Part shown: piece by piece, positions 1-64,000 of the stretch
How the letters are laid out: each line of letters starts with the position of its first letter
Position numbering within the stretch: the first letter of the stretch is position 1
DNA from: an uncultured Psychrobacter sp.
GTDB lineage: Bacteria; Pseudomonadota; Gammaproteobacteria; Pseudomonadales; Moraxellaceae
Direction of reading: 5' to 3'
Assembly: GCA_947495055.1 (NCBI GenBank)
Contig: CANLXO010000012.1
Span: 47,250 to 111,249 of the forward strand
DNA: 64,000 bases
Notes under the pieces: model-generated
Databases searched by the model: none
Seen by the model: the letters and a program-made list of their open reading frames with translations, nothing else
What the model was told of the DNA's origin: nothing
Translations under genes and position numbers: made by a program

Positions 1-307
1 GCGACTGTAGCACTTGCTCGGATAAAAACTGTGGCCCTGAGGTATAGCGCAAGCCTTTATCGAGCATGTACTCGATGACATCCATACCGCGTTTCATCGC
101 ATTACCGACGACGATAAGATCGGGTGCTGGTTGTAAGTGCTCGATATGATAACCGTCATTGATCGTCACGCCTGCTTGCTCAAGCTGAGTGGACATCGGC
201 GGGTAGACGTTGGCATCTGACCCTGTCACCGTAAACCCAAGCTCCCTAGCGAGCAGCGCTAAAGAGCCCATAAAAGTGCCACAAATCCCAAGAATATGAA
301 TATGCAT
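1..307 (-). CDS. mpl: UDP-N-acetylmuramate:L-Ala-gamma-D-Glu-meso-DAP ligase Mpl (N-terminal part)
   Basis: Only the first 102 codons are in the window; the gene runs off the left edge. The protein starts MHIHILGICGTFMGSLA, the nucleotide-binding loop typical of Mpl, followed by the LLARELGFTVTGSDANVYPPMS stretch in two parts (SDxNVYPPMS is characteristic) and a GNAMKRG segment of the Mur-ligase N-terminal Rossmann fold. Mpl is a cytoplasmic enzyme that reattaches the recycled murein tripeptide to UDP-MurNAc during peptidoglycan recycling. The ATG at 305-307 begins the conserved fold directly. The family is recognised with high confidence; the central ATPase and C-terminal domains lie outside the window. 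Confidence 0.93.
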   Translation of the reverse strand, partial: MHIHILGICGTFMGSLALLARELGFTVTGSDANVYPPMSTQLEQAGVTINDGYHIEHLQPAPDLIVVGNAMKRGMDVIEYMLDKGLRYTSGPQFLSEQVLQS

Positions 308-390
308 AAATCGTCTAGACCATGTCAATGAATGAGGAAGTAAAATTGGCTTATTGTAGCGTATTCGCATCACAGCTAACAGTCAGGCAA

Positions 391-415
391 TAAAAAACGC
401 CTGATAAATAGGCGT
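391..415 (-). terminator. intrinsic terminator after the NlpE-like gene
   Basis: A perfect 6-bp stem (ACGCCT at 397-402 with AGGCGT at 410-415) and a 7-nt loop is followed on the minus strand by a U-rich run (complement of 391-396). It lies about 50 bp past the stop of the minus-strand lipoprotein gene. Confidence 0.7.
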
Positions 416-461
416 CGCTTTATAGGTTTGTACAGTGCAAAGGTTTATATAGTCCAAGGGT

Positions 462-1079
462 TTATTGACGAGATAGAGCGTGATTGACATCAATATTTTT
501 ATTCTTATCTATCATCAGTAAGTGATTGTCCTCGATGTGATAAGACTCAGTATGCTGATTGTCATAAGCGATCGTAATCTTGTCGTCGTCTTGACGATAT
601 ATGCCCGATTCCACCAAAGGTACGCGCGCAAGCTTTGGATTGTTATATACGCTGGTTTTGACCACACTACCGTCGGCAAATAAGTTTAAAGTGACTTCAA
701 TATAATCACAAAATGTACAAGGTATGATACCGCCGTAATCACCCATCAAGGTCGCTTGCAACGTATTACTCGAAGGTAACGATGACTGGGCTTCATCAGG
801 CTTAGCCGCAGCGATAAGGGATTGGCCTTCTTCTACAACCTCCACACTGTCAGTCTCGTAATCAAACTCAGATTCGTCATTACTATTTGTAATAACGGCA
901 ACGTCGTCTCCATCATCCTGTGCGTTGATAAAAGCAGATACCTTACTTGACACTGCATTATTCGATGTCGAGGAGGAATGAGAGTTATCACAGCTCACTA
1001 TAGTGATGGCTAGGGCAGGCAATACGAGCCAGAATCGCCTCATCGTTGTTATAGACAAAGAAGTCATCATAAATTTCAT
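462..1079 (-). CDS. NlpE-like lipoprotein
   Basis: About 205 residues from the ATG at 1079. A signal peptide ends in a lipobox (AITIVSC, Cys30 counted from this start), so the protein should be lipid-anchored in the envelope. A long Ser/Asp/Glu-rich, probably disordered linker follows. The C-terminal ~95 residues look like the NlpE N-terminal domain: GDYGGIIPCTFCDYIEVTL carries the CxxC motif (about residues 121 and 124), then GIYRQDDDKITI. NlpE-family proteins act in copper tolerance and surface sensing through Cpx; that role is inferred here. The reading frame continues upstream to a TTG at 1100, and an ATG at 1043 is an alternative start directly before the hydrophobic segment; no start has a convincing Shine-Dalgarno. 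A terminator follows it. Confidence 0.75.
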   Translation of the reverse strand: MKFMMTSLSITTMRRFWLVLPALAITIVSCDNSHSSSTSNNAVSSKVSAFINAQDDGDDVAVITNSNDESEFDYETDSVEVVEEGQSLIAAAKPDEAQSSLPSSNTLQATLMGDYGGIIPCTFCDYIEVTLNLFADGSVVKTSVYNNPKLARVPLVESGIYRQDDDKITIAYDNQHTESYHIEDNHLLMIDKNKNIDVNHALSRQ

Positions 1080-1243
1080 AAATACACCAATAGCAGACAA
1101 GATGTTTTGCGTCGTTTTTTAATGCCAGATTTTAGATGACAAACTTCAAGATAACAAAGCTCATCTTAGAGTTTGTGCACTTTTTGTTATGATAAATGGA
1201 GTGTAAGCTTGGATTTTGAAGTAAATCAACAACTACACAATAG

Positions 1244-1278
1244 TAAGCCCTACTAAGCGTAAATATTAGCAGGGCTTA
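1244..1278. other. strong hairpin between dsbB and the NlpE-like gene
   Basis: TAAGCCCT (1244-1251) pairs perfectly with AGGGCTTA (1271-1278), and the inner CTAA/TTAG extends the stem. There is no clear T-tract on either side. It lies about 100 bp downstream of the dsbB stop, so a role as a 3' end or processing structure for dsbB mRNA is possible. Confidence 0.5.
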
Positions 1279-1379
1279 AGTAACTGAATTAATAGACTAT
1301 AAATATATATAATTTGATAAGCATTATAAATGCGCGCGATTTTTATCCACCAGTTACCAGAAACATTTTAAATACAAAA

Positions 1380-1901
1380 CTAATGATTTAGAGTAGCAGG
1401 ACGCCAGATACGTAATAGTATAAGTATATGAACTAAGATTAATACGCTAAAAAATATCAATGACTGCTCAGGAATACTCAGTCCCAAAAATATCCAATCA
1501 ACTGTAGCGCACTCACCCGATCCTGCAAATACCTGGTTCATAACTTGACTCATCGGTAGCGTATCTAACCAATAGTCCAAACCTGGTCCACATGAGGGGA
1601 CTTGATCGGCAGGCAAGTGTTGTAGCCAAACGTGACGCGCCGCGACCCCTGTTGACCAGACAATACCTGTTAGGCTACCAAGCCACAGCAGTATTTTGAC
1701 CGCTTTGGATTTGGGATGAAAAATCGCTGCAAGTAAGGCAAAGACGCCCATCACAATTAAGCCAATGCGCTGAAATACGCAAAGCGGACAAGGAGTGAAG
1801 CCCATGTAACGCTGCAAAAAAAACAACGCATAGCTCATGCCTAGGACAGCCCCAATGACTAATACGACTTGTAATTGACGGTAGGTGATAGCTCGTAACA
1901 T
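1380..1901 (-). CDS. dsbB: disulfide bond formation protein DsbB
   Basis: 173 residues, the usual DsbB length. It is an inner-membrane quinone reductase that reoxidises DsbA in the periplasm. Four hydrophobic segments are visible. The first periplasmic loop carries TPCPLC (Cys38 and Cys41), and the second carries the other redox pair (Cys104 in PSCGPG and Cys131 in GECATVDW). All four essential cysteines are therefore present. The ATG at 1901 opens directly into the first membrane segment. The gene stands alone on the minus strand between gshA and the NlpE-like gene, and no dsbA is in the window. Family assignment is secure. Confidence 0.95.
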   Translation of the reverse strand: MLRAITYRQLQVVLVIGAVLGMSYALFFLQRYMGFTPCPLCVFQRIGLIVMGVFALLAAIFHPKSKAVKILLWLGSLTGIVWSTGVAARHVWLQHLPADQVPSCGPGLDYWLDTLPMSQVMNQVFAGSGECATVDWIFLGLSIPEQSLIFFSVLILVHILILLRIWRPATLNH

Positions 1902-2031
1902 AAGATAAGTACGCTTATATGATGTGGAATAACTGGTTTGTTAAAAGGGGATAAGCACTCTAAGACAAGAGTGCTGTAGATGTTGCGGTAGTTATCAGTA
2001 GTACGCTTATAACAGTATTAAATTATGACTT

Positions 2032-3615
2032 TTAAAAGGATCGATACTGCTGGATATAATCCATAAAGTTTTCTGTTTCACTCTCTTCAATTTCAGCTTG
2101 CTGAAGAATAGACTTTTCAGCCAGTACTTCATACTTAGCTTGGATATTGGGGCTTAGCGTCTGTTGTAGTAGCGCATCACGGTGCTGCTCGGCAAGGGTG
2201 AAACCAAGCTTCCATAAGCTACCTAGGCGCGCGCTATCAGAGTTCACTTGTGCAGATATCGTCGACTCTGAGTGTCCCGCTTTGCCTTGCATCAACGCAA
2301 CTGCTGCGCGGTAATCATTGCCACCATAGTGCGCATCAAAGAGCGCAGCTAGCGGCTGCATATTGGCTAGGTGCGCCAGCATCCAGCTCTCAAGCGACTG
2401 CTCTTGTCCATTATTGATAATATGTAGATTGTCACGGCGGCCTTCATTGACTACGCGCTCAAGATTGATAGCTAGCGCCTCCTCCTCCTCAGGCATCAAT
2501 TCAGGCGAGTCATTGAGCAAGCAATACAGTGCCATGACTTCTAAGAAGCAAGCGCTAGATAAGCGAATACCAACGTCACTGTACGGGTCCAAATCTATCG
2601 CTCGAAATTCAACATAAGCAATACCGCGGCGCTCTAAAGCCTCAGTTGGCGTCTCGCCGCGCTCAGCGATTTGCTTGGGCCGAATAGGGCTGTAGTACTC
2701 GTTTTCAATCTGCAAAATATGATCATTGATCTGAATAGGATTGCCATTACTATCATTGAGGCCAAGTTTTTGAAAGCTCTCGTGCGGCGTTTGAATCGCG
2801 CGGCGCAAGCCCTCGATATACTCAGGTAAATGATTATAGCGGATATCGAGATGCTCTTGCACGCTGTTGGTATAGCCAAGTTTGCCCATACGCAGGCTAG
2901 TTGCCGCAGGCTTGTAATAGGTGGAGTCGTTTAGTAGCTCCAAATCGTGCTCGCGCCCTGCCAAAAAGCAAGGGCAGACGCTGGGGCTGGCCCCTAATAG
3001 ATAGAGCACAAGGCTCGTTAGGCGCTTAAAGTTACGAATAAGACCTAGGTATTTCTCGTTTTTAAATTCTGCTAAAGGCTGCTCTGTATCCGCTTGCTGT
3101 TGCCACGCATGAAACAAATCATCGCCAAATGACAAATTATAATGAAGACCAGCAATCGTCTGCATACGGCGACCATAACGCACTCCAAGACCGCTACGAT
3201 AGAGGGTTTTGAGCTTACCAGTGTTTGAGCTACCATAATCGGCAAGGGGAATATCTTCATCATTAGATGAGAGCATACAAGGCATGGAGAGCGGCCACAT
3301 CAGCTCCTCTTCAGGCAAAGCTTTATATACCAGCACATGCAACTGACGTAGCATCATTAAGGTATCTTTTGGCGAGTCTTTTGGGTCGGTGATAAGCTCA
3401 AGTAAGTTCTCAGAGTAATCAGTGGTGATAAAGGGATGGGTTAGTTTTGATCCCAGCTGCTTGGGGTGCGGCGTTTGCGCAAGATAACCATCTGCTTTGA
3501 CCCTCAATCCCTCTTTTTCAATACCGCGTAGCATACCGACTAAATGCTTGCTATCAAACCAACTTGGAATCTCAAAATCAACAAAACTGCTTACAGGATT
3601 ACTCATAAGGGTCAT
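2032..3615 (-). CDS. gshA: glutamate--cysteine ligase GshA
   Basis: 527 residues, matching the gammaproteobacterial (E. coli type) gamma-glutamylcysteine synthetase. It catalyses the ATP-dependent first step of glutathione synthesis in the cytoplasm. Near the N-terminus GIEKEGLRV and FITTDYSENLLELIT are the conserved substrate and ATP-binding segments; YGRRMQTIAGLHYNLSFG and YVEFRAIDLDPYSDVGI follow later. Two ATGs are possible starts, at 3615 (MTLMSNP) and 3606 (MSNP); neither has a good Shine-Dalgarno. gshB is not in the window. The gene appears monocistronic, with about 300 bp between it and erpA upstream. Confidence 0.96.
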   Translation of the reverse strand: MTLMSNPVSSFVDFEIPSWFDSKHLVGMLRGIEKEGLRVKADGYLAQTPHPKQLGSKLTHPFITTDYSENLLELITDPKDSPKDTLMMLRQLHVLVYKALPEEELMWPLSMPCMLSSNDEDIPLADYGSSNTGKLKTLYRSGLGVRYGRRMQTIAGLHYNLSFGDDLFHAWQQQADTEQPLAEFKNEKYLGLIRNFKRLTSLVLYLLGASPSVCPCFLAGREHDLELLNDSTYYKPAATSLRMGKLGYTNSVQEHLDIRYNHLPEYIEGLRRAIQTPHESFQKLGLNDSNGNPIQINDHILQIENEYYSPIRPKQIAERGETPTEALERRGIAYVEFRAIDLDPYSDVGIRLSSACFLEVMALYCLLNDSPELMPEEEEALAINLERVVNEGRRDNLHIINNGQEQSLESWMLAHLANMQPLAALFDAHYGGNDYRAAVALMQGKAGHSESTISAQVNSDSARLGSLWKLGFTLAEQHRDALLQQTLSPNIQAKYEVLAEKSILQQAEIEESETENFMDYIQQYRSF

Positions 3616-3829
3616 CTATCATTATTTATAAAGGTAGATCGAAATGCGATCTAAAAAAGGGGTGTCATAGAGACAGTCCGCTCAGTTTAGCCCAAAGTAG
3701 TCCTAAAAACTATGCGTGCTTACAAATACGATAAGCTTTATACGTGGCGTGTATAGCGTGTTTTTACCCACTTTTTTGGGTTTATAGCGACTGCTTGTGC
3801 AGTGAATGAAATTATAAAAACATAATTAC

Positions 3830-3863
3830 AAAAAAAGCATCTACCACGTGGATAGATGCTTTT
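3830..3863 (-). terminator. terminator after erpA
   Basis: Perfect 11-bp inverted repeat AAAAGCATCTA (3833-3843) / TAGATGCTTTT (3853-3863), whose 9-nt centre contains a further CCACGTGG palindrome. On the minus strand it ends in a run of seven U. It lies about 50 bp past the erpA stop. The flanking A and T runs could let it work in both directions. Confidence 0.85.
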
Positions 3864-3914
3864 AATGGTGAGTTATGGCAAATGCATTGTCATAGTAAGT
3901 ATCAAGTTAATAAA

Positions 3915-4310
3915 TTAAATTGAGAACGAGGATCCGCAGCCACAAGTGGTCGTCGCATTAGGGTTTTGTACCACAAAACGGGCACCCTCCAAACCTTCGA
4001 TATAATCGACAGTCGAGCCTTGCAAATATTGATAACTCATAGAATCGATGACCAAGGTCACATCCTCATTGTCAAAATTGGCATCGTCCTCATTTAGGTC
4101 ACTATCGAACCTAAATCCATAGGAGAAACCTGAGCAGCCGCCGCCTGTCACATAGACACGCAGCATCAGCTCATTATCACCCTCTTCTTCGCGCAGACGA
4201 CGCACCTTTTGCGCGGCGCTATCGGTCAACGTCAAAATAGTAGGATCGACAGGCCAGCTTGCGCTGGGACTACTTGAGCTTGGGTTATAAGGGGTGGCTG
4301 ATTCGTTCAT
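3915..4310 (-). CDS. erpA: iron-sulfur cluster insertion protein ErpA
   Basis: 131 residues from the ATG at 4310. A-type carrier that passes Fe-S clusters to apoproteins, including those of isoprenoid synthesis. The A-type fold is clear: [26 protein letters not shown] with Cys59, and a C-terminal CGCGSSFSI with Cys123 and Cys125, giving the three cluster-ligating cysteines. An N-terminal Ser/Pro-rich extension of about 20 residues precedes the core. The frame stays open to a TTG at 4334, but GAGGT lies five bases before the ATG at 4310, which decides the start. A probable promoter lies at 4427-4454 and a terminator at 3830-3863, so it is probably a single-gene transcript. Confidence 0.95.
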
Positions 4311-4747
4311 ATCTACCTCATTAACTAGAATCAAAAGCTATCGTTTGCTATGCCATAATGGCAAATAATCGGTGCCTAATTCAATAGGGTGCTGTCGTTA
4401 AAACTAATGGTAAGTCGTTAAAGCTTATTATAAATAGTATAGCCACGCGATCAAAATGCATTGATGGACTACCTGCGCTTATCAATTAGCAGTATATCAT
4501 AATGGGGCTATCTATTCGTTTGTCAAGAGTGCGTAAGATAACGACATTTCGTTAAGTGTTAGCCCTACAGTTTTACTAGTCCTCTTGATAATAAATGCAT
4601 GAATTTAAAATAGTTATGTAATCGTTTGCCTATTGGTGATGCGTTTGAAATAATACCGCGCTATTAGTGTCTGTTTGATAGTCAATCATGGCATTACTGA
4701 GTCAAATTATTGACTCCTTTTTTACAAATATTGAGACAAAAAAAGAT
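4311..4747. other. intergenic region, divergent erpA / yheS promoters
   Basis: About 440 bp with no coding sequence. It holds the erpA promoter candidate. The yheS side is AT-rich, but I could not pick out a convincing promoter there. An in-frame ATG at 4688 extends the yheS frame into this region. Confidence 0.5.
4427..4454 (-). promoter_or_regulatory. candidate sigma-70 promoter of erpA
   Basis: On the minus strand TTGATC (plus 4449-4454) and TATAAT (plus 4427-4432) are separated by 16 bp. It lies about 115 bp upstream of the erpA ATG and points at it. No IscR-like operator was recognised. Confidence 0.5.
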
Positions 4748-6751
4748 ATGATCGAATTTAAAGACGTAGGCGTGCGCCGTGATGGTCGTGAGTTATTTTC
4801 AGGGGCAAGTTTTCAGCTGCACCCTGGTCACAAGGTAGGCCTGACGGGTAATAATGGCACAGGAAAATCAACTTTGTTTGCTCTACTACTTACGCAAATG
4901 GGTACAGGCGATACCGAGGTCACGCTTGATAAAGGTGAGGTGAGTATCCCTGACAGCTGGCATGTGGCGCACATGGCGCAGGAGGTTGGCGCTAGTAGTC
5001 AGACGGCGATTGATTATGTCTTAAGCGGTGACGAGCAGTGGTATGAGATTAACGCGGCGCTCAATGATTTAAGTACAGTTAGTGATGAGCAAATCGGCGT
5101 TTTGCATCAGCAGTTCGATGAGATTGATGGGTATCGCACGCCAACCAAAGCGGCACAAATTATGGCGGGGCTTGGCTTTAAAACCAGTCAGCACGAGCTG
5201 CCTGTAGAAGGGTTCTCTGGCGGTTGGCGCATGCGCTTAAACCTTGCCAAGACTTTGATGAGCCGCGCGGACTTAATGTTACTCGATGAGCCAACTAACC
5301 ATTTGGATTTGGATGCTATTCTTTGGCTTGAGACTTGGATTAATGCCTTTACCGGTTTAGTCATTGTCATCTCGCATGATCAGGCTTTTTTGGACGCCAC
5401 TGTCGGACATATTTTGCATGTGGAACAACAAAAAATCACCCTTTATACGGGTAACTATCAGCAGTTTATCCGTACTCGTCATGAGCGTATGGCGCAGCAG
5501 CAGCAAGCCTATGAAAAGCAGCAAGCGACCAAAGCACATCTCGATGATTTTATCCGCCGTTTTCGAGCTAAGGCCAGTAAAGCTAAGCAAGCACAAAGTC
5601 GTATCAAGCAGCTTGAGCGTATGGCTGAGCTGTCACCTATGATGGCAGACAACCCATTCTCTTTTCGCTTTTATCCCCCTGCCAACATGAGCTCTCCCCT
5701 TATCGAGATGACGCAGGCCGATATCGGTTATAGTGATACGCCACTGCTCTATAACGCTAGCGTACAAGTCACGCCCGATACGCGTCTAGGTCTGCTAGGT
5801 ATGAATGGCGCGGGCAAATCAACGCTAATTAAAGCATTAGTGGGTGAGCTTAAAGTATTAACCGGTAGCTACCGCGTCTCTGACACCCTAAAGCTTGGCT
5901 ACTTTAACCAGCATCAAATGGACGCCTTGGATGCCACTGCAACACCCATGCAGATGTTACGCCGGCTAGCAGGCAAGACCTCTGACGCCGAATTACGCGC
6001 GTTTTTGGGTAGTTTTGACTTTCGCGGTGACCGTATCGATACTGCAAGTGAGCTATTCTCTGGTGGTGAGCGTGCCCGTTTGACACTAGCACTAATCGTT
6101 TGGCAACGTCCGAACGTTCTGGTTCTTGATGAGCCGACCAACCATTTAGACTTACAGATGCGCCAAGCATTGACTGTTGCCTTGCAAGGGTTTGAGGGAG
6201 CAGTGGTACTGGTCTCGCACGATCGTGAACTTATCGCTAACGTCTGTGACGAGCTGTATCTGGTGCACGATGGTCAGATTGATGAGTTTGATGGTGACAT
6301 CAGCGACTATGGTAAGTGGCTGGAACAGAAGCGTAAACAAGAGAATGCTACAGACAAAAGTACTGCTAATAAAAAAAGTAAAAAAGAGAGTAAGAAGTTT
6401 GTTTCACGTGAAACGAGCAATACTCCAATGGCAAAAGATACTCAAGATCACAAGACATCAGCGCTTAGCAAAGAAGAGCTACGCAAATTAGCGGCAGAGC
6501 AACGTAAGCGCACTGCGCCCGTTCGCCGCGAGATCGAAGAGATAGAAAAAGAGCTTGAGAAGATCAATGACAAGTCAGCGAAACTAGAAAACAAGCTTAC
6601 TGATACTGACCTTTACGAAGAATCTCGCAAAGCTGACTTGATGAAGCTACTTGATGAGCAAACCTCATTGCAGCAGCAGCACAGCGACTATGAAGAGAAG
6701 TTACTGGTTGCCATGACGACGTTAGAGGATATGGAAGCTGAGTTTGAATGA
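4748..6751 (+). CDS. yheS: ABC-F family ATPase, YheS type
   Basis: About 667 residues. A soluble protein with two ABC nucleotide-binding domains and no membrane segment, as in ABC-F ribosome-associated ATPases. Domain 1 has Walker A GNNGTGKST and signature GFSGGWRMRLNLA; domain 2 has GMNGAGKST and FSGGERARLTLAL. Each has a LLDEPTNHLD or VLDEPTNHLD Walker B. A charged inter-domain linker (RFRAKASKAKQAQSRIKQLER) is the ABC-F P-site-tRNA linker, and the C-terminus is a Lys/Glu-rich coiled coil. The family usually starts MIxF, so the ATG at 4748 is preferred; the frame begins at an ATG at 4688. A parS-like palindrome lies within codons for VSRET near residues 552-556, in the poorly conserved stretch before the coiled coil. 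Confidence 0.93.
   Translation: MIEFKDVGVRRDGRELFSGASFQLHPGHKVGLTGNNGTGKSTLFALLLTQMGTGDTEVTLDKGEVSIPDSWHVAHMAQEVGASSQTAIDYVLSGDEQWYEINAALNDLSTVSDEQIGVLHQQFDEIDGYRTPTKAAQIMAGLGFKTSQHELPVEGFSGGWRMRLNLAKTLMSRADLMLLDEPTNHLDLDAILWLETWINAFTGLVIVISHDQAFLDATVGHILHVEQQKITLYTGNYQQFIRTRHERMAQQQQAYEKQQATKAHLDDFIRRFRAKASKAKQAQSRIKQLERMAELSPMMADNPFSFRFYPPANMSSPLIEMTQADIGYSDTPLLYNASVQVTPDTRLGLLGMNGAGKSTLIKALVGELKVLTGSYRVSDTLKLGYFNQHQMDALDATATPMQMLRRLAGKTSDAELRAFLGSFDFRGDRIDTASELFSGGERARLTLALIVWQRPNVLVLDEPTNHLDLQMRQALTVALQGFEGAVVLVSHDRELIANVCDELYLVHDGQIDEFDGDISDYGKWLEQKRKQENATDKSTANKKSKKESKKFVSRETSNTPMAKDTQDHKTSALSKEELRKLAAEQRKRTAPVRREIEEIEKELEKINDKSAKLENKLTDTDLYEESRKADLMKLLDEQTSLQQQHSDYEEKLLVAMTTLEDMEAEFE
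6400..6415. promoter_or_regulatory. parS-like ParB binding site inside yheS
   Basis: TGTTTCACGTGAAACG matches 15 of 16 bases of the bacterial chromosomal parS consensus TGTTTCACGTGAAACA, and the 14-bp core GTTTCACGTGAAAC (6401-6414) is a perfect palindrome. By simple base counting a 14-mer is expected about 0.0002 times in 64 kb. It lies in a low-conservation part of the coding sequence, where DNA-level selection would be tolerated. Confidence 0.8.
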
Positions 6752-6776
6752 TAGGTTTTAACTAAAACGAGGACAC

Positions 6777-6808
6777 AAAAAAGGGAGATTACCAAATCTC
6801 CCTTTTTT
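6777..6808. terminator. bidirectional terminator between yheS and the rlpA-like gene
   Basis: Near-perfect 14-bp stem, AAAAAAGGGAGATT (6777-6790) with AATCTCCCTTTTTT (6795-6808), and a short loop. A and T runs on both sides serve the two convergent genes. Confidence 0.92.
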
Positions 6809-6814
6809 ATTACA

Positions 6815-7177
6815 TTATTGCTTACGGTATTTACCGTCACCATAAGAGAGAATCTCCATGGTCGTTGTACACAACTGACAGTTTATTTTACCAGCAGCGG
6901 CTCTAGATAAATCAAGAACACGTCCTGGTGTAAAAGGACCTCTGTCAGTGATTTTTACTACAACGCTCTGCTTTGTCTTTTTGTTAGTCACTTGTACTTT
7001 AGTACCAAACGGCAGCGTTTTGTGTGCTGCGGTCATAGCATTCATGTTAAAGATACTGCCACTAGCGGTACGTTTACCGTGGAATTTTTTGCCATAGTAA
7101 CTGGTGTTACCTGCAAATGCGGTAGTGGTCAATATCAGCGATAAAGTGATAACCAAAGACCTGATCAAATAAGACAT
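6815..7177 (-). CDS. RlpA-like double-psi beta-barrel protein
   Basis: 120 residues from the ATG at 7177. A signal peptide (MSYLIRSLVITLSLILTTTAFA) is followed directly by the RlpA fold: NTSYYGKKFHGKRTASG, FNMNAMTAAHKTLPFGTKVQV, and KITDRGPFTPGRVLDLS with the conserved Asp. RlpA proteins are septal lytic transglycosylases acting on denuded glycan. This one lacks the lipobox and the SPOR domain of full-length RlpA, so it is a minimal, probably periplasmic form and septal targeting is doubtful. AAGGT lies eight bases before the ATG; the upstream extension of the frame to 7270 is not signal-like and was rejected. Confidence 0.88.
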   Translation of the reverse strand: MSYLIRSLVITLSLILTTTAFAGNTSYYGKKFHGKRTASGSIFNMNAMTAAHKTLPFGTKVQVTNKKTKQSVVVKITDRGPFTPGRVLDLSRAAAGKINCQLCTTTMEILSYGDGKYRKQ

Positions 7178-7544
7178 GTAATACCTTTGAATAATTTTTG
7201 GAATAGACAGATGCTTTTGCCTATAGTATCTATACTCCCTATGAGTACAAATAATGTGCGTATTATACAATAAAAAACTTGCTATATCCTTTCTATTGTG
7301 TAAAAAACGCTTGAGTTCAAATAACTGTTTGATTTATAAGGGGTTCGCTTAGAACCATATGTAAGAAGAGCTATACCAAATAAAACCTTCGGTAGAACAG
7401 GCTTATTTTCTATACCCCATTTATAAAGTGAATTACATCAATGGCTTATAACTATTAAAAAATAAAATTACAAATCTGTTGTGTTTTAGCAAGTTTATCG
7501 TTACTATTTCGGCTCCGAACAAATATCAATTACTGGAGTCACCT
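7178..7544. other. intergenic region before the Bor-like pair
   Basis: AT-rich, about 370 bp, between two divergent envelope genes. Only a small hairpin GGTTC/GAACC at 7342-7356 stands out. No clear promoter was identified. Confidence 0.4.
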
Positions 7545-7844
7545 ATGAAGAAAGCGGTTGCTGTAGCACTACTTGCCGTTCTAACATCAGGATGCGCAAC
7601 GCAAAACTATCTTGTCTCTTCTCAAACCGCACCAAACGCAACTACTGCCGCAAACGCTGATAAAATGCAGACGTTTTTTGTGAGTGGCTTGGGTCAAGAA
7701 CAAGAAATCGATGCGGCTAAAGTCTGTCAAGGCAAAGAGAATGTAGCTAGTATTCAGACAAAAAGTAGTCCTGTAAATGTCATCTTGGGTATTATCTCGT
7801 ATGGCATTTATACCCCTCGTCAAATCCGTGTTTATTGCAAGTAA
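7545..7844 (+). CDS. Bor/Iss-family lipoprotein (copy 1)
   Basis: 99 residues from the ATG at 7545, preceded by GGAG. A short signal peptide ends in LTSGC, so Cys17 is the predicted lipidated residue. The C-terminal part has the pattern of lambda Bor and Iss: TFFVSGLGQ, then IDAAKVCQGKENV, then GIISYGIYTPRQIRVYCK. The two cysteines of the core (VCQG and VYCK) are kept. Bor and Iss are outer-membrane lipoproteins linked to serum survival in enterobacteria; in a free-living organism the role is unknown. The frame extends upstream to 7479 without a signal sequence, so that start was rejected. It is 12 bp upstream of its paralogue and probably co-transcribed. Confidence 0.88.
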   Translation: MKKAVAVALLAVLTSGCATQNYLVSSQTAPNATTAANADKMQTFFVSGLGQEQEIDAAKVCQGKENVASIQTKSSPVNVILGIISYGIYTPRQIRVYCK

Positions 7845-7856
7845 GGAGAGATAACT

Positions 7857-8150
7857 ATGAAAAAACTAATAATGACGGCATTGATGGGTTCAGCTCTATT
7901 GGCATCAGGTTGCGCAACGCAGACCGCACTTATTCAGCCAACGCAGCAAGTAACGCCTACCTACTCTGATTCACAGACTTTCTTTATATCAGGTATCGGA
8001 CAAGTACAATCTGTTGACGCAGCACAGGTATGTAATGGCGCGGCTAACGTGGCCAAAGTAACAACGATGCAATCGCCCAAAGATGTGGCGCTCGCTTTGG
8101 TAACCTTTGGTATCTACACCCCTAGAACAGCGACGGTTTACTGTCAATAA
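7857..8150 (+). CDS. Bor/Iss-family lipoprotein (copy 2)
   Basis: 97 residues, exactly the length of lambda Bor. The signal peptide ends in LASGC (Cys19 lipidated). The core repeats the family signature: TFFISGIGQVQSVDAAQVCNGAANV, in two parts, and LVTFGIYTPRTATVYC. It resembles copy 1 across the whole mature protein (SGxGQ, DAAxVCxG, GIYTPR, VYC) but the signal and linker differ, suggesting an old tandem duplication. AAGGAGAG lies before its ATG. The pair ends at a terminator at 8193-8223, so both genes form one small operon. No phage genes are nearby, unlike lambda bor. Confidence 0.88.
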   Translation: MKKLIMTALMGSALLASGCATQTALIQPTQQVTPTYSDSQTFFISGIGQVQSVDAAQVCNGAANVAKVTTMQSPKDVALALVTFGIYTPRTATVYCQ

Positions 8151-8192
8151 AGGTAGAATTTAACCACTATCTTCTAGTTAGAAGTAGTTTAT

Positions 8193-8223
8193 AGAGCAGG
8201 CATACCGTGTCTGCTCTTTTTTT
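8193..8223 (+). terminator. terminator of the Bor-like operon
   Basis: AGAGCAG (8193-8199) pairs with CTGCTCT (8211-8217), extended by GCA/TGT, then a run of T. It lies 43 bp past the second lipoprotein stop. Confidence 0.88.
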
Positions 8224-8372
8224 GTTTTTGTTTCAAAGATTTTAACTTGAAATCATCGCCAAGATGACTCACTGTATAAACAAGACAAAAACTATAACAT
8301 TGCAAAAGTGGGTGAAGTACCAGATATAAAGGTGATAAATCGATAAGCATAAAAAATAAAAGGAAAAATAAT

Positions 8373-9383
8373 ATGGCAGAAAAAAACTACTACGACATTT
8401 TGGGGGTCAAAAAAGACGCCTCAGACGCTGAGATCAAAAAAAGATACCGCAAGCTGGTGCGTCAATTTCATCCTGATGTCAGTGATGATCCAGACGCTGA
8501 CAATAAAATCGCTGAGATTAACAACGCCTACGAAACTATCAGAGATAAAGACAAGCGCGCAGAATACGACGCTATGCTGGACAATCCTTTTGCCTCTCAA
8601 GGCGGCGCTGGTGGTTTTGGCGGCTTTGGTGGACAATCGGCAGGCGCTCAGGGCGGCTTTCGCTGGGAAGATATCAAAGATCAATTCGGTGATGGCGAAG
8701 CCTTTGGCGGTGGTGGCTTTCGTTTTGATGATATATTTTCAGCCTTTGGTCGCGGCGCGTGGGGTTCAGCTGGTGGGCAATCGAGCGGGGCGCAAGGCGG
8801 TTTTGATCAATTTGGCGCGCAAGATAGTAAGGGTCAAGACCAGCATGCTGAGATCAGCGTGGACTTAGCCTCTGTTTATAGCGGTGACGACTATAGTATT
8901 AAATTAAATGTACCTGTGCGAAGGCCCAACGGTAGCGTGGATTATGAAAATAAAACGCTAAAGATCAAAATCCCCAAAGGTATCACTGACGGCAAGCAAA
9001 TTCGCCTAGCAGGGCAAGGCGCGGCAGGTTATGGTGGCGGCAAAAACGGTGATTTGTTTTTAAAGGTAAAAATCACCCATAGCGATAACATCCGCTTAGA
9101 AGGCGCTGATGTTTATCAAACGCTAAATATCACCCCATGGGAGGCGGCGCTTGGCGACAAGGTCAATGTTGCAACGCCTACAGGTACACTTGGGGTAAGT
9201 ATTCCCAAAAACAGTAAATCAGGAAGCAACTTACGCCTAAAAGGCAAAGGTATCCCTGCTAAAGACGCGGGTGATCTGTATTTGACGCTTAATATTATCA
9301 ATCCAGAGGTCAGTACCGATGACGCAAAACAGGCCTACGAGCAGCTCAAACAAGCTTTTGCTGATACCAGTATCAAGCGTTGA
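8373..9383 (+). CDS. cbpA: DnaJ-class co-chaperone CbpA
   Basis: 336 residues. The N-terminal J domain (about 1-70) has YYDILGVKKDAS and the HPD motif at residues 33-35, needed to stimulate DnaK ATPase. A Gly/Phe-rich linker (GGFGGFGG, GGGGFRFDDIF) follows, then the two C-terminal substrate-binding domains (LKIKIPKGITDGKQIRLAGQG in two parts; LGDKVNVATPTG). The DnaJ zinc-finger CxxCxGxG repeats are absent, so it is CbpA rather than DnaJ. It is followed 94 bp later by cbpM, its dedicated modulator, as in other gammaproteobacteria. Cytoplasmic or nucleoid-associated. Confidence 0.94.
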   Translation: MAEKNYYDILGVKKDASDAEIKKRYRKLVRQFHPDVSDDPDADNKIAEINNAYETIRDKDKRAEYDAMLDNPFASQGGAGGFGGFGGQSAGAQGGFRWEDIKDQFGDGEAFGGGGFRFDDIFSAFGRGAWGSAGGQSSGAQGGFDQFGAQDSKGQDQHAEISVDLASVYSGDDYSIKLNVPVRRPNGSVDYENKTLKIKIPKGITDGKQIRLAGQGAAGYGGGKNGDLFLKVKITHSDNIRLEGADVYQTLNITPWEAALGDKVNVATPTGTLGVSIPKNSKSGSNLRLKGKGIPAKDAGDLYLTLNIINPEVSTDDAKQAYEQLKQAFADTSIKR

Positions 9384-9477
9384 TAGGACGCTTCAATATA
9401 CTGAGTTCGATATATTAGGTTTTAATATCGTATAAGCGCACAATAATGATAAAAAAGGACGAACGAGGAGAATGACA

Positions 9478-9801
9478 ATGGAACACTCGCCTAAATTTAA
9501 TGATCTCATTATGAACTTTGATGAGCTGGTTGCTGTTTGTGGTCAAGAGCGCCAATGGGTACTAGCATTGATAGAAGAAAACATCATTGAGTATGATATA
9601 CCAGAGTATGAGCAGTTTACAGGCTACCAGCTTACAACAGTACGCCGTGCTTCACGTTTGAGCCGTGACTTTGACGCTAGTGTACCGGCGATTGGTTTAA
9701 TACTTGAGCTGTTAGACGAGGTGGAACAACTGCGCAAGTTTAAACGCCAAGTCGATACGCAGATGCCGGTAATTGAAGTGGATATTGAGAGTTTAAAGTA
9801 G
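9478..9801 (+). CDS. cbpM: chaperone modulator CbpM
   Basis: About 107 residues. A small MerR-like helical protein that in E. coli binds the CbpA J domain and inhibits it. Visible landmarks are MNFDELVAVCGQERQWVLALIEENII near the N-terminus (in parts), TVRRASRLSRDFDASVPAIGLILELLDEVEQLR in the middle (in parts), then a short acidic tail. Two in-frame ATGs are present; GAGGAG sits one base before that at 9472 but seven before that at 9478, so 9478 is preferred. Its place after cbpA supports the assignment. It ends at a bidirectional terminator. Confidence 0.9.
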   Translation: MEHSPKFNDLIMNFDELVAVCGQERQWVLALIEENIIEYDIPEYEQFTGYQLTTVRRASRLSRDFDASVPAIGLILELLDEVEQLRKFKRQVDTQMPVIEVDIESLK

Positions 9802-9808
9802 AAGTCGC

Positions 9809-9842
9809 AATAAAAAAGAGCCACTATTGGCTCTTTTTTATT
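9809..9842. terminator. bidirectional terminator, cbpM / sstT
   Basis: Perfect 15-bp stem AATAAAAAAGAGCCA (9809-9823) / TGGCTCTTTTTTATT (9828-9842) with a CTAT loop, between two convergent genes. Confidence 0.93.
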
Positions 9843-9859
9843 GGTTTAAGCGCTATACA

Positions 9860-11062
9860 TTAGCGCGCATACTTTGGATCGGCAGCGGCTGTAAAGAGGA
9901 TATCTGTTGAAGAATTCAGCGCCGTCTCTGCCGAGTCTTGAATCACACCAATAATAAAGCCAACTGCCACCACTTGCATCGCAATATCATTTGGAATACT
10001 AAACAGACTCGCCGCCAATGGGATAAGAAGTAATGAGCCACCAGGCACACCAGACGCGCCGCCAGCACTCACTGTGGCTACTAAACTTAGCAGCAAGGCG
10101 GAGGCGAAGCTCACCTCTATCCCCAAAGTATGCGCCGCTGACAAAGTTAAAACATTAATAGTAATCGCCGCGCCCGCCATGTTGATAGTTGCGCCAAGGG
10201 GAATAGTGACCGAATAGGTATCTTCGTGCAAACCAAGCTTGCGCGCAAGGTTCATGTTGACAGGGATGTTTGCCGCTGATGAGCGCGTAAAAAAGGCGGT
10301 AATCCCAGACTCACGTAGGCAGGTAAAGACGAGGGGATAAGGGTTCCTGCGCGTTTTGACTAATACGATTAAAGGGTTGGCAACCAAAGCGATAAATAGC
10401 ATACAACCGATTAAGACCATTAAGATATTGGCATAGCCTTTTAATGCCGCAAAACCTGTTTCAGCGACGGTATTGGCAACCAGACCCAAGATACCCAAAG
10501 GCGCTAGGGCAATGATCCATTTGACCACTTGTGATATAGCATCGGAGAAGTCGCTCACAACTGCGCGCGTGCTATCACCTGCTTGACGTAGGGCAAAACC
10601 AATAATAATTGCCCATGCCAAGATACCAATATAGTTGGCATTGGCAACCGCGTTGACAGGGTTAGCGACCAGACTCATCAGCAAATTGGTCATGACTTCT
10701 TTAAGATTAGCAGGTGGTACTTGCTCAATGTCAGCATTGACCAAGACCATCTCGATCGGGAACAAAAAGCTTGCACCAACCGCGGTTAATGCGGCCAAAA
10801 AGGTGCCGAATAGATACATGACTAAGACAGGTTTGACAAAGACCTCATTACCCCTACGCTGTTTGCTAATAGCCGCTAAGACCAAAACAAACACCAGTAT
10901 CGGTGCTACCGCCTTGAGCGCACCGACGAATAAGGTCCCTAAGATCCCAAGCGCTATCCCAGCACTCGGTACCAGCCAACCAATCAAGACGCCAAGGATT
11001 AAACCGATAATGATTAGCGGCACCAGTCCTATTCGTTGATACATCGCAAAAATCGCACGCAT
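9860..11062 (-). CDS. sstT: serine/threonine:Na+ symporter SstT
   Basis: 400 residues, the usual length. An inner-membrane secondary transporter of the dicarboxylate/amino acid:cation symporter family that imports serine and threonine with Na+. Many hydrophobic helices are visible from the N-terminus. Family landmarks include [21 protein letters not shown] (serine-rich re-entrant loop, given in parts), [14 protein letters not shown], and [19 protein letters not shown]. The start ATG at 11062 has an AGGG about nine bases upstream. It converges on cbpM and shares its terminator. Not in an obvious operon. Confidence 0.94.
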
Positions 11063-11234
11063 GATGACACCCTTTTAAGCACAATAAAATAATCGAAGGA
11101 TGGTAGCATTTTTTCGAGTATTAGCCTACCACTAGGCTTGTGGTTTTAAGGTATAAACAAGAATAGAGTAAGGGGCAAAAGGAGTAGGAATTACAAAAGA
11201 GAGGGTAGTTTGAATAAGGATGAAACTACACTAT

Positions 11235-11687
11235 TCACACTTTAAAGTGCGTCAGCTCGTAGCCTGCTTGCTGATAGCTTTTGTACTTATGGCGACCTTC
11301 ACTCATGCTTGTCTCATCAGGTTTGATGATTTCGAGAATACGAGAGGGCTTTACTGAGTTATTTGTGCTTACAGGATGTGCAGTAGTATTAATGACAATG
11401 CCGCTAAAGTCTGCTGGCATGTAAGAGCTAAGTGTGACAGGTGCTAAAGGTTGAGTTGCAACCTTTGTGTCATGATCGGTAGTCTCTAGCAGGCGCTGAT
11501 GCGGAATAAAACTGAGCGGATCCTTAGACCATAACGCATCATCAAGCGCAGTTAACTGTGCCTCATCACTAGCGAGTATCAATAGCGACTGCTCGCTTTT
11601 GTTTAACGCCGTTTGGGTGAGCTGACAAATAAAGCCCAAGAACTCTTGGGCTTTACTTTCGCTTAATACATAAAAGCTAATTTTCAT
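11235..11687 (-). CDS. holC: DNA polymerase III chi subunit HolC
   Basis: 150 residues. Chi links the clamp loader to single-strand binding protein at the replication fork. The family pattern is visible: MKISFYVLSESKAQEFLGFICQLTQTAL (in parts) at the N-terminus, LLILASDEAQLTALDDALW, then FIPHQR and IVINTTAHPV. It follows pepA by 48 bp on the same strand, the same order as in E. coli (pepA-holC), so the two are probably co-transcribed. The chi family diverges strongly in sequence, so context adds much of the confidence. Confidence 0.9.
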   Translation of the reverse strand: MKISFYVLSESKAQEFLGFICQLTQTALNKSEQSLLILASDEAQLTALDDALWSKDPLSFIPHQRLLETTDHDTKVATQPLAPVTLSSYMPADFSGIVINTTAHPVSTNNSVKPSRILEIIKPDETSMSEGRHKYKSYQQAGYELTHFKV

Positions 11688-11735
11688 AAGCGGATTGTCA
11701 TCAACAAGTTGTTATCAAAAAGTGTCGCTATGGCA

Positions 11736-13388
11736 TCAAGCCACATCTACGCAATTTTTTAAGTATTGCATAAATAGCGGTACAGGGCGACCGGTAGCGG
11801 CTTTTTCTTTACCTGAGTTCCATGCCGTGCCCGCGATATCTAAATGCGCCCACGCTTGACCCTCTTCAACGAAACGCGATAAGAAGCAAGCTGCGGTAAT
11901 CGCGCCGCCACCTTTGCCACCGATATTTTGCATATCAGCGATAGGCGAGTCAAGTTGCGACTGATATTCATCATCCATAGGCATATGCCAGACCAGATCA
12001 CCAGATTGATTACTGGCGTTCTCAAGACCAAAGAGCACGTCTTCATCATTACTAAATACCGCTGAGCGCACATGACCCAGTGCCACTACGCAAGCACCTG
12101 TAAGCGTTGCCACATCGATGATGGTTTTTGGTTGATAGCGTTGTACGTAGCATAGGGTATCGGCTAACACTAGGCGACCCTCGGCGTCCGTATTTAAGAT
12201 CTCAACCGACTTGCCGTTCATAGCTTTTACGATATCGCCAGGACGCGTCGCATCCCCTGATGGCATGTTTTCAGCGCAAGCGAGTGCGCCAACGACGTTG
12301 ATTGGCAAGCGAGCTTCACATAGCGCTTTGATGGTACCGAGCACCGCAGCTGAACCGCCCATGTCGAACTTCATCTCATCCATAGCGGCGCCAGGCTTGA
12401 TAGAGATACCACCTGAATCAAAAGTCACGCCTTTACCGACTAAGACAATAGGCGCATCATCGTTTGAGGCGGATACAGTATCGTCATTTTGTTGAGTCGT
12501 TTTACCTGACTTTTTATTTGGCATTTTGGAAGGTAGTTTATCGGCGAGTGCTTTGAGACCGCTGGCAACTGATGCGCTATTAGTCATCGCTTTTGCGCCA
12601 AACTTTGACTTGCCTTGATACTCCATAAGTACCAATTGACCCTCGCGAGCAGAGCCTTGTGCGACCGCCAAAAAGCAGTCCATACCGAGCGCTGCCATCT
12701 CTTTTTCGCCGATGACTGTCACCTTTAATACGTCAGGATAAGCTTTTGCCAAGGCTTGTGCTTGCTCTGCCATGTAGACAGGGAAGCAGATGTTGCCTGG
12801 CTCATTAGCGACATCACGCGTGAGGCTTTGGCCTTTGAATATAGATTCAGCAAAGTCCAAAGTAGATTTGAGCGAGTCATCAGCGAGCAGATAGATATCG
12901 GTGAGTACGGGCTCTTTTTGCTCCGACTTGTATTTATCAAAACGATAACTTGCCGCCAGTAAGTTGAGTGCAAGTTGACCAAATTGATCGGCTTCCAACG
13001 CGTCCCCTACAGCAACAGTAATGGAGTTCACGCGTTTTTGTGTGCTGTTATAAATAGTCTTGGCGATTTTTTGTAGGACAGATTCTTTTAACTTATCGCA
13101 GTTACCAACACCGACTAATAATAGCTGGACTGGGTTTTGCTTGGTGGTTTTTTTATCGCCGGCTAGCGCATAATCAGCGACACTCTCGCCTGCTTTACCG
13201 TTAAAGTGTGAGACTTCAATAAGCTGCTCAATACGTGCTTGATAGTCTGTGAGCTTTGACGCCGCTAGAATGTTCTTCTTGTCATCGATTAAAACGACTA
13301 AGCAAGCCGCGTCTTTATCTTTGGCTTCTTTTTTTAGTATTTTTTGGGTATGCGTCTTGGGAAGGTGCTGAGTTAAGGTAATATTCAT
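11736..13388 (-). CDS. pepA: leucyl aminopeptidase PepA (M17)
   Basis: About 550 residues from the ATG at 13388 (AAGGAT eight bases upstream; a TTG codon precedes it in frame). A cytosolic two-metal aminopeptidase; in E. coli it also binds DNA at Xer sites. The catalytic domain has VLVGKGVTFDSGGISIKP (metal-binding Lys ~319 and Asp ~324), MDEMKFDMGGSAAV, and the signature NTDAEGRLVLADTL. An insertion of roughly 45 residues, low in complexity and Lys/Ser/Asp-rich, lies just before the metal-binding Lys (about 261-310), where E. coli PepA has only about eight residues. The protein is therefore longer than the usual ~500. It heads a pepA-holC operon. Confidence 0.95.
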   Translation of the reverse strand: MNITLTQHLPKTHTQKILKKEAKDKDAACLVVLIDDKKNILAASKLTDYQARIEQLIEVSHFNGKAGESVADYALAGDKKTTKQNPVQLLLVGVGNCDKLKESVLQKIAKTIYNSTQKRVNSITVAVGDALEADQFGQLALNLLAASYRFDKYKSEQKEPVLTDIYLLADDSLKSTLDFAESIFKGQSLTRDVANEPGNICFPVYMAEQAQALAKAYPDVLKVTVIGEKEMAALGMDCFLAVAQGSAREGQLVLMEYQGKSKFGAKAMTNSASVASGLKALADKLPSKMPNKKSGKTTQQNDDTVSASNDDAPIVLVGKGVTFDSGGISIKPGAAMDEMKFDMGGSAAVLGTIKALCEARLPINVVGALACAENMPSGDATRPGDIVKAMNGKSVEILNTDAEGRLVLADTLCYVQRYQPKTIIDVATLTGACVVALGHVRSAVFSNDEDVLFGLENASNQSGDLVWHMPMDDEYQSQLDSPIADMQNIGGKGGGAITAACFLSRFVEEGQAWAHLDIAGTAWNSGKEKAATGRPVPLFMQYLKNCVDVA

Positions 13389-13566
13389 CAATAGTTATCC
13401 TTTTTAGAGTAAGATTTGGGTTCTAAAACACCGCTATAAATTATTGTTTTTAGCGTTTTAACCGATAGCTAGTGTAGCACACTGCTACCTAGGTGCGCTG
13501 TGAGCAAAGGTTAGCGAATGTTGTTGTCATTTGCTAACCTATTATAATCTTGAGCATCAAACAGCA

Positions 13567-14172
13567 CTAACGGTTTAATAAGTCGTCAGTTGAGACCAAA
13601 GCGGCAAATCGATCTTGCAGTGCCGCCATTGCCGTATCGTGCATCACTTGAGCGCTTATCGTCTCACCTTTGGTATTTGGCAAGTCGCGCGTGGCACTGG
13701 CGTCATGGCAGACAAAGTTATCAAAGCCCAAATCAAAAGCCGCTCTGACACTGGAGCTCACGCACATATGACTCATAAAGCCTGCGAACAATATTTGTTG
13801 TTTACCTGCATCCTTTATGAGCGCTTGTAGCTCGGTATCATAAAAGGCATTGGGATGCTTTTTGGTGATGTGGGTTTCGCCCTCCTTGGGTTGTAAGTCA
13901 TCGACGATATCGACTTTACTTGATAACGGATCAAACACTTTGCCATTATCTTCGCCATGATGAGCAATATGAAACACAGAGAGATTATTCTCGCGGGCGT
14001 GATTCAATAATAAGCGTGCATTGGCAATGGCCTTAGCGCCAGCGTCACCTAATGGCATCGCGCCATCGACATATTCGTTTTGATAATCGATAAAAACGAT
14101 AGCGCAGTTTGACCAATCAATAGCGTCAAATTCACCGCCAGCGAGTTGTAGCAAGGTTTTGGGGGTAGACAT
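13567..14172 (-). CDS. isochorismatase-family cysteine hydrolase
   Basis: 201 residues, cytoplasmic. The isochorismatase-like catalytic triad is visible: Asp29 in IVFIDYQNEY, Lys104/105 in HITKKHPNAF, and Cys137 in GFMSHMCVSSS. This last SHMCV motif is typical of the hydrolase members (nicotinamidase- or ureidoacrylate-amidohydrolase-like) rather than true isochorismatase. The exact substrate cannot be read from sequence. AAGGAT lies before its ATG. It is inserted between pepA and the divergent lptFG pair, which are adjacent in many gammaproteobacteria. Confidence 0.88.
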   Translation of the reverse strand: MSTPKTLLQLAGGEFDAIDWSNCAIVFIDYQNEYVDGAMPLGDAGAKAIANARLLLNHARENNLSVFHIAHHGEDNGKVFDPLSSKVDIVDDLQPKEGETHITKKHPNAFYDTELQALIKDAGKQQILFAGFMSHMCVSSSVRAAFDLGFDNFVCHDASATRDLPNTKGETISAQVMHDTAMAALQDRFAALVSTDDLLNR

Positions 14173-14539
14173 AATAGTATCCTTTATATGGTTTTAGGTG
14201 TTTGATAAAAAGGGAGGTTCAATGCTTAGAGTCTATCAACTAATACCTATCATGGTCACTATACGATACCAACCACACACAAACCTTTCTAAATACCATA
14301 ATTCAAGAACTTTGAGGAGTTAGGCAAAGTGCTACACCTGTTTTAGGCTTAGTTTATTAGAGCCAGCAGAAGCATTTAGCAAGGCTTAGGTAATGTTTGC
14401 GAACACTTTTCAGCGCTATTTTCGCTCAAAACATGCTAGCATTAGCGGTTAGCCCTATAGCCCACGCCCCTTATCGACGCTTAATAGATTTATAGCGTTT
14501 ACGCGAGCGTCTTAAACTATCTTTCCAAGAGTACCTATT
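14173..14539. other. intergenic region upstream of lptF
   Basis: About 370 bp between divergent genes, presumably holding both promoters. I could not assign a specific promoter and saw no repeat or RNA structure. Confidence 0.4.
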
Positions 14540-15820
14540 GTGATACTACGCCGCTACATGACCCGTCAAGTTGCCTCTACGACTGCTTTAGTGCTGGGGT
14601 TTTTGATGGTGATGATGCTTGGCGGCCGTCTCATACGTTACTTTGGTATCGCTGCTGAAGGCGGGCTTGATGTCAGCTTGTTGTTTACTATTATCGGGTA
14701 CAATTTACCTTACTTTTTAGAGCTGATCCTGCCCTTGGCATTTTTTATTGCCTTAATGCTAGTGTTTGGTCGCTTGTATGTCGATCAAGAGATGGCGGTT
14801 ATCAATGCCAGTGGCGTCTCACGCGGTAAGCTTGCACGGTTGATGACGCCATTAATTTTGGCACTGTTCGTAGGCGAGGCAGCATTATCCGTAGTAGGCA
14901 AGCCTTGGGGCGTACGCTCATCTGAAGTCATTTGGCAACAGCAAGCCCTGAGCAGTGCTTTTGATCTGATTCGTCCCAATGAGTTTATTAGTAGTGGCGA
15001 TTACAACTTATATGTCGGTAGTTTAAGCGATGATAAAAAACAGCTACAAGACGTGGTTTTGATTCAAACTGAAGATAGCAAAGATGACGATAACAATGTT
15101 AATTCAGATAACGCCAACTCAAACAGCGTTAATTTAAATAACGACAATAGCGACATGCCCGCGTTGCCAAAGGCTATGATTCAGCGCGCAGGACAAGTCG
15201 GTAGCAAAGATACGATAACCCTTGCCAAACGCGCCGAGCAAGTAGATAACGGCAGTAGCGGCATCACGCAATTGGATCTGTTTCAGGGTCGGCGCTATGA
15301 AGTTGGCGCAGGCAACCTTAAATACAATCAAGTCAGTTTTGATCGCTACCGTATTACCTTGACCGAATCCTCAAAAGAGGTGGTGACTGAGGACAACATC
15401 GAGACCCAGCCGATAGGGCCATTATGGCAAGCTGCAACCGGTGGCACCTCAGTCGCTAGCGTAGATGCCCTACAAGCAGCACAAGGGGAGCTAGGGTATC
15501 GTTTTGCCCTGCCTTGGCTGATGATTATCGCGCCTATGCTCGCTGTGCCTCTAGCGCAAGTACGGCCGCGTCAAGGTCGTTGGCTACGTCTATTCCCCTC
15601 GGTGCTGTTGTTTGTCAGTTGCGCACTTGGGGTTATTTCACTCAAAAACGCGGTGAGCAAAGGCAGTGTGAGCGTATGGGCAAACGCTTGGCTGATTTTA
15701 GGCTTTATGGTGCTGGCGCTGTATCTTAACTGGGCTAGCCGTATCCAGCATCGCCTGCGCTTTCGAGATCCTGCTACTAGTGACATACAAAACCCGCCGA
15801 TAACAGGAGGACAGGCCTAA
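14540..15820 (+). CDS. lptF: LPS export permease LptF
   Basis: 426 residues starting at a GTG codon (AAGAG upstream). With LptG it forms the inner-membrane permease of the LptB2FG complex, which extracts lipopolysaccharide for transport to the outer membrane. Three N-terminal hydrophobic helices contain LILPLAFFIALMLVFGRLY and EMAVINASGVS (the coupling-helix region), followed by a periplasmic jellyroll and three C-terminal helices. The jellyroll contains an unusual Asp/Asn/Ser-rich insertion at about 178-206. The stop overlaps the lptG start in TAATG, so the two are translationally coupled. Confidence 0.94.
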   Translation: MILRRYMTRQVASTTALVLGFLMVMMLGGRLIRYFGIAAEGGLDVSLLFTIIGYNLPYFLELILPLAFFIALMLVFGRLYVDQEMAVINASGVSRGKLARLMTPLILALFVGEAALSVVGKPWGVRSSEVIWQQQALSSAFDLIRPNEFISSGDYNLYVGSLSDDKKQLQDVVLIQTEDSKDDDNNVNSDNANSNSVNLNNDNSDMPALPKAMIQRAGQVGSKDTITLAKRAEQVDNGSSGITQLDLFQGRRYEVGAGNLKYNQVSFDRYRITLTESSKEVVTEDNIETQPIGPLWQAATGGTSVASVDALQAAQGELGYRFALPWLMIIAPMLAVPLAQVRPRQGRWLRLFPSVLLFVSCALGVISLKNAVSKGSVSVWANAWLILGFMVLALYLNWASRIQHRLRFRDPATSDIQNPPITGGQA

Positions 15821-17013
15821 TGCGCGCCGCTTCTCCAAAAGATCGCTTGAATAATACCAAACTGTCTGTACTGAGTCGTTACGTAAAAATTAATGCGCTG
15901 CTCGCTATAGTAGCAGCGGTACTAGGCCTTTGGGCGCTACAGCTATTGTTCTCCTATCTCAATGAGCTGGACTCGTTAGATGAGAGCTATACCTTGGGCG
16001 CCGCGCTGAAGTATATTTTTTATCGCTCGCCTTATTTTTTGGAACAGTTTATCCCAACAGGCGCTTTGCTTGGCGCTGTCGTTGGTTTAGGCCTTCTCGC
16101 CAATAAAAGCGAGCTGGTGGTCATGCGCGCCGCTGGCGTGAGCATTTATCGTATTGTCGGCTGGGTGTTGCAACCTGCGCTGCTCTTTGTACTACTGGCA
16201 CTGGCTATCAATCAGTTTATATTGCCGCAGAGCAATCAATTAGCGCGCGAGATTAACGATAATGATAGCCGCGCGCTTATCACCTCAGTACGTGGCTACT
16301 GGACGGTGCAACCTAGGGTCAAAAGCGACGCAAGTGGCAGCATGCAGCCTGATGGTAGTGATATCCTGTACATTGATTATGCCGACGTTGCAGGCAATAT
16401 CGGCGAGGTCAAGCGCTGGCATTTAGATAATAATGGCAATCTGCAAACCGCAACCCGCGCTGAAGGCGGACGTTATAGCCAGCGCGTCCCTGTCAGTCGT
16501 GACAATAACGATGCTGCAAGCGACCAATATCGCTACGAGTGGCAACTCAACAATATGACAGAGCTAACCATCAGCCAAGGCTTTGAGAGTAGTCAAGCCA
16601 CTGCTGCATCCGATGTTTTAAGTCTACCTTTTGCTCCAGAATCTGTGTATCTGCTGACCCGTGATGCTGAGGATTTGTCACTAACTCAGCTGTATGACCA
16701 TCGTCAGTTTATGCGCGGGCAGGGTAATCGCTCACTAGAGCATGAGCTGGCATTTTGGCAAAAGCTACTCTCACCATTGTCAATACTATCACTGGTGATC
16801 GTCGCTTGCTCATTCGTCTTTGGCTCGCTAAGAACGCATAGCTTAGGCTTACGTATTGTCGTCGCCTTATTGTTTGGCTTGCTGTTTAGCTACTTACAAG
16901 ATTTGGTTGGCTTTATCTCTTTAGCTACAGGGTTCTCGCCTATGCTGATGGTACTGCTGCCCATTATAGGTAGTGCTGCATTGGGGGTTTATCTGATAAA
17001 ACGGCAGATGTGA
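15820..17013 (+). CDS. lptG: LPS export permease LptG
   Basis: 397 residues, partner of LptF. Six predicted membrane helices flank a periplasmic domain. YIFYRSPYFLEQFIPTGALLGAVVGLG (in parts) and ELVVMRAAGVSIYRI give the coupling-helix region that contacts the LptB ATPase. The C-terminal helices include SLRTHSLGLRIVVALLFGLLFSYLQDL (in parts), typical of the YjgP/YjgQ family. Its ATG overlaps the lptF stop by one base. A strong terminator follows. lptB and the other lpt genes are elsewhere. Confidence 0.94.
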   Translation: MRAASPKDRLNNTKLSVLSRYVKINALLAIVAAVLGLWALQLLFSYLNELDSLDESYTLGAALKYIFYRSPYFLEQFIPTGALLGAVVGLGLLANKSELVVMRAAGVSIYRIVGWVLQPALLFVLLALAINQFILPQSNQLAREINDNDSRALITSVRGYWTVQPRVKSDASGSMQPDGSDILYIDYADVAGNIGEVKRWHLDNNGNLQTATRAEGGRYSQRVPVSRDNNDAASDQYRYEWQLNNMTELTISQGFESSQATAASDVLSLPFAPESVYLLTRDAEDLSLTQLYDHRQFMRGQGNRSLEHELAFWQKLLSPLSILSLVIVACSFVFGSLRTHSLGLRIVVALLFGLLFSYLQDLVGFISLATGFSPMLMVLLPIIGSAALGVYLIKRQM

Positions 17014-17030
17014 CGTGAGATCAATACGCA

Positions 17031-17070
17031 AAAAAACACGCTAAAGCTGATAACTTTAGCGTGTTTTTTT
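17031..17070 (+). terminator. terminator after lptG
   Basis: A 16-bp perfect stem: AAAAAACACGCTAAAG (17031-17046) pairs with CTTTAGCGTGTTTTTT (17054-17069), with a 7-nt loop. Flanking A and T runs could also serve the convergent methyltransferase gene. Confidence 0.93.
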
Positions 17071-17080
17071 ATGGCAAAGT

Positions 17081-17118
17081 TAAACTGTTTTATTCTTTAT
17101 AAACTGTTTTATTCTTTA
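17081..17118. repeat. 19-bp tandem direct duplication across a stop codon
   Basis: The block TAAACTGTTTTATTCTTTA occurs twice in a row (17081-17099 and 17100-17118). The second copy contains the stop codon of the minus-strand methyltransferase gene, so the first is a duplicate of its last codons and 3' flank. Confidence 0.85.
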
Positions 17119-17717
17119 ATTGCCATGGTAATCGTATAAGTCTTACCTTGTTTGACCTTGTCGCTGTTACCAAAAACCTCGGTAAATGAGCGCTTCATAA
17201 ACTGGCGCAAACCATTGATGGTCACCACATAAAAACGCCCACCGGGACGCATGCGCGCATACGCATCGAGGAAATACAGATAATGCTGCTCTTTACCGAC
17301 CTTGGCGGGCAAGTTTGACATCACCAAGCTAAAGTCCTTGTCCTTTGCTACATGATTAAAGCCGTTGGACAGATGCACATCGACATTTTTCAGACAATTC
17401 TTTTCACAATTACGGCGCGCATATTCTACCGCCATAAAGTCCTTATCAATCAAAGTATGCTGACCACCTGAACACTCGCGCGCTGCCGTCATGCCAAGTA
17501 CCCCATAACCGCAGCCCAAATCTATCGAATCGTCATCGGCCTGAAAATCCACATAATCAAGCAGCATCAAACTGCCATCATCGAGCTTTTGCGGTGAGAA
17601 TATGCCCCACGTCGTCGCAAACTCAAACGGCTTGCCCAGCACGTCATCCGTAAAGTGGATATCTTCGCGCCAGCGTTCGGCACTCTTTAATAGCTCTGCA
17701 GGAGGACGGTGAGTCAT
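17109..17717 (-). CDS. class I SAM methyltransferase, RsmC/YbxB-like
   Basis: 202 residues. The SAM-binding motif I is IDLGCGYGVLGMTAAR, and the post-motif segment LIDKDFMAVEYARRNCEKN fits the Methyltransf_5/MTS fold. Where RsmC-type guanine-N2 methyltransferases have SNPPxxxGK, this protein reads MSNLPAKVGKEQHYLYFLD, so the NPP motif is changed to NLP. The RPGGRFYVV segment follows. The family suggests an RNA base methyltransferase, but the altered catalytic motif makes the substrate uncertain. No Shine-Dalgarno of note at the ATG. It stands alone, convergent to lptFG. Confidence 0.8.
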   Translation of the reverse strand: MTHRPPAELLKSAERWREDIHFTDDVLGKPFEFATTWGIFSPQKLDDGSLMLLDYVDFQADDDSIDLGCGYGVLGMTAARECSGGQHTLIDKDFMAVEYARRNCEKNCLKNVDVHLSNGFNHVAKDKDFSLVMSNLPAKVGKEQHYLYFLDAYARMRPGGRFYVVTINGLRQFMKRSFTEVFGNSDKVKQGKTYTITMAIKE

Positions 17718-17807
17718 AGCGGTCTCAATTGGTGAATAATAAGCGCTATTGTAACCACAACGGTGACAAATTTCAGCACCGTTTTATCGAGCTTGCGAAA
17801 CTATAGT

Positions 17808-18236
17808 CTAAGATTCCGCTTTAAACGGCTCAGAGAATTGCAAAATTAAAAAACTCACCACCGACAAGATAATCGCAATCTCATAGCGCCCATACGCCAC
17901 CGAAATCCCAATCGCTCCCGTATTCCACAAACTTGCCGCCGTTGCCGTGCCTTTCACACTACTACTACTCTTAAAGATAGCTCCGCCACCGATAAAGCCC
18001 ATACCTGTAATGATCCCGTACATAATTCGCGCCTCGGCATCACCCTCAGAAAAAATATCTCGCCCCACCAGCATAAAGGCACACGACGCAATTGTCACTA
18101 GCGGAAAGGTGCGTAGACCCGCGCCGTTATCCTTCATCTCGCGATTGAGCGCAATAGGTAATGACAACACAAACGCAATACCCAACTGAAAAAAGTGATA
18201 TTGCATCAAATCCATATCAATATCGAATCCAAACAT
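17808..18236 (-). CDS. MgtC/SapB-family membrane protein
   Basis: 142 residues from the ATG at 18236 (AGGGAG seven bases upstream; an upstream TTG at 18266 was rejected). Four to five hydrophobic helices. The MgtC/SapB signature is clear: LPIALNREMKDNGAGLRTFPLV, in two parts, then GIITGMGFIGGGAIFK and VKGTATAASLWNTGAIG. MgtC-family proteins are inner-membrane factors linked to growth at low Mg2+ and to ATP-synthase control. The C-terminal ACT-like domain of Salmonella MgtC is missing, as in many environmental homologues. Confidence 0.9.
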   Translation of the reverse strand: MFGFDIDMDLMQYHFFQLGIAFVLSLPIALNREMKDNGAGLRTFPLVTIASCAFMLVGRDIFSEGDAEARIMYGIITGMGFIGGGAIFKSSSSVKGTATAASLWNTGAIGISVAYGRYEIAIILSVVSFLILQFSEPFKAES

Positions 18237-18523
18237 AGCAGACTCCCTGTCTAGGCATATCGCCAAACTCTATCGTAACTAGTCTAGCGCCAACGATATG
18301 CTTTGTCAGTTAGAAAGCGTTAAAGCCATTGGACGAGTGGCAGTCTAGGAAGTGACGGGATCTGATCGCGCCTCAAGGTGACTATTTAATAATTACAAAA
18401 TTAGATGCGGAGGGAAGTTTCGCTAATCGGTAGGATTCGCTGGACGCAGTATCATGGGAATAATACTCAATATCGGTGCGTGGAACGCGCTTTATGTCTG
18501 TTACACAACAAACAGATTTTGAT

Positions 18524-18662
18524 GTAGGCTGGTGCTTTTAGCCCAGCGAATGAGGGAGTTAAGCTCAAACACTAGAATTATCTTTCTATATAAGTGAGTT
18601 AATTTATCGATAGGAAATCCTTGAATTTTTATAGATCGTGCTGGGCTAAAAGCCTAGCCTAC
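18524..18662. repeat. REP-like element A1 (inverted pair)
   Basis: Two ~24-bp palindromic arms in inverted orientation, 139 bp overall. The left arm begins GTAGGCTGGTGCTTTTAGCC (18524-18543) and the right arm ends GGGCTAAAAGCCTAGCCTAC (18643-18662). Each arm folds alone as a GCTGGGCT/AGCCCAGC-type hairpin, so the unit resembles a BIME of paired REPs. Copies A2 (19253) and A3 (46195) are single arms. Confidence 0.8.
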
Positions 18663-18746
18663 GTACTAACTATGAGCAATTTCAGGAATTAAAAGAATGG
18701 TTAGGATAAGTGTTTTCTCCCATAGTTATGTAGAATGAAATAGCGC

Positions 18747-18861
18747 GTAGGGTGGGTTAGCGATAGCGTAACCCACCAAATCTAGAATCAACGCAATCTC
18801 GAAAGGTGGGTTACGTCTTGACTGCGCTCTTTGAGAGCTTGACAAAACTAACCCACCCTAC
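18747..18861. repeat. REP-like element B1 (115 bp)
   Basis: Ends are a perfect 14-bp inverted repeat: GTAGGGTGGGTTAG at 18747 and CTAACCCACCCTAC ending at 18861. Inside, GTAACCCACC and GGTGGGTTAC form a second inverted repeat, so each half can fold into its own hairpin. It lies three bases past the DUF3817 stop codon. B2 (19337) is the same length and highly similar. Confidence 0.85.
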
Positions 18862-18864
18862 AGG

Positions 18865-19203
18865 CTACCCTCTCAACCGCTTCTTCAACACATAATCAAA
18901 GACAAACGGTCCAAAAGGCAAAAACGAGCCGAGGACCCCAGCGGGTAGTGCCCATAGCGGCATTTTTATTTTACTTGCGGCATATACAAGCGTCAAAATA
19001 TAGCCGATAAATAATGCTCCGTGTGCCATACCGACATATTTGACCGCTTCAGGAATGCCAAGCATGTACTTCAGGGGCATAGCGATACCAAGCAATAATA
19101 AAAAAGACGTGCCTTCTAAATAACCCATAATAGTCAGCTTTTTAAGAGCAGAGTTTTGACTCTTGGTTAGATCGGACAGGGTAGAGGGCAAAGCTTGCGT
19201 CAT
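18865..19203 (-). CDS. DUF3817 family membrane protein
   Basis: 112 residues with AGAGGA before the ATG. Three hydrophobic segments are visible, with the DUF3817 landmarks GYLEGTSFLLLLGIAMPLKY, the MAHGALFIGYILTLVYA stretch, and LPFGPFVFDYVLKKR near the C-terminus. The family is a small bacterial inner-membrane protein of unknown function. The gene is bracketed by directly repeated REP-like pairs (A1-B1 on one side and A2-B2 on the other), a few bases from its stop codon and about 50 bp from its start. Confidence 0.85.
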   Translation of the reverse strand: MTQALPSTLSDLTKSQNSALKKLTIMGYLEGTSFLLLLGIAMPLKYMLGIPEAVKYVGMAHGALFIGYILTLVYAASKIKMPLWALPAGVLGSFLPFGPFVFDYVLKKRLRG

Positions 19204-19252
19204 TAGATATTCCTCTTACGATCACTGATAACTATTGGTACGAAAAGTCTTT

Positions 19253-19327
19253 GTAGGCTGGTGCTTTTAGCCCAGCGAATACGCGAGTTAAGCTAATATA
19301 TTAAAATTATTTTTCTATATAAAGGTA
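19253..19327. repeat. REP-like element A2 (single arm plus homologous flank)
   Basis: Begins GTAGGCTGGTGCTTTTAGCC, identical to the A1 left arm, and stays similar to A1 for about 70 bp (GAGTTAAGCT, then AATTAT and TTTCTATATAA). The right, inverted arm of A1 is missing. Confidence 0.75.
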
Positions 19328-19336
19328 AATTAGCGA

Positions 19337-19451
19337 GTAGGGTAGGTTAGCGACAGCGTAACCCACCAAGTTTAGAATACAGTTATAAAAAAGGTGGGTT
19401 ACGTCTTAACCGCATTCTCTTCGAGAATTTGTTAAGTCTAACCCACCCTAC
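19337..19451. repeat. REP-like element B2 (115 bp)
   Basis: Same 115-bp length and layout as B1: GTAGGGTAGGTTAG at one end, CTAACCCACCCTAC at the other, with inner GTAACCCACC and GGTGGGTTAC. The spacers between the palindromes differ from B1. It lies 29 bp past the xerD stop. Confidence 0.85.
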
Positions 19452-19479
19452 ATCAAGCTTTTACCCTTTCTTCAATACC

Positions 19480-20418
19480 CTAGCCACGCGGATGATGTTC
19501 CGCATGCAATTTCTGCAATCTCGCCGTCGCCACATGAGTATAAATCTGCGTGGTAGACAGGTCACTATGCCCAAGCAACAACTGCACGCTGCGCAAATCC
19601 GCGCCATGATTAAGCAGATGAGTGGCAAAGGCATGGCGCAGGGTGTGCGGTGATAGCTCTTTATCAATACTGGCGACTTTGGCGTATTTCTTTAATAGAT
19701 ACCAAAAGTTCTGCCGGGTCATATAACCGCCTTGCGCGGTCAAAAACACCGCTTGGCAGTTGCCAGATTTTAAATGCGCGATCAGCTCACCGCGTCCATG
19801 AGATAGGTAATCCTCCAACGCGTCTGCTGCATATTCGCCTAGAGGTACGAGGCGAGTTTTATTGCCTTTGCCGGTAATCTGTAACCAGCCTGCATTGAGG
19901 TTCACTTGTTCAAGCGCTAGATTAATCAGCTCACTAACGCGTAGGCCGCAAGCATAGAGTACCTCAAGCATGGCTTTATCACGCAGACCGAGCGCCGTGT
20001 TGGTATCAGGCGCAGCAAGTAAATTATCGACATCCGCTTCCGCCAAGTCCTTAGGCAAAGGGCGTCCGATCTTTGGGCTTTTAATACGCTCACAAGGATT
20101 GTCCTCTCGCAGGTTGCTGGCAATCATCCACAAATAGAACTGACGCAAGCTTGAGAGCATACGTGCTTGGGTGCGCGGGGTTTTATCGCTTTGTGCGATC
20201 GTAGAGAGACAGTGGAGTACGTCATCGGCTTGCCACTTGGTCAGAGCGATCGGGTTGGTCAGCTCACAAGCGCGTAGGTCGCGCACATAAGCATTACGGG
20301 TACGCGTAGCCAGGCCACGCGCCAGCATGGCTTGACGAAATTCCGTCACATAATACGGTTCGTCATCGACGGCGAGCGCTTTGGGTTGTCGCTGTTGGAC
20401 GGCGCGATCACGGCTCAT
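19480..20418 (-). CDS. xerD: site-specific tyrosine recombinase XerD
   Basis: 312 residues, slightly longer than E. coli XerD (298). An N-terminal SAM-like core-binding domain (about 20-105) precedes the catalytic domain. The full tyrosine-recombinase set is present: Arg160 (YACGLRVSEL), Lys184 (ITGKGNKTRL), His258 and Arg261 (LSPHTLRHAFATHLL), His284 (LGHSDLSTT) and the nucleophile Tyr293 (QIYTHVA). With XerC it resolves chromosome dimers at dif. The close match to XerD throughout, without flanking integron or phage genes, supports the housekeeping role over a mobile integrase. B2 lies just 3' of it. Confidence 0.93.
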   Translation of the reverse strand: MSRDRAVQQRQPKALAVDDEPYYVTEFRQAMLARGLATRTRNAYVRDLRACELTNPIALTKWQADDVLHCLSTIAQSDKTPRTQARMLSSLRQFYLWMIASNLREDNPCERIKSPKIGRPLPKDLAEADVDNLLAAPDTNTALGLRDKAMLEVLYACGLRVSELINLALEQVNLNAGWLQITGKGNKTRLVPLGEYAADALEDYLSHGRGELIAHLKSGNCQAVFLTAQGGYMTRQNFWYLLKKYAKVASIDKELSPHTLRHAFATHLLNHGADLRSVQLLLGHSDLSTTQIYTHVATARLQKLHAEHHPRG

Positions 20419-20461
20419 ATATATAGGTCTCTCAGAGAATAATTAAGGTCTGAATATTTAG

Positions 20462-20812
20462 TTACTCAATCAAACTAAATAGTTTTAAGTCTGAAGAGTT
20501 TAAGAGTGAGTTTTTTTGGCAAGTATGTAAGCTAGTTAATAGCTTCTCAATCACTTTTAAAGCAGACTCCTGACTTGAGGCTGATTTAATAGCATCTATC
20601 TCATCAAAGGTTTTTATACAATTTAATAAGTCATCAGATAACGAATTTGCATTATCAAAACTGTTCCAGAAGGCGGGCCTTCCTAAACTCCAAATACCTT
20701 CTTTAAAAGGTACTGTACCAGACTTCATTCCTTCAAGTATGCCTATAGCAAGTGAAGATATATAAAATTCACCATTAGTAAGTTTAGTCTCAAGTTTTAG
20801 TGTCTTAGCCAT
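20462..20812 (-). CDS. AT-rich orphan protein, unknown function
   Basis: 116 residues, not recognised. No signal peptide, membrane segment or cysteine cluster beyond two scattered cysteines. Helical, with Leu/Ser/Asn-rich composition (SSLAIGILEGMKSGTVPFKEG, in parts, then DDLLNCIKTFDEIDAIKSAS). The GC content is clearly below that of xerD and the methyltransferase on either side, suggesting transfer. Only a weak Shine-Dalgarno is seen. A half-copy of a C-type palindrome (20839-20860) lies 27 bp upstream of its start; the other AT-rich orphan in the window (46392) also has a C-type repeat just upstream. An intact frame of this length with normal start and stop makes a real gene likely but not proven. 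Confidence 0.6.
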   Translation of the reverse strand: MAKTLKLETKLTNGEFYISSLAIGILEGMKSGTVPFKEGIWSLGRPAFWNSFDNANSLSDDLLNCIKTFDEIDAIKSASSQESALKVIEKLLTSLHTCQKNSLLNSSDLKLFSLIE

Positions 20813-20838
20813 ACTGGGTTTTAAATCCTCATCTTAAT

Positions 20839-20860
20839 CGGTGCGCGGGGCGTACCCTAC
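20839..20860. repeat. half-copy of REP-like element C
   Basis: CGGTGCGCGGGGCGTACCCT then AC; one base different from the right half of element C1 (46295-46316). It lies 30 bp past the stop of the minus-strand methyltransferase gene. Confidence 0.7.
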
Positions 20861-20890
20861 AGATAATTTATCAACAGATACCTTTTTGCT

Positions 20891-22087
20891 TTAATAATTA
20901 ACAGGTACCAAACACCAAAGTGAAGTGATCTCACGACTACGCGCCGCAAATAGCGGATCAGTCTCATCTTGGCTACGACCGTGTTTGGGCTGAGTATCGA
21001 GACGATATTTTACCGTTAGTCCAGCATCTTCAATCCAACCCAACAACTCTTCACGAGTACGCAGCTGCAAATGCTCCGCTAAATCTGACAGAATTAACCA
21101 AATCTCACCTTGCTCGGCTAAATGAGATTTTGCACCATGCAAAACCCCACGTAACATAGCGCTATTAAGATCGTAAACGGAGTACTCTAACGGTGAGGTT
21201 GGCTTAGCCGGTATCCAAGGCGGATTACAGACAATCAAATTGGCTAGTGGCGCGTCAGTCGGAAATAAGTCCACTTGCTGCAACTCTATATTGGATAGTT
21301 GCAAGCGCATAAAATTATCTTTAGCACAAGCTACAGCACGTGGATTTAAATCGGTCGCTATAATTTTTGGCACACCTCGCTGCGCTAATACGATGGCTAA
21401 TAAGCCTGTACCTGTACCAATGTCGTAAGCGATATCACAAGTGGCGGGCAAAGGCGCATCGAGCAGTAGCTGTACATACTCGTGCCGTGTGGGTGCAAAC
21501 ACACCGTAATGCGGATGAAGGGTTAGCTCTAAAGTGTCGATCTTTACACCTTTTTCACGCCATCCAGCCGCACCAAGCGCCCCTTGCACATCACGAAACG
21601 ACAGTACGCACGCTTCATCACCCTTTTTATCTAAAGAGCCAAAAGCGGCGATGCAAGCATTGCTCATATCAGGAGCACGGCGCAAATGGCTACCATAATC
21701 TGCATCCAGCTCCAACAGCAAACGGCTGAGGATACGCGCACGCTGAGCGGTCACTTGGCGCTGCTGATGGAATAGATTGGGTATGGCTTTAGACTCAGAT
21801 TCAGCGCTTTTTGCCGATTTCTTAGCTTTGCGTAGTGCTGAGCGCTCATTGGTGCGATCGATACGGCGGTTGATCGCTTGCAATAACTGCCGGGCGTTAT
21901 GAAAATCGCCACGCCATAATAAAGAGGTGCCTTGAGAGGCCAAGCGGTACGCTTCATCTGCTGTGGTTTTATCGTCGACAATAACTATTCGGGTGGGCGG
22001 TGCATGATTGCTCTCAGACAACCAGCGCGCTTGTTTTACGATATCGTTCTCATGCCACTGTACATACTGCTTTTGGGGTGCTAACAC
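20891..22087 (-). CDS. class I SAM methyltransferase with NPPW motif
   Basis: 398 residues starting at a GTG (AAGGTAGG upstream). The first ~180 residues are a poorly conserved, Arg/Lys-rich region. The C-terminal half is a Rossmann methyltransferase: motif I AYDIGTGTGLLAIVLAQRG, acidic loop ATDLNPRAVACAKDN, and the catalytic VCNPPWIPAKP. An NPPW/Y motif marks enzymes methylating amide or exocyclic nitrogen atoms (PrmC, RsmC, RlmG). It resembles these but cannot be placed in one group. Followed by a C-type half-repeat. Predicted cytoplasmic; the substrate is unknown. Confidence 0.82.
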   Translation of the reverse strand: MLAPQKQYVQWHENDIVKQARWLSESNHAPPTRIVIVDDKTTADEAYRLASQGTSLLWRGDFHNARQLLQAINRRIDRTNERSALRKAKKSAKSAESESKAIPNLFHQQRQVTAQRARILSRLLLELDADYGSHLRRAPDMSNACIAAFGSLDKKGDEACVLSFRDVQGALGAAGWREKGVKIDTLELTLHPHYGVFAPTRHEYVQLLLDAPLPATCDIAYDIGTGTGLLAIVLAQRGVPKIIATDLNPRAVACAKDNFMRLQLSNIELQQVDLFPTDAPLANLIVCNPPWIPAKPTSPLEYSVYDLNSAMLRGVLHGAKSHLAEQGEIWLILSDLAEHLQLRTREELLGWIEDAGLTVKYRLDTQPKHGRSQDETDPLFAARSREITSLWCLVPVNY

Positions 22088-22128
22088 GTAACCTACCTTT
22101 TATAAATAATATGTACTGTCGTTATCGA

Positions 22129-22446
22129 CTAAGCGCTTTTTTTCTTGACCAAATAGCGATAAAGCGTATGACTCATCGGCGCAGCATCATTGCTATCGAT
22201 GGTGATCTCGTTAGGATCGACAGGCAAACTGACGTCCTCATCAAGGGTTTCTTGCGCCACAAGCTCGTGCCCTAAATGACGACAAAAATTAGGAATATCG
22301 CGTGTGGTCGCAGGATCGGTTGCGAGTATTTCGATAACCTCACCGCCCTCCGCCTTACGAATGACGCGGTGCAGCATCATCACAGGTTCAGGGCAAATGA
22401 GTCCTTGCGTGTCTAAATGATGGTGAGCTGGAGTAGGAGTTGTCAT
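22129..22446 (-). CDS. tusA: sulfurtransferase TusA
   Basis: 105 residues. TusA carries persulfide sulfur for tRNA 2-thiouridine synthesis and other pathways. The signature [20 protein letters not shown] has the active-site Cys18 in the CPEP motif, and [19 protein letters not shown] matches the second conserved segment. It is about 20 residues longer than E. coli TusA at the C-terminus ([16 protein letters not shown] and on). It lies 41 bp upstream of the NPPW methyltransferase gene on the same strand and may be co-transcribed with it. Confidence 0.93.
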
Positions 22447-22517
22447 AGGGCTTATGTATTTAAGTTAATTGGATTTTAAAGTAAATGAATAATAAAGAGC
22501 AGTCTTTAACAATAAGT

Positions 22518-22979
22518 TTATTTATCTTTTACCACATTATCTTCTATGGCCAAAAAGTCAAAGAAGCGCTTAAAGTTAGATTTGAATAAAAACGCCACCC
22601 CAAGCCAGCAAGACAGTCCTAGCCAAGCGGTATCTGCGAACAATAAGCCGCCGATAAGAACGACAGTAGAGACACCAATACTGAGCGCAATCATCGACGG
22701 CTGATTCAATCGGTAACGGTAAATGACTAGGGCATCATAAAGGGTAATCGGAATCGTCAGAGCGATCAAAACATAGGGCAGATTAAAGTACAAACGATAG
22801 AGCAGTTGATTATCATGAAACATCTTTATACTAGCAATCGTACCAAAGACCATAAAAGCGAGAATCGCTACATATAACATATAGATGGCGATTTGATTGG
22901 CACGCTGTGCGCCTTTGATACGAGTGATCGCAAGCGGTGCAAAACCATGCTGAGTCGGTTGATCTGAGACCGTATTCAT
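22518..22979 (-). CDS. four-helix membrane protein, unknown function
   Basis: 153 residues from the ATG at 22979; a GTG at 22991 is an alternative. Four hydrophobic segments are visible (about 28-50, 65-85, 95-115, 117-135), with short polar ends. I do not recognise the family. No catalytic motif or metal-binding pattern is seen. It lies between tusA and ruvX on the same strand, with 70 bp to each, so it may belong to the same transcriptional unit. The C-terminus FKRFFDFLAIEDNVVKDK is charged and probably cytoplasmic. Confidence 0.75.
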   Translation of the reverse strand: MNTVSDQPTQHGFAPLAITRIKGAQRANQIAIYMLYVAILAFMVFGTIASIKMFHDNQLLYRLYFNLPYVLIALTIPITLYDALVIYRYRLNQPSMIALSIGVSTVVLIGGLLFADTAWLGLSCWLGVAFLFKSNFKRFFDFLAIEDNVVKDK

Positions 22980-23047
22980 AAAGGATGTCACTTATTTATA
23001 ATTGCTCAAAAGAACGTTTAACAGATTACTGAATCAGCCAGGCTTAA

Positions 23048-23566
23048 TTAGTCAGGCTTAATAGCATCTATTGCCAGCGCACTATTAGGATCACTAAAGT
23101 AGGTCGACAGCAAGATACAGGCAGAGATATCATCGATTGGCGCACGCGGATTATCAATCCAGCCGTTCTCCCAGGCAATTTCTCGGGCAGCAACTGAGGT
23201 GAGGCGCTCATCACACATCATAACAGTGGCGGGTATGTGCTGCTCCATTATCCGATGCGCTAGGCGCCGCGCAAATTTGTGCGCGCGTTTTGAGAGCATA
23301 GAGCTGCTGCCATCCATATTGAGTGGTAGACCGACGATAATTTGGGTCACGCCCCAGACTTTGATAATACCCAGTAGGTTGTCCCAATCAGGCTGACCAT
23401 TATTCATCGCCAAAATATCAAAAGCACGCGCCGTCTGCGTCATGGTATTGCCAAGCGCCATGCCCATCTTTTTGACCCCGTAGTCTAGAGATAGTACCAG
23501 ATGAGGTTTAACGTCAGCACGGTTAGCGATTGATGTACTATCCACTGTGTCTATCGAATCCACCAT
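23048..23566 (-). CDS. ruvX: RuvX/YqgF-family RNase H-like protein
   Basis: 172 residues, slightly longer than E. coli YqgF (138) through an N-terminal extension of about 20 residues. The RNase H-like fold motifs are present: LSLDYGVKKMGMALGN (catalytic Asp), IIVGLPLNMDGS, and MMCDERLTSVAARE followed by DDISACILL with the later acidic residues. The family is described as a putative Holliday junction resolvase and, in E. coli, as a pre-16S rRNA processing nuclease. It follows yqgE by 33 bp, the conserved yqgE-yqgF pair. Assignment is secure; the exact substrate is not. Confidence 0.93.
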   Translation of the reverse strand: MVDSIDTVDSTSIANRADVKPHLVLSLDYGVKKMGMALGNTMTQTARAFDILAMNNGQPDWDNLLGIIKVWGVTQIIVGLPLNMDGSSSMLSKRAHKFARRLAHRIMEQHIPATVMMCDERLTSVAAREIAWENGWIDNPRAPIDDISACILLSTYFSDPNSALAIDAIKPD

Positions 23567-23599
23567 CGTCGCGAATGTCCTCTTCTCTCATTTGTTATT

Positions 23600-24163
23600 T
23601 TAAGCATGACCAATATCGTCACTTAGATAATCAAAATTAATCCCGATTTTGTCAGCGGCTAATTGCCAGCGCTCCTCAAAGGGCGCATCGAACAAGAGCG
23701 TCAGATCAGCAGGGCAGACCAGCCAGTCGCCAGCGCTTAACTCGCGCTCCAGCTGCTTTTTGCCCCAACTGGCGTGTCCTAAGCAGAGCTGGTAATGACC
23801 GACGCCGTGACCGACCGCGATACGTTTAAGTACATCTTGACTGGTAGTGATACAGACGTTTTCGGAGATGGCAAACGACGATGCCCATTCAGGCTGCCCC
23901 GTATGCAGTACAAAGCCCACTTCAGGATACATAGGACCACCGTCTAACGCCACATCATCCATCACTTGTGGATCAGTGACATCGATACTTAGATCCTCTA
24001 ACAGTTTGCCGACGCGCGCCTGCTCAAGCGGACGGTTGACCATGAGGCCCAAGGCACCGTGCTTGTCATGACGACAGATGTAGATAAGCGCCTGCTCAAA
24101 ACGGGGGTCTGAGAGCTTGGGCGCTGCTATCAAAAAATGATGAGTCAAATTGGCTTTAGACAT
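23600..24163 (-). CDS. yqgE: YqgE/AlgH family protein
   Basis: 187 residues of the UPF0301 (DUF179) family. The N-terminus [41 protein letters not shown] (in parts) is strongly conserved; later [17 protein letters not shown] and [24 protein letters not shown] follow. The function is not established; it was linked to alginate regulation in Pseudomonas (AlgH) and is almost always next to ruvX, as here. Cytoplasmic; no nuclease-type catalytic motif is obvious. An operon with ruvX is likely from the 33-bp gap. Confidence 0.93.
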
Positions 24164-24286
24164 AGAGGCAAATACAACAAAGGGTAAGAGGATTAAGTGT
24201 AGATTGGATAGCTATTAGGCATATGGGGTACTAGTTATATGGCACCGCTTAACCAAATATCAATACAGTTGCGCTAAGCGGATAGA

Positions 24287-25966
24287 TTACGATTTGACGT
24301 CAGTTAATAAGCTACGCGCATGATCGCGCGTGACATCAGTAATGGTGACGCCGCCTGACATACGAGCGAGCTCATCGACTTGTGCGTGACCTTCTAAGAT
24401 AATTAGCTCGCTTTGGGTCAGCTCGTTGTGATGCTTTTGTACCAAGATATGTTGATGCGCTTGGGCGGCAACCTGCGCTTGGTGAGTGATCGCTAATAGC
24501 TGCTGCGTCTGACCTAATGTGCGTAGTAACTCGCCGACCACTTGCGCGGTGCCGCCACTGATACCGACATCGACCTCATCGAACACCAGCATGGGCTTGG
24601 CGGCGTTAGTATCAGCATTGGTCACTTGTAGAACTTGCATCACCAGCGCCATACGCGACAGCTCACCACCTGAGGCAATCTTGTGTAGCGGCTGCATTGG
24701 CATACCGACATTAGCGCTAAAGAGCAAGTCGATATCATAGCAGCCTTGGGCGTTGTACTGCGCCGTATCACGCTTGGTAAAGGCAAACTCGCAGCGCGCA
24801 TTAGGCAGGGCTAAAGGTTTTAGTTGAGCGGTGAGCTGCTGACAGATTGCAGGCGCAGCTTTGACGCGTGCTTTATGTAGCGCGGTCGCTTGCGCAAGAT
24901 AATCTTGCCAAGCTTGCTCAATTTGTGCTGCCATCGCATCGCTGCTTGGCTCGTTTTCTAGCTCGTCCAATTGATGCTGCCATGCTTTGGCCTCATCGAT
25001 TAGATCGGTCGCTGGCAGGTTGTGTTTACGTGACAGGCGATGACCTAGACTAATCAGGCTGTCTAGTGCTTGCAAGCGTTCAGGGTCAGGCAACTGCTGT
25101 TCGGCGTAGTCCGAGAGTAAGGCGGTAACCTCGATAATCTGCTGCTGCGCCAAATGCAGCTGCTCGGAGGCTTGATTGAAGGTTGCGCTAACATCGACTT
25201 GATGATCGCATAATTTGATCGCTTGCCCAAGCAACGTCATGACATCAGGCTCATCGGTATCATTATCAAGCAGATGCAGACTATGGCTGGCCTCTGTCAT
25301 CAGCGCCTCGATATTGGATAACTCTTCGTGCTCGGCTTCAACATCAGCATAATCAACAGAGAGTAGCGGCGCGATATCGGCAAGCTGGTTTTGCAATAAT
25401 TGTATGCGGTCTTGGCGCTGCGCCTCGCGGCTAGCAATATCATCGGCGCGGCGCTTGAGCTGCTGATAATGCTGATAGCTGGTGGCAGTATTGTCACTCA
25501 TGGCAGTAATCTGCGCCATCGCATCTAGCCATTGGACCACGAACTGCGGTTTAAGCAGTGCCTGCTGCGCGTGTTGGCTATGAATATTGACCAATAGTGT
25601 ACCCAGGCTTTTAAGCTCAGCTAAGCTGACTGGCGTACCATTAAGCCAAGCTTTTGAGCGCCCATTACTACTAAGCTGACGCCGTACCAGCACCTCAGGC
25701 TCATCCAAAGGGCGCTCATGCGCTACAAACCAGTCGGCTATCGCTTGGTTGTCCTGTACGTCGAACTGCGCGTAGATATCCGCATGCGCTGCGCCATGTC
25801 TGACCATAGCGCTATCGGCGCGCTCGCCTACGCACAAAGACAAGGCATCAAGCAGTAGCGACTTGCCCGCACCTGTCTCGCCCGTAATCACATTAAAACC
25901 CTCAGCCATACTCAGCTCATGCTGAGCTATCAAGGCAAACTGATGTAGAGTTAAAGATAAAAGCAT
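24287..25966 (-). CDS. recN: DNA repair protein RecN
   Basis: 559 residues from the ATG at 25966 (GAGAGGCG upstream; a TTG precedes it). An SMC-like cohesin-type ATPase of double-strand break repair. The N-terminal half has GETGAGKSLLLDALSLCVGERAD (Walker A, in parts), then a long central coiled coil rich in Gln/Ala. The C-terminal half has IASGGELSRMALVMQVL (ABC signature) and LVFDEVDVGISGGTA (Walker B), followed by LAITHQAQVAAQA. In E. coli it is SOS-induced, but no LexA box was recognised in the 460-bp upstream region, in keeping with the lack of a classic LexA in the family Moraxellaceae. Confidence 0.95.
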   Translation of the reverse strand: MLLSLTLHQFALIAQHELSMAEGFNVITGETGAGKSLLLDALSLCVGERADSAMVRHGAAHADIYAQFDVQDNQAIADWFVAHERPLDEPEVLVRRQLSSNGRSKAWLNGTPVSLAELKSLGTLLVNIHSQHAQQALLKPQFVVQWLDAMAQITAMSDNTATSYQHYQQLKRRADDIASREAQRQDRIQLLQNQLADIAPLLSVDYADVEAEHEELSNIEALMTEASHSLHLLDNDTDEPDVMTLLGQAIKLCDHQVDVSATFNQASEQLHLAQQQIIEVTALLSDYAEQQLPDPERLQALDSLISLGHRLSRKHNLPATDLIDEAKAWQHQLDELENEPSSDAMAAQIEQAWQDYLAQATALHKARVKAAPAICQQLTAQLKPLALPNARCEFAFTKRDTAQYNAQGCYDIDLLFSANVGMPMQPLHKIASGGELSRMALVMQVLQVTNADTNAAKPMLVFDEVDVGISGGTAQVVGELLRTLGQTQQLLAITHQAQVAAQAHQHILVQKHHNELTQSELIILEGHAQVDELARMSGGVTITDVTRDHARSLLTDVKS

Positions 25967-26429
25967 CAACGCCTCTCGTGGCTGATCACAACCTTTAAAT
26001 AAACCCTACTCGCTACCATTAGCCTAGAGGAGGGTACACCACAAAAATGCGGTAGTATCTAAAGACAGATAAAGGAATAAAAAACTAAATATAGTATGGT
26101 GTTAAACAGCACCAAATACAAATTCTAGCGGCAAAATATCACATAAATCTACAGGCTAAGTGCCTAAAAGAATAGTATTTATCGCTCAAAGCGCTCATTA
26201 TTTGACCTTGTATTTTATCAAATTTTGCGAATTTTGGCAGTGTCGTAACAAACTTTACAGATATAATGTGGTAGCATAATCTCACACAACGATAAACTTT
26301 TACGCTCATTGCGACCTTGTTTACGTTGCATGATAACTCGACAATATATCAAAGAGAGCTATCTTGATGATGGCTTGACCCGTTACTTATTTTTTAGTTT
26401 AGTTGTGATTATTTGATAAGGAAGTCCCT
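25967..26429. other. intergenic region, divergent recN / ppnP
   Basis: About 460 bp, AT-rich, no frame of interest. A TATAAT at 26262-26267 could be the -10 of a ppnP promoter, but the -35 is poor. A short inverted repeat GGTG/CACC occurs near 26098. No LexA-like box found. Confidence 0.4.
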
Positions 26430-26765
26430 ATGACAGCGGTAAAATTCTCTAATGTGACTGTTAATGCGCAAGCCACTATATCCTACGATGGACGCTGCTC
26501 AAGCCATACTATTATGTTCGAAGACGGTCGCCACAAGACCCTAGGCGTCATTTTGCCTTGTGACAATTTGGTTGATCACTATCACTTTAGCACCAATACC
26601 TCCGAGCGTATCGAAATCATTAGTGGTGAGTGCGAAGTAAAGATAAGCGGTGATGAGGAGTTTAATTACTACCGCGCTGGGCAGTCTTTTGTCGTTGAGG
26701 GCAATAGCGGCTTTAATCTGCGTACCGATGAGATTGTTCAGTACGTCTGTCATCTTGAAGGCTAA
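26430..26765 (+). CDS. ppnP: pyrimidine/purine nucleoside phosphorylase PpnP
   Basis: 111 residues of the YaiE/DUF1255 cupin family. In E. coli PpnP splits nucleosides with phosphate to give the base and ribose-1-phosphate. The small cupin is visible: SNVTVNAQATISYDGRCSSHTIMFEDGRHKTLGVILP (in parts), then SERIEIISGECEVKI and YRAGQSFVVEGNSGFNL. AAGGAAG lies before the ATG. It is divergent from recN and 130 bp upstream of rlmB; whether it shares a transcript with rlmB is not clear. Confidence 0.92.
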   Translation: MTAVKFSNVTVNAQATISYDGRCSSHTIMFEDGRHKTLGVILPCDNLVDHYHFSTNTSERIEIISGECEVKISGDEEFNYYRAGQSFVVEGNSGFNLRTDEIVQYVCHLEG

Positions 26766-26895
26766 TAATCAGCCATACATTTACATCTTAATATCAGCAG
26801 TCCCAACTCATCTATTAAAACAAACACAATCGCTTAGATTCTGTTTGTTTTTCTTTAATTGACACTTATACTTCTATTTAATCAGCAGGCCTATT

Positions 26896-27666
26896 ATGGC
26901 AAAACCCAGTTACTTCTATGGTATTCATGCCATTGATGCTTTACTTGCGCACCGTCCCTTAGATGGTTTAAGTCTATTTGTGCAACAAGGACGCGAGAGC
27001 GATACTCATGTACAGGCTATCATTCAAGAGGCCAAAGCCAACGGCATTAGCATCCAGCCCACACAAAAAGACAACCTTACGCAGCTGTGCGGTAGTCCTC
27101 AGCATCAAGGAGTGGTGCTTCATGCGCGTCCCCTCGGATTTGCTGATGAGGGACTCATTGATACAATTAGCGGGCGCGATCAGTGTCTGCTATTGGTGCT
27201 CGATCAGATTACCGATGCTCATAATTTTGGTGCTTGTTTGCGCAGCGCAGTGGCGATGGGTGTTGATGCGGTTATCTGTCCAAAACATCATGCCGCAAGT
27301 CTCACGCCCACTGTTGCCAAGGTATCAGTAGGAGCAGCTGAGATGATACCTATTATTAGCGTGACTAATCTGGCGCGGACACTTACGCAGATAAAGAACG
27401 CAGGTGTTTTTGTCTTCGGTACCGCGCTTGAAGCAAACGCTAAGCCCATACATGAAGCAGACCTGACGGGCAAAACGGCGCTGATCATGGGGTCTGAAGG
27501 TGAGGGTATGCGCCGCTTGACGATGGAGAGCTGTGATGAGCTAGTATTTATACCCATGTCAGGCAACGAGTATGGCAATTTACAAAGCCTAAATGTCAGC
27601 GTGGCTACTGGTATGGCGCTATATGAGATTAATCGACAGCGAACTTTAGCTGCTGGGCAAGGGTAA
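26896..27666 (+). CDS. rlmB: 23S rRNA 2'-O-methyltransferase RlmB
   Basis: 256 residues. A SPOUT (SpoU) methyltransferase that in E. coli modifies G2251 of 23S rRNA. The N-terminus YFYGIHAIDALLAHRP is the substrate-binding domain; the SPOUT motifs are LVLDQITDAHNFGACLRSA (motif 1, with the catalytic Arg), IMGSEGEGMRRLT (motif 2) and LQSLNVSVATGMALYEINRQR in parts (motif 3). A short insertion (EYGN) appears just before motif 3 where the usual reading is IPMxGxVxSLN. Its 3' end overlaps coaE on the other strand by 38 bp. Confidence 0.94.
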   Translation: MAKPSYFYGIHAIDALLAHRPLDGLSLFVQQGRESDTHVQAIIQEAKANGISIQPTQKDNLTQLCGSPQHQGVVLHARPLGFADEGLIDTISGRDQCLLLVLDQITDAHNFGACLRSAVAMGVDAVICPKHHAASLTPTVAKVSVGAAEMIPIISVTNLARTLTQIKNAGVFVFGTALEANAKPIHEADLTGKTALIMGSEGEGMRRLTMESCDELVFIPMSGNEYGNLQSLNVSVATGMALYEINRQRTLAAGQG

Positions 27667-28330
27667 GATAATCTTGGTGTAAAGGCTCTAGGTGCTGATA
27701 CAAAGTCTCAAGGTCGGCATCATTGAGCACCACATCGTCAGCATGGCGCGTACGCTCGCCGCGATCTAACTGATTGACCATAATAGCTTTAATTTTTGCG
27801 ACGCTTTGCCCGTCACGCTGGCTGGCGCGAGCAAGTTGCGTGTCCTCTGTCGCATCTATTACTAAGATACGCTGACACAAATTAGCCAGTCCTGCCTCTG
27901 CCGCTTCTATGAGTAGGGGCGCTGAGAGCACTGCGTAAGATGAGGTACTGGCATTTAATTGCGCTTTGGCCGCTTCACGTATTGCAGGATGGGTGATGGT
28001 TTCAAGTTCTATAAGCGCCTCAGGATTGGCAAAGACATGCGCTCTGACCGCCGCTCTATCCATTTGACCCTCCGAATTAATCGCCCAATCCCCAAATTTC
28101 TTTTGAATCTTGCGCAGAGTGGGACTACCTTTGGCGACCACCTCATGTGCGATAACATCAGCGTCTATGATATCGATACCTTGCTTAGCGAACCAATTAG
28201 TCGCCGCGGACTTACCACTACCGATGCCGCCAGTTAGTCCGATAACCAGTTTGGTTTTGTCAAAACCAGTCACTTTACGCGCCGATTTTTGGTTAGAGTC
28301 AGCATGAGATGAGCTTGCATGTATGGACAT
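27629..28330 (-). CDS. coaE: dephospho-CoA kinase CoaE
   Basis: 233 residues, longer than the usual ~205 because of an N-terminal polar extension of about 25. It makes CoA in the last step of the pathway. The P-loop is IGLTGGIGSGKSAATNWF, followed by IDADVIAHEVV (the DxD-like substrate site), RAAVRAHVFANPEALIELETITHP (in parts) and the lid RASQRDGQSVAKIKAIM, in sequence. It is the last gene of the pil block in many pseudomonads and relatives and here follows pilD by about 200 bp on the same strand. It overlaps rlmB at the 3' end. Confidence 0.95.
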   Translation of the reverse strand: MSIHASSSHADSNQKSARKVTGFDKTKLVIGLTGGIGSGKSAATNWFAKQGIDIIDADVIAHEVVAKGSPTLRKIQKKFGDWAINSEGQMDRAAVRAHVFANPEALIELETITHPAIREAAKAQLNASTSSYAVLSAPLLIEAAEAGLANLCQRILVIDATEDTQLARASQRDGQSVAKIKAIMVNQLDRGERTRHADDVVLNDADLETLYQHLEPLHQDYLTLAQQLKFAVD

Positions 28331-28526
28331 AGTAATAACTTATTATAGGCAAATGAAAGGTTGATTGATTATGAGCACAAGTCATAATTTTAAGAAATTG
28401 CTGTCTTATGTTTGCAATGTGAATGGCTATAAGTTTAACTCGTGCATTAGTATTGGCTGTCGTGGTTACATGTCATTATTGTAACGTTTTACTGAGATTG
28501 CCAGCTTACTATTGAGTTTTTCACCT

Positions 28527-29426
28527 TTAAGCATACATGCCCAGATACCCATTTACGATATCAGTGCCGTACAATAAGGCGATGATACCTGCAATAGCGA
28601 TATAAGGACCAAAGGCAAACGGCTGACTCTCGCCTTGGCGTCGCATCAAGATAATACCTACGATAGAGCCGAGTAGTGACGATAGCAAAATAATCAGCGG
28701 TAGCATCATCGGCCCAAGCCACGCCCCTAGCACCGCAAGTAATTTAAAATCGCCTTGTCCCATACCATGTTTTTTGGTGATTAAATAAAACACCTTGACC
28801 ACTATCCATAGCGACAAAAAGCCAAGGAGCAACCCCCAAATAGACTGCGTTGGGGTGACAAACCAGCTCTGTGAATTAACCGCTAGTCCCAATCCAGCAA
28901 GCGGAAAGGTCAAGCGATCTGGCAATAGCTGAGTATCAAAGTCGATACCTGTGAGCGCAATCAACGTCCACACTAGGATCAGTGCCGAGAGTCCGATAAC
29001 GTTAACGCCAAAGTGATAAATAACTGCCACAGTTAGCAGTGCAGTGATAAACTCAACGATAGGATAGCGTATACCGATAGGCGCTTTGCAAGCAGAGCAG
29101 CGACCACGTAGCACAAGCCAACTGACCAGCGGTATATTCTCATACCATTTAATCCGATGCGCGCAGTGCGGACAACGTGAAGCGGGCATGCTTAGGGTAA
29201 TAGGCACATCATTTGCTGTCATTTGAATGAGCGCGGTTGCTGGCTCCTCTTTTATGTCCGTCTGTCCTGCCAAAAATTGACTACACTCTTGTCGCCAGCC
29301 GTAGACCATCATCAGCGGCATACGGTGAATCACCACATTTAAAAAACTGCCAACACAGAGACCTAATACGGCAAACACGACCAAAGCCAAAGTCATATTG
29401 CTTTGTAATAACGCTATCAATTGCAT
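28527..29426 (-). CDS. pilD: prepilin peptidase / N-methyltransferase PilD
   Basis: 299 residues, integral inner membrane. It cleaves and N-methylates type IV prepilins and type II secretion pseudopilins. The cytoplasmic N-terminal domain has two CxxC pairs (Cys85/88 in SRCPHC and Cys110/113 in RCSACK) that bind Zn. The aspartyl active sites are Asp162-164 in GIDFDTQLLPD and Asp226 in MGQGDFKLL. An insertion of about 25 residues lies between the first helix and the zinc domain (about 48-75). It follows pilC by 14 bp, the classical pilB-pilC-pilD order. Confidence 0.95.
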   Translation of the reverse strand: MQLIALLQSNMTLALVVFAVLGLCVGSFLNVVIHRMPLMMVYGWRQECSQFLAGQTDIKEEPATALIQMTANDVPITLSMPASRCPHCAHRIKWYENIPLVSWLVLRGRCSACKAPIGIRYPIVEFITALLTVAVIYHFGVNVIGLSALILVWTLIALTGIDFDTQLLPDRLTFPLAGLGLAVNSQSWFVTPTQSIWGLLLGFLSLWIVVKVFYLITKKHGMGQGDFKLLAVLGAWLGPMMLPLIILLSSLLGSIVGIILMRRQGESQPFAFGPYIAIAGIIALLYGTDIVNGYLGMYA

Positions 29427-29440
29427 CTCATTGCTATCCT

Positions 29441-30664
29441 TTAGCCGACCACTGAACCCATTTGGAAAATGGGTAAGTACATAGCAATGACCAAGCCGCC
29501 GACTAATACCCCAAGCACCGCCATAATGAGTGGCTCCATTAGGCTCGTTAAACCATCGACCGCGTTATCGACCTCATTCTCATAGTATATAGCTACCTTG
29601 TCTAGCATCTCCTCTAGGCTTCCGGACTCCTCACCGATACCGACCATCTGGATGACAAGACTTGGGAATAGGTTGGTTGAGCGGATAGAGAACTGCAACT
29701 GCTGACCGGTGGCCACGTCGTTTTTGATTTGCTGAGTGGCATCATAAAAGACCACGTTATTGGTTGCACCAGCAGTAGAGTTTAGCGCATCAATGAGCGG
29801 TACACCTGCGGCAAAAGTGGTGGATAGCGTCCGCGAGAAGCGAGCGATAATCGCTTGATAAGCAATATTGCCAAAGATCGGTAGCTTTAGCGTCGCGCGA
29901 TCTAGAAAGTCACGAAACTTTTTAGAGCGTTTTTTGGCTTCTGAGAACCCTATGATAGCTGCGCCAATGATTAAGATCAGTACGAACCACCACGATTGCA
30001 TCCATTCAGACATCCCAACGACCATTTGGGTAAAAGCGGGCAGCTCTGCACCAAAGGAGGCAAACAGATCGGAGAATACAGGGACAACTTTGATCAGCAA
30101 AATCATGGTGACAATAATGGCCACAACGATGACCGCGATAGGATATTTCATCGCTTTTTTGATTTTTGCCTTGAGTAGCTCACTTTTTTCTTTATAAGTG
30201 GCAACCCGCTCCAGCATGGTTTCAAGCGCTCCTGATTGCTCGCCTGAGTCGACTAGTGAGCAAAACAGATCATCAAAGTAGCGCGGATGTTTGCGCAGGG
30301 CTGAGGCAAAGGTGCCGCCGGCTTCGATATCAGCTTTTATGTCTAAGACCAGCTCTTTCATACTTGGGTTATCAAGCGAGTCGGCGACGATCTCAAACGA
30401 CTGCGTAAGCGGCACGCCCGCTTTCATCATCGTCGCCAGCTGGCGCGAAAATATGGCGATATCGATAGCTTTGATCGGTTTTTTGAACTCAAATAGGGGT
30501 TTAGGCTTTTTCTTAATACCTTTAACCGTAATGCCTTGTTTGCGCAAAGTTGCTTTTGCCAGCTCCAAGCTACGGCTAGTGGTCTCGCCCTTGATCTTTT
30601 GCCCACGGCGATTGACTCCATCATAGACAAAGTCCAATAGCATATCTGTCTTAGCTTTCGCCAT
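29441..30664 (-). CDS. pilC: type IV pilus inner-membrane platform protein PilC
   Basis: 407 residues with two T2SF domains. It anchors the PilB/PilT motor to the pilus in the inner membrane. Landmarks: FSRQLATMMKAGVPLTQSFE (domain 1, with GVPL), EQSGALETMLERVATYKE, FSRTLSTTFAAGVPLIDAL (domain 2) and GEESGSLEEMLDKVAIYYE. Three hydrophobic segments are visible. The duplication of the domain is obvious. A GAGGGTG precedes the ATG. It is 124 bp downstream of pilB and 14 bp upstream of pilD. Confidence 0.96.
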   Translation of the reverse strand: MAKAKTDMLLDFVYDGVNRRGQKIKGETTSRSLELAKATLRKQGITVKGIKKKPKPLFEFKKPIKAIDIAIFSRQLATMMKAGVPLTQSFEIVADSLDNPSMKELVLDIKADIEAGGTFASALRKHPRYFDDLFCSLVDSGEQSGALETMLERVATYKEKSELLKAKIKKAMKYPIAVIVVAIIVTMILLIKVVPVFSDLFASFGAELPAFTQMVVGMSEWMQSWWFVLILIIGAAIIGFSEAKKRSKKFRDFLDRATLKLPIFGNIAYQAIIARFSRTLSTTFAAGVPLIDALNSTAGATNNVVFYDATQQIKNDVATGQQLQFSIRSTNLFPSLVIQMVGIGEESGSLEEMLDKVAIYYENEVDNAVDGLTSLMEPLIMAVLGVLVGGLVIAMYLPIFQMGSVVG

Positions 30665-30788
30665 GTGCTCACCCTCAATTATGATTCAATAAACTGTAGT
30701 TATTTTAGCGTAAAATCGATTACGTATTGATGTTAATTTTAGCGCTTTTCTCGTTGGTTTACGCGCTTATTTAGGTCGGTTTGTGCGC

Positions 30789-32492
30789 TTATTCAGAAGT
30801 AACGCGCATCATCTCTTGAATACTCGTCACGCCTTGGAGTACCTTTAAAATACCAGAGCGGCGCAAATCTCTAAAACCATTTTTGAGCGCAGCATCTTTG
30901 ATATCGATCGCATTGCCATCTTCCATGATAATACGCGAGATATCCGGACTGACTTTCATAACCTCATAAATACCAACGCGGCCTTTGTATCCTTCACGGC
31001 ACTCGCTACAACCCACAGGCTCGCTGATATGATTATTGGGGTCATCCAAGTCTGCATCGGTAAAGCCAATCTCAAGCAGGCTTTGACGCGGTACATCGAT
31101 AGGTTTTTTGCAGTTTTTACATAATCTACGAGCCAGCCTTTGTGCGATAACCAAGTTGACTGAAGTGGCGATATTAAAGGAGGCCACACCCATGTTACGT
31201 AGACGGGTCAAGGTTTCAGGTGCTGAGTTGGTGTGCAGCGTTGAGAGTACCATATGTCCCGTTTGCGCCGCCTTAATCGCAATCTCGGCGGTCTCTAAAT
31301 CTCGAATCTCACCGACCATAACGATATCAGGATCTTGACGCAAAAAAGACTTGAGCGAATTGGCAAAGGTTAAACCAACTTTGGCGTTGACGTTGACTTG
31401 ATTGATACCCTCTAAGTTAATCTCAACAGGATCCTCTGCGGTGGAGATATTGGTTTCGCCGGTATTTAGGATATTAATACCCGTATATAAAGAAACGGTC
31501 TTACCAGAACCTGTTGGTCCGGTAATCAGCAGCATACCTTGCGGCTTATGAAGCGCTTCTAAAAACATCTCTTGCTGATCAGGCTCATAGCCTAAAGCTT
31601 CAATACCGAGCATGGCAGAGGAGGGGTCTAAAATACGTAACACTAGCTTTTCGCCAAACAGCGTCGGTAATGAGCTTACCCGAAAGTCGATGGCTTTATT
31701 TTTGGATAGTTTAAGTTTGATACGCCCATCTTGTGGCACGCGGCGCTCTGAGATGTCCATTTGCGACATGACTTTTAGGCGGGCGGCGATTTTGCTGGCA
31801 AGTTGTACGGGCGGGTTGGCCATCTTTTGCATGACGCCATCAACGCGAAAACGCACACGAAAGCTCTTTTCATATGGCTCAAAATGAAGATCTGATGCGC
31901 CCATACGAATGGCATCAACGAGCATTTTATTGACGAATTTGACAACGGGTGCTTCATCGATACCATCAGAGAGTTTGGTCTCGCCATCATCAGCATCAGG
32001 GTCTTCAAAATCGACCGTTAAGTCGCTATCGGCAAACCCGCTAAAGTTTTGCATACTATCAGCATATAGCTTCTCGATACGGGCTTTGAGCTTATCCTCC
32101 TCAACCACTACCGTCTCAACAGACAAGCGCGAGTTAAAGGCGACGGCGTCTATAGCATCGATACGCGTAGGGTCACTGAGCGCGACAAAAAGCCGTTGAC
32201 CACGCTTAAAAATAGGTAGCGCATTAAATTTACGGACTATTTTTTCATCAATTAAGTCTTTGGGTATGATGTCATCGCTTAACGCATTGAGATCAAATAA
32301 AGGATCGCCAAAAGCTTGCGACATCATTTTTGCTAACTGATAAGCATTGGCTATTTTGTTATCTACCAAATAAGACACCAGTCCCATTTGCTGCTGCTGC
32401 GCCTCTCTTTGCGCAGTATCCATTTGCGCCTCGTTGACGATCCCTTCGCTAATGAGCTGCTGCGCTAAGCCGCCGATTTTAATAGTTGTCAT
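30789..32492 (-). CDS. pilB: type IV pilus assembly ATPase PilB
   Basis: 567 residues. The cytoplasmic hexameric ATPase that powers pilus extension. An N-terminal T2SSE_N domain (about 20-150) precedes the catalytic core: Asp box ASDLHFEPYE, Walker A GPTGSGKT (325-332), the Walker B region with Glu396 (VMVGEIRDLETAEIAI), His box TGHMVLSTLHTN, and a tetracysteine Zn site (Cys458, 461, 495, 498). The length and the C-terminal cysteines mark it as PilB rather than PilT. GGGAGAG precedes its ATG. First gene of a pilB-pilC-pilD run; pilA is not in the window. Confidence 0.96.
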   Translation of the reverse strand: MTTIKIGGLAQQLISEGIVNEAQMDTAQREAQQQQMGLVSYLVDNKIANAYQLAKMMSQAFGDPLFDLNALSDDIIPKDLIDEKIVRKFNALPIFKRGQRLFVALSDPTRIDAIDAVAFNSRLSVETVVVEEDKLKARIEKLYADSMQNFSGFADSDLTVDFEDPDADDGETKLSDGIDEAPVVKFVNKMLVDAIRMGASDLHFEPYEKSFRVRFRVDGVMQKMANPPVQLASKIAARLKVMSQMDISERRVPQDGRIKLKLSKNKAIDFRVSSLPTLFGEKLVLRILDPSSAMLGIEALGYEPDQQEMFLEALHKPQGMLLITGPTGSGKTVSLYTGINILNTGETNISTAEDPVEINLEGINQVNVNAKVGLTFANSLKSFLRQDPDIVMVGEIRDLETAEIAIKAAQTGHMVLSTLHTNSAPETLTRLRNMGVASFNIATSVNLVIAQRLARRLCKNCKKPIDVPRQSLLEIGFTDADLDDPNNHISEPVGCSECREGYKGRVGIYEVMKVSPDISRIIMEDGNAIDIKDAALKNGFRDLRRSGILKVLQGVTSIQEMMRVTSE

Positions 32493-32638
32493 AGATATGA
32501 TCTCTCCCTAGCCTTGCTATCAGTGCCATGGTCGAATATCAAACACAGCCTAGTGTTCTATATACTATAGCACTTGCAAAATATTTGTTATACTTGCGCG
32601 CACAAAGCGATAATGATAAATCATATAGGGCAAACAAG

Positions 32639-33433
32639 ATGCAAACTTGGGTAATAGGCAACTGGAAACAAAATCCTGCCACCAGTCACGAAGCAGGCGC
32701 ACTGGTACAAGGCTTACTTGCTGCTATTGATGCAAAATCTGCGCCAATAACTTGTCAGTTAATGGTCGCCCCAAGTAGCATTCACTTAGCAGCTGTGGCT
32801 ACGCAAATTAAGGAAACATCGCTACTTGCCGCTGCACAAGATATTAGCGCGCATAGTGATAGTACAGGTGCCTACACTGGGGATTGCTCAGCGCAGCAAG
32901 TCGCTGATGCTGGTGCAACGTGGACGCTACTAGGTCACTCTGAGCGCCGTCAGTACCATCAAGAGTCTCATGAGGCGCTTATGCAAAAGCTATCTTGTGC
33001 CCTCAAACAAAACTTGGGCGCCATATTTTGTATTGGTGAGACGCAAGCGCAGTACGATGACAAGCAAACCCTAAATGTTATCGATGAGCAGTTATCCATT
33101 ATCAAAGACTTACTAGCCCAGCAGCCAGAGATCACCGACTCTCTCTCATCGCACCTAATGATAGCTTATGAGCCAGTATGGGCGATTGGTACAGGCAAAG
33201 TCCCAACCGTCTTTGAGGTCAGCGCCACTCATCAGCATATCAAGCAGACGCTCGCTGGCCTCTCGCCCGCCTTTAGTAATATAAATGTACTCTATGGCGG
33301 TAGTGTTAATGCAGATAATGCGCAAGACTTTGCTGCTGATAGTATGATAGATGGCGCTTTGGTGGGCGGCGCTTCACTAAAGGTAGAGAGCTTTTTGGCG
33401 ATAGCGGATGCCTTTAGTCAAGCTAATGAGTAG
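32639..33433 (+). CDS. tpiA: triosephosphate isomerase TpiA
   Basis: 264 residues from the ATG at 32639. Glycolytic TIM-barrel enzyme that interconverts DHAP and glyceraldehyde-3-phosphate. Active-site residues are visible: Asn/Lys in IGNWKQNP, His in [11 protein letters not shown], and Glu in [17 protein letters not shown] (loop 6 follows). The upstream extension of the frame to 32528 has no match to the family and was dropped; AGGG lies about ten bases before this ATG. tpiA upstream of secG is a frequent order in gammaproteobacteria. Confidence 0.96.
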
Positions 33434-33768
33434 CTTAGTATTGTATTAAGATCTTTGGTCTTATACTCTTTGCTCTAAGAGTACGCTGAGATGTAAACGG
33501 TGTTCTTTAAGGTGATAAAAGTCACTTTAATAGTGCCCTTGCAATCGTGTACAATGCGCCTTATTTATTAAGCCTTGATACTTTCAGTTTTAATTTAACG
33601 AGCAGTTCTAATCTAACGAGCAGTTCTAATTTGACAAGGTCGAATGGCGCAAACTTTAGATTTTTTCTAGCGAGTATTGTCATAAGTTTTTTTATTTGAG
33701 CTATAAGTCGTTGGTTCACATCATTTATTATTGTTACCAGTCGTCATTAGGCGGCAAAAGAGGACACC
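33434..33768. other. intergenic region upstream of secG
   Basis: About 335 bp, AT-rich. The one clear structure is the 18-bp tandem repeat at 33585-33632. TACAAT at 33550-33555 could be a -10, but its -35 is weak. Confidence 0.45.
33585..33632. repeat. 18-bp tandem repeat, about 2.7 copies
   Basis: The unit AACGAGCAGTTCTAATCT (33597-33614) is repeated with one change at 33615-33632. A preceding partial copy (CAGTTTTAATTT, 33585-33596) matches with one difference. No biological role is clear. Confidence 0.75.
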
Positions 33769-34080
33769 ATGTTTACGTTTATATTAGCCATACATATTAT
33801 CGTAGCGATTGCTATGATCGGCTTGATTTTGATACAGCATGGTAAAGGGGCGGATGCTGGAGCCTCCTTTGGTGCAGGCTCCTCTGGTACAGTCTTTGGC
33901 GCAGCGGGTACGGCCAACTTTTTGACTCGTGCGACAGCTGTGCTTACGGTTATATTTTTTATTACCAGTATGGTACTTGCAGTCAATGCTCGCGAGCAGG
34001 CTGAAGATCAGTTTCGCCTAGATGCGCCTGTATCTGCGCCGCAAACGCCGCGCCCGTTAACCGAGAACCCTCAGCAGTAG
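33769..34080 (+). CDS. secG: preprotein translocase subunit SecG
   Basis: 103 residues, two hydrophobic helices separated by a Gly/Ala-rich loop. Part of the SecYEG channel in the inner membrane. Landmarks are AIAMIGLILIQHGKGADAGASFGAGSSGTVFGAAGTANFLTRAT in parts, closely following the family pattern of the SecG cytoplasmic loop. The C-terminus is Pro/Ala-rich. The gene precedes a tRNA-Leu, as in E. coli (secG-leuU). Confidence 0.95.
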   Translation: MFTFILAIHIIVAIAMIGLILIQHGKGADAGASFGAGSSGTVFGAAGTANFLTRATAVLTVIFFITSMVLAVNAREQAEDQFRLDAPVSAPQTPRPLTENPQQ

Positions 34081-34280
34081 TAAAAAGCAAGGTTTCGGTA
34101 TAATCATCTATTGATGGATACTCAGCGCTTGCTATTTTGATGCGTTAGTCTTACAATACTTTTTCTGTTTTTGCAGCCGACTCTTAATAGTCGACCTACT
34201 GTTCTGAATTTTCCTCAAAGAGCAGCGTAGCTAAAAGTAGATAGTCAAAAGCAGTGTGATGAGAGTTTATAGTCTCATAA

Positions 34281-34365
34281 GCGATTGTGGTGGAATTGGT
34301 AGACACGCCATCTTGAGGGGGTGGTGGCGCAAGCTGTGGGGGTTCAAGTCCCCCCAATCGCACCA
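34281..34365 (+). tRNA. tRNA-Leu (GAG)
   Basis: 85 nt with an encoded CCA end. Acceptor GCGATTG pairs with CAATCGC. The anticodon stem CCATC/GGTGG holds the loop TTGAGGG, giving anticodon GAG. The long variable arm expected of a class II tRNA-Leu is present (GGCGCAAGCT region), and the T arm has GGGGGTTCAAGTCCCCC. It follows secG, the position of leuU in E. coli. Confidence 0.96.
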
Positions 34366-34426
34366 AGTTTTAATGTTTGTTTTGTATAGTACCGATGCAT
34401 TATAGCGCTCTTTATTTAAATAAAGA

Positions 34427-34455
34427 TTGACAAGGTGATTAAACCTACTTATAAT
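34427..34455 (+). promoter_or_regulatory. consensus sigma-70 promoter of tRNA-fMet
   Basis: TTGACA (34427-34432) and TATAAT (34450-34455) with exactly 17 bp between, the textbook consensus. The tRNA starts 16 bp after the -10. A perfect 16-bp palindrome CTTTATTTAAATAAAG (34410-34425), AT-rich, lies just before the -35 and could be an UP element or a binding site. Confidence 0.93.
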
Positions 34456-34471
34456 ACGCATTCTAAATTGT

Positions 34472-34548
<77 letters not shown>

Positions 34549-34890
34549 CTTTTTATACTGATGTTTGTACCCTAAATAGCCAGTGTCGATTAGCCCACCA
34601 TTATGTTTGTGGGTTTTTTTGTACCTAAAGCTTTGTGTTATCATGACACTTGTCCTACTATACCAAGCATTAGCTTGTGTGGCGCCTGCCTACTAGGCAT
34701 AGTGAGTGCTTATTTATAAGTATTTTATAAGTAGTACGGTCTTCTACCTTATCTTATGACATCCATTTGCCTATAAATAAGATTAGGTCATAGAAAACCT
34801 AGACTGAGCGCTTTTGCCCAAAATAATAGGCAAAGTCGTTGCCGTTTATTATGTACAAGTGATACGTCAATAGGAAAAAATAAATACATT
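34549..34890. other. intergenic region between tRNA-fMet and rimP
   Basis: About 340 bp. It holds the terminator at 34592-34621, so rimP probably starts from its own promoter here. No convincing promoter boxes were found. Confidence 0.5.
34592..34621 (+). terminator. terminator after tRNA-fMet
   Basis: CCCAC (34594-34598) and GTGGG (34609-34613) form a stem with a 10-nt loop, then seven T. It lies 45 bp past the tRNA. Confidence 0.85.
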
Positions 34891-35391
34891 ATGAAATTAT
34901 CAACCAAAGTTGCTGAACTAACCGCTATCATCGAGCCTGCTGTTGCCGCTTGTGATGTGTCGCTATGGGGCGTAGAATTTGTACCGCAAGGTCAGCGCTC
35001 TTTACTGCGTATCTATATTGAGGCGTTGCCTGAAGACCAAGCACAAGACAAGCAAGTGACTATTGAGAACTGTGCGGCGGTGAATCATCAAGTCAGCGGT
35101 ATATTAGAAGTGCATGACCCTATCGCTGGCGAGTTTATTCTAGAAGTATCCTCACCTGGCTTTGATCGGGCGTTCTTTTCAGAGTCGCAAATGTGTGATT
35201 ACATCGGTCAAACGGTAAGCCTTCGTTTGATACAAGCGATTGGGCAGGGCGACAAAAAACGCCGCAAAGCGACAGGCAAGCTCGATAGTATGGACGATAC
35301 CTCACTAACGCTTAGCGCCTCTGATGGCGAAGTGTTTGAGATTGCTTTTAGTAATATAGATAAAGCAAACTTGATCTATGAAGACGTCTAG
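34891..35391 (+). CDS. rimP: ribosome maturation factor RimP
   Basis: 166 residues, needed for 30S subunit maturation in the cytoplasm. The YhbC/DUF150 landmarks are present: LTAIIEPAVAACDVSLWGVEFVPQGQ (in parts) and EVSSPGFDRAFFSESQM with the SPGxDR motif, then a C-terminal SH3-like domain ending in ANLIYED. It begins the rimP-nusA-infB cluster. The nearest Shine-Dalgarno-like AGGA is far (about 17 bases) from the ATG, so the start is fixed by family alignment rather than by a strong RBS. Confidence 0.95.
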   Translation: MKLSTKVAELTAIIEPAVAACDVSLWGVEFVPQGQRSLLRIYIEALPEDQAQDKQVTIENCAAVNHQVSGILEVHDPIAGEFILEVSSPGFDRAFFSESQMCDYIGQTVSLRLIQAIGQGDKKRRKATGKLDSMDDTSLTLSASDGEVFEIAFSNIDKANLIYEDV

Positions 35392-35535
35392 CGCTACATA
35401 TAATCTAATATCAAAAATTTGAGCCGTGAATAACTCATTGTGACAATAGTAGTAGTGACATTCGTAATGACGATAAACGTTACGACATCAATGATAAGAT
35501 ATGAGTCAATAACAAAACGATAGGACAGATAGAGT

Positions 35536-37020
35536 ATGAGTCGTGAAATCTTAACGGTAGTAGAAACTGTCAGTAACGAAAAAGGATTGAACCCTGAAGA
35601 CATCTTTGAGGCTATCGAAGATGCTTTGGTGGTATCCACTAAAAAAAAGGTCTATACCGAACAGCCAGAAGTAGCGGTACGTGTCGCGATCAATCGTGAC
35701 ACGGGCGACTACGATACTTATCGTTACTGGACAGTAGTCGCTGATGAAGACCACGAGATGCCAGCCTGTCAGCTTGCTATTACTGATCTTGACACGGATG
35801 AGTGGTCAATCGGTGATGTCAAAGAAGAGCAGATTGAGTCTATCGAATTTGGCCGTATTGCAGCCACGCAAGCCAAGCAAGTTATCATCCAAAAGATTCG
35901 TGAAGCTGAGCGTGCTTTGGTTGCCGATGCTTTTGAATCTCGCGTTGGTGAGATGATGTATGGCGAAGTCAAAAAACAAACTCGCGATGGTTACATTGTT
36001 GACTTAGGCGATAACGCCGAAGGCTATCTGTCTCGTGATCAGATGCTGCCACGTGAGCAATTGCGTGCCAAATCTCGTATCAATGCTATCCTTTATCATG
36101 TCAACCGTGAAAATCGCGGCGCGCAGTTACTATTATCCCGCACGCATCCTGAAATGCTCTCAGCACTGATGCAAAAGGAAGTCCCTGAGATTGCAGAAGA
36201 GATCATTGAGATTCGTAATGTCGCTCGCCTGCCTGGTACTCGTGCTAAAATAGCGGTCAAGACCAATGATCATCGTATTGATCCTGTTGGGGCTTGTATC
36301 GGTATGCGTGGTACGCGTATCCAAGCGGTACAACAAGAACTCGACGGCGAGCGTATCGATGTCGTGGTGTGGTCAGATGATCCTGCCCAGTTCATTATCA
36401 GTGCGCTTGAGCCTGCTGATGTCAGCAGTATCATCCTAGATGAAGATGCCAAGACAGCTGATATTGTCTTTAGTACCAACGATCAGCTTGCACGTGCGAT
36501 TGGCTCACAAGGTCAAAACGTACGTCTGGCCTCTGAGCTGACTGGTTATAAGCTCAACATGATGCTAGAAGAAGAATATCAAGAGCGCCAAGAGAGCGAA
36601 TCAAAAGCCTTTATCGATTTATTTTATGAGCGTTTAGAAGTAGATCGTGATTTGGCACAAGCCCTTGTCGATATTGGCTTTACGACTATCGAAGAAGTAG
36701 CTTATGTGCCTGTTGAGACCTTTTATGATATCGAAGGCTTGGATGACGAAGCGATTGATATGATTCAAGAGCGCGCTAAAGAAGTGGTCATCGCAGATGA
36801 GCTGGTCAAACAACAAAACATGAAAGAGCCAAGTCAAGAGCTACAAGATCTTGAAGGTATGAGCGTCAATCTGGCCTATAAACTGGCACAAAAAGACATC
36901 ATTACCGTCGATGACTTGGCAGAACAAGCCGTCTTCGATCTAGAAGATATCGAAGGTTTGGACAATGAGACCGCAGGAAAACTGATTATGAAAGCTCGGG
37001 AATCTTGGTTCGATGAATAG
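35536..37020 (+). CDS. nusA: transcription elongation/termination factor NusA
   Basis: 494 residues, the gammaproteobacterial length. N-terminal RNA polymerase-binding domain (EILTVVETVSNEKGLNPEDIFEAIEDAL in parts), an S1 domain near 135-200 (YGEVKKQTRDGYIVDLGDNAEGYLSRDQ in parts), two KH domains (ACIGMRGTRIQAVQQELDGERIDVV in parts, and AIGSQGQNVRLASELTGYKLN) and two acidic C-terminal AR repeats (VETFYDIEGLDDEAIDMIQERAKE; VFDLEDIEGLDNETAGKLIMKARE, both in parts). NusA modulates pausing, termination and antitermination. It lies between rimP and infB; a hairpin sits in the 166-bp spacer to infB. Confidence 0.97.
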   Translation: MSREILTVVETVSNEKGLNPEDIFEAIEDALVVSTKKKVYTEQPEVAVRVAINRDTGDYDTYRYWTVVADEDHEMPACQLAITDLDTDEWSIGDVKEEQIESIEFGRIAATQAKQVIIQKIREAERALVADAFESRVGEMMYGEVKKQTRDGYIVDLGDNAEGYLSRDQMLPREQLRAKSRINAILYHVNRENRGAQLLLSRTHPEMLSALMQKEVPEIAEEIIEIRNVARLPGTRAKIAVKTNDHRIDPVGACIGMRGTRIQAVQQELDGERIDVVVWSDDPAQFIISALEPADVSSIILDEDAKTADIVFSTNDQLARAIGSQGQNVRLASELTGYKLNMMLEEEYQERQESESKAFIDLFYERLEVDRDLAQALVDIGFTTIEEVAYVPVETFYDIEGLDDEAIDMIQERAKEVVIADELVKQQNMKEPSQELQDLEGMSVNLAYKLAQKDIITVDDLAEQAVFDLEDIEGLDNETAGKLIMKARESWFDE

Positions 37021-37029
37021 GCGCTAATC

Positions 37030-37056
37030 GCATATCGCTGTCTTTTGGTGATATGC
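37030..37056 (+). other. hairpin in the nusA-infB spacer
   Basis: GCATATC (37030-37036) pairs with GATATGC (37050-37056), loop of 13. No T-tract, so a termination role is unlikely; it may protect or process the mRNA. Confidence 0.4.
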
Positions 37057-37186
37057 TATCAACCATAAAGCGTGAGTGCTGTCCTTATTATAACGTTTAG
37101 TAAGACAACACTTGCCTTAACGCAATCATTTGTAGCCAACAATTGAATTGAAAATATAGCAAACAATAGACAGTAGGTGATAATAA

Positions 37187-39913
37187 ATGGCAGATAAGAC
37201 CGTCAAAGAACTAGCTGAAATGGTCGGCAAAACCGCAAGTGCTGTAAAACAGCAACTGGTAGATGCCGGACTGCCTGCTCGCGAAGAGAGTGACATGGTC
37301 ACTGAACGCGAGCAAGAGAAGTTAGTGACGTATTTACAACAAAGTCATGGCCAGACCGACAAGCGCCGTATCAGTCTTAAGTCTAAGACGACGAGCACCG
37401 CGCGCGTGACTGGCTCCTCTGGTAAGTCCAAAAGCGTCAATGTTGAAGTACGTAAGAAAAAAGTATTCGACAAGCCTGATCCAGAAAAGATGGCCGCAGA
37501 ATTAGCCGCTCGTGAACAGGCTTTGGCTGAAGCACAAGCTCGCGCTGCCAAAGATGCCGAAGAGCGCCAAGCTGCTAAGAAAAAATCTGAAGAACGTCAA
37601 GCAGCAACGCTAGCAGCTATGCGTGCAAGCTTGGGCTCTAACAAGTCATCTGATGACAAAAACGATGATGTTGCAGCCTCTGTTGTCGTCAAAAAAGGCG
37701 GCAAAGCGGCAGTTGAAGTCAAGTCAAAAGAGCAGCCTAAGAAAAAGGTTGCCGCGACTAAGCCAAAAGTTGAAACCGCAGCTGAACGTAAAGCACGCGA
37801 AGCACGTGAGACCGAAGAAGCACGCTTACGTGAAATCGAAGCTGAGACGCGCCGCGTACAAGCTGAAGAAGCGCAAAAGCGTACGCTTGAGCAGATGCGC
37901 AAAATGGCGGGTAAGTATACCGACCGTGAGCCTGTGGCAGAAGTTCGTAAAGATGAGCCATTAGCCGAAGGTCTGGTAGGAGACGCGCTTGAGGAGTCGT
38001 TTGAAAAAGAGCGCCGTGAGATCAAACGTGGCTCTAATAGTACGGGTGCTCGTGGTCGTCGTCGCAAAAATCAAGACGAGCGTGAAATCAAGAATCGTAA
38101 GAACGGTCTGACTTCAACGCAAGCGTCACAGCATAAGTTTGAAAAGCCTGTCGAAAAAATCGTCTATGACGTCGAAATTAGCGAGCAAATCGCAGTATCT
38201 GATTTAGCTCAGCGTATGGCAGTCAAAGCTCGCGAAGTGATCAAACTGCTTATGAAAATGGGCGAAATCGTTCGCGAATCTGACATGATAGACCAAGCGA
38301 CAGCGAGTTTAATCGTAGAAGAGATGGGTCACAACCCAGTACCGGTTAGTGATACTAAAGTTGAAGACGATCTACATGATGCCGTTGATGAGCGCAGCAG
38401 TAACGTACAAACGCGTCCACCCGTCGTCACTATCATGGGTCACGTTGATCATGGTAAGACATCCTTACTTGATAAGATTCGTGAGACTAAAGTTGCCACA
38501 GGTGAAGCTGGCGGTATCACTCAGCATATCGGTGCGTACCATGTGCAGACGGATCGCGGCGTCATTACCTTTTTAGATACTCCAGGTCACGCCGCCTTTA
38601 GTGCGATGCGCTCACGCGGTGCTCAGGCGACGGACATTGTTGTCTTAGTTGTCGCCGCTGACGATGGCATGATGCCTCAAACGGCAGAAGCGATTGATCA
38701 TGCCCGCGCGGCAGGTACGCCTATTATCGTTGCTATCAACAAAATGGATAAGCCAAGCGCTGATCCTGATCGCGTTCTCAATGAGCTGACGACGAAAGAA
38801 GTGGTATCAGAGGATTGGGGTGGTGATACACCAATGGCTCGTATATCTGCCAAAACAGGTGACGGTATCGATGAGCTGTTAGAGCTTATCAGCTTGCAGT
38901 CTGAGTTGATGGAATTAGAAGCCCCACTAGATGGTGCTGCTCAAGGCGTCGTTATCGAATCAAGACTAGAAAAAGGTCGTGGTCCTGTCGTCAGCGTACT
39001 GGTCAAAAAAGGTACATTGAAGCAAGGTGATCTCGTTCTAGCAGGCGAGCATTATGGTAAAGTTCGTGCGCTAACGGACGAGCATGGTCAACGTGTTAAG
39101 TCAGCGGGTCCCTCTATCCCTGTTGAGATCTTAGGTTTACCTGAGACGCCAGCGGCTGGTAGCGAATTCTTAGTCGTTACCGACGAGAAAAAAGCTCGCG
39201 AAGTTGCTGATTTTAGAGCCAATCGTGAGCGTGAACGTCAACTTGAACGTCAAAACGCTATGCGCCTTGAGAGCATGTTTGATCAGATGGAACAAGGTGA
39301 TGTGTCTTTCTTAAACATTGTACTTAAGACTGATGTTCGCGGTTCTTTAGAAGCTCTACTTGCAGCACTCAATGAGTTATCTACTGACGAAGTCAAAGTT
39401 CGCGTTATCAGCTCAGGCGTTGGTCCAATCTCAGAGTCTGACGTTACCCTTGCTGAGTCTAGTGAAGCGGTGCTGTTAGGTTTCAACGTTCGCGCTGATG
39501 CCACTGCACGCCGCAAAGCCGATAGCGCTGATATGGATATTCGCTACTACAGCGTCATCTATGGCCTTATTGATGATGTCAAAGCAGCTATGAGCGGTAT
39601 GCTCGCGCCTGAACATCGTGAGAAGATCCTTGGTGTGGCGGATGTTCGCGAAGTATTCCGCTCTAGTAAGTTTGGTGCAGCTGCCGGTTGTATGGTGGTT
39701 GAAGGCACGATCTATCGTAACAAGCCTATCCGCGTACTGCGTGATGACCAAGTTATCTTTACCGGTCAATTGCAATCATTACGTCGTTACAAAGAAGACG
39801 TCAATGAGGTGCGTACGGGGATGGAATGTGGTCTTGCAGTTCGTGGCTATGATGTCGAAGCGGGCGATAAGATTGAAGTCTTTGAGATTCAAGAGTTCGC
39901 ACGTACGATCTAA
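37187..39913 (+). CDS. infB: translation initiation factor IF-2
   Basis: 908 residues. GTPase that places fMet-tRNA on the 30S subunit. An IF2_N module opens the protein ([23 protein letters not shown] in parts); a long, charged Lys/Glu/Ala-rich linker follows (about 90-300); a second IF2_N lies at about 320-385. The G domain has G1 [12 protein letters not shown]3 [11 protein letters not shown] and G4 NKMD, then domains II-IV. AGGTGA precedes the ATG. Second-longest gene product here in terms of modules; the linker is a variable region in the family. A terminator follows it. Confidence 0.97.
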
Positions 39914-39941
39914 GGCTATTGTTTGATAGTCAGTTACCACT

Positions 39942-39975
39942 AGGCCTAACAGGTGTACCCTGCTAGGCCTTTTTT
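39942..39975 (+). terminator. terminator between infB and rbfA
   Basis: AGGCCTAACAGG (39942-39953) pairs with CCTGCTAGGCCT (39959-39970) with one mismatch, followed by T5. It suggests that rbfA-truB are at least partly on a transcript separate from infB. Confidence 0.88.
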
Positions 39976-40054
39976 ACCGAATAGCCCTTATTATAAAATG
40001 AGCGCTCTAAACGTATTTTAACTATAAAAATTTTACTACAGTAAGGTTAATTCT

Positions 40055-40468
40055 ATGAACCAACGTCTACAACGCTTGGCTGATCAAATCCAGCGCGAGC
40101 TTGCCGTCCTTATCCGTGATGAAGTCAATGATCCGCGCCTAACGGGTTTTGTGACCATCTCTAGCGTGAAGGTTAGCCCAGATCTAGGCTACGCTGATGT
40201 CTATGTCACTATCATGGAGCCTGAGCTTAATGATGCTATGGTCAAAACCAGTCACGAAGAGAGCATCAAAGTACTCAACAACGCCGCAGGATTTTTGCGT
40301 ACAGAGCTAAGCCATAGCCTAAAAACACGGACAACGCCGCGCCTGCGCTTTCACTATGATGAAGTGACCGCGCGTGGTAACTATATGATGGACTTGATCA
40401 GTCAAGCTGTCACCAAAACTGAGCAAAACGAAGATGACGTAGAAAACGACGCCTCGCAAAATGACTAA
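40055..40468 (+). CDS. rbfA: 30S ribosome-binding factor RbfA
   Basis: 137 residues. Cold-shock associated factor that binds near helix 1 of 16S rRNA during 30S maturation. KH-like fold landmarks: IQRELAVLIRDEVNDPRLTGFVTISSVKVSPDLGYADVYV (in parts), later LRTELSHSLKTRTTPRLRFHYDE. An acidic tail (EQNEDDVENDASQND) follows. AAGGT precedes the ATG. The last codons overlap the truB start by eight bases (ATGACTAA), showing translational coupling. Confidence 0.96.
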   Translation: MNQRLQRLADQIQRELAVLIRDEVNDPRLTGFVTISSVKVSPDLGYADVYVTIMEPELNDAMVKTSHEESIKVLNNAAGFLRTELSHSLKTRTTPRLRFHYDEVTARGNYMMDLISQAVTKTEQNEDDVENDASQND

Positions 40469-41501
40469 GCAAAAACAGATAGATAAACAAAGGGTCTCTG
40501 GCGTTATCTTGGTGGATAAACCACAAGGTATGACCTCGCAGCAAGTCGTGTCAAAGGTGAAGTATCTGTTTAAGTCGCCAATGCATGACAGCAAAAAGGC
40601 GGGGCATACAGGTACGCTTGATCCTATGGCGACAGGTCTTTTGCCGATCTGCTTAGGGGAGGCGACCAAGTTTAGTCACTATCAACTCGACGCGGACAAA
40701 TCCTATCAGGCGACTATTGCGCTCGGTAGTCAAACCGATACGGGCGACGCTGACGGGCAAGTTATTGCGACTGCTCAGGTAACTCAAATTGATCAGCCGC
40801 TACTAGAGCGCATCGCTCAAAAGTTTTTGGGCGCGCAGCAGCAAGTCCCGCCTATGTATTCTGCACTCAAAAAAGACGGCAAAAAGCTCTACGAGTACGC
40901 GCGTGCTGGCATTGAGGTTGAACGTGCAGCAAGAGATATTGTCATCAAAGATATCCGGCTGATTGCCATTGATGACACTCAGTTGCAACTCACCGCAACC
41001 TGTACTAAGGGCACTTACATACGCGTGCTGGGAGAGGATATCGCGCAAGCGTTAGGCACGCTCGGTCACTTAACCGCATTACGACGATTGCAAGTGGGCA
41101 AGTTCGCTATTGATGATGCGATAACCATACCAGAGCTTGAAGCACTAGCACTTGATAAACGTTTTGAGCAATTGCTGCCAGTGGACGCTTGTATTGATAT
41201 ACCTGCTACCCTTATGCTGACCGCAGCGCAAGTTGCACGTATACGCCAAGGTCAACGCCTTAATGTCTTAGAGCAGATGAGTGTTGATATTAAAAACTAC
41301 CTCTCAAGCAGTATCGATTCTCAAGTGTCTGATGAGATTTTGGTTGATTCTAAGAACCATCTAGAACCAAAAGCCGAGCCACTCTTGCATCATGAGATGC
41401 CTATAGATATACGTCTCGTTGACGAACAGGAACAGTTTATTGGTCTAGGGGCACTTAGTCTCAACGGACGCTTGCAGCCTAAAAAGCTCATCCATTTATA
41501 G
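40461..41501 (+). CDS. truB: tRNA pseudouridine55 synthase TruB
   Basis: 346 residues, longer than the E. coli enzyme (314). It makes pseudouridine 55 in the T loop of tRNAs. The active site is KAGHTGTLDPMATGLLPICLG in parts (catalytic Asp in TLDP), with GVILVDKPQGMTSQQVV at the N-terminus and CTKGTYIRVLGEDIAQALG (in parts) later. A roughly 35-residue Ser/Asp/Glu-rich insertion (SSSIDSQVSDEILVDSKNHL and on) lies in the C-terminal PUA-like region. The start overlaps rbfA by eight bases. Confidence 0.96.
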   Translation: MTKQKQIDKQRVSGVILVDKPQGMTSQQVVSKVKYLFKSPMHDSKKAGHTGTLDPMATGLLPICLGEATKFSHYQLDADKSYQATIALGSQTDTGDADGQVIATAQVTQIDQPLLERIAQKFLGAQQQVPPMYSALKKDGKKLYEYARAGIEVERAARDIVIKDIRLIAIDDTQLQLTATCTKGTYIRVLGEDIAQALGTLGHLTALRRLQVGKFAIDDAITIPELEALALDKRFEQLLPVDACIDIPATLMLTAAQVARIRQGQRLNVLEQMSVDIKNYLSSSIDSQVSDEILVDSKNHLEPKAEPLLHHEMPIDIRLVDEQEQFIGLGALSLNGRLQPKKLIHL

Positions 41502-41550
41502 ATTGCATTACTAGGGCATTACATTAATCACATATCGTCACATTTTATTG

Positions 41551-41583
41551 CAGGTTACGTCTATGGCGTGACCTGTTTTTTTT
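41551..41583 (+). terminator. terminator after truB
   Basis: CAGGTTACG (41551-41559) with CGTGACCTG (41567-41575; one G:T wobble), then eight or more T. Confidence 0.9.
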
Positions 41584-41674
41584 ATAGACTAGCCAAACCT
41601 ACTAGACACTAATGATAATAAAAACAGCGACAACGTAAGCTAGTAGGAGACTATAATCAATAATGGAGTAGATT

Positions 41675-42199
41675 ATGAAAACGATCGCTTTTTTACTACA
41701 TAATAATTTTGAACAAGCAGAGTATGAAGATGTCAACAACCAGCTCAAAGACAAAGGCTATAAGACCGTTCTGATTACTACTAATGACGATAAACAAGTA
41801 CAAGCGATGCAGCAGGACGTCAATAAAGCTGATACGTTCACGGCTGACATGTTCGCCAATGAAGCAAACGTTGCTGATTATGATGCGCTCGTATTACCAG
41901 GCGGTACGGTAAACGCTGATACTATTCGCGGCAACAAAGAAGCTCATAGCATCATCAATGCTATTAACGACGCAAATAAAACTTTAGCTGTCATCTGCCA
42001 TGCGCCATGGGCACTGATTAATACAGGCATTGCAAAAGGCAAAACGCTAACCGCTTATCACTCCTTGCAAACCGATCTAGAGAACGCAGGTGCAAAATTT
42101 GTCGACAAGAGCGTGCAGATTGATGGTAATCTGATTACTTCACGCAATCCAGATGATATTGATGATTTCGTAGATGCTATCGACAAAGCACTATCCTAG
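41675..42199 (+). CDS. DJ-1/PfpI family protein (type 1 glutamine amidotransferase-like)
   Basis: 174 residues of the DJ-1/PfpI superfamily, close to YhbO/PfpI. The nucleophile elbow is AVICHAPWALINTG (Cys108, His109), and DALVLPGGTVNADTIR is the oxyanion-side loop. GGAG precedes its ATG. Members are described as general stress proteins, glyoxalase-III-like enzymes or proteases; which applies here is not clear from sequence. It is followed by two small acidic genes on the same strand (42253 and 42555), making a possible stress-related group. Confidence 0.9.
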   Translation: MKTIAFLLHNNFEQAEYEDVNNQLKDKGYKTVLITTNDDKQVQAMQQDVNKADTFTADMFANEANVADYDALVLPGGTVNADTIRGNKEAHSIINAINDANKTLAVICHAPWALINTGIAKGKTLTAYHSLQTDLENAGAKFVDKSVQIDGNLITSRNPDDIDDFVDAIDKALS

Positions 42200-42252
42200 T
42201 TCTATTTTTTTATATCTGATTTGATTTACCTAACCACCACTAAGGATCTACT

Positions 42253-42414
42253 ATGACACAGCCTAACCCAAATGATACCAAGCTTGAGCAACAAAAGTCT
42301 GACTCGCAAATCGCTTCATTAAAGAATCAAACCGAAGACAATTATAACGAAGAGACAGAAGCTGCTGCCGATCGTATTGCAGACAATGTAGAGAATGCTA
42401 AAGACGATAAGTAA
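42253..42414 (+). CDS. 53-residue acidic micro-protein (copy 1)
   Basis: 53 residues, hydrophilic and acidic, without cysteine, aromatic core or hydrophobic segment. It begins MTQPNPNDTKLEQQ and ends ADNVENAKDDK. Its start is 53 bp past the PfpI-family gene. The Shine-Dalgarno is only AAGGA (at about -10). It has the same length, codon for codon, as the next small gene (42555-42716) and the same DDK ending. Predicted disordered, possibly a stress-related small protein. No family recognised; the coding assignment rests on the ordered frame and the twin. Confidence 0.6.
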   Translation: MTQPNPNDTKLEQQKSDSQIASLKNQTEDNYNEETEAAADRIADNVENAKDDK

Positions 42415-42430
42415 GCACTTGTAGCTAGTA

Positions 42431-42450
42431 ACTAGTAACTAGTTACTAGT
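42431..42450. repeat. perfect 20-bp palindrome
   Basis: ACTAGTAACTAGTTACTAGT reads the same on both strands. It is made of overlapping TAGTAAC and TAGTTAC units, and sits between the two small acidic genes, 16 bp past the first stop codon. Confidence 0.8.
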
Positions 42451-42554
42451 AACTATGATGGCTATCTTCTATAAAAATTTTTCAAAGCGTTTCTTTTAAG
42501 AAGAAAGCTATTATTTTAGGTTTGCAAAATTATTATAAGAATAGGAGAGTAATA

Positions 42555-42716
42555 ATGGATGAACAAGAAAAGAAAATCGAAGAGCAATACAAGGAGATTA
42601 ACCCAACTGATGAGGCTCCTGATAGCTTAGCAGAAGCAACAACCGCGCCGCTTGATGATAGCGAGCTTGGTCGACATGCTACAGAAGATGATGTTAAAAA
42701 GAACGACGATAAGTAA
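42555..42716 (+). CDS. 53-residue acidic micro-protein (copy 2)
   Basis: 53 residues from the ATG at 42555, preceded by AGGAGAG, a strong ribosome-binding site. It starts MDEQEKKIEEQYKEINPTDE and ends ATEDDVKKNDDK. Acidic, Glu/Asp/Lys-rich, no hydrophobic stretch. The frame continues upstream to a TTG at 42522, without merit. Length and C-terminal DDK equal those of the preceding small gene, though the rest has drifted. A terminator at 42776-42804 ends this group. Function unknown. Confidence 0.7.
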   Translation: MDEQEKKIEEQYKEINPTDEAPDSLAEATTAPLDDSELGRHATEDDVKKNDDK

Positions 42717-42775
42717 TCCTTATAATGAGTCTGTTCATTGATGTTACTGTGATATGAAATGTGTGAACTCACCAT

Positions 42776-42804
42776 AAAAACTGCTGCTAATGTGGCAGTT
42801 TTTT
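42776..42804 (+). terminator. terminator after the small acidic genes
   Basis: AAAACTGC (42777-42784) and GCAGTTTT (42795-42802) with a 10-nt loop and further T. A TATAAT at 42807 just beyond could be part of an rpsO promoter, but the matching -35 is poor. Confidence 0.85.
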
Positions 42805-43083
42805 GTTATAATCAGCGCCGTATTGGCAATAGCTCTTATGCAAAACTTTGATATAGTTTTAGCATCTAGTTAGTTAGTATCTAGATAGACGGCTAAGCTT
42901 GAATGTTTACGTGTGAAGCTTATTGCTTAATAATACGACCCTTGAATGCTTAGCGTTCACTAGGTCAACTCTAGTAATGCAGGGTTGTCCTGAATGATGC
43001 CAAAGCTTTTTTATTTTTACGGTTCTATAAGCACTCATCTGTTTGAGTAAATTATAGAGCTCTTAGCATTGCTGGAGAGAATT

Positions 43084-43350
43084 ATGCTAACGAATACTGA
43101 TCGCGAACAAATCATTGCTCAATACCAACGCGGCGAGAACGATACTGGCTCCCCTGAAGTTCAGGTTGCCCTATTGAGCGCCCGTATTAACGATTTACAG
43201 AACCATTTTAAAGAGCACAAAGGCGATCATCATAGCCGCCGTGGTCTTATCCGTATGGTAAACACGCGCCGTAAACTTCTTGATTACCTAAAAGGTAAAG
43301 ATCTTGGTCGCTATACCACACTGATCAGCCAATTGGGTCTACGTCGTTAA
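43084..43350 (+). CDS. rpsO: ribosomal protein S15
   Basis: 88 residues from the ATG at 43084 (GGAGAGA upstream). Binds the 16S rRNA three-way junction in the 30S platform. Family landmarks: [46 protein letters not shown] (in parts) and [23 protein letters not shown] (in parts). In E. coli S15 represses its own translation by binding a pseudoknot in the leader; the 280-bp leader here was not checked for that fold. It is followed by its own terminator and by pnp, the usual order. Confidence 0.97.
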
Positions 43351-43396
43351 TATCACACTCAGCTGTGTGATTATCGATAAGATATCTGAGTATTAC

Positions 43397-43431
43397 AAAA
43401 GCGGTGTGGAATAGATTCACGCCGCTTTTTT
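43397..43431 (+). terminator. terminator after rpsO
   Basis: GCGGTGTG (43401-43408) and CACGCCGC (43418-43425) with one G:T pair, flanked by AAAA and TTTTTT. Confidence 0.88.
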
Positions 43432-43461
43432 ATGGCTGCTATTTTATCTAAGTGACAAGGT

Positions 43462-43490
43462 TTGAGCCAATTGTGCGATTAATTGGTCAA
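43462..43490 (+). other. hairpin in the rpsO-pnp spacer
   Basis: TTGA-G-CCAATT (43462-43472) pairs with AATTGG-TCAA (43481-43490) with one bulged G. No T-tract. Confidence 0.45.
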
Positions 43491-43859
43491 GGGCGATAAA
43501 TCACTGTAAAATAATGCCTTGTGAATTTGTATCCTGATATAGCTTAAGCTGGCCCTTTTTAAAATGAGCGTCGTTAGGCGCTTTATAGAGATAAAGGCTT
43601 AGGTAACATGAGCATAAAAAACAGAATTTGAACCAGTACGAGTAGTAACAGATAATTGAGTGATCACAGCGATAGGGAAAAGCTCTTTATTTAAAGCAAA
43701 ATAATTGATAGATGAATGAGATAGTAATTTAGCACTTATAGTTGATTTACTCTAAAAATGATATAGCGCTGCTGGGATGCTATTTTTTACGTGAAGTTGC
43801 GCAGCATTGAAAGGTAATAGCACGCCAGTAAAATTTATACCAGTAGCTCTTCTAAATTT

Positions 43860-43889
43860 ATGACAATTTTACTTTGAACTGACTATAGT
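43860..43889 (+). promoter_or_regulatory. candidate pnp promoter
   Basis: ATGACA (43860-43865; 5 of 6 to TTGACA) and TATAGT (43884-43889; 5 of 6 to TATAAT) with 18 bp between. It lies about 85 bp before the pnp start. Confidence 0.5.
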
Positions 43890-43974
43890 ATTTAAAACTT
43901 AGCACTTAAAAATTTAACGACTGATGACAGACTCTTTATACGGATATTATCAGTCTCAATACTAGGAAACTTAT

Positions 43975-46098
43975 ATGACAATGTTTAATACAGTGAAGCG
44001 TGAATTTCAATACGGTAATCAGCAAGTCGTCATCGAGACAGGCCGCGTTGCCCGTCAAGCCAACTCGATTATGGTACATATGGGCGGCGTGACGGTACTG
44101 GTTGCCGCAGTCGTCAAATCAGATCCAAAAGAGGGTCAAAACTTCTTTCCACTAACGGTCAACTACCAAGAAAAAATGTACGCGGCAGGTAAAATCCCAG
44201 GGGCTTACGGCAAACGTGAAGGCCGCGCCAGCGAGTTTGAAACCCTAACCTCACGCTTGATTGACCGCCCAATTCGTCCGCTATTCCCTGAAGGCTACGT
44301 CAACGAGATTCAAATTACCGCGACAGTTGTGTCATCGGATAAGACTCAATCTGCAGATATCGCAGCTCTAATCGGTGCTTCAGCAGCGTTGGCTATCTCT
44401 GATGCGCCATTCAATGGTCCAGTTGCCGCCGCCCGTGTTGGTTTCATCGGTGGTGAATACGTCCTCAACCCAACGCTTGAGCAGCTCAAAGAGAGTGATC
44501 TTGATCTAGTTGTCGCAGGTACTAAGTCTGCGGTACTTATGGTTGAGTCTGAGGCCGCTGAGCTATCAGAAGACCAAATGCTAGGCGCGGTACTATACGG
44601 TCATGAGCAGCAGCAAATTGTCATCGATAACATTGCTTCAATGGCACAAGAGATTGGCACCGCTAAGCAGCAGTTCGAAGGGCCAAAGGCAGACGCGTCG
44701 CTAGAGAGTAGCATGAAAGAGCAGTTCGGCGCCCAAGTCGCTGACGCTTATACCACTACAGATAAACAAGAGCGTTACGCCAAGCTTGATGAAGTCAAGC
44801 AAGCTGCTATCGATGCATTGGCAGGCGATAAAGAGTCAGAAGACTACAGCAGCAATATCTCCAAGCTCAAAGACATCTTTAATGATCTTAAATACCGCAC
44901 CGTTCGTGACAATATCTTGTCAGGTAAGCCGCGTATCGATGGTCGTGATTTAGATACTGTCCGTGCGCTTGACGTACAAGTTGGCGTGTTGCCATACACG
45001 CATGGTTCAGCGCTATTTACTCGCGGTGAGACTCAGGCTCTTGTCACAACGACTTTAGGTAACAGCCGTGACGTCAATATGATCGACTCACTAGGCGGTA
45101 CGATTCGTGATCATTTCATGCTGCATTATAACTTTCCGCATTTCTCAGTCGGTGAGACAGGCCGCGAAGGTATCCCAAAACGCCGCGAAATCGGCCATGG
45201 TCGCCTAGCGCGCCGCGGTGTGCAAGCGATGCTACCAGATAGCGAACGCTTCCCGTATGTCATCCGCGTCGTATCTGAAATTACTGAGTCAAACGGCTCG
45301 TCTTCTATGGCCTCTGTTTGCGGTGCAAGCTTGGCATTGATGGACGCAGGCGTACCGATCAAAGCACCAGTTGCTGGTATTGCGATGGGTTTGGTTAAAG
45401 AAGGCGAGCGCTTTGCGGTACTATCAGACATCTTGGGTGATGAAGATCATCTTGGTGATATGGACTTTAAAGTCGCTGGTTCTAAAGACGGTATTACTGC
45501 TTTGCAAATGGATATCAAAATCGAAGGCATTACGCCTGACATCATGGAGCAGGCGCTGAAGCAAGCCCATGCTGGTCGTATTCATATCCTTGACGCGATG
45601 AATAAAGTATTGCCAGAGAGCCGTACTGAAATCAACGCTCATGCACCGAACTATGCGGTCATCGAAATCAACCCTGATAAAATCCGTGACGTCATCGGTA
45701 AAGGTGGTGCGATGATTCGTCAGCTCACTGAAGAAACTGGCGCGGTTATCGATATCGATGATGCGGGCACGATTCGTATCTTTGGTGAAAACAAAGCAGC
45801 AACCAAAGCGGCTATCGGTAAAATCGAGGCGCTAACGGCTGAAGTTGAGGTCGGTAAAACTTACGAAGGCACGGTCGCTCGTATCGTTGACTTCGGTGCG
45901 TTCGTTAACGTCTTGCCAAACACTGATGGTCTGGTGCATATCTCACAAATCGCAGAAGAGCGCGTCGAGAATGTCTCTGACTATCTAAAAGAAGGTCAAA
46001 AGGTCAATGTCTTCGTCCAAGACGTCGACAACCGTGGTCGCATTAAATTGACTATGAAAGGTATCGAGCAAAATGTAACGGCTGATAATGCTGAATAA
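43975..46098 (+). CDS. pnp: polyribonucleotide nucleotidyltransferase PNPase
   Basis: 707 residues. Trimeric 3'-5' phosphorolytic exoribonuclease of the degradosome. The two RNase PH domains are evident ([23 protein letters not shown], in parts, and later the [12 protein letters not shown] and [16 protein letters not shown] set). A KH domain ([20 protein letters not shown]) and an S1 domain ([20 protein letters not shown] and [19 protein letters not shown]) end the protein. AGGAAAC is eight bases before the ATG at 43975; an in-frame ATG at 43981 is also possible. A terminator follows. In E. coli it is important for cold growth. Confidence 0.97.
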
Positions 46099-46126
46099 GC
46101 TTAGTAAATAGTTTTAGTAGCATCAG

Positions 46127-46163
46127 AAAAACCGCTCTAGCTTTTTGGTTAGGGCGGTTTTTT
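46127..46163 (+). terminator. terminator after pnp
   Basis: AAAACCGC (46128-46135) with GCGGTTTT (46154-46161), extended by a partly paired CTAG/TTAG segment, then more T. Confidence 0.87.
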
Positions 46164-46194
46164 CGTAGAAACATTTTAGATATTAAGTTTTGGC

Positions 46195-46221
46195 GTAGGC
46201 TGGGCTTTTAGCCCAGCGCAT
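46195..46221. repeat. REP-like element A3 (single arm)
   Basis: GTAGGCTGGGCTTTTAGCCC then AGCGCAT; the inner GCTGGGCT/AGCCCAGC forms a perfect 8-bp stem with a TTT loop. Same arm as A1 and A2, without the two-base TG insertion. Confidence 0.8.
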
Positions 46222-46249
46222 AGAACTGTAAAAAATAAATATAGTTTTC

Positions 46250-46316
46250 GTAGGGTATGCCATGTGCACCACTGGATAAGTTATCGTGTTATATCGGTGC
46301 GCTGGGCGTACCCTAC
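46250..46316. repeat. REP-like element C1 (67 bp)
   Basis: Ends GTAGGGTATGCC and GGCGTACCCTAC are nearly inverted; inner GTGCACC and GGTGC can also pair. Its right half recurs at 20839-20860. Confidence 0.75.
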
Positions 46317-46391
46317 GTTTACTAAACTTAGCAGCAGAGGTCAAAATTTTGGAATATTTTTATCAAATTGAAAGTAAGGAGCATGCGTTAA

Positions 46392-47297
46392 ATGAAAAAA
46401 ATTAAGACAGCTAACCATCATTGGTGGCCTATATGTGTATCTAAGCATTGGAGAGATGAAACTGGACACATTAATCGAATGCAACCTAATGGGGCGATAT
46501 CGGATTCATCTCCCAAAAACTTGGGAGTTATCAAGGACGCTCACAATATCAAACTAAAACAAGATAAAGACACTAGCTCATCGTTCGATACTAGCTTTGA
46601 GTATGAGTTTGATACTGCTGATAGTAATTTCCCTAACGTAATTAAATGGTTAGAAAGTCTTACTTATATATTTAAATTTAATGAACATTTAGAAGATCGT
46701 TTTGTACCTCAAACATGTACGAAAGAAGACCTCAATATGCTAACTGAATGTGCCGTTTCATTGGCTGTACGCAGTCCTCAGAATCGAGAGGGATATGTTT
46801 CTTTGATAGAAAGTGTAGGCGGAGAAATAAGCTCTCATAAGGCAGTAGAAATTAAGCTCAACATGATAAGAAAACAAAGAGAAATAGTTAAAGTAATTAA
46901 AGACAGTGAGGTCAAGTTTGCTGTTCTATATAGCAATAGCAAAGAGTTTATATACGGTGATGGTTTTTTCACTAATATAGTGGGGAATGTAGAAGCGCCT
47001 AGCTTTCCTTATATGGTTGTACCAATAACACCGGATATCAGTGTGGTTATGGTAAAACCATCCTCTTATAAACCAGAGATTAAGCTTTCAACATTAGTAT
47101 TAAAAGATACTGAAATTGAAGCGTGCAATCACACAATACAAATTTATTCTAAAAAAGAAATTTTTTATAAATCGCATAAACCAAATATTCATGAGGATTT
47201 TAGGTGTGATAAACATCTTAGATATGTGGAAATAGACAACCCAATGAGTACATTAATAAACAGTATGCCAGGTATATCATCATTTATTGAGCTTTGA
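46392..47297 (+). CDS. AT-rich DUF4238-like protein
   Basis: 301 residues. The N-terminus KTANHHWWPICVSKHWRDETGHINRM resembles (in parts) the opening of DUF4238 proteins, which start with a His-x-x-Pro pattern followed by a Trp/Phe-rich segment; a later FIYGDGFFTN ... FPYMVVPITPDISVVM region resembles the DUF4238 'SDNP ... PLSP' pattern. Confidence in the family is moderate. No membrane segments. The gene is markedly AT-richer than its neighbours, with AT-rich codon use, and follows two REP-like elements, pointing to transfer. AAGGAG lies 12 bases before the start. Some DUF4238 genes lie in defence or mobile regions; nothing in this sequence proves such a role. Confidence 0.6.
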   Translation: MKKIKTANHHWWPICVSKHWRDETGHINRMQPNGAISDSSPKNLGVIKDAHNIKLKQDKDTSSSFDTSFEYEFDTADSNFPNVIKWLESLTYIFKFNEHLEDRFVPQTCTKEDLNMLTECAVSLAVRSPQNREGYVSLIESVGGEISSHKAVEIKLNMIRKQREIVKVIKDSEVKFAVLYSNSKEFIYGDGFFTNIVGNVEAPSFPYMVVPITPDISVVMVKPSSYKPEIKLSTLVLKDTEIEACNHTIQIYSKKEIFYKSHKPNIHEDFRCDKHLRYVEIDNPMSTLINSMPGISSFIEL

Positions 47298-47540
47298 TAA
47301 AAGCTATATCTAAAATTTTTCTTATTTATCTAAGATTTTATGGAAAGTTAAGTATATCCTACTGGAACCATCTAAACAGGTCTGATAAACCCTAAACAGA
47401 CCACTAGTATGGAGCCACTTATATCATACTTTACTTATCCTGATACATAATAGCGAAATAAAATATTCCCCGCCTTATCCTCTCCAATTCAGTTAAAATT
47501 ATGCCTATTTAAAAATCAATAAAAACACGGCTATCCCTTT

Positions 47541-48464
47541 ATGATGCAACAAATTCTAGATGACATCGCCGCCCAAATGGCAATCGAGACCGAGCGCGGA
47601 AAAGTAGCGGACTACATTCCGCAGCTGGCTCATGTCGACCCTAACCAGTTTGGTATTGCCGTCGCGACTCCTGATGGGCAGGTCTATAGCGCAGGGGATG
47701 CCAGCACGCTATTCTCGATACAAAGTATCTCCAAAGTATTTACGCTAACTATCGGCCTTAGTAAGCTTGGCAGTGCGCTATGGAATCATGTCGGTCGTGA
47801 GCCCTCAGGCGACCCCTTTAACTCCATTACCATACTCGAGTACGAATCGGGCAGACCGCGTAACCCCTTTATCAATGCAGGGGCGATTGCGGTGGTCGAC
47901 GCGATAACGATAGGACGCGAGCCAAAAGAGATATTGGATGAGATTTTACAATTTGTGCACTTTATAGCAGACGATGAGTCGATCAGCTTTGATTATAAAG
48001 TCGCAAGATCTGAGATTGAGCACGAGGATCGCAACGCCGCACTTGCGCACTTTATGAAGTCTTTTGGGCATCTGCAGCATGACGTCGATGCCATACTTAA
48101 TACCTACTTTCATCAATGCTCGATTGCCATGAGCTGTGAGCAATTAGCTCGCGCTGGCCTATTTTTGGTCTCTAATGGTGTCAATGAGCCCACAGGAGCC
48201 AAGGTGATCAGCCCGCAGCAAGCTAAGCGGATTAATTCACTGATGATGATGTGTGGTCATTATGACGGCTCTGGGGAGTTTGCCTATCAGGTGGGGCTGC
48301 CGGGCAAAAGCGGCGTCGGTGGCGGCATTCTAACAATAGCGCCGGGTAAAGGCGCAATCGCAGTATGGTCACCTGGTCTAAATCCAGTAGGTAACTCAGA
48401 ACTTGGCACAAAAGCGCTAGAGCTATTGGTAGAAAGAACAGGCTGGTCGGTATTTTCAAACTAA
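47541..48464 (+). CDS. glsA: glutaminase
   Basis: 307 residues, the usual length of the bacterial glutaminase (GlsA/YneH type). Converts glutamine to glutamate and ammonia. The serine beta-lactamase-like active site has [13 protein letters not shown] (Ser62 and Lys65), [21 protein letters not shown] (in parts, with the Asn of the family) and [15 protein letters not shown] near the end. Two ATGs in a row (47541 and 47544) are possible starts. No good Shine-Dalgarno. It stands alone. Confidence 0.95.
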
Positions 48465-48525
48465 AAAATTAGCTCATAGTAAGTAAAGATACCGATATAG
48501 ACCTTTACTATGACTTTTAACGCAT

Positions 48526-48573
48526 AAAAAAATCCAATGCTAAGGGCTTAAATAAACGCCTAACATTGGATTT
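48526..48573 (-). terminator. terminator of the disordered-protein gene
   Basis: AAATCCAATG (48530-48539) and CATTGGATTT (48564-48573) form a perfect 10-bp stem. On the minus strand a run of seven T follows, 70 bp past the stop of the minus gene; the plus side can also serve glsA. Confidence 0.8.
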
Positions 48574-48603
48574 ATCACACTATAAACTTACAAGATGAAA
48601 CGG

Positions 48604-49581
48604 TTACTCTTGGTTTAGATCATCAATCATGCTTTGATACTTCTCTTTTCTACTGGCGATCTTACTACGCTCTTCTTCTACATTGGCGATGAGTTTTTTG
48701 GCGACATCTACGCTTTTATCAAAGGCAGCCAGCTCCATATCTACCATAGCGATTAAGCGCTCTAGCGTCATAGCTGTGGCTTTTTCAGTGACGCCATTGG
48801 TGATGCCCATTGCTTCTGACATAAAGTCTTCTCTGAGCTTATTGGCCCACTGAAAGAGACCTGCCATCGACATGTTAGCGTTGTCTTCATCAGACTGCGC
48901 TTGGTTATCAGCGTCATTTTGTTCGGCGTCGCTCTTCTGCTCAGCAGCTTTATCAGACTTGTCACTTTTGCTAGACGTCTCTTTTTGGGCAGCATCGTCA
49001 GCTTTAGCTTCGCTGTCTTTTTTTGCGGTTTCTGCTTTGGTAGCTTTGCTCGCTTTTTTCGGCGCTTGTTTTTTATCAGTTTTGCTGTTGTCTTTAGCAT
49101 CAGACTTGTTGCTGTCTTTAGCAGTCTCTGCTTTTGCTGATTTATCGTCTTTTTTAGGGGCTTGCTCTTTTACAGAGGCTTCAACGTTATCCGCTTCTTT
49201 ATCTTTATTAGCGCTTTGAGTATTGCTCTTATTATCAGACTCGTTCTTAGCGTCAGTATCTTTAGCTTTACTTGTGCTTTGAGTCTTGTCTTGGCTTTGG
49301 GGCTTGTCTTGGTTTTTAGCTTTATCGGCCGCTGGCTTATCGTTTTTGGCAGCACTATCGGCTTTGTTTGGAGCTGGGGTGGTTTTCGCTTTATCGTCCT
49401 GAGCTTTTTTGTCTTGCTCTTCGCCCTCTTGGTAATCATGCTCAGCATTGTATTCATCAAAGTTACCGTCTTCAAATACTACGGTATCGTCTTTGACGAC
49501 TTCTACGCCAACGACGGCTTTATTATCAGTCGCTTTTTTTGCATTGTTATCATTACTGTTTTTGGAATCATTGTTTGACAT
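48604..49581 (-). CDS. Lys/Asp/Ala-rich disordered protein with helical C-terminus
   Basis: 325 residues. The first ~235 are of very low complexity (Lys, Asp, Ala, Ser, Gln, Asn), with imperfect internal repeats such as QAPKKDDKSAKAETAKDSNK and QAPKKASKATKAETAKKDSE. The last ~90 residues are an ordinary-looking amphipathic helix: LFQWANKLREDFMSEAMG, then TLERLIAMVDMELAAFDKSV and VAKKLIANVEEERSKIASRK. There is no signal peptide or membrane segment. I do not recognise the family; a granule-associated (phasin-like) or nucleoid-related role is possible but unproven. AAGGA precedes the ATG. Single gene with its own terminator. Confidence 0.75.
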   Translation of the reverse strand: MSNNDSKNSNDNNAKKATDNKAVVGVEVVKDDTVVFEDGNFDEYNAEHDYQEGEEQDKKAQDDKAKTTPAPNKADSAAKNDKPAADKAKNQDKPQSQDKTQSTSKAKDTDAKNESDNKSNTQSANKDKEADNVEASVKEQAPKKDDKSAKAETAKDSNKSDAKDNSKTDKKQAPKKASKATKAETAKKDSEAKADDAAQKETSSKSDKSDKAAEQKSDAEQNDADNQAQSDEDNANMSMAGLFQWANKLREDFMSEAMGITNGVTEKATAMTLERLIAMVDMELAAFDKSVDVAKKLIANVEEERSKIASRKEKYQSMIDDLNQE

Positions 49582-49837
49582 GGCTTGTTATCCTTAATTA
49601 AGTTTAAATGTATTAAATGTTGATAGTTCACTTATGAGAAGGATATTAAGCTAAGCGCATTTGATTATCAATATATGGATATAAATCTACTGTCTAAAGT
49701 GTACAGGAAGATACATGCGCTGATGTGAGGTTCAAATAGTTCAAACAGTGCCGCGGCAAAGGGCGACATCCATCACCAAAATGCCGCGCCGTCATGCGAG
49801 ATGATTTGATATTAAGGTAATACTAAATAGTTTAATA

Positions 49838-50746
49838 CTAGGGATTGTCAGCGATAAAGGTAACTAGCAGCTCGGCCAATGGTTCGCCTTGATCCTCTTG
49901 TAAAAAATGACCGCCATTGGTAATGGTCGTATGAGCTTGGTTTTGAGTGCCCGGTATGAGCTTTTGCATAATTTTATCACCGCCTTTGGTAACAGGGTCA
50001 GAGTCGCTAAACAAGGTGATAAAAGGGTTATCCCATGTGCTCAGTACGCCCCAAGCTGCGCGGTTATCGCTTGAGGCAGGGTCATCCGGTGTAGTCGGTA
50101 CGAGTACGGGGAATTGTCTTGCGCCTTCTTTGAATGATTCATCAGGGAAGGGCGCGTTATAGGCATCGATAATATCTTGTGATAGCTCGGTTACGGTGCC
50201 GCTATTGATGATGCTGCCGACATGGAACTCTGGCGTATCTTGTGAGAACTGCTGCCACTTGCGAAAGCCCTCGCCAGGATCATGATCGCCAGTAGGGAGC
50301 ATAGTATTGCCTGCAGCAACGCGCGCAAATTTATCAGGATTGTCCGCGACTAAGCGCAGACCAATGAGCCCGCCCCAATCTTGGCAAAACAGCGTGATAC
50401 GGTCTAGTCTTAACTGATCGAGTAGCGATTGCATCCAGTCGACATGACGCTGGTAAGTATAGTCACTGCGATCAGCAGGCTTGTCCGAGCGCCCAAATCC
50501 AGGTAAGTCTGGCGCGATAACGCGGTGTCCTGCTGCCGTCAAAATCGGTATCATCTTGCGATACAGATAGCACCATGACGGCTCTCCATGGAGCAGGAGA
50601 ATAGGGTCAGCGTCCTTGCTACCTTCATCAAGATAGTGCACACGTAGCTCGCCGCCCTCAGTATCATCAACCATCAGATAGTTCGGTACAAAGTCAAAAT
50701 CTGGTAGGTTCTCAAACTGCGTATCAGGGGTTCTTAGGGTTTTCAT
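49838..50746 (-). CDS. dhmA: haloalkane dehalogenase, type I (HLD-I)
   Basis: 302 residues of the alpha/beta hydrolase fold. Cleaves carbon-halogen bonds of haloalkanes hydrolytically. The HLD residues are present: oxyanion/halide site HGEPSW (residues 53-58), nucleophile Asp123 and halide-binding Trp124 in FCQDWGGLIG, a Trp in the cap (FRKWQQ, about 164), an acidic SDSDP (about 248-250) and catalytic His280 in NGGHFLQED. It resembles the characterised cold-adapted enzyme from Psychrobacter cryohalolentis (DpcA). AAGGA precedes the ATG. The gene is isolated, with no other dehalogenation genes nearby. Confidence 0.93.
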   Translation of the reverse strand: MKTLRTPDTQFENLPDFDFVPNYLMVDDTEGGELRVHYLDEGSKDADPILLLHGEPSWCYLYRKMIPILTAAGHRVIAPDLPGFGRSDKPADRSDYTYQRHVDWMQSLLDQLRLDRITLFCQDWGGLIGLRLVADNPDKFARVAAGNTMLPTGDHDPGEGFRKWQQFSQDTPEFHVGSIINSGTVTELSQDIIDAYNAPFPDESFKEGARQFPVLVPTTPDDPASSDNRAAWGVLSTWDNPFITLFSDSDPVTKGGDKIMQKLIPGTQNQAHTTITNGGHFLQEDQGEPLAELLVTFIADNP

Positions 50747-50877
50747 AGGACGTCCTTATCCTTGTAAGTTCTACTTTAAATGTCCCTTTAGAATAGCATT
50801 GAATCGATTGTCAAAACTATATTTCTAAATACGCTAAGTGTGCATTAGCCTTGTCTCAATTAACGCGATAGTTGCAC

Positions 50878-51456
50878 TTAGATTTCGACACTTTTGGGCA
50901 CATGAATATCGATGCGCAATTTTGGCAAATCTTGTAAATGCTCAGTGATAAGGGGCAGCGTGACGTCTTGCCAGTCCAAAGGCAGCCGAGTTGCCGTGTG
51001 CTCTTTTGCATCATTCAAATGAGCAGAGTTTGCATTAATAGAAGAGTTGTCAAATAGCAGTGGGCGGGCGAGCAAAGCCACTTTACGCACGCCTTGATAG
51101 CGTATCAGCGCCATGAGCTGATCAGATAAGTCGGTAAGTGCTTGTGTCAGCCAAGCGGTGCGTGCTGGATGATAAGGATGATCTGATGTCACTAGATTGG
51201 CGATATAACTGGGCTTATTATGACTACCAACGCCTAGACCTGAATGCTCATGCGTGCATTTATGTATCAGGCAGGTTCCCGTCTTTAAACTGCCATCAAT
51301 ACAGGCTTTGCGGTAACGCTGATAATTATCGAGATAAAGGGTCTTGGTGCGGGCAAGGACAGGGTCTAGCAACGTGCCAGCGGTGTTCACGGGTAGAATG
51401 AGCAGCTGTACGCTACTACTTAGAATAGGCGCATGCGTTAGGTGGATGGTCGCCAT
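50878..51456 (-). CDS. macro domain-like protein
   Basis: 192 residues. The segment VQLLILPVNTAGTLLDPVLARTKTLYLDNYQRYRKACIDGSLKTG (in parts) has the order and spacing of the ADP-ribose-binding macro fold as seen in DarG-type proteins: 'VNTxG' (Asn24), a region like MGKGIA (here replaced by LLDPVLA), then YxxxC..G..xxG. YIANLVTSDHP and a later basic and acidic tail complete it. The central MGKG loop is not conserved, so ADP-ribose binding is uncertain. AGGAG precedes the ATG. It is only 16 bp downstream of a membrane coiled-coil gene, so the two are co-transcribed. No DarT-like ADP-ribosyltransferase gene lies nearby. Confidence 0.65.
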   Translation of the reverse strand: MATIHLTHAPILSSSVQLLILPVNTAGTLLDPVLARTKTLYLDNYQRYRKACIDGSLKTGTCLIHKCTHEHSGLGVGSHNKPSYIANLVTSDHPYHPARTAWLTQALTDLSDQLMALIRYQGVRKVALLARPLLFDNSSINANSAHLNDAKEHTATRLPLDWQDVTLPLITEHLQDLPKLRIDIHVPKSVEI

Positions 51457-51472
51457 ATTAGCTACTCCTAGT

Positions 51473-52084
51473 TTATTCTATCGTTGCTCGGGCGCGCTTT
51501 TGCGCCTCTAACTTTTGTGCCTCTAACTGGGCAATCTGCGTTTCTAACAGCGCGATTTGTTCGGCCTTCATTTGAGTGAGCTGTTTTGTCATCGCGATTT
51601 GTTCAGCTGCGAGTCGCTCTTGTTCAGCGAAACGCTGTTTTTCGTCATTTAAGCGGTCAATCTCTTCTTTAGCCAGACTATTGGTCTTAGGCAATGGCGC
51701 TTCTGTGATTTTTTTAGGACTAGGAACCGCTATTGTTTTGACAGCAAGCGTATCTTTATCGTTTAAAGTATCGATAGTAGGACTATTGGTACTGTTAACA
51801 CTATCATTATCTATAGTTTTATCAGAAGGTACTACTGGCGAGGAGACGGGCTGAGCTGCTCTTATTTGCTCCTCTACTGTCGATATGTCAATGGTTGTTC
51901 CTTGCTCGTCCATGTTATCAGCAGTAGAGCGCAGCCATAGCAGGTACGCTAGAATAATAATCGCTATTATCAGAGCAATGGCAATCCACAATATCTGAGT
52001 AGGCTGGCGTTTGGGCTTGGAATAACGGCTAAAGGTAGGGCGCGATTTTTGTGATTTCATACCATCGTTATTAGGGGTTGTCAT
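51473..52084 (-). CDS. single-pass membrane coiled-coil protein, unknown function
   Basis: 203 residues. A basic N-terminus (RPTFSRYSKPKRQPTQ) is followed by one membrane helix (about 31-50, ILWIAIALIIAIIILAYLLW). A Thr/Ser/Asp-rich linker leads to a C-terminal coiled coil (about 140-203) rich in Glu, Gln and Lys. The topology suggests a cytoplasmic N-terminus and an outside tail. No catalytic motif and no family is recognised. It is 16 bp upstream of the macro domain gene and separated from yheV by a terminator, so it heads a two-gene operon. Confidence 0.75.
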   Translation of the reverse strand: MTTPNNDGMKSQKSRPTFSRYSKPKRQPTQILWIAIALIIAIIILAYLLWLRSTADNMDEQGTTIDISTVEEQIRAAQPVSSPVVPSDKTIDNDSVNSTNSPTIDTLNDKDTLAVKTIAVPSPKKITEAPLPKTNSLAKEEIDRLNDEKQRFAEQERLAAEQIAMTKQLTQMKAEQIALLETQIAQLEAQKLEAQKRARATIE

Positions 52085-52110
52085 AAGTTGTGGCTATAAT
52101 AGCAAACCCA

Positions 52111-52140
52111 AAATAAAAAGCCTATCTAAGCTAGATAGGC
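52111..52140 (-). terminator. terminator of the prlC-yheV operon
   Basis: GCCTATCTA (52120-52128) and TAGATAGGC (52132-52140) make a perfect 9-bp stem with a 3-nt loop, and the minus strand continues into a T-rich run (complement of 52111-52119). Confidence 0.85.
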
Positions 52141-52147
52141 GGTTAAA

Positions 52148-52405
52148 TTAAGGTTTAAATTTTACCGTACCGCTCGTACCTGTAGTCATAGCATCGCGGA
52201 CGAGTTGATCTTGGGCGTGGTTTTGTGCGCTGATCGCATCAGGGTCAGGGCGGCGTTCGCTATGATCGCACTGTATGCACTCAATATACTCATCAGGCTT
52301 CGGGGTGACAATATTGACCTGTACGATAGCGTCTAGTGCTTGGCATTTGGGGCAGCGTACCCCAGCCAAGAACTGCCGTTTTGGACGAGTGGATTGATAG
52401 CGCAT
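52148..52405 (-). CDS. yheV: YheV-family zinc ribbon protein
   Basis: 85 residues. The DUF2387/YheV pattern is clear: KRQFLAGVRCPKCQALDAI, then YIECIQCDHSERRPD, giving two CxxC pairs that should bind one zinc. The function is not established. It starts directly after the prlC stop codon; the AGGAGG ribosome-binding site is inside the last codons of prlC, so translation is coupled. The same pairing occurs in other gammaproteobacteria. Confidence 0.9.
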   Translation of the reverse strand: MRYQSTRPKRQFLAGVRCPKCQALDAIVQVNIVTPKPDEYIECIQCDHSERRPDPDAISAQNHAQDQLVRDAMTTGTSGTVKFKP

Positions 52406-54601
52406 TTATGCCTCCTGATCCATATTGGATTCATCATTTTGGGCAAAGCCGCTATGACGTAGTAGCGCCTCTATATTGGCGCTGCGCCCGCGGAAATTCT
52501 CGAAGTTAGTCTTAGCAGGGAAGCTACCACCAACGGACAAAATAGTCTCGCGGAACGCTTTACCCGTAGCAGGATTAAAGATACCGTCCTCTTCAAACTT
52601 GCTAAAGGCGTCCGCTGACAATAGCTCAGCCCACTTATAAGAGTAGTAGCCCGCCGCGTAACCACCCGCAAAGATATGACTAAAGCCATTGGCAAAACGA
52701 TTGTAATCAGGCGTCTGTGTAATAGCGATGTCACCGCGAACCTCGTTGAGCGTCGCTAAGATACCGTCATAATCAAGCGCTGGCGTATGCGCATGTATCA
52801 ATAAATCAAACAGCGCGAACTCAACCTGACGCAAGGTTTGCATACCGCTTTGGAAGTTTTTCGCCCCAAGTAGGGCATCAAGCTTGTCTTTGGGTAAGGG
52901 CTCGCCTGTATCGACATGACTACTAATGAGCGCGATACCCTCAGAATCCCACGCCCAGTTCTCCATAAATTGACTAGGCAGCTCGACGGCATCCCACTCA
53001 ACGCCGTTGACTCCTGCGACATCGCCGACACTGACTTGCGTGAGCAGATGATGCAAGCCATGACCAAACTCATGAAACAAGGTGAGCACTTCGTTGTGCG
53101 TGAGCAGGCTTGGCTTACCGCCGAGCGCTGGCGTGAAGTTACCTACCATAAAGCAGACCGGTAACTGCTCATATCCTTGCTCGTCATGACTATAGCGAGA
53201 CTGAAAGCCGCTCATCCAAGCGCCGCCACGTTTACCGCTACGAGCAAATAAGTCAAAGTAAAAGCCGCCAACTAAGCGATCATCGTTATCGAACAATTGA
53301 TAAAAACGCACATCGTCATGCCAGCGCGAGGCTGCAGTAGCGTCACTTATCGTGGCATAAATCTCTTGCTCTTTGACTGTAATACCGTACAAGCGCTCTA
53401 CGATAGCAAACAGTCCATCGATGACTTTTGGTAGAGGGAAGTACGGGCGTATCTCCTCTTGCGAGAGACTAAATTTATCTTGCTTAAGCTTTTCTGCGAT
53501 ATAAGCGTTGTCCCAAGGTTGCAAATCAGTGATGCCATAATTACGAGCGCAATCTTGCAACTGCGCCAGATCCTGCTTGGCAGTTGGCGTCGCCTGCTTG
53601 GCTAAATTGCGCAAAAAGGTCTCAACCTCTGCCACGCTGCCCGCCATTTTGGTCGATAGCGAGACCTCAGCATAATGGTTAAAGCCTAGTAGCTCAGCTT
53701 TTTGCTGGCGCAATGTGAGTATCTGACTCATCACCTCAGCATTGTTCAGCGAGTCGCCGTCTTTGTTGGTATGAGTATCGAACTCGGAGGCGCGAGTGAC
53801 GTAAGCGCGGTACAGCTCGGCGCGCAAATCACGATTATCGGCGTGCGTCATAATTGCCAGATACACAGGAATATTAAGCGTCGCCACATAATAAGGCGTT
53901 GGTAGTGCGTTGACATCCTCTTGCGTCAAGCGACCCGCTTCTAACTCGTTTGCTTTAAACTGCTCGCCGGCATCTGCAAGTAAGGACAATCCGCTATCGG
54001 TCAAGCCTGCTAATTGCTCTGCGCTCAGCGGTAGCGCGTATGCTTGAGTGGCGTCCAAGATATGATCTGAGAATGTCGCTGATAGCGTGGATAGCTCGCT
54101 TTGAATAGCGGCGAACCTCTCTTGCTCAGCTTTTGGTAGCGCCACACCTGATAGCTCAAATCGGCGTACGGCAAGCTCAATGGCGCGGCGGCGTGCAGGC
54201 TCTAACTCTGCAAAAAACGTCTCATCATCGATAATAGCTTGATAGCGATCAAATAGCGGCTGATGCTGGCCTACGCGCGTGCCATAAGCTGAGAGCTTAG
54301 GCAGTAGCTCATGATGTACATGACGAATCTCATCATTACTCATCACGCCGTTCAAGTGCGAGAGCACGCCCCAGCTACGATCTAAGCTTAAATTAATATG
54401 ATCAAATTCTAGGACGTCACGTAGCGCAATATCTGCACTAATAGGGGTAAAGTCTTTATCTTGAAAACTTGTCAAGGTATCCAAAAAATCATTGGCTTGC
54501 TCTATCGCTTGATTGACTTGCGCCTGTAGCGTTGTAGGAGAAGCATCCAAAAAGTTGACAAGGTTTAATCTAGGGTCTAAAGCACTCATAAGGGTATCCA
54601 T
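52406..54601 (-). CDS. prlC: oligopeptidase A (M3 family)
   Basis: About 731 residues from the ATG at 54601. A cytosolic zinc metallopeptidase that degrades signal and other short peptides. The M3 active site is LFHEFGHGLHHLLT (HExxH), followed by NGVEWDAVELPSQFMENW with the third ligand Glu. Further downstream, GYAAGYYSYKWAELLSADAF is the conserved C-terminal segment. Alternative starts are an ATG at 54589 and a TTG at 54634; no start has a strong Shine-Dalgarno. It overlaps in function with yheV as an operon partner. Confidence 0.95.
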   Translation of the reverse strand: MDTLMSALDPRLNLVNFLDASPTTLQAQVNQAIEQANDFLDTLTSFQDKDFTPISADIALRDVLEFDHINLSLDRSWGVLSHLNGVMSNDEIRHVHHELLPKLSAYGTRVGQHQPLFDRYQAIIDDETFFAELEPARRRAIELAVRRFELSGVALPKAEQERFAAIQSELSTLSATFSDHILDATQAYALPLSAEQLAGLTDSGLSLLADAGEQFKANELEAGRLTQEDVNALPTPYYVATLNIPVYLAIMTHADNRDLRAELYRAYVTRASEFDTHTNKDGDSLNNAEVMSQILTLRQQKAELLGFNHYAEVSLSTKMAGSVAEVETFLRNLAKQATPTAKQDLAQLQDCARNYGITDLQPWDNAYIAEKLKQDKFSLSQEEIRPYFPLPKVIDGLFAIVERLYGITVKEQEIYATISDATAASRWHDDVRFYQLFDNDDRLVGGFYFDLFARSGKRGGAWMSGFQSRYSHDEQGYEQLPVCFMVGNFTPALGGKPSLLTHNEVLTLFHEFGHGLHHLLTQVSVGDVAGVNGVEWDAVELPSQFMENWAWDSEGIALISSHVDTGEPLPKDKLDALLGAKNFQSGMQTLRQVEFALFDLLIHAHTPALDYDGILATLNEVRGDIAITQTPDYNRFANGFSHIFAGGYAAGYYSYKWAELLSADAFSKFEEDGIFNPATGKAFRETILSVGGSFPAKTNFENFRGRSANIEALLRHSGFAQNDESNMDQEA

Positions 54602-55009
54602 TTGACTGAGATCATTATTATGATAAGTATTCAATAAGGTTATATGGATTAAAGATGGGTATGTCTTGACAAAAATACAAGCTGCTAGCGATTAGTGATG
54701 AGCAATACAATCTGACGCACTTAGACATAAGCTTAAAATAGGCGCAGAACAGTATCTTGCATTTATTGCTATTGCTTACAAAGCGTCATCATTTGCTTGC
54801 AAACTAATCATACATCTGTGAAGGCGGTCTGTTAGTATCAAAGGTGGTACTAAGAAAAACATATGACTAAAAGTACTAATACAGGTGCCTATTCACCGTT
54901 ATCCGCTAGATAGTGTCAGATTAAGATGACGACCATTTATAGTGGTAATGCTTTAATAGAGTACCAATACAAAAGGTTTATTAACGATAATAAAATAAGG
55001 AATGCATCT
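54602..55009. other. intergenic region, divergent prlC / baeRF gene
   Basis: About 400 bp with no gene other than the possible upstream ATG at 54926, which would extend the baeRF frame. No repeat or promoter of certain identity was seen. Confidence 0.4.
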
Positions 55010-56122
55010 ATGAAAGCAACACTTAAGAGTTTACGTGAGACCAAAGCCAATCCAGCCGTGAGTATTTTTGTTAAGACCCACCGCGAGCATCCTGCCAATG
55101 AGCAAGATCCTATCGCCCTCAAAAACCAATTAAAAGTTGCAGAAGAGCGCTTAAACAATGAGTACGATAAGCACACAGCGACCACGATCATGGATAGTAT
55201 CCATGCAAAAACCAATGATCTTAATCATAACTATAATCTAGATACTCTCGCTATTTTTGCTAGCGTCGATGATGTGCAGCTCATCCGTATGCCGCTTGAC
55301 ACTACAGAGCGCGTGGTGATCTCAGACAGCTTTGCAACGCGTGACTTGGTTCGTGATATGGCAAGCGCAGTACACTTTTATACCGTTGTGTTGACTCGTG
55401 ATGTCGCGCGCTTAATCGAGGCGTCAAATGATCGCGTCGTTGCTGAGTTTGATAAAGATGATGACAAGCAAAACAATATGGAAAACATTGCCTTTCCTGT
55501 CGAAAACAATGGCTTATATACCACCAGTGATGGCGGCTCAGATCGCTCGGCGAATAACGAGAGCAGTCATCTAAAAGAGTTCTTTAACCAAGTGGACAAG
55601 AGCGTGCAAGAGCTATGGGGTGAGCACAAATTACCACTCGTTATCGTCGGCGATGCCAAAAATATCGGCTACTATAAAGAAGTTTGCGATCGTCCAGACA
55701 ACATTATCGCTACGGTCTCCAACGTGACTAATCTAGATGATGGCGGCGCGCAGCATATCGTTGATGGCGTTCAAGAGGCAGTAGAAGAGTATCGCTCATC
55801 ACTACATCAAGAGGCGATGGGTGAGATTGACAAAGCTCGCGGCGCTGAGATGCTACGTACTGACTTGCAAGAAGTCTATCGCGGCGCGTTCCAAGGCGCA
55901 GGCGAGACGCTATATGTACGTCGTTGGTACATCCAACCTGCCAAAATCGATGAAAAAGCGCAGACGCTAACGGTAGTTGACGACGCAGCTGGCGAAGGCG
56001 TTACTGATGACGCTATCGGCGTGATTATTGAGCATGTCATTCACAATGGCGGCGACGTGGTGTTCTTGCCTGAGGAGATCATGGGCGAAGATCAACCGAT
56101 TGCTCTGGTCACCCGTTATTGA
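55010..56122 (+). CDS. baeRF family protein (bacterial eRF1-like)
   Basis: 370 residues from the ATG at 55010 (AAGGA nine bases upstream); the frame also has an ATG at 54926. The N-terminal region matches the baeRF family-3 pattern: VSIFVKTHREHPANEQDPIALKNQLKVAEERL (in parts) and the LDTLAIFASVDDVQLIRMPL segment, then FYTVVLTRDVARLIEA. It ends with an eRF1 domain-3-like region (VRRWYIQPAKID near the end). These proteins are bacterial homologues of archaeo-eukaryotic release factor domains, described as possible ribosome-rescue factors with unproven function. The motif residues for stop-codon reading are not present. A terminator follows, separating it from the GST-like gene. Confidence 0.85.
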   Translation: MKATLKSLRETKANPAVSIFVKTHREHPANEQDPIALKNQLKVAEERLNNEYDKHTATTIMDSIHAKTNDLNHNYNLDTLAIFASVDDVQLIRMPLDTTERVVISDSFATRDLVRDMASAVHFYTVVLTRDVARLIEASNDRVVAEFDKDDDKQNNMENIAFPVENNGLYTTSDGGSDRSANNESSHLKEFFNQVDKSVQELWGEHKLPLVIVGDAKNIGYYKEVCDRPDNIIATVSNVTNLDDGGAQHIVDGVQEAVEEYRSSLHQEAMGEIDKARGAEMLRTDLQEVYRGAFQGAGETLYVRRWYIQPAKIDEKAQTLTVVDDAAGEGVTDDAIGVIIEHVIHNGGDVVFLPEEIMGEDQPIALVTRY

Positions 56123-56168
56123 TATAGCACTTGGTCATATAACTAAGTATCATAAAAGTACAATAAAG

Positions 56169-56202
56169 GAGCATTGGTTCATAACGAGTCAATGCTCTTT
56201 TT
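56169..56202 (+). terminator. terminator after the baeRF gene
   Basis: GAGCATTG (56169-56176) and CAATGCTC (56190-56197), perfect 8-bp stem, then TTTTT. It covers the upstream part of the reading frame of the next gene, supporting its later start. Confidence 0.88.
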
Positions 56203-56224
56203 ACATCACAATAAGGCATCCACG

Positions 56225-57037
56225 ATGATTATCCCAAACACACCCCTTGGACATACGATAAAAAGCTTGCAAGCAACGACGACTATGCTGTTGCGCGGTG
56301 CTCGTGGCAATATGGGCACGCCCAAGCCTATGCAGCCTGAAAAAATGCTGGTGCTCTATGAGCATGAGGCCTGTCCCTATTCGCGCCGTGTACGTGAGGT
56401 CATGACCCATCTTAATTTAGACTTTGAGAGTCGTCCCAGTCCGCACAAAGGCCACGTTTACCGCGATGAGCTTACAAAACTGGCTGGTAAAGCGCAAGTA
56501 CCGTTTTTGATTGATGATAACCAAGACGTCAAATTATTTGACTCACAAGCGATTATCGATCATCTATTCGCGCATTATTCCAAAAAAGGCACAACCCCTA
56601 GCAAGTATCAAAGAGCCCAAGATGATGACAACGCCACCCTTGTCAATAAAGCGGCAAGTGTGGCCTCTATGATGCGCGGCGTAAAAGCCGACCACCCCAA
56701 AAAGAATGACGCACGCGGTAAACCTGATGAGCCCCTACATTTATATGGGTTTGAGGCCAGTCCCTTTTGCCGATTGGTGCGTGAAAAACTCAGCGAGCTT
56801 GAAGTCGGTTATATTAACCATAGCGTCGCTCGCGAGCAGATTCAAGACATTGGCGGCTTTGGCGTTCGACTCAACGTAGGGGAGTACCAGCCTGTTAAAG
56901 GCGGTAAGCGTGAGCGCCTAATGACTGAAGTTATGAACGGTAAGCTCCAATTTCCTTATCTAGTAGATCCTAATACCGATACGCAAATGTATGAGTCCAA
57001 AGACATTATCAATTATTTAGATGAGCACTATGGGTAG
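56225..57037 (+). CDS. tandem GST-N / glutaredoxin-like protein
   Basis: About 271 residues from the ATG at 56225 (AAGGC upstream; the frame opens earlier inside the terminator). Two thioredoxin-fold GST N-terminal domains in a row: the first with LYEHEACPYSRRVREVM (CPYS) and LDSQAIIDHL-like LFDSQAIIDHL, the second with LYGFEASPFCRLVREKL (SPFC) and YESKDIINYLDEHYG. So the first keeps a CxxS redox pair, the second has only the C-terminal Cys. A His-, Lys- and Asp-rich linker joins them. No GST C-terminal helical domain. A role in glutathione-linked redox or detoxification is inferred from gshA in this genome. Confidence 0.85.
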   Translation: MIIPNTPLGHTIKSLQATTTMLLRGARGNMGTPKPMQPEKMLVLYEHEACPYSRRVREVMTHLNLDFESRPSPHKGHVYRDELTKLAGKAQVPFLIDDNQDVKLFDSQAIIDHLFAHYSKKGTTPSKYQRAQDDDNATLVNKAASVASMMRGVKADHPKKNDARGKPDEPLHLYGFEASPFCRLVREKLSELEVGYINHSVAREQIQDIGGFGVRLNVGEYQPVKGGKRERLMTEVMNGKLQFPYLVDPNTDTQMYESKDIINYLDEHYG

Positions 57038-57189
57038 TTGGTCTGTTGATCTTAGCTGAGTACGCTGCTCCAGCGCTTTGATAAACTACCATAATGATTA
57101 TCTGCTACTATTCATCATAAGTTTGCTAATTATTTTGATTACGACTAAACGATCAAACCCAATTTTTCTATCTTAAAAATGATAATTCT

Positions 57190-57945
57190 ATGACCACTAA
57201 ATCTTTTGTATTAACCAGCTATAACATTCATAAAGGCATGTCGCCGATGAATCGGCAAGTCAAGATGCAGGGTATTGCGCAGGCGCTCGATACTATACGT
57301 GCAGATGTAATTTGCTTGCAAGAAGTGCAAGGTCAAAACCTAAAACGCAACTTGCAGTACAACGAGTACCCTGATCAATCGCAGCACGAATGGTTCGGAG
57401 AATATCTGCAATTTCAGAATAGCTATGGCAAAAACTCCGAGTACCAAAACGGTCATCACGGCAATGCAGTACTAAGCCGGTTCCCGTTAGATCCCAAACA
57501 CAATGTCAATATTACCGTCAATAAGCTTGAGCAGCGCGGCGTATTGCACTGCGAAGTTCAACCCATTGGCTGGGATATCCCTGTCGTTATCTTGTGCGCG
57601 CATCTCAATCTATTTGAGCGCGACCGTATCAAGCAGTACGAGGCGATCAGCGACTACGTGCGTAACGAGATTGCTCCTGATCAGCCACTGATATTGGCAG
57701 GTGATTTTAATGATTGGAAAAAGATGTCTTGTGATAAATTGGCGACCAATCTCGGTATGACCGAGGCTCTGCGGTGCTGTCATGGCAAGCTATTACCGAC
57801 GTTCCCAGCTAAATTGCCTGTACTCAGCTTAGACCGTATCTACGTGCGCAATCTGACGATTAAGGATGCTTGGGTACATACGGGCAAGCCGTGGTCGACG
57901 CTATCAGATCATCTACCGATTAGTGCAGAGCTGGTGTTGGCTTAG
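57190..57945 (+). CDS. endonuclease/exonuclease/phosphatase (EEP) family protein
   Basis: 251 residues. The EEP fold of AP endonucleases, sphingomyelinases and similar metal-dependent hydrolases: LTSYNIHKGMSPMNRQVKMQGIAQALDTIRADVICLQEVQ (in parts, with the Asn and the Glu of motif LQE), CAHLNLFERDRIKQ, LILAGDFNDWKK (catalytic Asp/Asn) and LSDHLPISAEL (the final Asp-His). All key residues are present, so it is probably active. It lacks a signal peptide and is likely cytoplasmic; the substrate (DNA, phosphodiester or lipid) is not readable. A YbhP-like type is the nearest match I can name. Confidence 0.88.
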   Translation: MTTKSFVLTSYNIHKGMSPMNRQVKMQGIAQALDTIRADVICLQEVQGQNLKRNLQYNEYPDQSQHEWFGEYLQFQNSYGKNSEYQNGHHGNAVLSRFPLDPKHNVNITVNKLEQRGVLHCEVQPIGWDIPVVILCAHLNLFERDRIKQYEAISDYVRNEIAPDQPLILAGDFNDWKKMSCDKLATNLGMTEALRCCHGKLLPTFPAKLPVLSLDRIYVRNLTIKDAWVHTGKPWSTLSDHLPISAELVLA

Positions 57946-57984
57946 CTTGATTACTTTTAAACCATCGAAAAGGAAGACGCAATC

Positions 57985-58977
57985 ATGTCTACGCACGCTA
58001 TACCAAAAGACCAGCACGCTGTACTGATCAGTAAATTTGGTACGCCTGAGGTCATGCGCTACGAAGGTGGCGTTCAAGTCCCTGACATTGGTGATAACCA
58101 AGTACTGATAAAGGTCGCGTATGCAGGTATCAATCCTGTCGATTACAAGACTCGTCAAGGCAAAGGCTGGGGCGCAGACAATATTCAAAAACAGTATTTC
58201 GATAAAGGGTGGTCTGCCATTTTAGGCTTTGACGTCGCAGGTATAGTCGTCAAAAGCAGTAGTGATGATTTTGCTATCGGTGATAAGGTTGCTGCGCTTA
58301 GCTTCAATGGACAGTGCTATGCCGAGTACGTGGCGGTTGAGGCAGGGCTACTTGCTAAAGTGCCCAAGACTGTTAGCTTAGAGCAGGCAGGGGCGGTGCC
58401 TTGTGTCGGTCAAACAGCATTACAGTTCATTGATTTTGCCGATATAAAAGCAGGTGAGCACGTCGTTATGAATGCCCCTGCTGGCGGCGTTGGGCAATTG
58501 GTCGTGCAACTGTTGATGGACAAAGTGGCGACGATGGGCATCAAAGTTACCGTGATCTGCTCACCTGATAAGTACGACAAAATCTCAGGTTTGATCGATA
58601 GAAACCAGCTAGCGGGCTGGATTGACTATACTAAAGACGATAATTTCCCTAACTTACAAGCGGATGTGTTGCTAGATTTGGTCGGTGATGAGGCTGGCGT
58701 GCGCGCGCTGAGCGTACTGAAACCTCGCGCGCGCGTCTTCGTGCTACCGACGATTTGGGTGGATAAGCTTAAAGAGGCAGGTAGTGACAAAAACCTAAGC
58801 GTAGAGGGCTATGCAGTCAAGCCCAATGGTCAAGACATGACGCGCGTGCTTAAGTGTCTTGCTGATAGCAAGCTGACGCTACAGATTCAGCAGGTTTATC
58901 CTTTAGCACAGGTAGTCGCCGCTCACACTGATCTGCAAAAGGGCGACGCCTTTGGCAAATTGGTACTTGCCGTATAA
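57985..58977 (+). CDS. zinc-type alcohol dehydrogenase-like (MDR) oxidoreductase
   Basis: 330 residues of the medium-chain dehydrogenase/reductase superfamily, quinone-oxidoreductase-like. The N-terminal GroES-like domain has VAYAGINPVDYKTRQGKG and DVAGIVVKSSSDDFAIGDKVAA (in parts). The Rossmann nucleotide site is APAGGVGQLVVQLL. The zinc-ligand Cys/His set of true alcohol dehydrogenases is not evident, which fits NADPH-dependent quinone or enone reductases. AAAGGAAG precedes the ATG. The substrate is unknown. It is 39 bp after the EEP gene and may share its transcript. Confidence 0.9.
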   Translation: MSTHAIPKDQHAVLISKFGTPEVMRYEGGVQVPDIGDNQVLIKVAYAGINPVDYKTRQGKGWGADNIQKQYFDKGWSAILGFDVAGIVVKSSSDDFAIGDKVAALSFNGQCYAEYVAVEAGLLAKVPKTVSLEQAGAVPCVGQTALQFIDFADIKAGEHVVMNAPAGGVGQLVVQLLMDKVATMGIKVTVICSPDKYDKISGLIDRNQLAGWIDYTKDDNFPNLQADVLLDLVGDEAGVRALSVLKPRARVFVLPTIWVDKLKEAGSDKNLSVEGYAVKPNGQDMTRVLKCLADSKLTLQIQQVYPLAQVVAAHTDLQKGDAFGKLVLAV

Positions 58978-59150
58978 GTTACCTTTATACTACCTATCCG
59001 TGTTTATCCTTACAAAACCAATGCGTGTAAGCCGCTATAGTATTCATACCGCGGCCTTTATTGATCGCTTCTAAAAGCGGCTGGTTTGAATGTTTGGTTC
59101 TCAGCCGCCTAGCTTTTAATTACCACATAATCATTATTAAGGATAAAAAA

Positions 59151-60032
59151 ATGACCGATGCAAAGGATAATGCAAATAGCGACACTAGTAATAACACCAA
59201 AAGTCACGGCAGAGGTAACGTTTATGCTGCTCAAGTACGCCAAGAGATAGAGGCATGGAAAAACCCTGATCAAAATATAATAGATAAAACCTTTGCAGCT
59301 TTAAGTGCGCCAATAGACAAGGCAGGTGATGCGCTAATGAACGCGCCGCAATTAGGCGAGACGCTCAAGCAAGCGACGCAAAAAGCCATTGTAACTCTAA
59401 GCGATGCAGCAAACTGGACGCTAGATACCCAAGATGCTATAGAGGCTTATCGCAATACGCTGGGCAATAGTGACTCGGTCAAATCTTTCGATGACATTGC
59501 AAGCTTAGATATCGCGGATGTTGATGAGCAAGTGACATTATTTAAGAGCAAATACGTAGCACTGACAAGTGCACAAGGCGTAGCGACAGGAATGGCGGGC
59601 TGGGCGGGTATCAGTGTTGACGTGATGGGACTAATCACCGCCAATCTGCGCGCTATCGGTGAGTATGCTACTTATTATGGTTTTGATATGAGTCAAAAAG
59701 GCGAACAGCTATTTGCCATGTCACTGCTAGCAGTTGCGACTTCTGCGTCTGCTGATGAGCGTAAAGCGGCGCTTGAGGATACGGCAAGCTTAACTCAAGA
59801 CCCTGAGACTAAGGCATTTAATAAAATAAATGAAGAGCTAATGTCGCGAATACTTAGACAGACGGCAACCAAAGTGGCGACCAATATGGTCAAAACCAAA
59901 GCGGCGCAGATTATTCCTGCGGTAGGCGCTGTGGTCGCAGGCGGCGTCAATGCCAATTATACGGCAAGTGTGTGTGAAGCGGCGTATCAGTGCTACCGCG
60001 AGCGTTTTTTAGATCGTCAAGAGTCAACCTAA
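59151..60032 (+). CDS. EcsC family protein
   Basis: 293 residues from the ATG at 59151 (AAGGAT seven bases upstream; the frame opens earlier at 59061 without merit). The EcsC pattern is visible: an Ala-rich helical first half, then TSAQGVATGMAGWAGISVDVMGLITANLRAIGEYATYYGFD (in parts) and, near the end, TKAAQIIPAVGAVVAGGVNANYTASVCEAAY (in parts). EcsC in Bacillus is a product of the ecs ABC locus with unclear function. No ecsA/ecsB genes are near. Its stop overlaps the alkB-like stop by four bases. Confidence 0.88.
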   Translation: MTDAKDNANSDTSNNTKSHGRGNVYAAQVRQEIEAWKNPDQNIIDKTFAALSAPIDKAGDALMNAPQLGETLKQATQKAIVTLSDAANWTLDTQDAIEAYRNTLGNSDSVKSFDDIASLDIADVDEQVTLFKSKYVALTSAQGVATGMAGWAGISVDVMGLITANLRAIGEYATYYGFDMSQKGEQLFAMSLLAVATSASADERKAALEDTASLTQDPETKAFNKINEELMSRILRQTATKVATNMVKTKAAQIIPAVGAVVAGGVNANYTASVCEAAYQCYRERFLDRQEST

Positions 60033-60658
60033 ACGAGCATACGCCGAAAGGTTAAGCTGATACGGCCCGAATCAACAGTTGTGGTCTTGGTAATGCTATG
60101 CTTCCAAAACGTTTGCGTATCCCCACGCATGACAAGCAGCTGACCTGACTTAAGATAGAGCGCAGCTTTGACAGGCTTGTTTTGGTGTCTAATAGTTTTG
60201 TGTTTAAAGACAAACTTGCGTGTGGCGCCCAAAGACAGCGCTGCAATAACAGGACGATCGCCTAGCTCCTTTTCATCGTCAGCATGGTAGCCCATACCCT
60301 CAGCTCCTGACGGATAATAGTTAAGCAAGCAGGAGTTAAAATTGGCCTTAATACCTCGCGCTAGTAGTAATTTCTCGATAAGTTGTTTCACATGAAACAC
60401 AGCGTCTGACCAAGGAATGCTCGAATGCGTATGGCCTGAATAGCGATAGCTTGTGCTGTCGTCACCCATCCAGACAATTTTGCGGCTAGTGATATGTGTC
60501 TTGCCAAACAAAGTCACACGATCAGATTGCCAAGGCAGGTCAGCCAACAAAGCTTCGTATAATGCATTAGCGTCCTCAATCACCACACCAAAATCATTTA
60601 AAATACCATCACAGGGTAGTAAATTGTGCTGAGGGGTGAGCGGGAACAAATCAGTCAT
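60029..60658 (-). CDS. AlkB-like 2-oxoglutarate/Fe(II) dioxygenase
   Basis: 209 residues. The AlkB family removes alkyl groups from DNA or RNA bases by oxidation. Iron ligands are His125 and Asp127 in GMGYHADDEKELG plus His187 in WKHSIT; the oxoglutarate-binding Arg199 and substrate Arg205 lie in DSGRISLTFRR. The NYYPSGAEGMGYH and LSLGATRKFVFK stretches are family signatures. Bacterial members of this size resemble ALKBH2/3 more than E. coli AlkB. A parS-like site lies in the coding region. Convergent with the EcsC gene by four bases. Confidence 0.9.
   Translation of the reverse strand: MTDLFPLTPQHNLLPCDGILNDFGVVIEDANALYEALLADLPWQSDRVTLFGKTHITSRKIVWMGDDSTSYRYSGHTHSSIPWSDAVFHVKQLIEKLLLARGIKANFNSCLLNYYPSGAEGMGYHADDEKELGDRPVIAALSLGATRKFVFKHKTIRHQNKPVKAALYLKSGQLLVMRGDTQTFWKHSITKTTTVDSGRISLTFRRMLV
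60384..60399. promoter_or_regulatory. near-parS site inside the alkB-like gene
   Basis: TGTTTCACATGAAACA differs from the parS consensus TGTTTCACGTGAAACA by one base at the centre. It is 54 kb from the stronger site at 6400. A chance hit at this level in 64 kb is not impossible, but two such sites in one window are unlikely. Confidence 0.5.
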
Positions 60659-60685
60659 AGGGCATCTAGAGTCAGTCCATTGTAA

Positions 60686-60760
60686 GCGTAACTGATATTA
60701 ATTTTGCGCAGCCTCTGGCTGCAACGACACAGCACGCAAGAAAAATTGATATCAGTTGCG
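60686..60760. repeat. imperfect long inverted repeat
   Basis: GCGTAACTGATATTAATTTT (60686-60705) has its complement in AAAAATTGATATCAGTTGCG (60741-60760), with a few mismatches. The centre holds a CAGCC/GGCTG hairpin (60709-60721). It lies between the alkB-like gene and the hydrolase gene. Confidence 0.7.
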
Positions 60761-60817
60761 CGTTAAAATTAAATGTATCTGTTTTATTTAGTATACCCTC
60801 TAGATTAAAGATGTTGT

Positions 60818-61696
60818 TTACTTGTCATTGAAGTCTTTTAGGATGAGCTTAGCGCATTCTTCTGGCGCTTCTACAGGGAGTAGATGTCCATTTTCAGGCA
60901 TAACGATCAGCTGATCTGCAGGGACGAATTTTTGCCAATTTTTGCGGACTTGATCGTTAATAAAAATAGTGGGTTTACCGATAATTAAGGTATAAGGAAC
61001 GGTGGTCTTTTTTAGGGCGTCGTCGATATAGGGTATGCCAAAATAGCTTGCCAATTCTTGCTTTGGACTAAAAATAAAGCGGTAACTGCCATCGTCTTGC
61101 TGCTCAAGGCTTTGCTCAGCAAAGAGGTGCAAGTGCTCGTCTGAGATACGACGATAGGCATTTTTGCTACGTAAGTTATCATAAAGCTCTGCTACACTTG
61201 ACCAAATATTTTGTTTATTCAGCGCGCTTTTAAAGGGTTCTCGAGTGAGCAGAACCTTACGAGGAATGAGCTTGTATAGCCTTGCTTGGCGTTTTGTAAA
61301 AGTCACAGGCTCAATTAAATATATCTTTGAGAACAGATCAGGACGTTTAGCCGCTGCCATCGCGGTCGCAGTCGCGCCTTGTGAATGACCGATACCGACT
61401 ACAGGCTTATCTTGCGTCTGCTCCAAAAACTTAATAAGAAGATCGGCATCCTGCTGGCGAGTCAACACTTTTGCCTTTGGCTTATCATACCAATAGCCGC
61501 GCATAGCCAGCGCGCTGATATCAAAATCTGTGGAAAGCTGGGTGAGCAGCGGTTTGTAATTACCGACAGTAAAGCCATTACCGCCATAAAAATGAGCAGG
61601 CGCGCGCTTAGTATTTGTATGTGCGCCAAGAGTACTTAAATCGTAATACCGCGCTTTTTTCTTTTTGAGGGTAATCGGTTTGGCAAAATCTTGCAT
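60818..61696 (-). CDS. alpha/beta hydrolase
   Basis: 292 residues, alpha/beta hydrolase fold. The nucleophile elbow is VGIGHSQGATATAMAAA (Ser in GHSQG); an oxyanion-type FYGGNGFTVGNYKPLLTQL segment lies early, and a late Asn-Gly-His (MPENGHLLPVEAP) provides the catalytic His. AAGGATAG precedes the ATG. The substrate cannot be named; lipase, esterase or lactonase functions are possible. It is 46 bp downstream of the ABC exporter gene and may be co-transcribed with it. Confidence 0.85.
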   Translation of the reverse strand: MQDFAKPITLKKKKARYYDLSTLGAHTNTKRAPAHFYGGNGFTVGNYKPLLTQLSTDFDISALAMRGYWYDKPKAKVLTRQQDADLLIKFLEQTQDKPVVGIGHSQGATATAMAAAKRPDLFSKIYLIEPVTFTKRQARLYKLIPRKVLLTREPFKSALNKQNIWSSVAELYDNLRSKNAYRRISDEHLHLFAEQSLEQQDDGSYRFIFSPKQELASYFGIPYIDDALKKTTVPYTLIIGKPTIFINDQVRKNWQKFVPADQLIVMPENGHLLPVEAPEECAKLILKDFNDK

Positions 61697-61742
61697 GACA
61701 GTACTATCCTTATACTTTGTATTCGTTTAACTTTATAATGGT

Positions 61743-63656
61743 TTAGTTATCTTCACCTAAGAACCCACCACTTTGACGCTGCCACAAGCGCGCATATACA
61801 CCACCGAGCGCGAGTAACTCCTCATGGCTACCTTGTTCGATGATCTGGCCTTGCTCCATAACCACCAAGCGATCTAGAGCGGCAATCGTTGAGAGGCGAT
61901 GGGCAATCGCGATGACCGTTTTGCCCGTCATAATATCGTTTAGACTCTCAGTAATAGCAAACTCAATCTCAGAATCAAGGGCACTGGTGGCTTCATCTAA
62001 TAACAAAATCGGCGCGTTTTTGAGCATGACGCGCGAGATAGCGATACGCTGACGCTGACCGCCTGAGAGCTTAACCCCGCGCTCACCAACATGAGTATCA
62101 AGACCTGTATTGCCTTTATCATCGTATAAGTCTTTGACAAAGTCCCAAGCCTGCGCTTGTTTGGCGGCAGTTATAATCTCGTCATCGCTTGCATCAGGGC
62201 GACCATAGGCGATGTTTTCGCGGACGGTACGATGAAGTAAGGAGGTGTCTTGGGTAACCATACCGATTTGCTGACGCAGGGACTCTTGAGTGACCTTGTC
62301 AATGGCTTGTCCATCGATACAGATTTTGCCACTATCGACATCGAAGAATCTTAAGAGCAAATTGACCAGTGTTGATTTACCTGCGCCTGAGCGCCCAACC
62401 AGACCGATTTTTTCGCCTGGTTTGATATCGAGATAAAAGTTATCTAGTAGTTTAACTTGTGACAAGTTTGATGCGGCAACCGTTTTGACCTCATTGATAC
62501 GCGCCCCTTCAATATCGCCATTCTCCTCACCTTCATAACTAAAATCAACCTGATCAAACACAATATGACCATCAGTGACTTTTAGAGTGGGCGCATTTGG
62601 TACATCGATAATAGTTTGCGGCGCTGATAACGTGCGCATACCGTCTTGTACCGTACCGATACTCTCAAACAAGCTAGCGGTTTGCCACATGATCCAGCGG
62701 GTCAGACCGTTTAGGCGTAGTGCCATCGCCGTCGCCGCAGCAATCGCGCCGACGCCAACGGCGCCTTGTTGCCACAAATAAAGACCGATACCTGCGGTAC
62801 TACTGACCAAAATCACGCTAATGAGATGAGTTGAAACCTCCAAATAGCTTACCCAGCGCATTTGCGCGTGTACCGTACCCAAAAACTGACCCATCGCATT
62901 TTTGGCATAACCTAGCTCACGGCGTGAATGACTAAACAGCTTGACGGTCATGATATTGGCATAAGCGTCGGTAATACGTCCAGTCATGAGTGCGCGAGCA
63001 TCTGCTTGTACGATAGCAGTTTGTTTTAATTTAGGAATAAAATACCACATCGTCAAAGCGACTAAGATGAACCAAACGATAAAAGGTATCAATAATAGGC
63101 TGTCTAAATTAAATAAAATGACGCCCGTGGTAATAAAATAAACGGTAACGTACATAAACATGTCGGTGACCGTCATCACCGTATCACGTACCGCAAGCGC
63201 CGTTTGCATCACTTTGGCTGAGACGCGCCCTGAGAACTCATCTTGATAAAACTGCATCGACTGCCCAAGCATACGCTGATGAAAACGCCAGCGCATCTGC
63301 ATGGGGAATACGCCTTGTAAGGTCTGAAAATGAATAAACGACGATAAGGCAATCCAAAAGGGGCTAACTAGCATCACTGCAAACATAAGCAGGAGCATAT
63401 CGCCTTTGTTTAGCCATAGATTTTGCGGGGTATAAATCCCAAGCCAATCGACAATATCGCCAATCCAAGCAAACAGCATAGCTTCATAAACGCCAATACC
63501 CGCTGAAAGCACCATAAACAGTAGCAGCCAGCCACGCAGGCCTTTGGTACAGGCCCACAAGAACTTTAGCAGACCATCACGAGGCGCAGGTAGCGGCATT
63601 GGAGATTCAGGAAAAGCGGGCAGACGGGTTTCAAAAAAGCGAAAAAGTGCATTCAT
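61743..63656 (-). CDS. ABC-type exporter, fused permease and ATPase
   Basis: About 637 residues from the ATG at 63656 (the frame extends to a TTG at 63689). N-terminal membrane domain with six hydrophobic helices, then a nucleotide-binding domain: Walker A GRSGAGKS (about 421-428), Q-loop, signature LSGGQRQRIAISR, Walker B ILLLDEATSALD and H-loop IAIAHRLSTI. About 25 extra residues (GEENGDIEGARINEVKTVAA, in part) are inserted early in the ATPase domain, between its first strands. It is of the MsbA/multidrug exporter kind; the cargo is unknown. Confidence 0.92.
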   Translation of the reverse strand: MNALFRFFETRLPAFPESPMPLPAPRDGLLKFLWACTKGLRGWLLLFMVLSAGIGVYEAMLFAWIGDIVDWLGIYTPQNLWLNKGDMLLLMFAVMLVSPFWIALSSFIHFQTLQGVFPMQMRWRFHQRMLGQSMQFYQDEFSGRVSAKVMQTALAVRDTVMTVTDMFMYVTVYFITTGVILFNLDSLLLIPFIVWFILVALTMWYFIPKLKQTAIVQADARALMTGRITDAYANIMTVKLFSHSRRELGYAKNAMGQFLGTVHAQMRWVSYLEVSTHLISVILVSSTAGIGLYLWQQGAVGVGAIAAATAMALRLNGLTRWIMWQTASLFESIGTVQDGMRTLSAPQTIIDVPNAPTLKVTDGHIVFDQVDFSYEGEENGDIEGARINEVKTVAASNLSQVKLLDNFYLDIKPGEKIGLVGRSGAGKSTLVNLLLRFFDVDSGKICIDGQAIDKVTQESLRQQIGMVTQDTSLLHRTVRENIAYGRPDASDDEIITAAKQAQAWDFVKDLYDDKGNTGLDTHVGERGVKLSGGQRQRIAISRVMLKNAPILLLDEATSALDSEIEFAITESLNDIMTGKTVIAIAHRLSTIAALDRLVVMEQGQIIEQGSHEELLALGGVYARLWQRQSGGFLGEDN

Positions 63657-64000
63657 AGGTAGCAAACAGACAGTAGTATCAGCGTACAAAAACCAGCATT
63701 AGTACTCGCGGTTTTGTACCTTTACTTTTAGGATTAGAATAATCGGATATTTTATCAAACTTCATTATCAGGCTTGCAGGCTAATTGTAAGCTGGGAGCG
63801 ACTGATGAGGGTACTTTTAGTTGTCAGGACTATTTAGAGGTACATATAAGTGAGTTGAGATATAATCATTGCTGATTATGAAATATATTGTTACATTCTC
63901 TACTGACTTAATTTTGAAAACATTAGGGCGTGTTGAACATTAGAATCAAATTGATGGCAAAAAAAATAGCGAACGGGTAATCTTTAAGTTCTCACACAAA
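63657..64000. other. right-edge region, possible IS end
   Basis: About 340 bp without a recognised gene. From 63926 the sequence GGGCGTGTTGAACATT resembles a terminal inverted repeat, and the minus frame from the edge to a TGA at 63946-63948 stays open (ending with ITRSLFFLPSI). It may be the C-terminal tail of a transposase gene. Confidence 0.3.

Follow-up and report, generated by a model that had tools for sequence, protein, structure and literature searches.

The palindrome found inside a yheS-like gene of an uncultured Psychrobacter sp. can be read with high confidence as a chromosomal parS that belongs to a set of about 16 putative ParB-loading sites around oriC. The window, i.e., the whole stretch of DNA analyzed, covers 64,000 bases and corresponds to positions 47250-111249 of contig C12 in an assembly (G000) of 2,926,329 bases. 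The finding itself is of an ordinary kind, parS inside genes being normal, and is unusually well documented here by evolution; the more notable part is the combination of an ori-distant parAB with a near-fixed parS array. The yheS site shows clearly how a centromere-like element can be kept letter by letter inside a variable protein stretch, and lets selection at the level of DNA be separated from selection at the level of protein, and with an ori-distant parAB and a wide origin-near parS array the importance of parAB linkage and of parS number becomes testable.

The 14-bp core, GTTTCACGTGAAAC, is an exact match at 6401..6414 (no strand assigned) and its codons are read in frame within the ORF 4688-6751, giving the peptide V-S-R-E-T. 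With one additional base on each side, the 16-mer TGTTTCACGTGAAACG at 6400..6415 (likewise unstranded) has 15/16 letters in common with TGTTTCACGTGAAACA, which is also the parS of B. subtilis. This TGTTTCACGTGAAACA is the consensus parS used with Caulobacter ParB, and its 14-bp core is identical here (PMC7383237). The sequence equally matches the chromosomal parS palindrome TGTTNCACGTGAAACA given in section 4 of PMC7022226. The difference from the consensus TGTTTCACGTGAAACA lies in the outermost base, which is G here and A in the consensus; the flanking bases are variable among relatives, as tallied at 53 of the 56 exact yheS sites described below, and many sister sites are centered on CATG. 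A 14-bp parS core palindrome had originally been predicted at 6400..6415 within the YheS coding sequence, with a chance expectation of about 0.0002 in 64 kb; the exact 14-mer was found at 6401-6414, and recomputing the expectation (about 64000/4^14 = 0.0002 exact copies per 64 kb) gives the same value. At up to three mismatches the window contains 2 matches vs 2.07 expected, and weight is therefore placed only on near-perfect matches, namely the exact one at 6401-6414 and a one-mismatch copy at 60385-60398.

Regarding the host gene, the listed ORF (687 aa, starting at 4688) displays Pfam ABC_tran in two stretches together with ABC_tran_Xtn, and we assume that its product is a YheS-type ABC-F protein, a name that comes from the original prediction. 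The true start of this yheS-like gene is probably 4748 (M21), 60 bases after the listed one, so that the gene would occupy 4748..6751 on the forward strand, since stops are found upstream in relatives: in 49 of the 60 genus genomes there is one stop in the frame matched to the yheS ORF, and in 11 named loci a stop lies 6-12 codons past the start of a match beginning before M21. The palindrome sits in the variable linker of YheS, as predicted, presumably because this linker tolerates the residues VSRET. It lies near the 3' end of yheS, away from the gene start, and this bears on the possibility that it mainly regulates yheS through a ParB that tunes transcription, a function compatible with a parS role. 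Such repression is described in P. aeruginosa, where ParB represses genes beside the intergenic parS3 and parS4 (PMC7022226), but given the position of the site at the end and not at the start of yheS, and the presence of sibling sites in unrelated genes, a mainly regulatory role is improbable. Among named yheS genes, that of Psychrobacter sp. WY6 (L068, titled as a complete genome) is the closest, with 94% similarity in its best segment, which suggests an organism in or near Psychrobacter; this gene extends over only 560 aa from the start of the match, so it may carry a frameshift or a sequencing error.

As one of an array of parS, the yheS site should have counterparts gathered around the origin, for which dnaA was used as the marker; motif counts were compared with those of the reversed pattern. 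When up to two mismatches are allowed, 25 sites are found in the genome (5 exact, 11 with one mismatch, and 9 with two mismatches) vs 23 matches of the reversed control, and two-mismatch matches, being near chance, were rejected as evidence; four of these nine lie outside contigs C12, C15, and C22. All 16 sites with at most one mismatch are located on these three contigs, which represent 196,154 bases or 6.7% of the assembly, and C22 carries dnaA, dnaN, recF, and gyrB (dnaN and gyrB being named by reading). Three relatives have a main contig that begins with dnaA (G028 and G004 consist of one contig, G042 of two). If the contigs are taken as circular, all of their 43 sites within one mismatch of the motif (15, 14, and 14) are located between about -23 and +114 kb relative to the dnaA end, vs a single match of the reversed control in one genome and 0 in the other two. 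In these relatives the yheS site is found 47, 61, and 67 kb from the dnaA end, and their gene order suggests that in the genome under study it lies at about 62 kb plus a contig gap from dnaA. Exact sites are present in all 60 genus genomes, 1 to 11 in each, with 0 matches of the reversed control in each. Several copies are thus clustered near oriC, and the origin-proximal location predicted for the window agrees with both the dnaA gene on one of the parS contigs and the 47-67 kb distances in relatives; the matches with at most one mismatch gather at dnaA and are not scattered, in the genome itself and in three relatives. Contrary to a common expectation, parAB lies away from these sites, the parB of this genome being on contig C2, off the parS contigs C12, C15, and C22.

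Much of this arrangement resembles that of P. aeruginosa, in which parS1-10 are palindromic ParB sites, four of the ten being close to oriC and nine of the ten being predicted within coding sequences (PMC4368675). The consensus in that species is TGTTCCACGTGGAACM (PMC5098823), vs GTTTCACGTGAAAC and GTTTCACATGAAAC as the main forms here, each accounting for 31 of the 79 sites in five mapped genomes. Unlike in P. aeruginosa, the dnaA-near sites here span more than 100 kb and parAB is ~1.0-1.4 Mb from dnaA where measured in the genus. In P. aeruginosa, parS is reported to require a position inside a zone of about 650 kb around oriC (PMC5098823), and the sites of the three relatives would be inside such a ~650-kb zone. 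Among the papers listed in literature searches, which did not include the key survey (Livny 2007), none dealt in its title or the beginning of its abstract with chromosomal parS or parAB position in Psychrobacter, Moraxella, or Acinetobacter.

The genome harbors a single HTH_ParB match (C2:274027-274326, locus L096), within an ORF of 398 aa (L096 1303-2499) that combines ParB_N, HTH_ParB, and ParB_C domains with a GERRW motif and that was aligned with the Spo0J and Caulobacter ParB structures at E values down to 2.5e-37. The residues equivalent to R173 and G201, absolutely conserved in ParB (PMC7383237), are present in this protein and in 21 of the 21 family ParB aligned. The frame adjoining parB upstream, incomplete at the end of the stretch, matches AAA_31 and CbiA and is ParA-like, and a Walker motif occurs in the ParA stretches of 19 of the 21 family members; MotA_ExbB and ExbD genes follow parB. 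A full-length SMC frame (1269 aa, 773 bits) is found on C9. A cognate ParB with parS-reading residues is thus encoded in the genome together with a ParA. Two Caulobacter parS-contact positions differ in this ParB, with Q162 replaced by H and S172 by A. The former change was rejected as the cause of the CATG centers, since H is found in 21/21 family ParB, including those of genomes that yielded CACGTG forms only, and the latter, found in 18/21, was rejected as evidence as it follows kinship.

CACGTG cores are used by proteins other than ParB, and as ParB binding is predicted here, the palindrome might be used by another DNA-binding protein. This is very unlikely, however, as the 14-mer equals the consensus parS core letter for letter (PMC7383237), the sites cluster near dnaA, and the one HTH_ParB match of the genome has the parS-type key residues. 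A related palindrome, the Noc binding site (NBS), is read by a ParB paralogue (PMC7383237); the NBS, TATTTCCCGGGAAATA, differs from the present site, and the single HTH_ParB match has R and G at two switching positions, so that the combination of TATTTCCCGGGAAATA with a Noc carrying Q, K, K, and R at four positions is not what is found. The yheS site is very probably a working parS, to which ParB is predicted to bind. By analogy with other bacteria, from which binding, clamp loading, segregation, and SMC loading are all inferred, ParB encoded elsewhere on the chromosome would bind the palindrome as a dimer, close as a CTP clamp, and slide onto adjacent DNA; ParA would then move the ParB-DNA complex, which would also load SMC, and the outcome would be an early segregation of the origin region. 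Selection would in this case act on the letters of the DNA and not on the YheS protein.

The conservation of the site was assessed on named yheS loci, taken as the best 80 of 123 relatives found: 56 have the exact site, 6 have it with one mismatch, 1 has a symmetric two-letter variant, and 17 are without it. Four of the six one-mismatch copies have the CATG center, a form common at other sites. The 30 exact sites among 30 closest-genome loci do not constitute an independent tally. A first yheS alignment was made without 12 short reads, 11 of which were restored in a later one, and the 62 aligned sequences in which the site deviates by no more than one letter (from 61 loci plus the window) share a single codon phase. 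Silent changes were counted in 60 aligned sequences, on a tree built without the linker, after exclusion of L068 (broken frame, site exact), L063 (site shifted by the alignment), and L086 (site aligned elsewhere). In the V, S, and R codons, the four-fold third positions show 0 changes in 60, 59, and 57 sequences, vs a mean of 12.0 changes over 213 four-fold columns on the same tree, and only 1 of 69 other V, S, or R four-fold columns has zero changes. The E codon is unexceptional, with 1 change for a comparable mean of 6.5 (6 of 39 E columns have one or none), whereas the T codon has 7 changes at its third base, which lies immediately beyond the palindrome, and the 13 columns directly downstream have 7 to 17 each. 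With 3 changes, the 14-nt site window is the lowest of 637 in-frame windows, the next lowest having 5 and the median being 50. Silent columns that are invariant within the site and variable just outside it point to selection on the DNA that stops at the edge of the palindrome; the expectation that the palindrome be kept in yheS of relatives while codons drift is borne out, silent positions included.

With regards to the peptide, VSRET is present in 57 of the 80 aligned sequences, as it would be were the letters kept for YheS and not for the DNA. Nevertheless, this reading is hardly credible: the third bases of the V, S, and R codons carry no silent change in 57-60 sequences where comparable columns have ~12 changes, a silent change occurs among the 57 VSRET sequences only in L060, at the E codon, the 14-mer is also kept between genes and in other genes that read it in a different phase (peptide FHVK), and other YheS proteins of Psychrobacter and Moraxella lack VSRET. 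An explanation by chance or by recently shared ancestry, even for related species sharing the gene, can practically be dismissed in view of an expectation of 0.0002 in the window, of three silent positions unchanged where comparable columns of that tree average 12 changes, and of downstream linker columns that are not invariant (13 columns with 7 to 17 changes each).

Loci without the yheS site represent 10 of the 71 Psychrobacter-titled and 7 of the 8 Moraxella-titled ones, and a relative, G030, has a two-mismatch copy in yheS, so that this particular site may be lacking. Four of the 17 loci without the site in yheS (L074, L077, L079, and L083) have a site at another place in the locus, and the same holds for three of the seven such Moraxella-titled loci (L088, L091, and L093). 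In Moraxella boevrei the linker contains GTTCCACGTGGAAC in the same codon phase, with the palindrome retained although both of its arms differ. A single clade of the yheS tree groups 61 site-bearing sequences, from 60 Psychrobacter-titled loci plus the window, and a separate pair made up of M. boevrei and L086 bears the site or its symmetric variant; the site could be old and then lost, or could have been gained twice. L086, whose yheS pairs with that of M. boevrei, is a contig titled Streptomyces cinereus JCM 3040, and this record looks mislabelled or contaminated.

The second parS-like site of the window, GTTTCACATGAAAC, has one mismatch and a CATG center and is located at 60385..60398 (no strand assigned), inside an AlkB-like 2OG-Fe(II) oxygenase gene (60029..60658, reverse strand; ORF with Pfam PF13532). 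At most one mismatch from the motif and in the homologous place, it is found in 10 of 15 genomes, the own one included, and is absent from G042, G030, G050, G027, and G051. This site at 60385-60398 was missing from the original list. Sister sites were mapped in five genomes and checked in up to 15, counting GTTYCAYRTGRAAC and one-mismatch forms; beyond the Pfam labels, the names of their genes (recF, mnmE, ribE, rsmB, yigZ, etc.) are our own presumed assignments. The recF gene has two sites, at a near-constant residue, in 10 of the 10 genomes where it was examined, and mnmE, ribE, and rsmB each have a site at about the same residue in 8/8 genomes. The site of the yigZ-like gene is found in 10/10 genomes, in a two-mismatch form in 4 of them. 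Those of a LysE-type gene (2/7 genomes) and of a GDSL lipase gene (1/3) are poorly shared. The conservation in recF and mnmE was set aside as independent proof, since the peptides VFHMK of RecF and NVSCETG of the MnmE GTPase, which we take to be protein-function motifs, may be held by the function of the protein. In P. aeruginosa, a parS with two mismatches failed to support segregation (PMC5098823), so that the GTTCCACATGAAAC form of the yigZ-like gene and comparable sister sites may be unbound.

Operons of parAB close to oriC have been described (PMC7022226), and proximity of parAB to oriC and to parS is usual, if not strictly defining, for such systems. This proximity was not found where the distance was measured in the genus: dnaA and parAB are separated by about 1.0-1.4 Mb in the 15 of 60 genomes that have both genes on one contig. 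For 13 of these (G002, G004, G021, G027, G028, G030, G033, G034, G036, G039, G042, G050, and G053) the distance is 0.99 to 1.44 Mb by the shorter way round if circular, and for G029 and G051 it is 1.38 and 1.24 Mb from dnaA to parB along one contig; in the remaining 45 of the 60, the own genome included, dnaA and parB are on different contigs. In a draw of 41 genomes from the family, seven of genera g2, g4, and g10 have parAB 12 to 20 kb from dnaA, and seven of genera g5, g8, g9, and g11 have it 0.68 to 1.86 Mb away; neither dnaA nor parB was found in G091 of this draw. The number of GTTYCAYRTGRAAC sites is 3, 2, and 2 in three genomes with ori-proximal parAB (G060, G062, and G068) and 4, 10, 15, 12, 12, 16, and 18 in seven with ori-distal parAB (G067, G095, G066, G088, G063, G033, and G036), with 0 control matches in both groups. 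Against this trend, which concerns ten genomes only and is uncorrected for kinship, G067 is distal with 4 sites, and one of the 10 sites of G095 is ~1.08 Mb from dnaA. As a tentative hypothesis, for which the case falls a little short of even, parAB may have left the origin region in this genus and in g5, g8, g9, and g11, genera that might include Moraxella and Acinetobacter, and parS may have grown from 2-3 sites to an array of usually at least 10, near-fixed in recF, mnmE, ribE, rsmB, yigZ, and yheS. If true, this would provide a natural test of whether the linkage between parAB and oriC matters and of why the number and position of parS are held.

Weak second ParB-like matches were observed in two genus genomes (G021:C1:46542-46739 and G037:C3:6371-6619), perhaps from mobile elements. 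The ParB of the genome under study is ~100 aa longer than its open-frame counterparts (296-302) in three genomes with ori-proximal parAB, the extra length preceding ParB_N, and two other ori-proximal genomes have longer ParB open frames (449 in G084 and 406 in G076).
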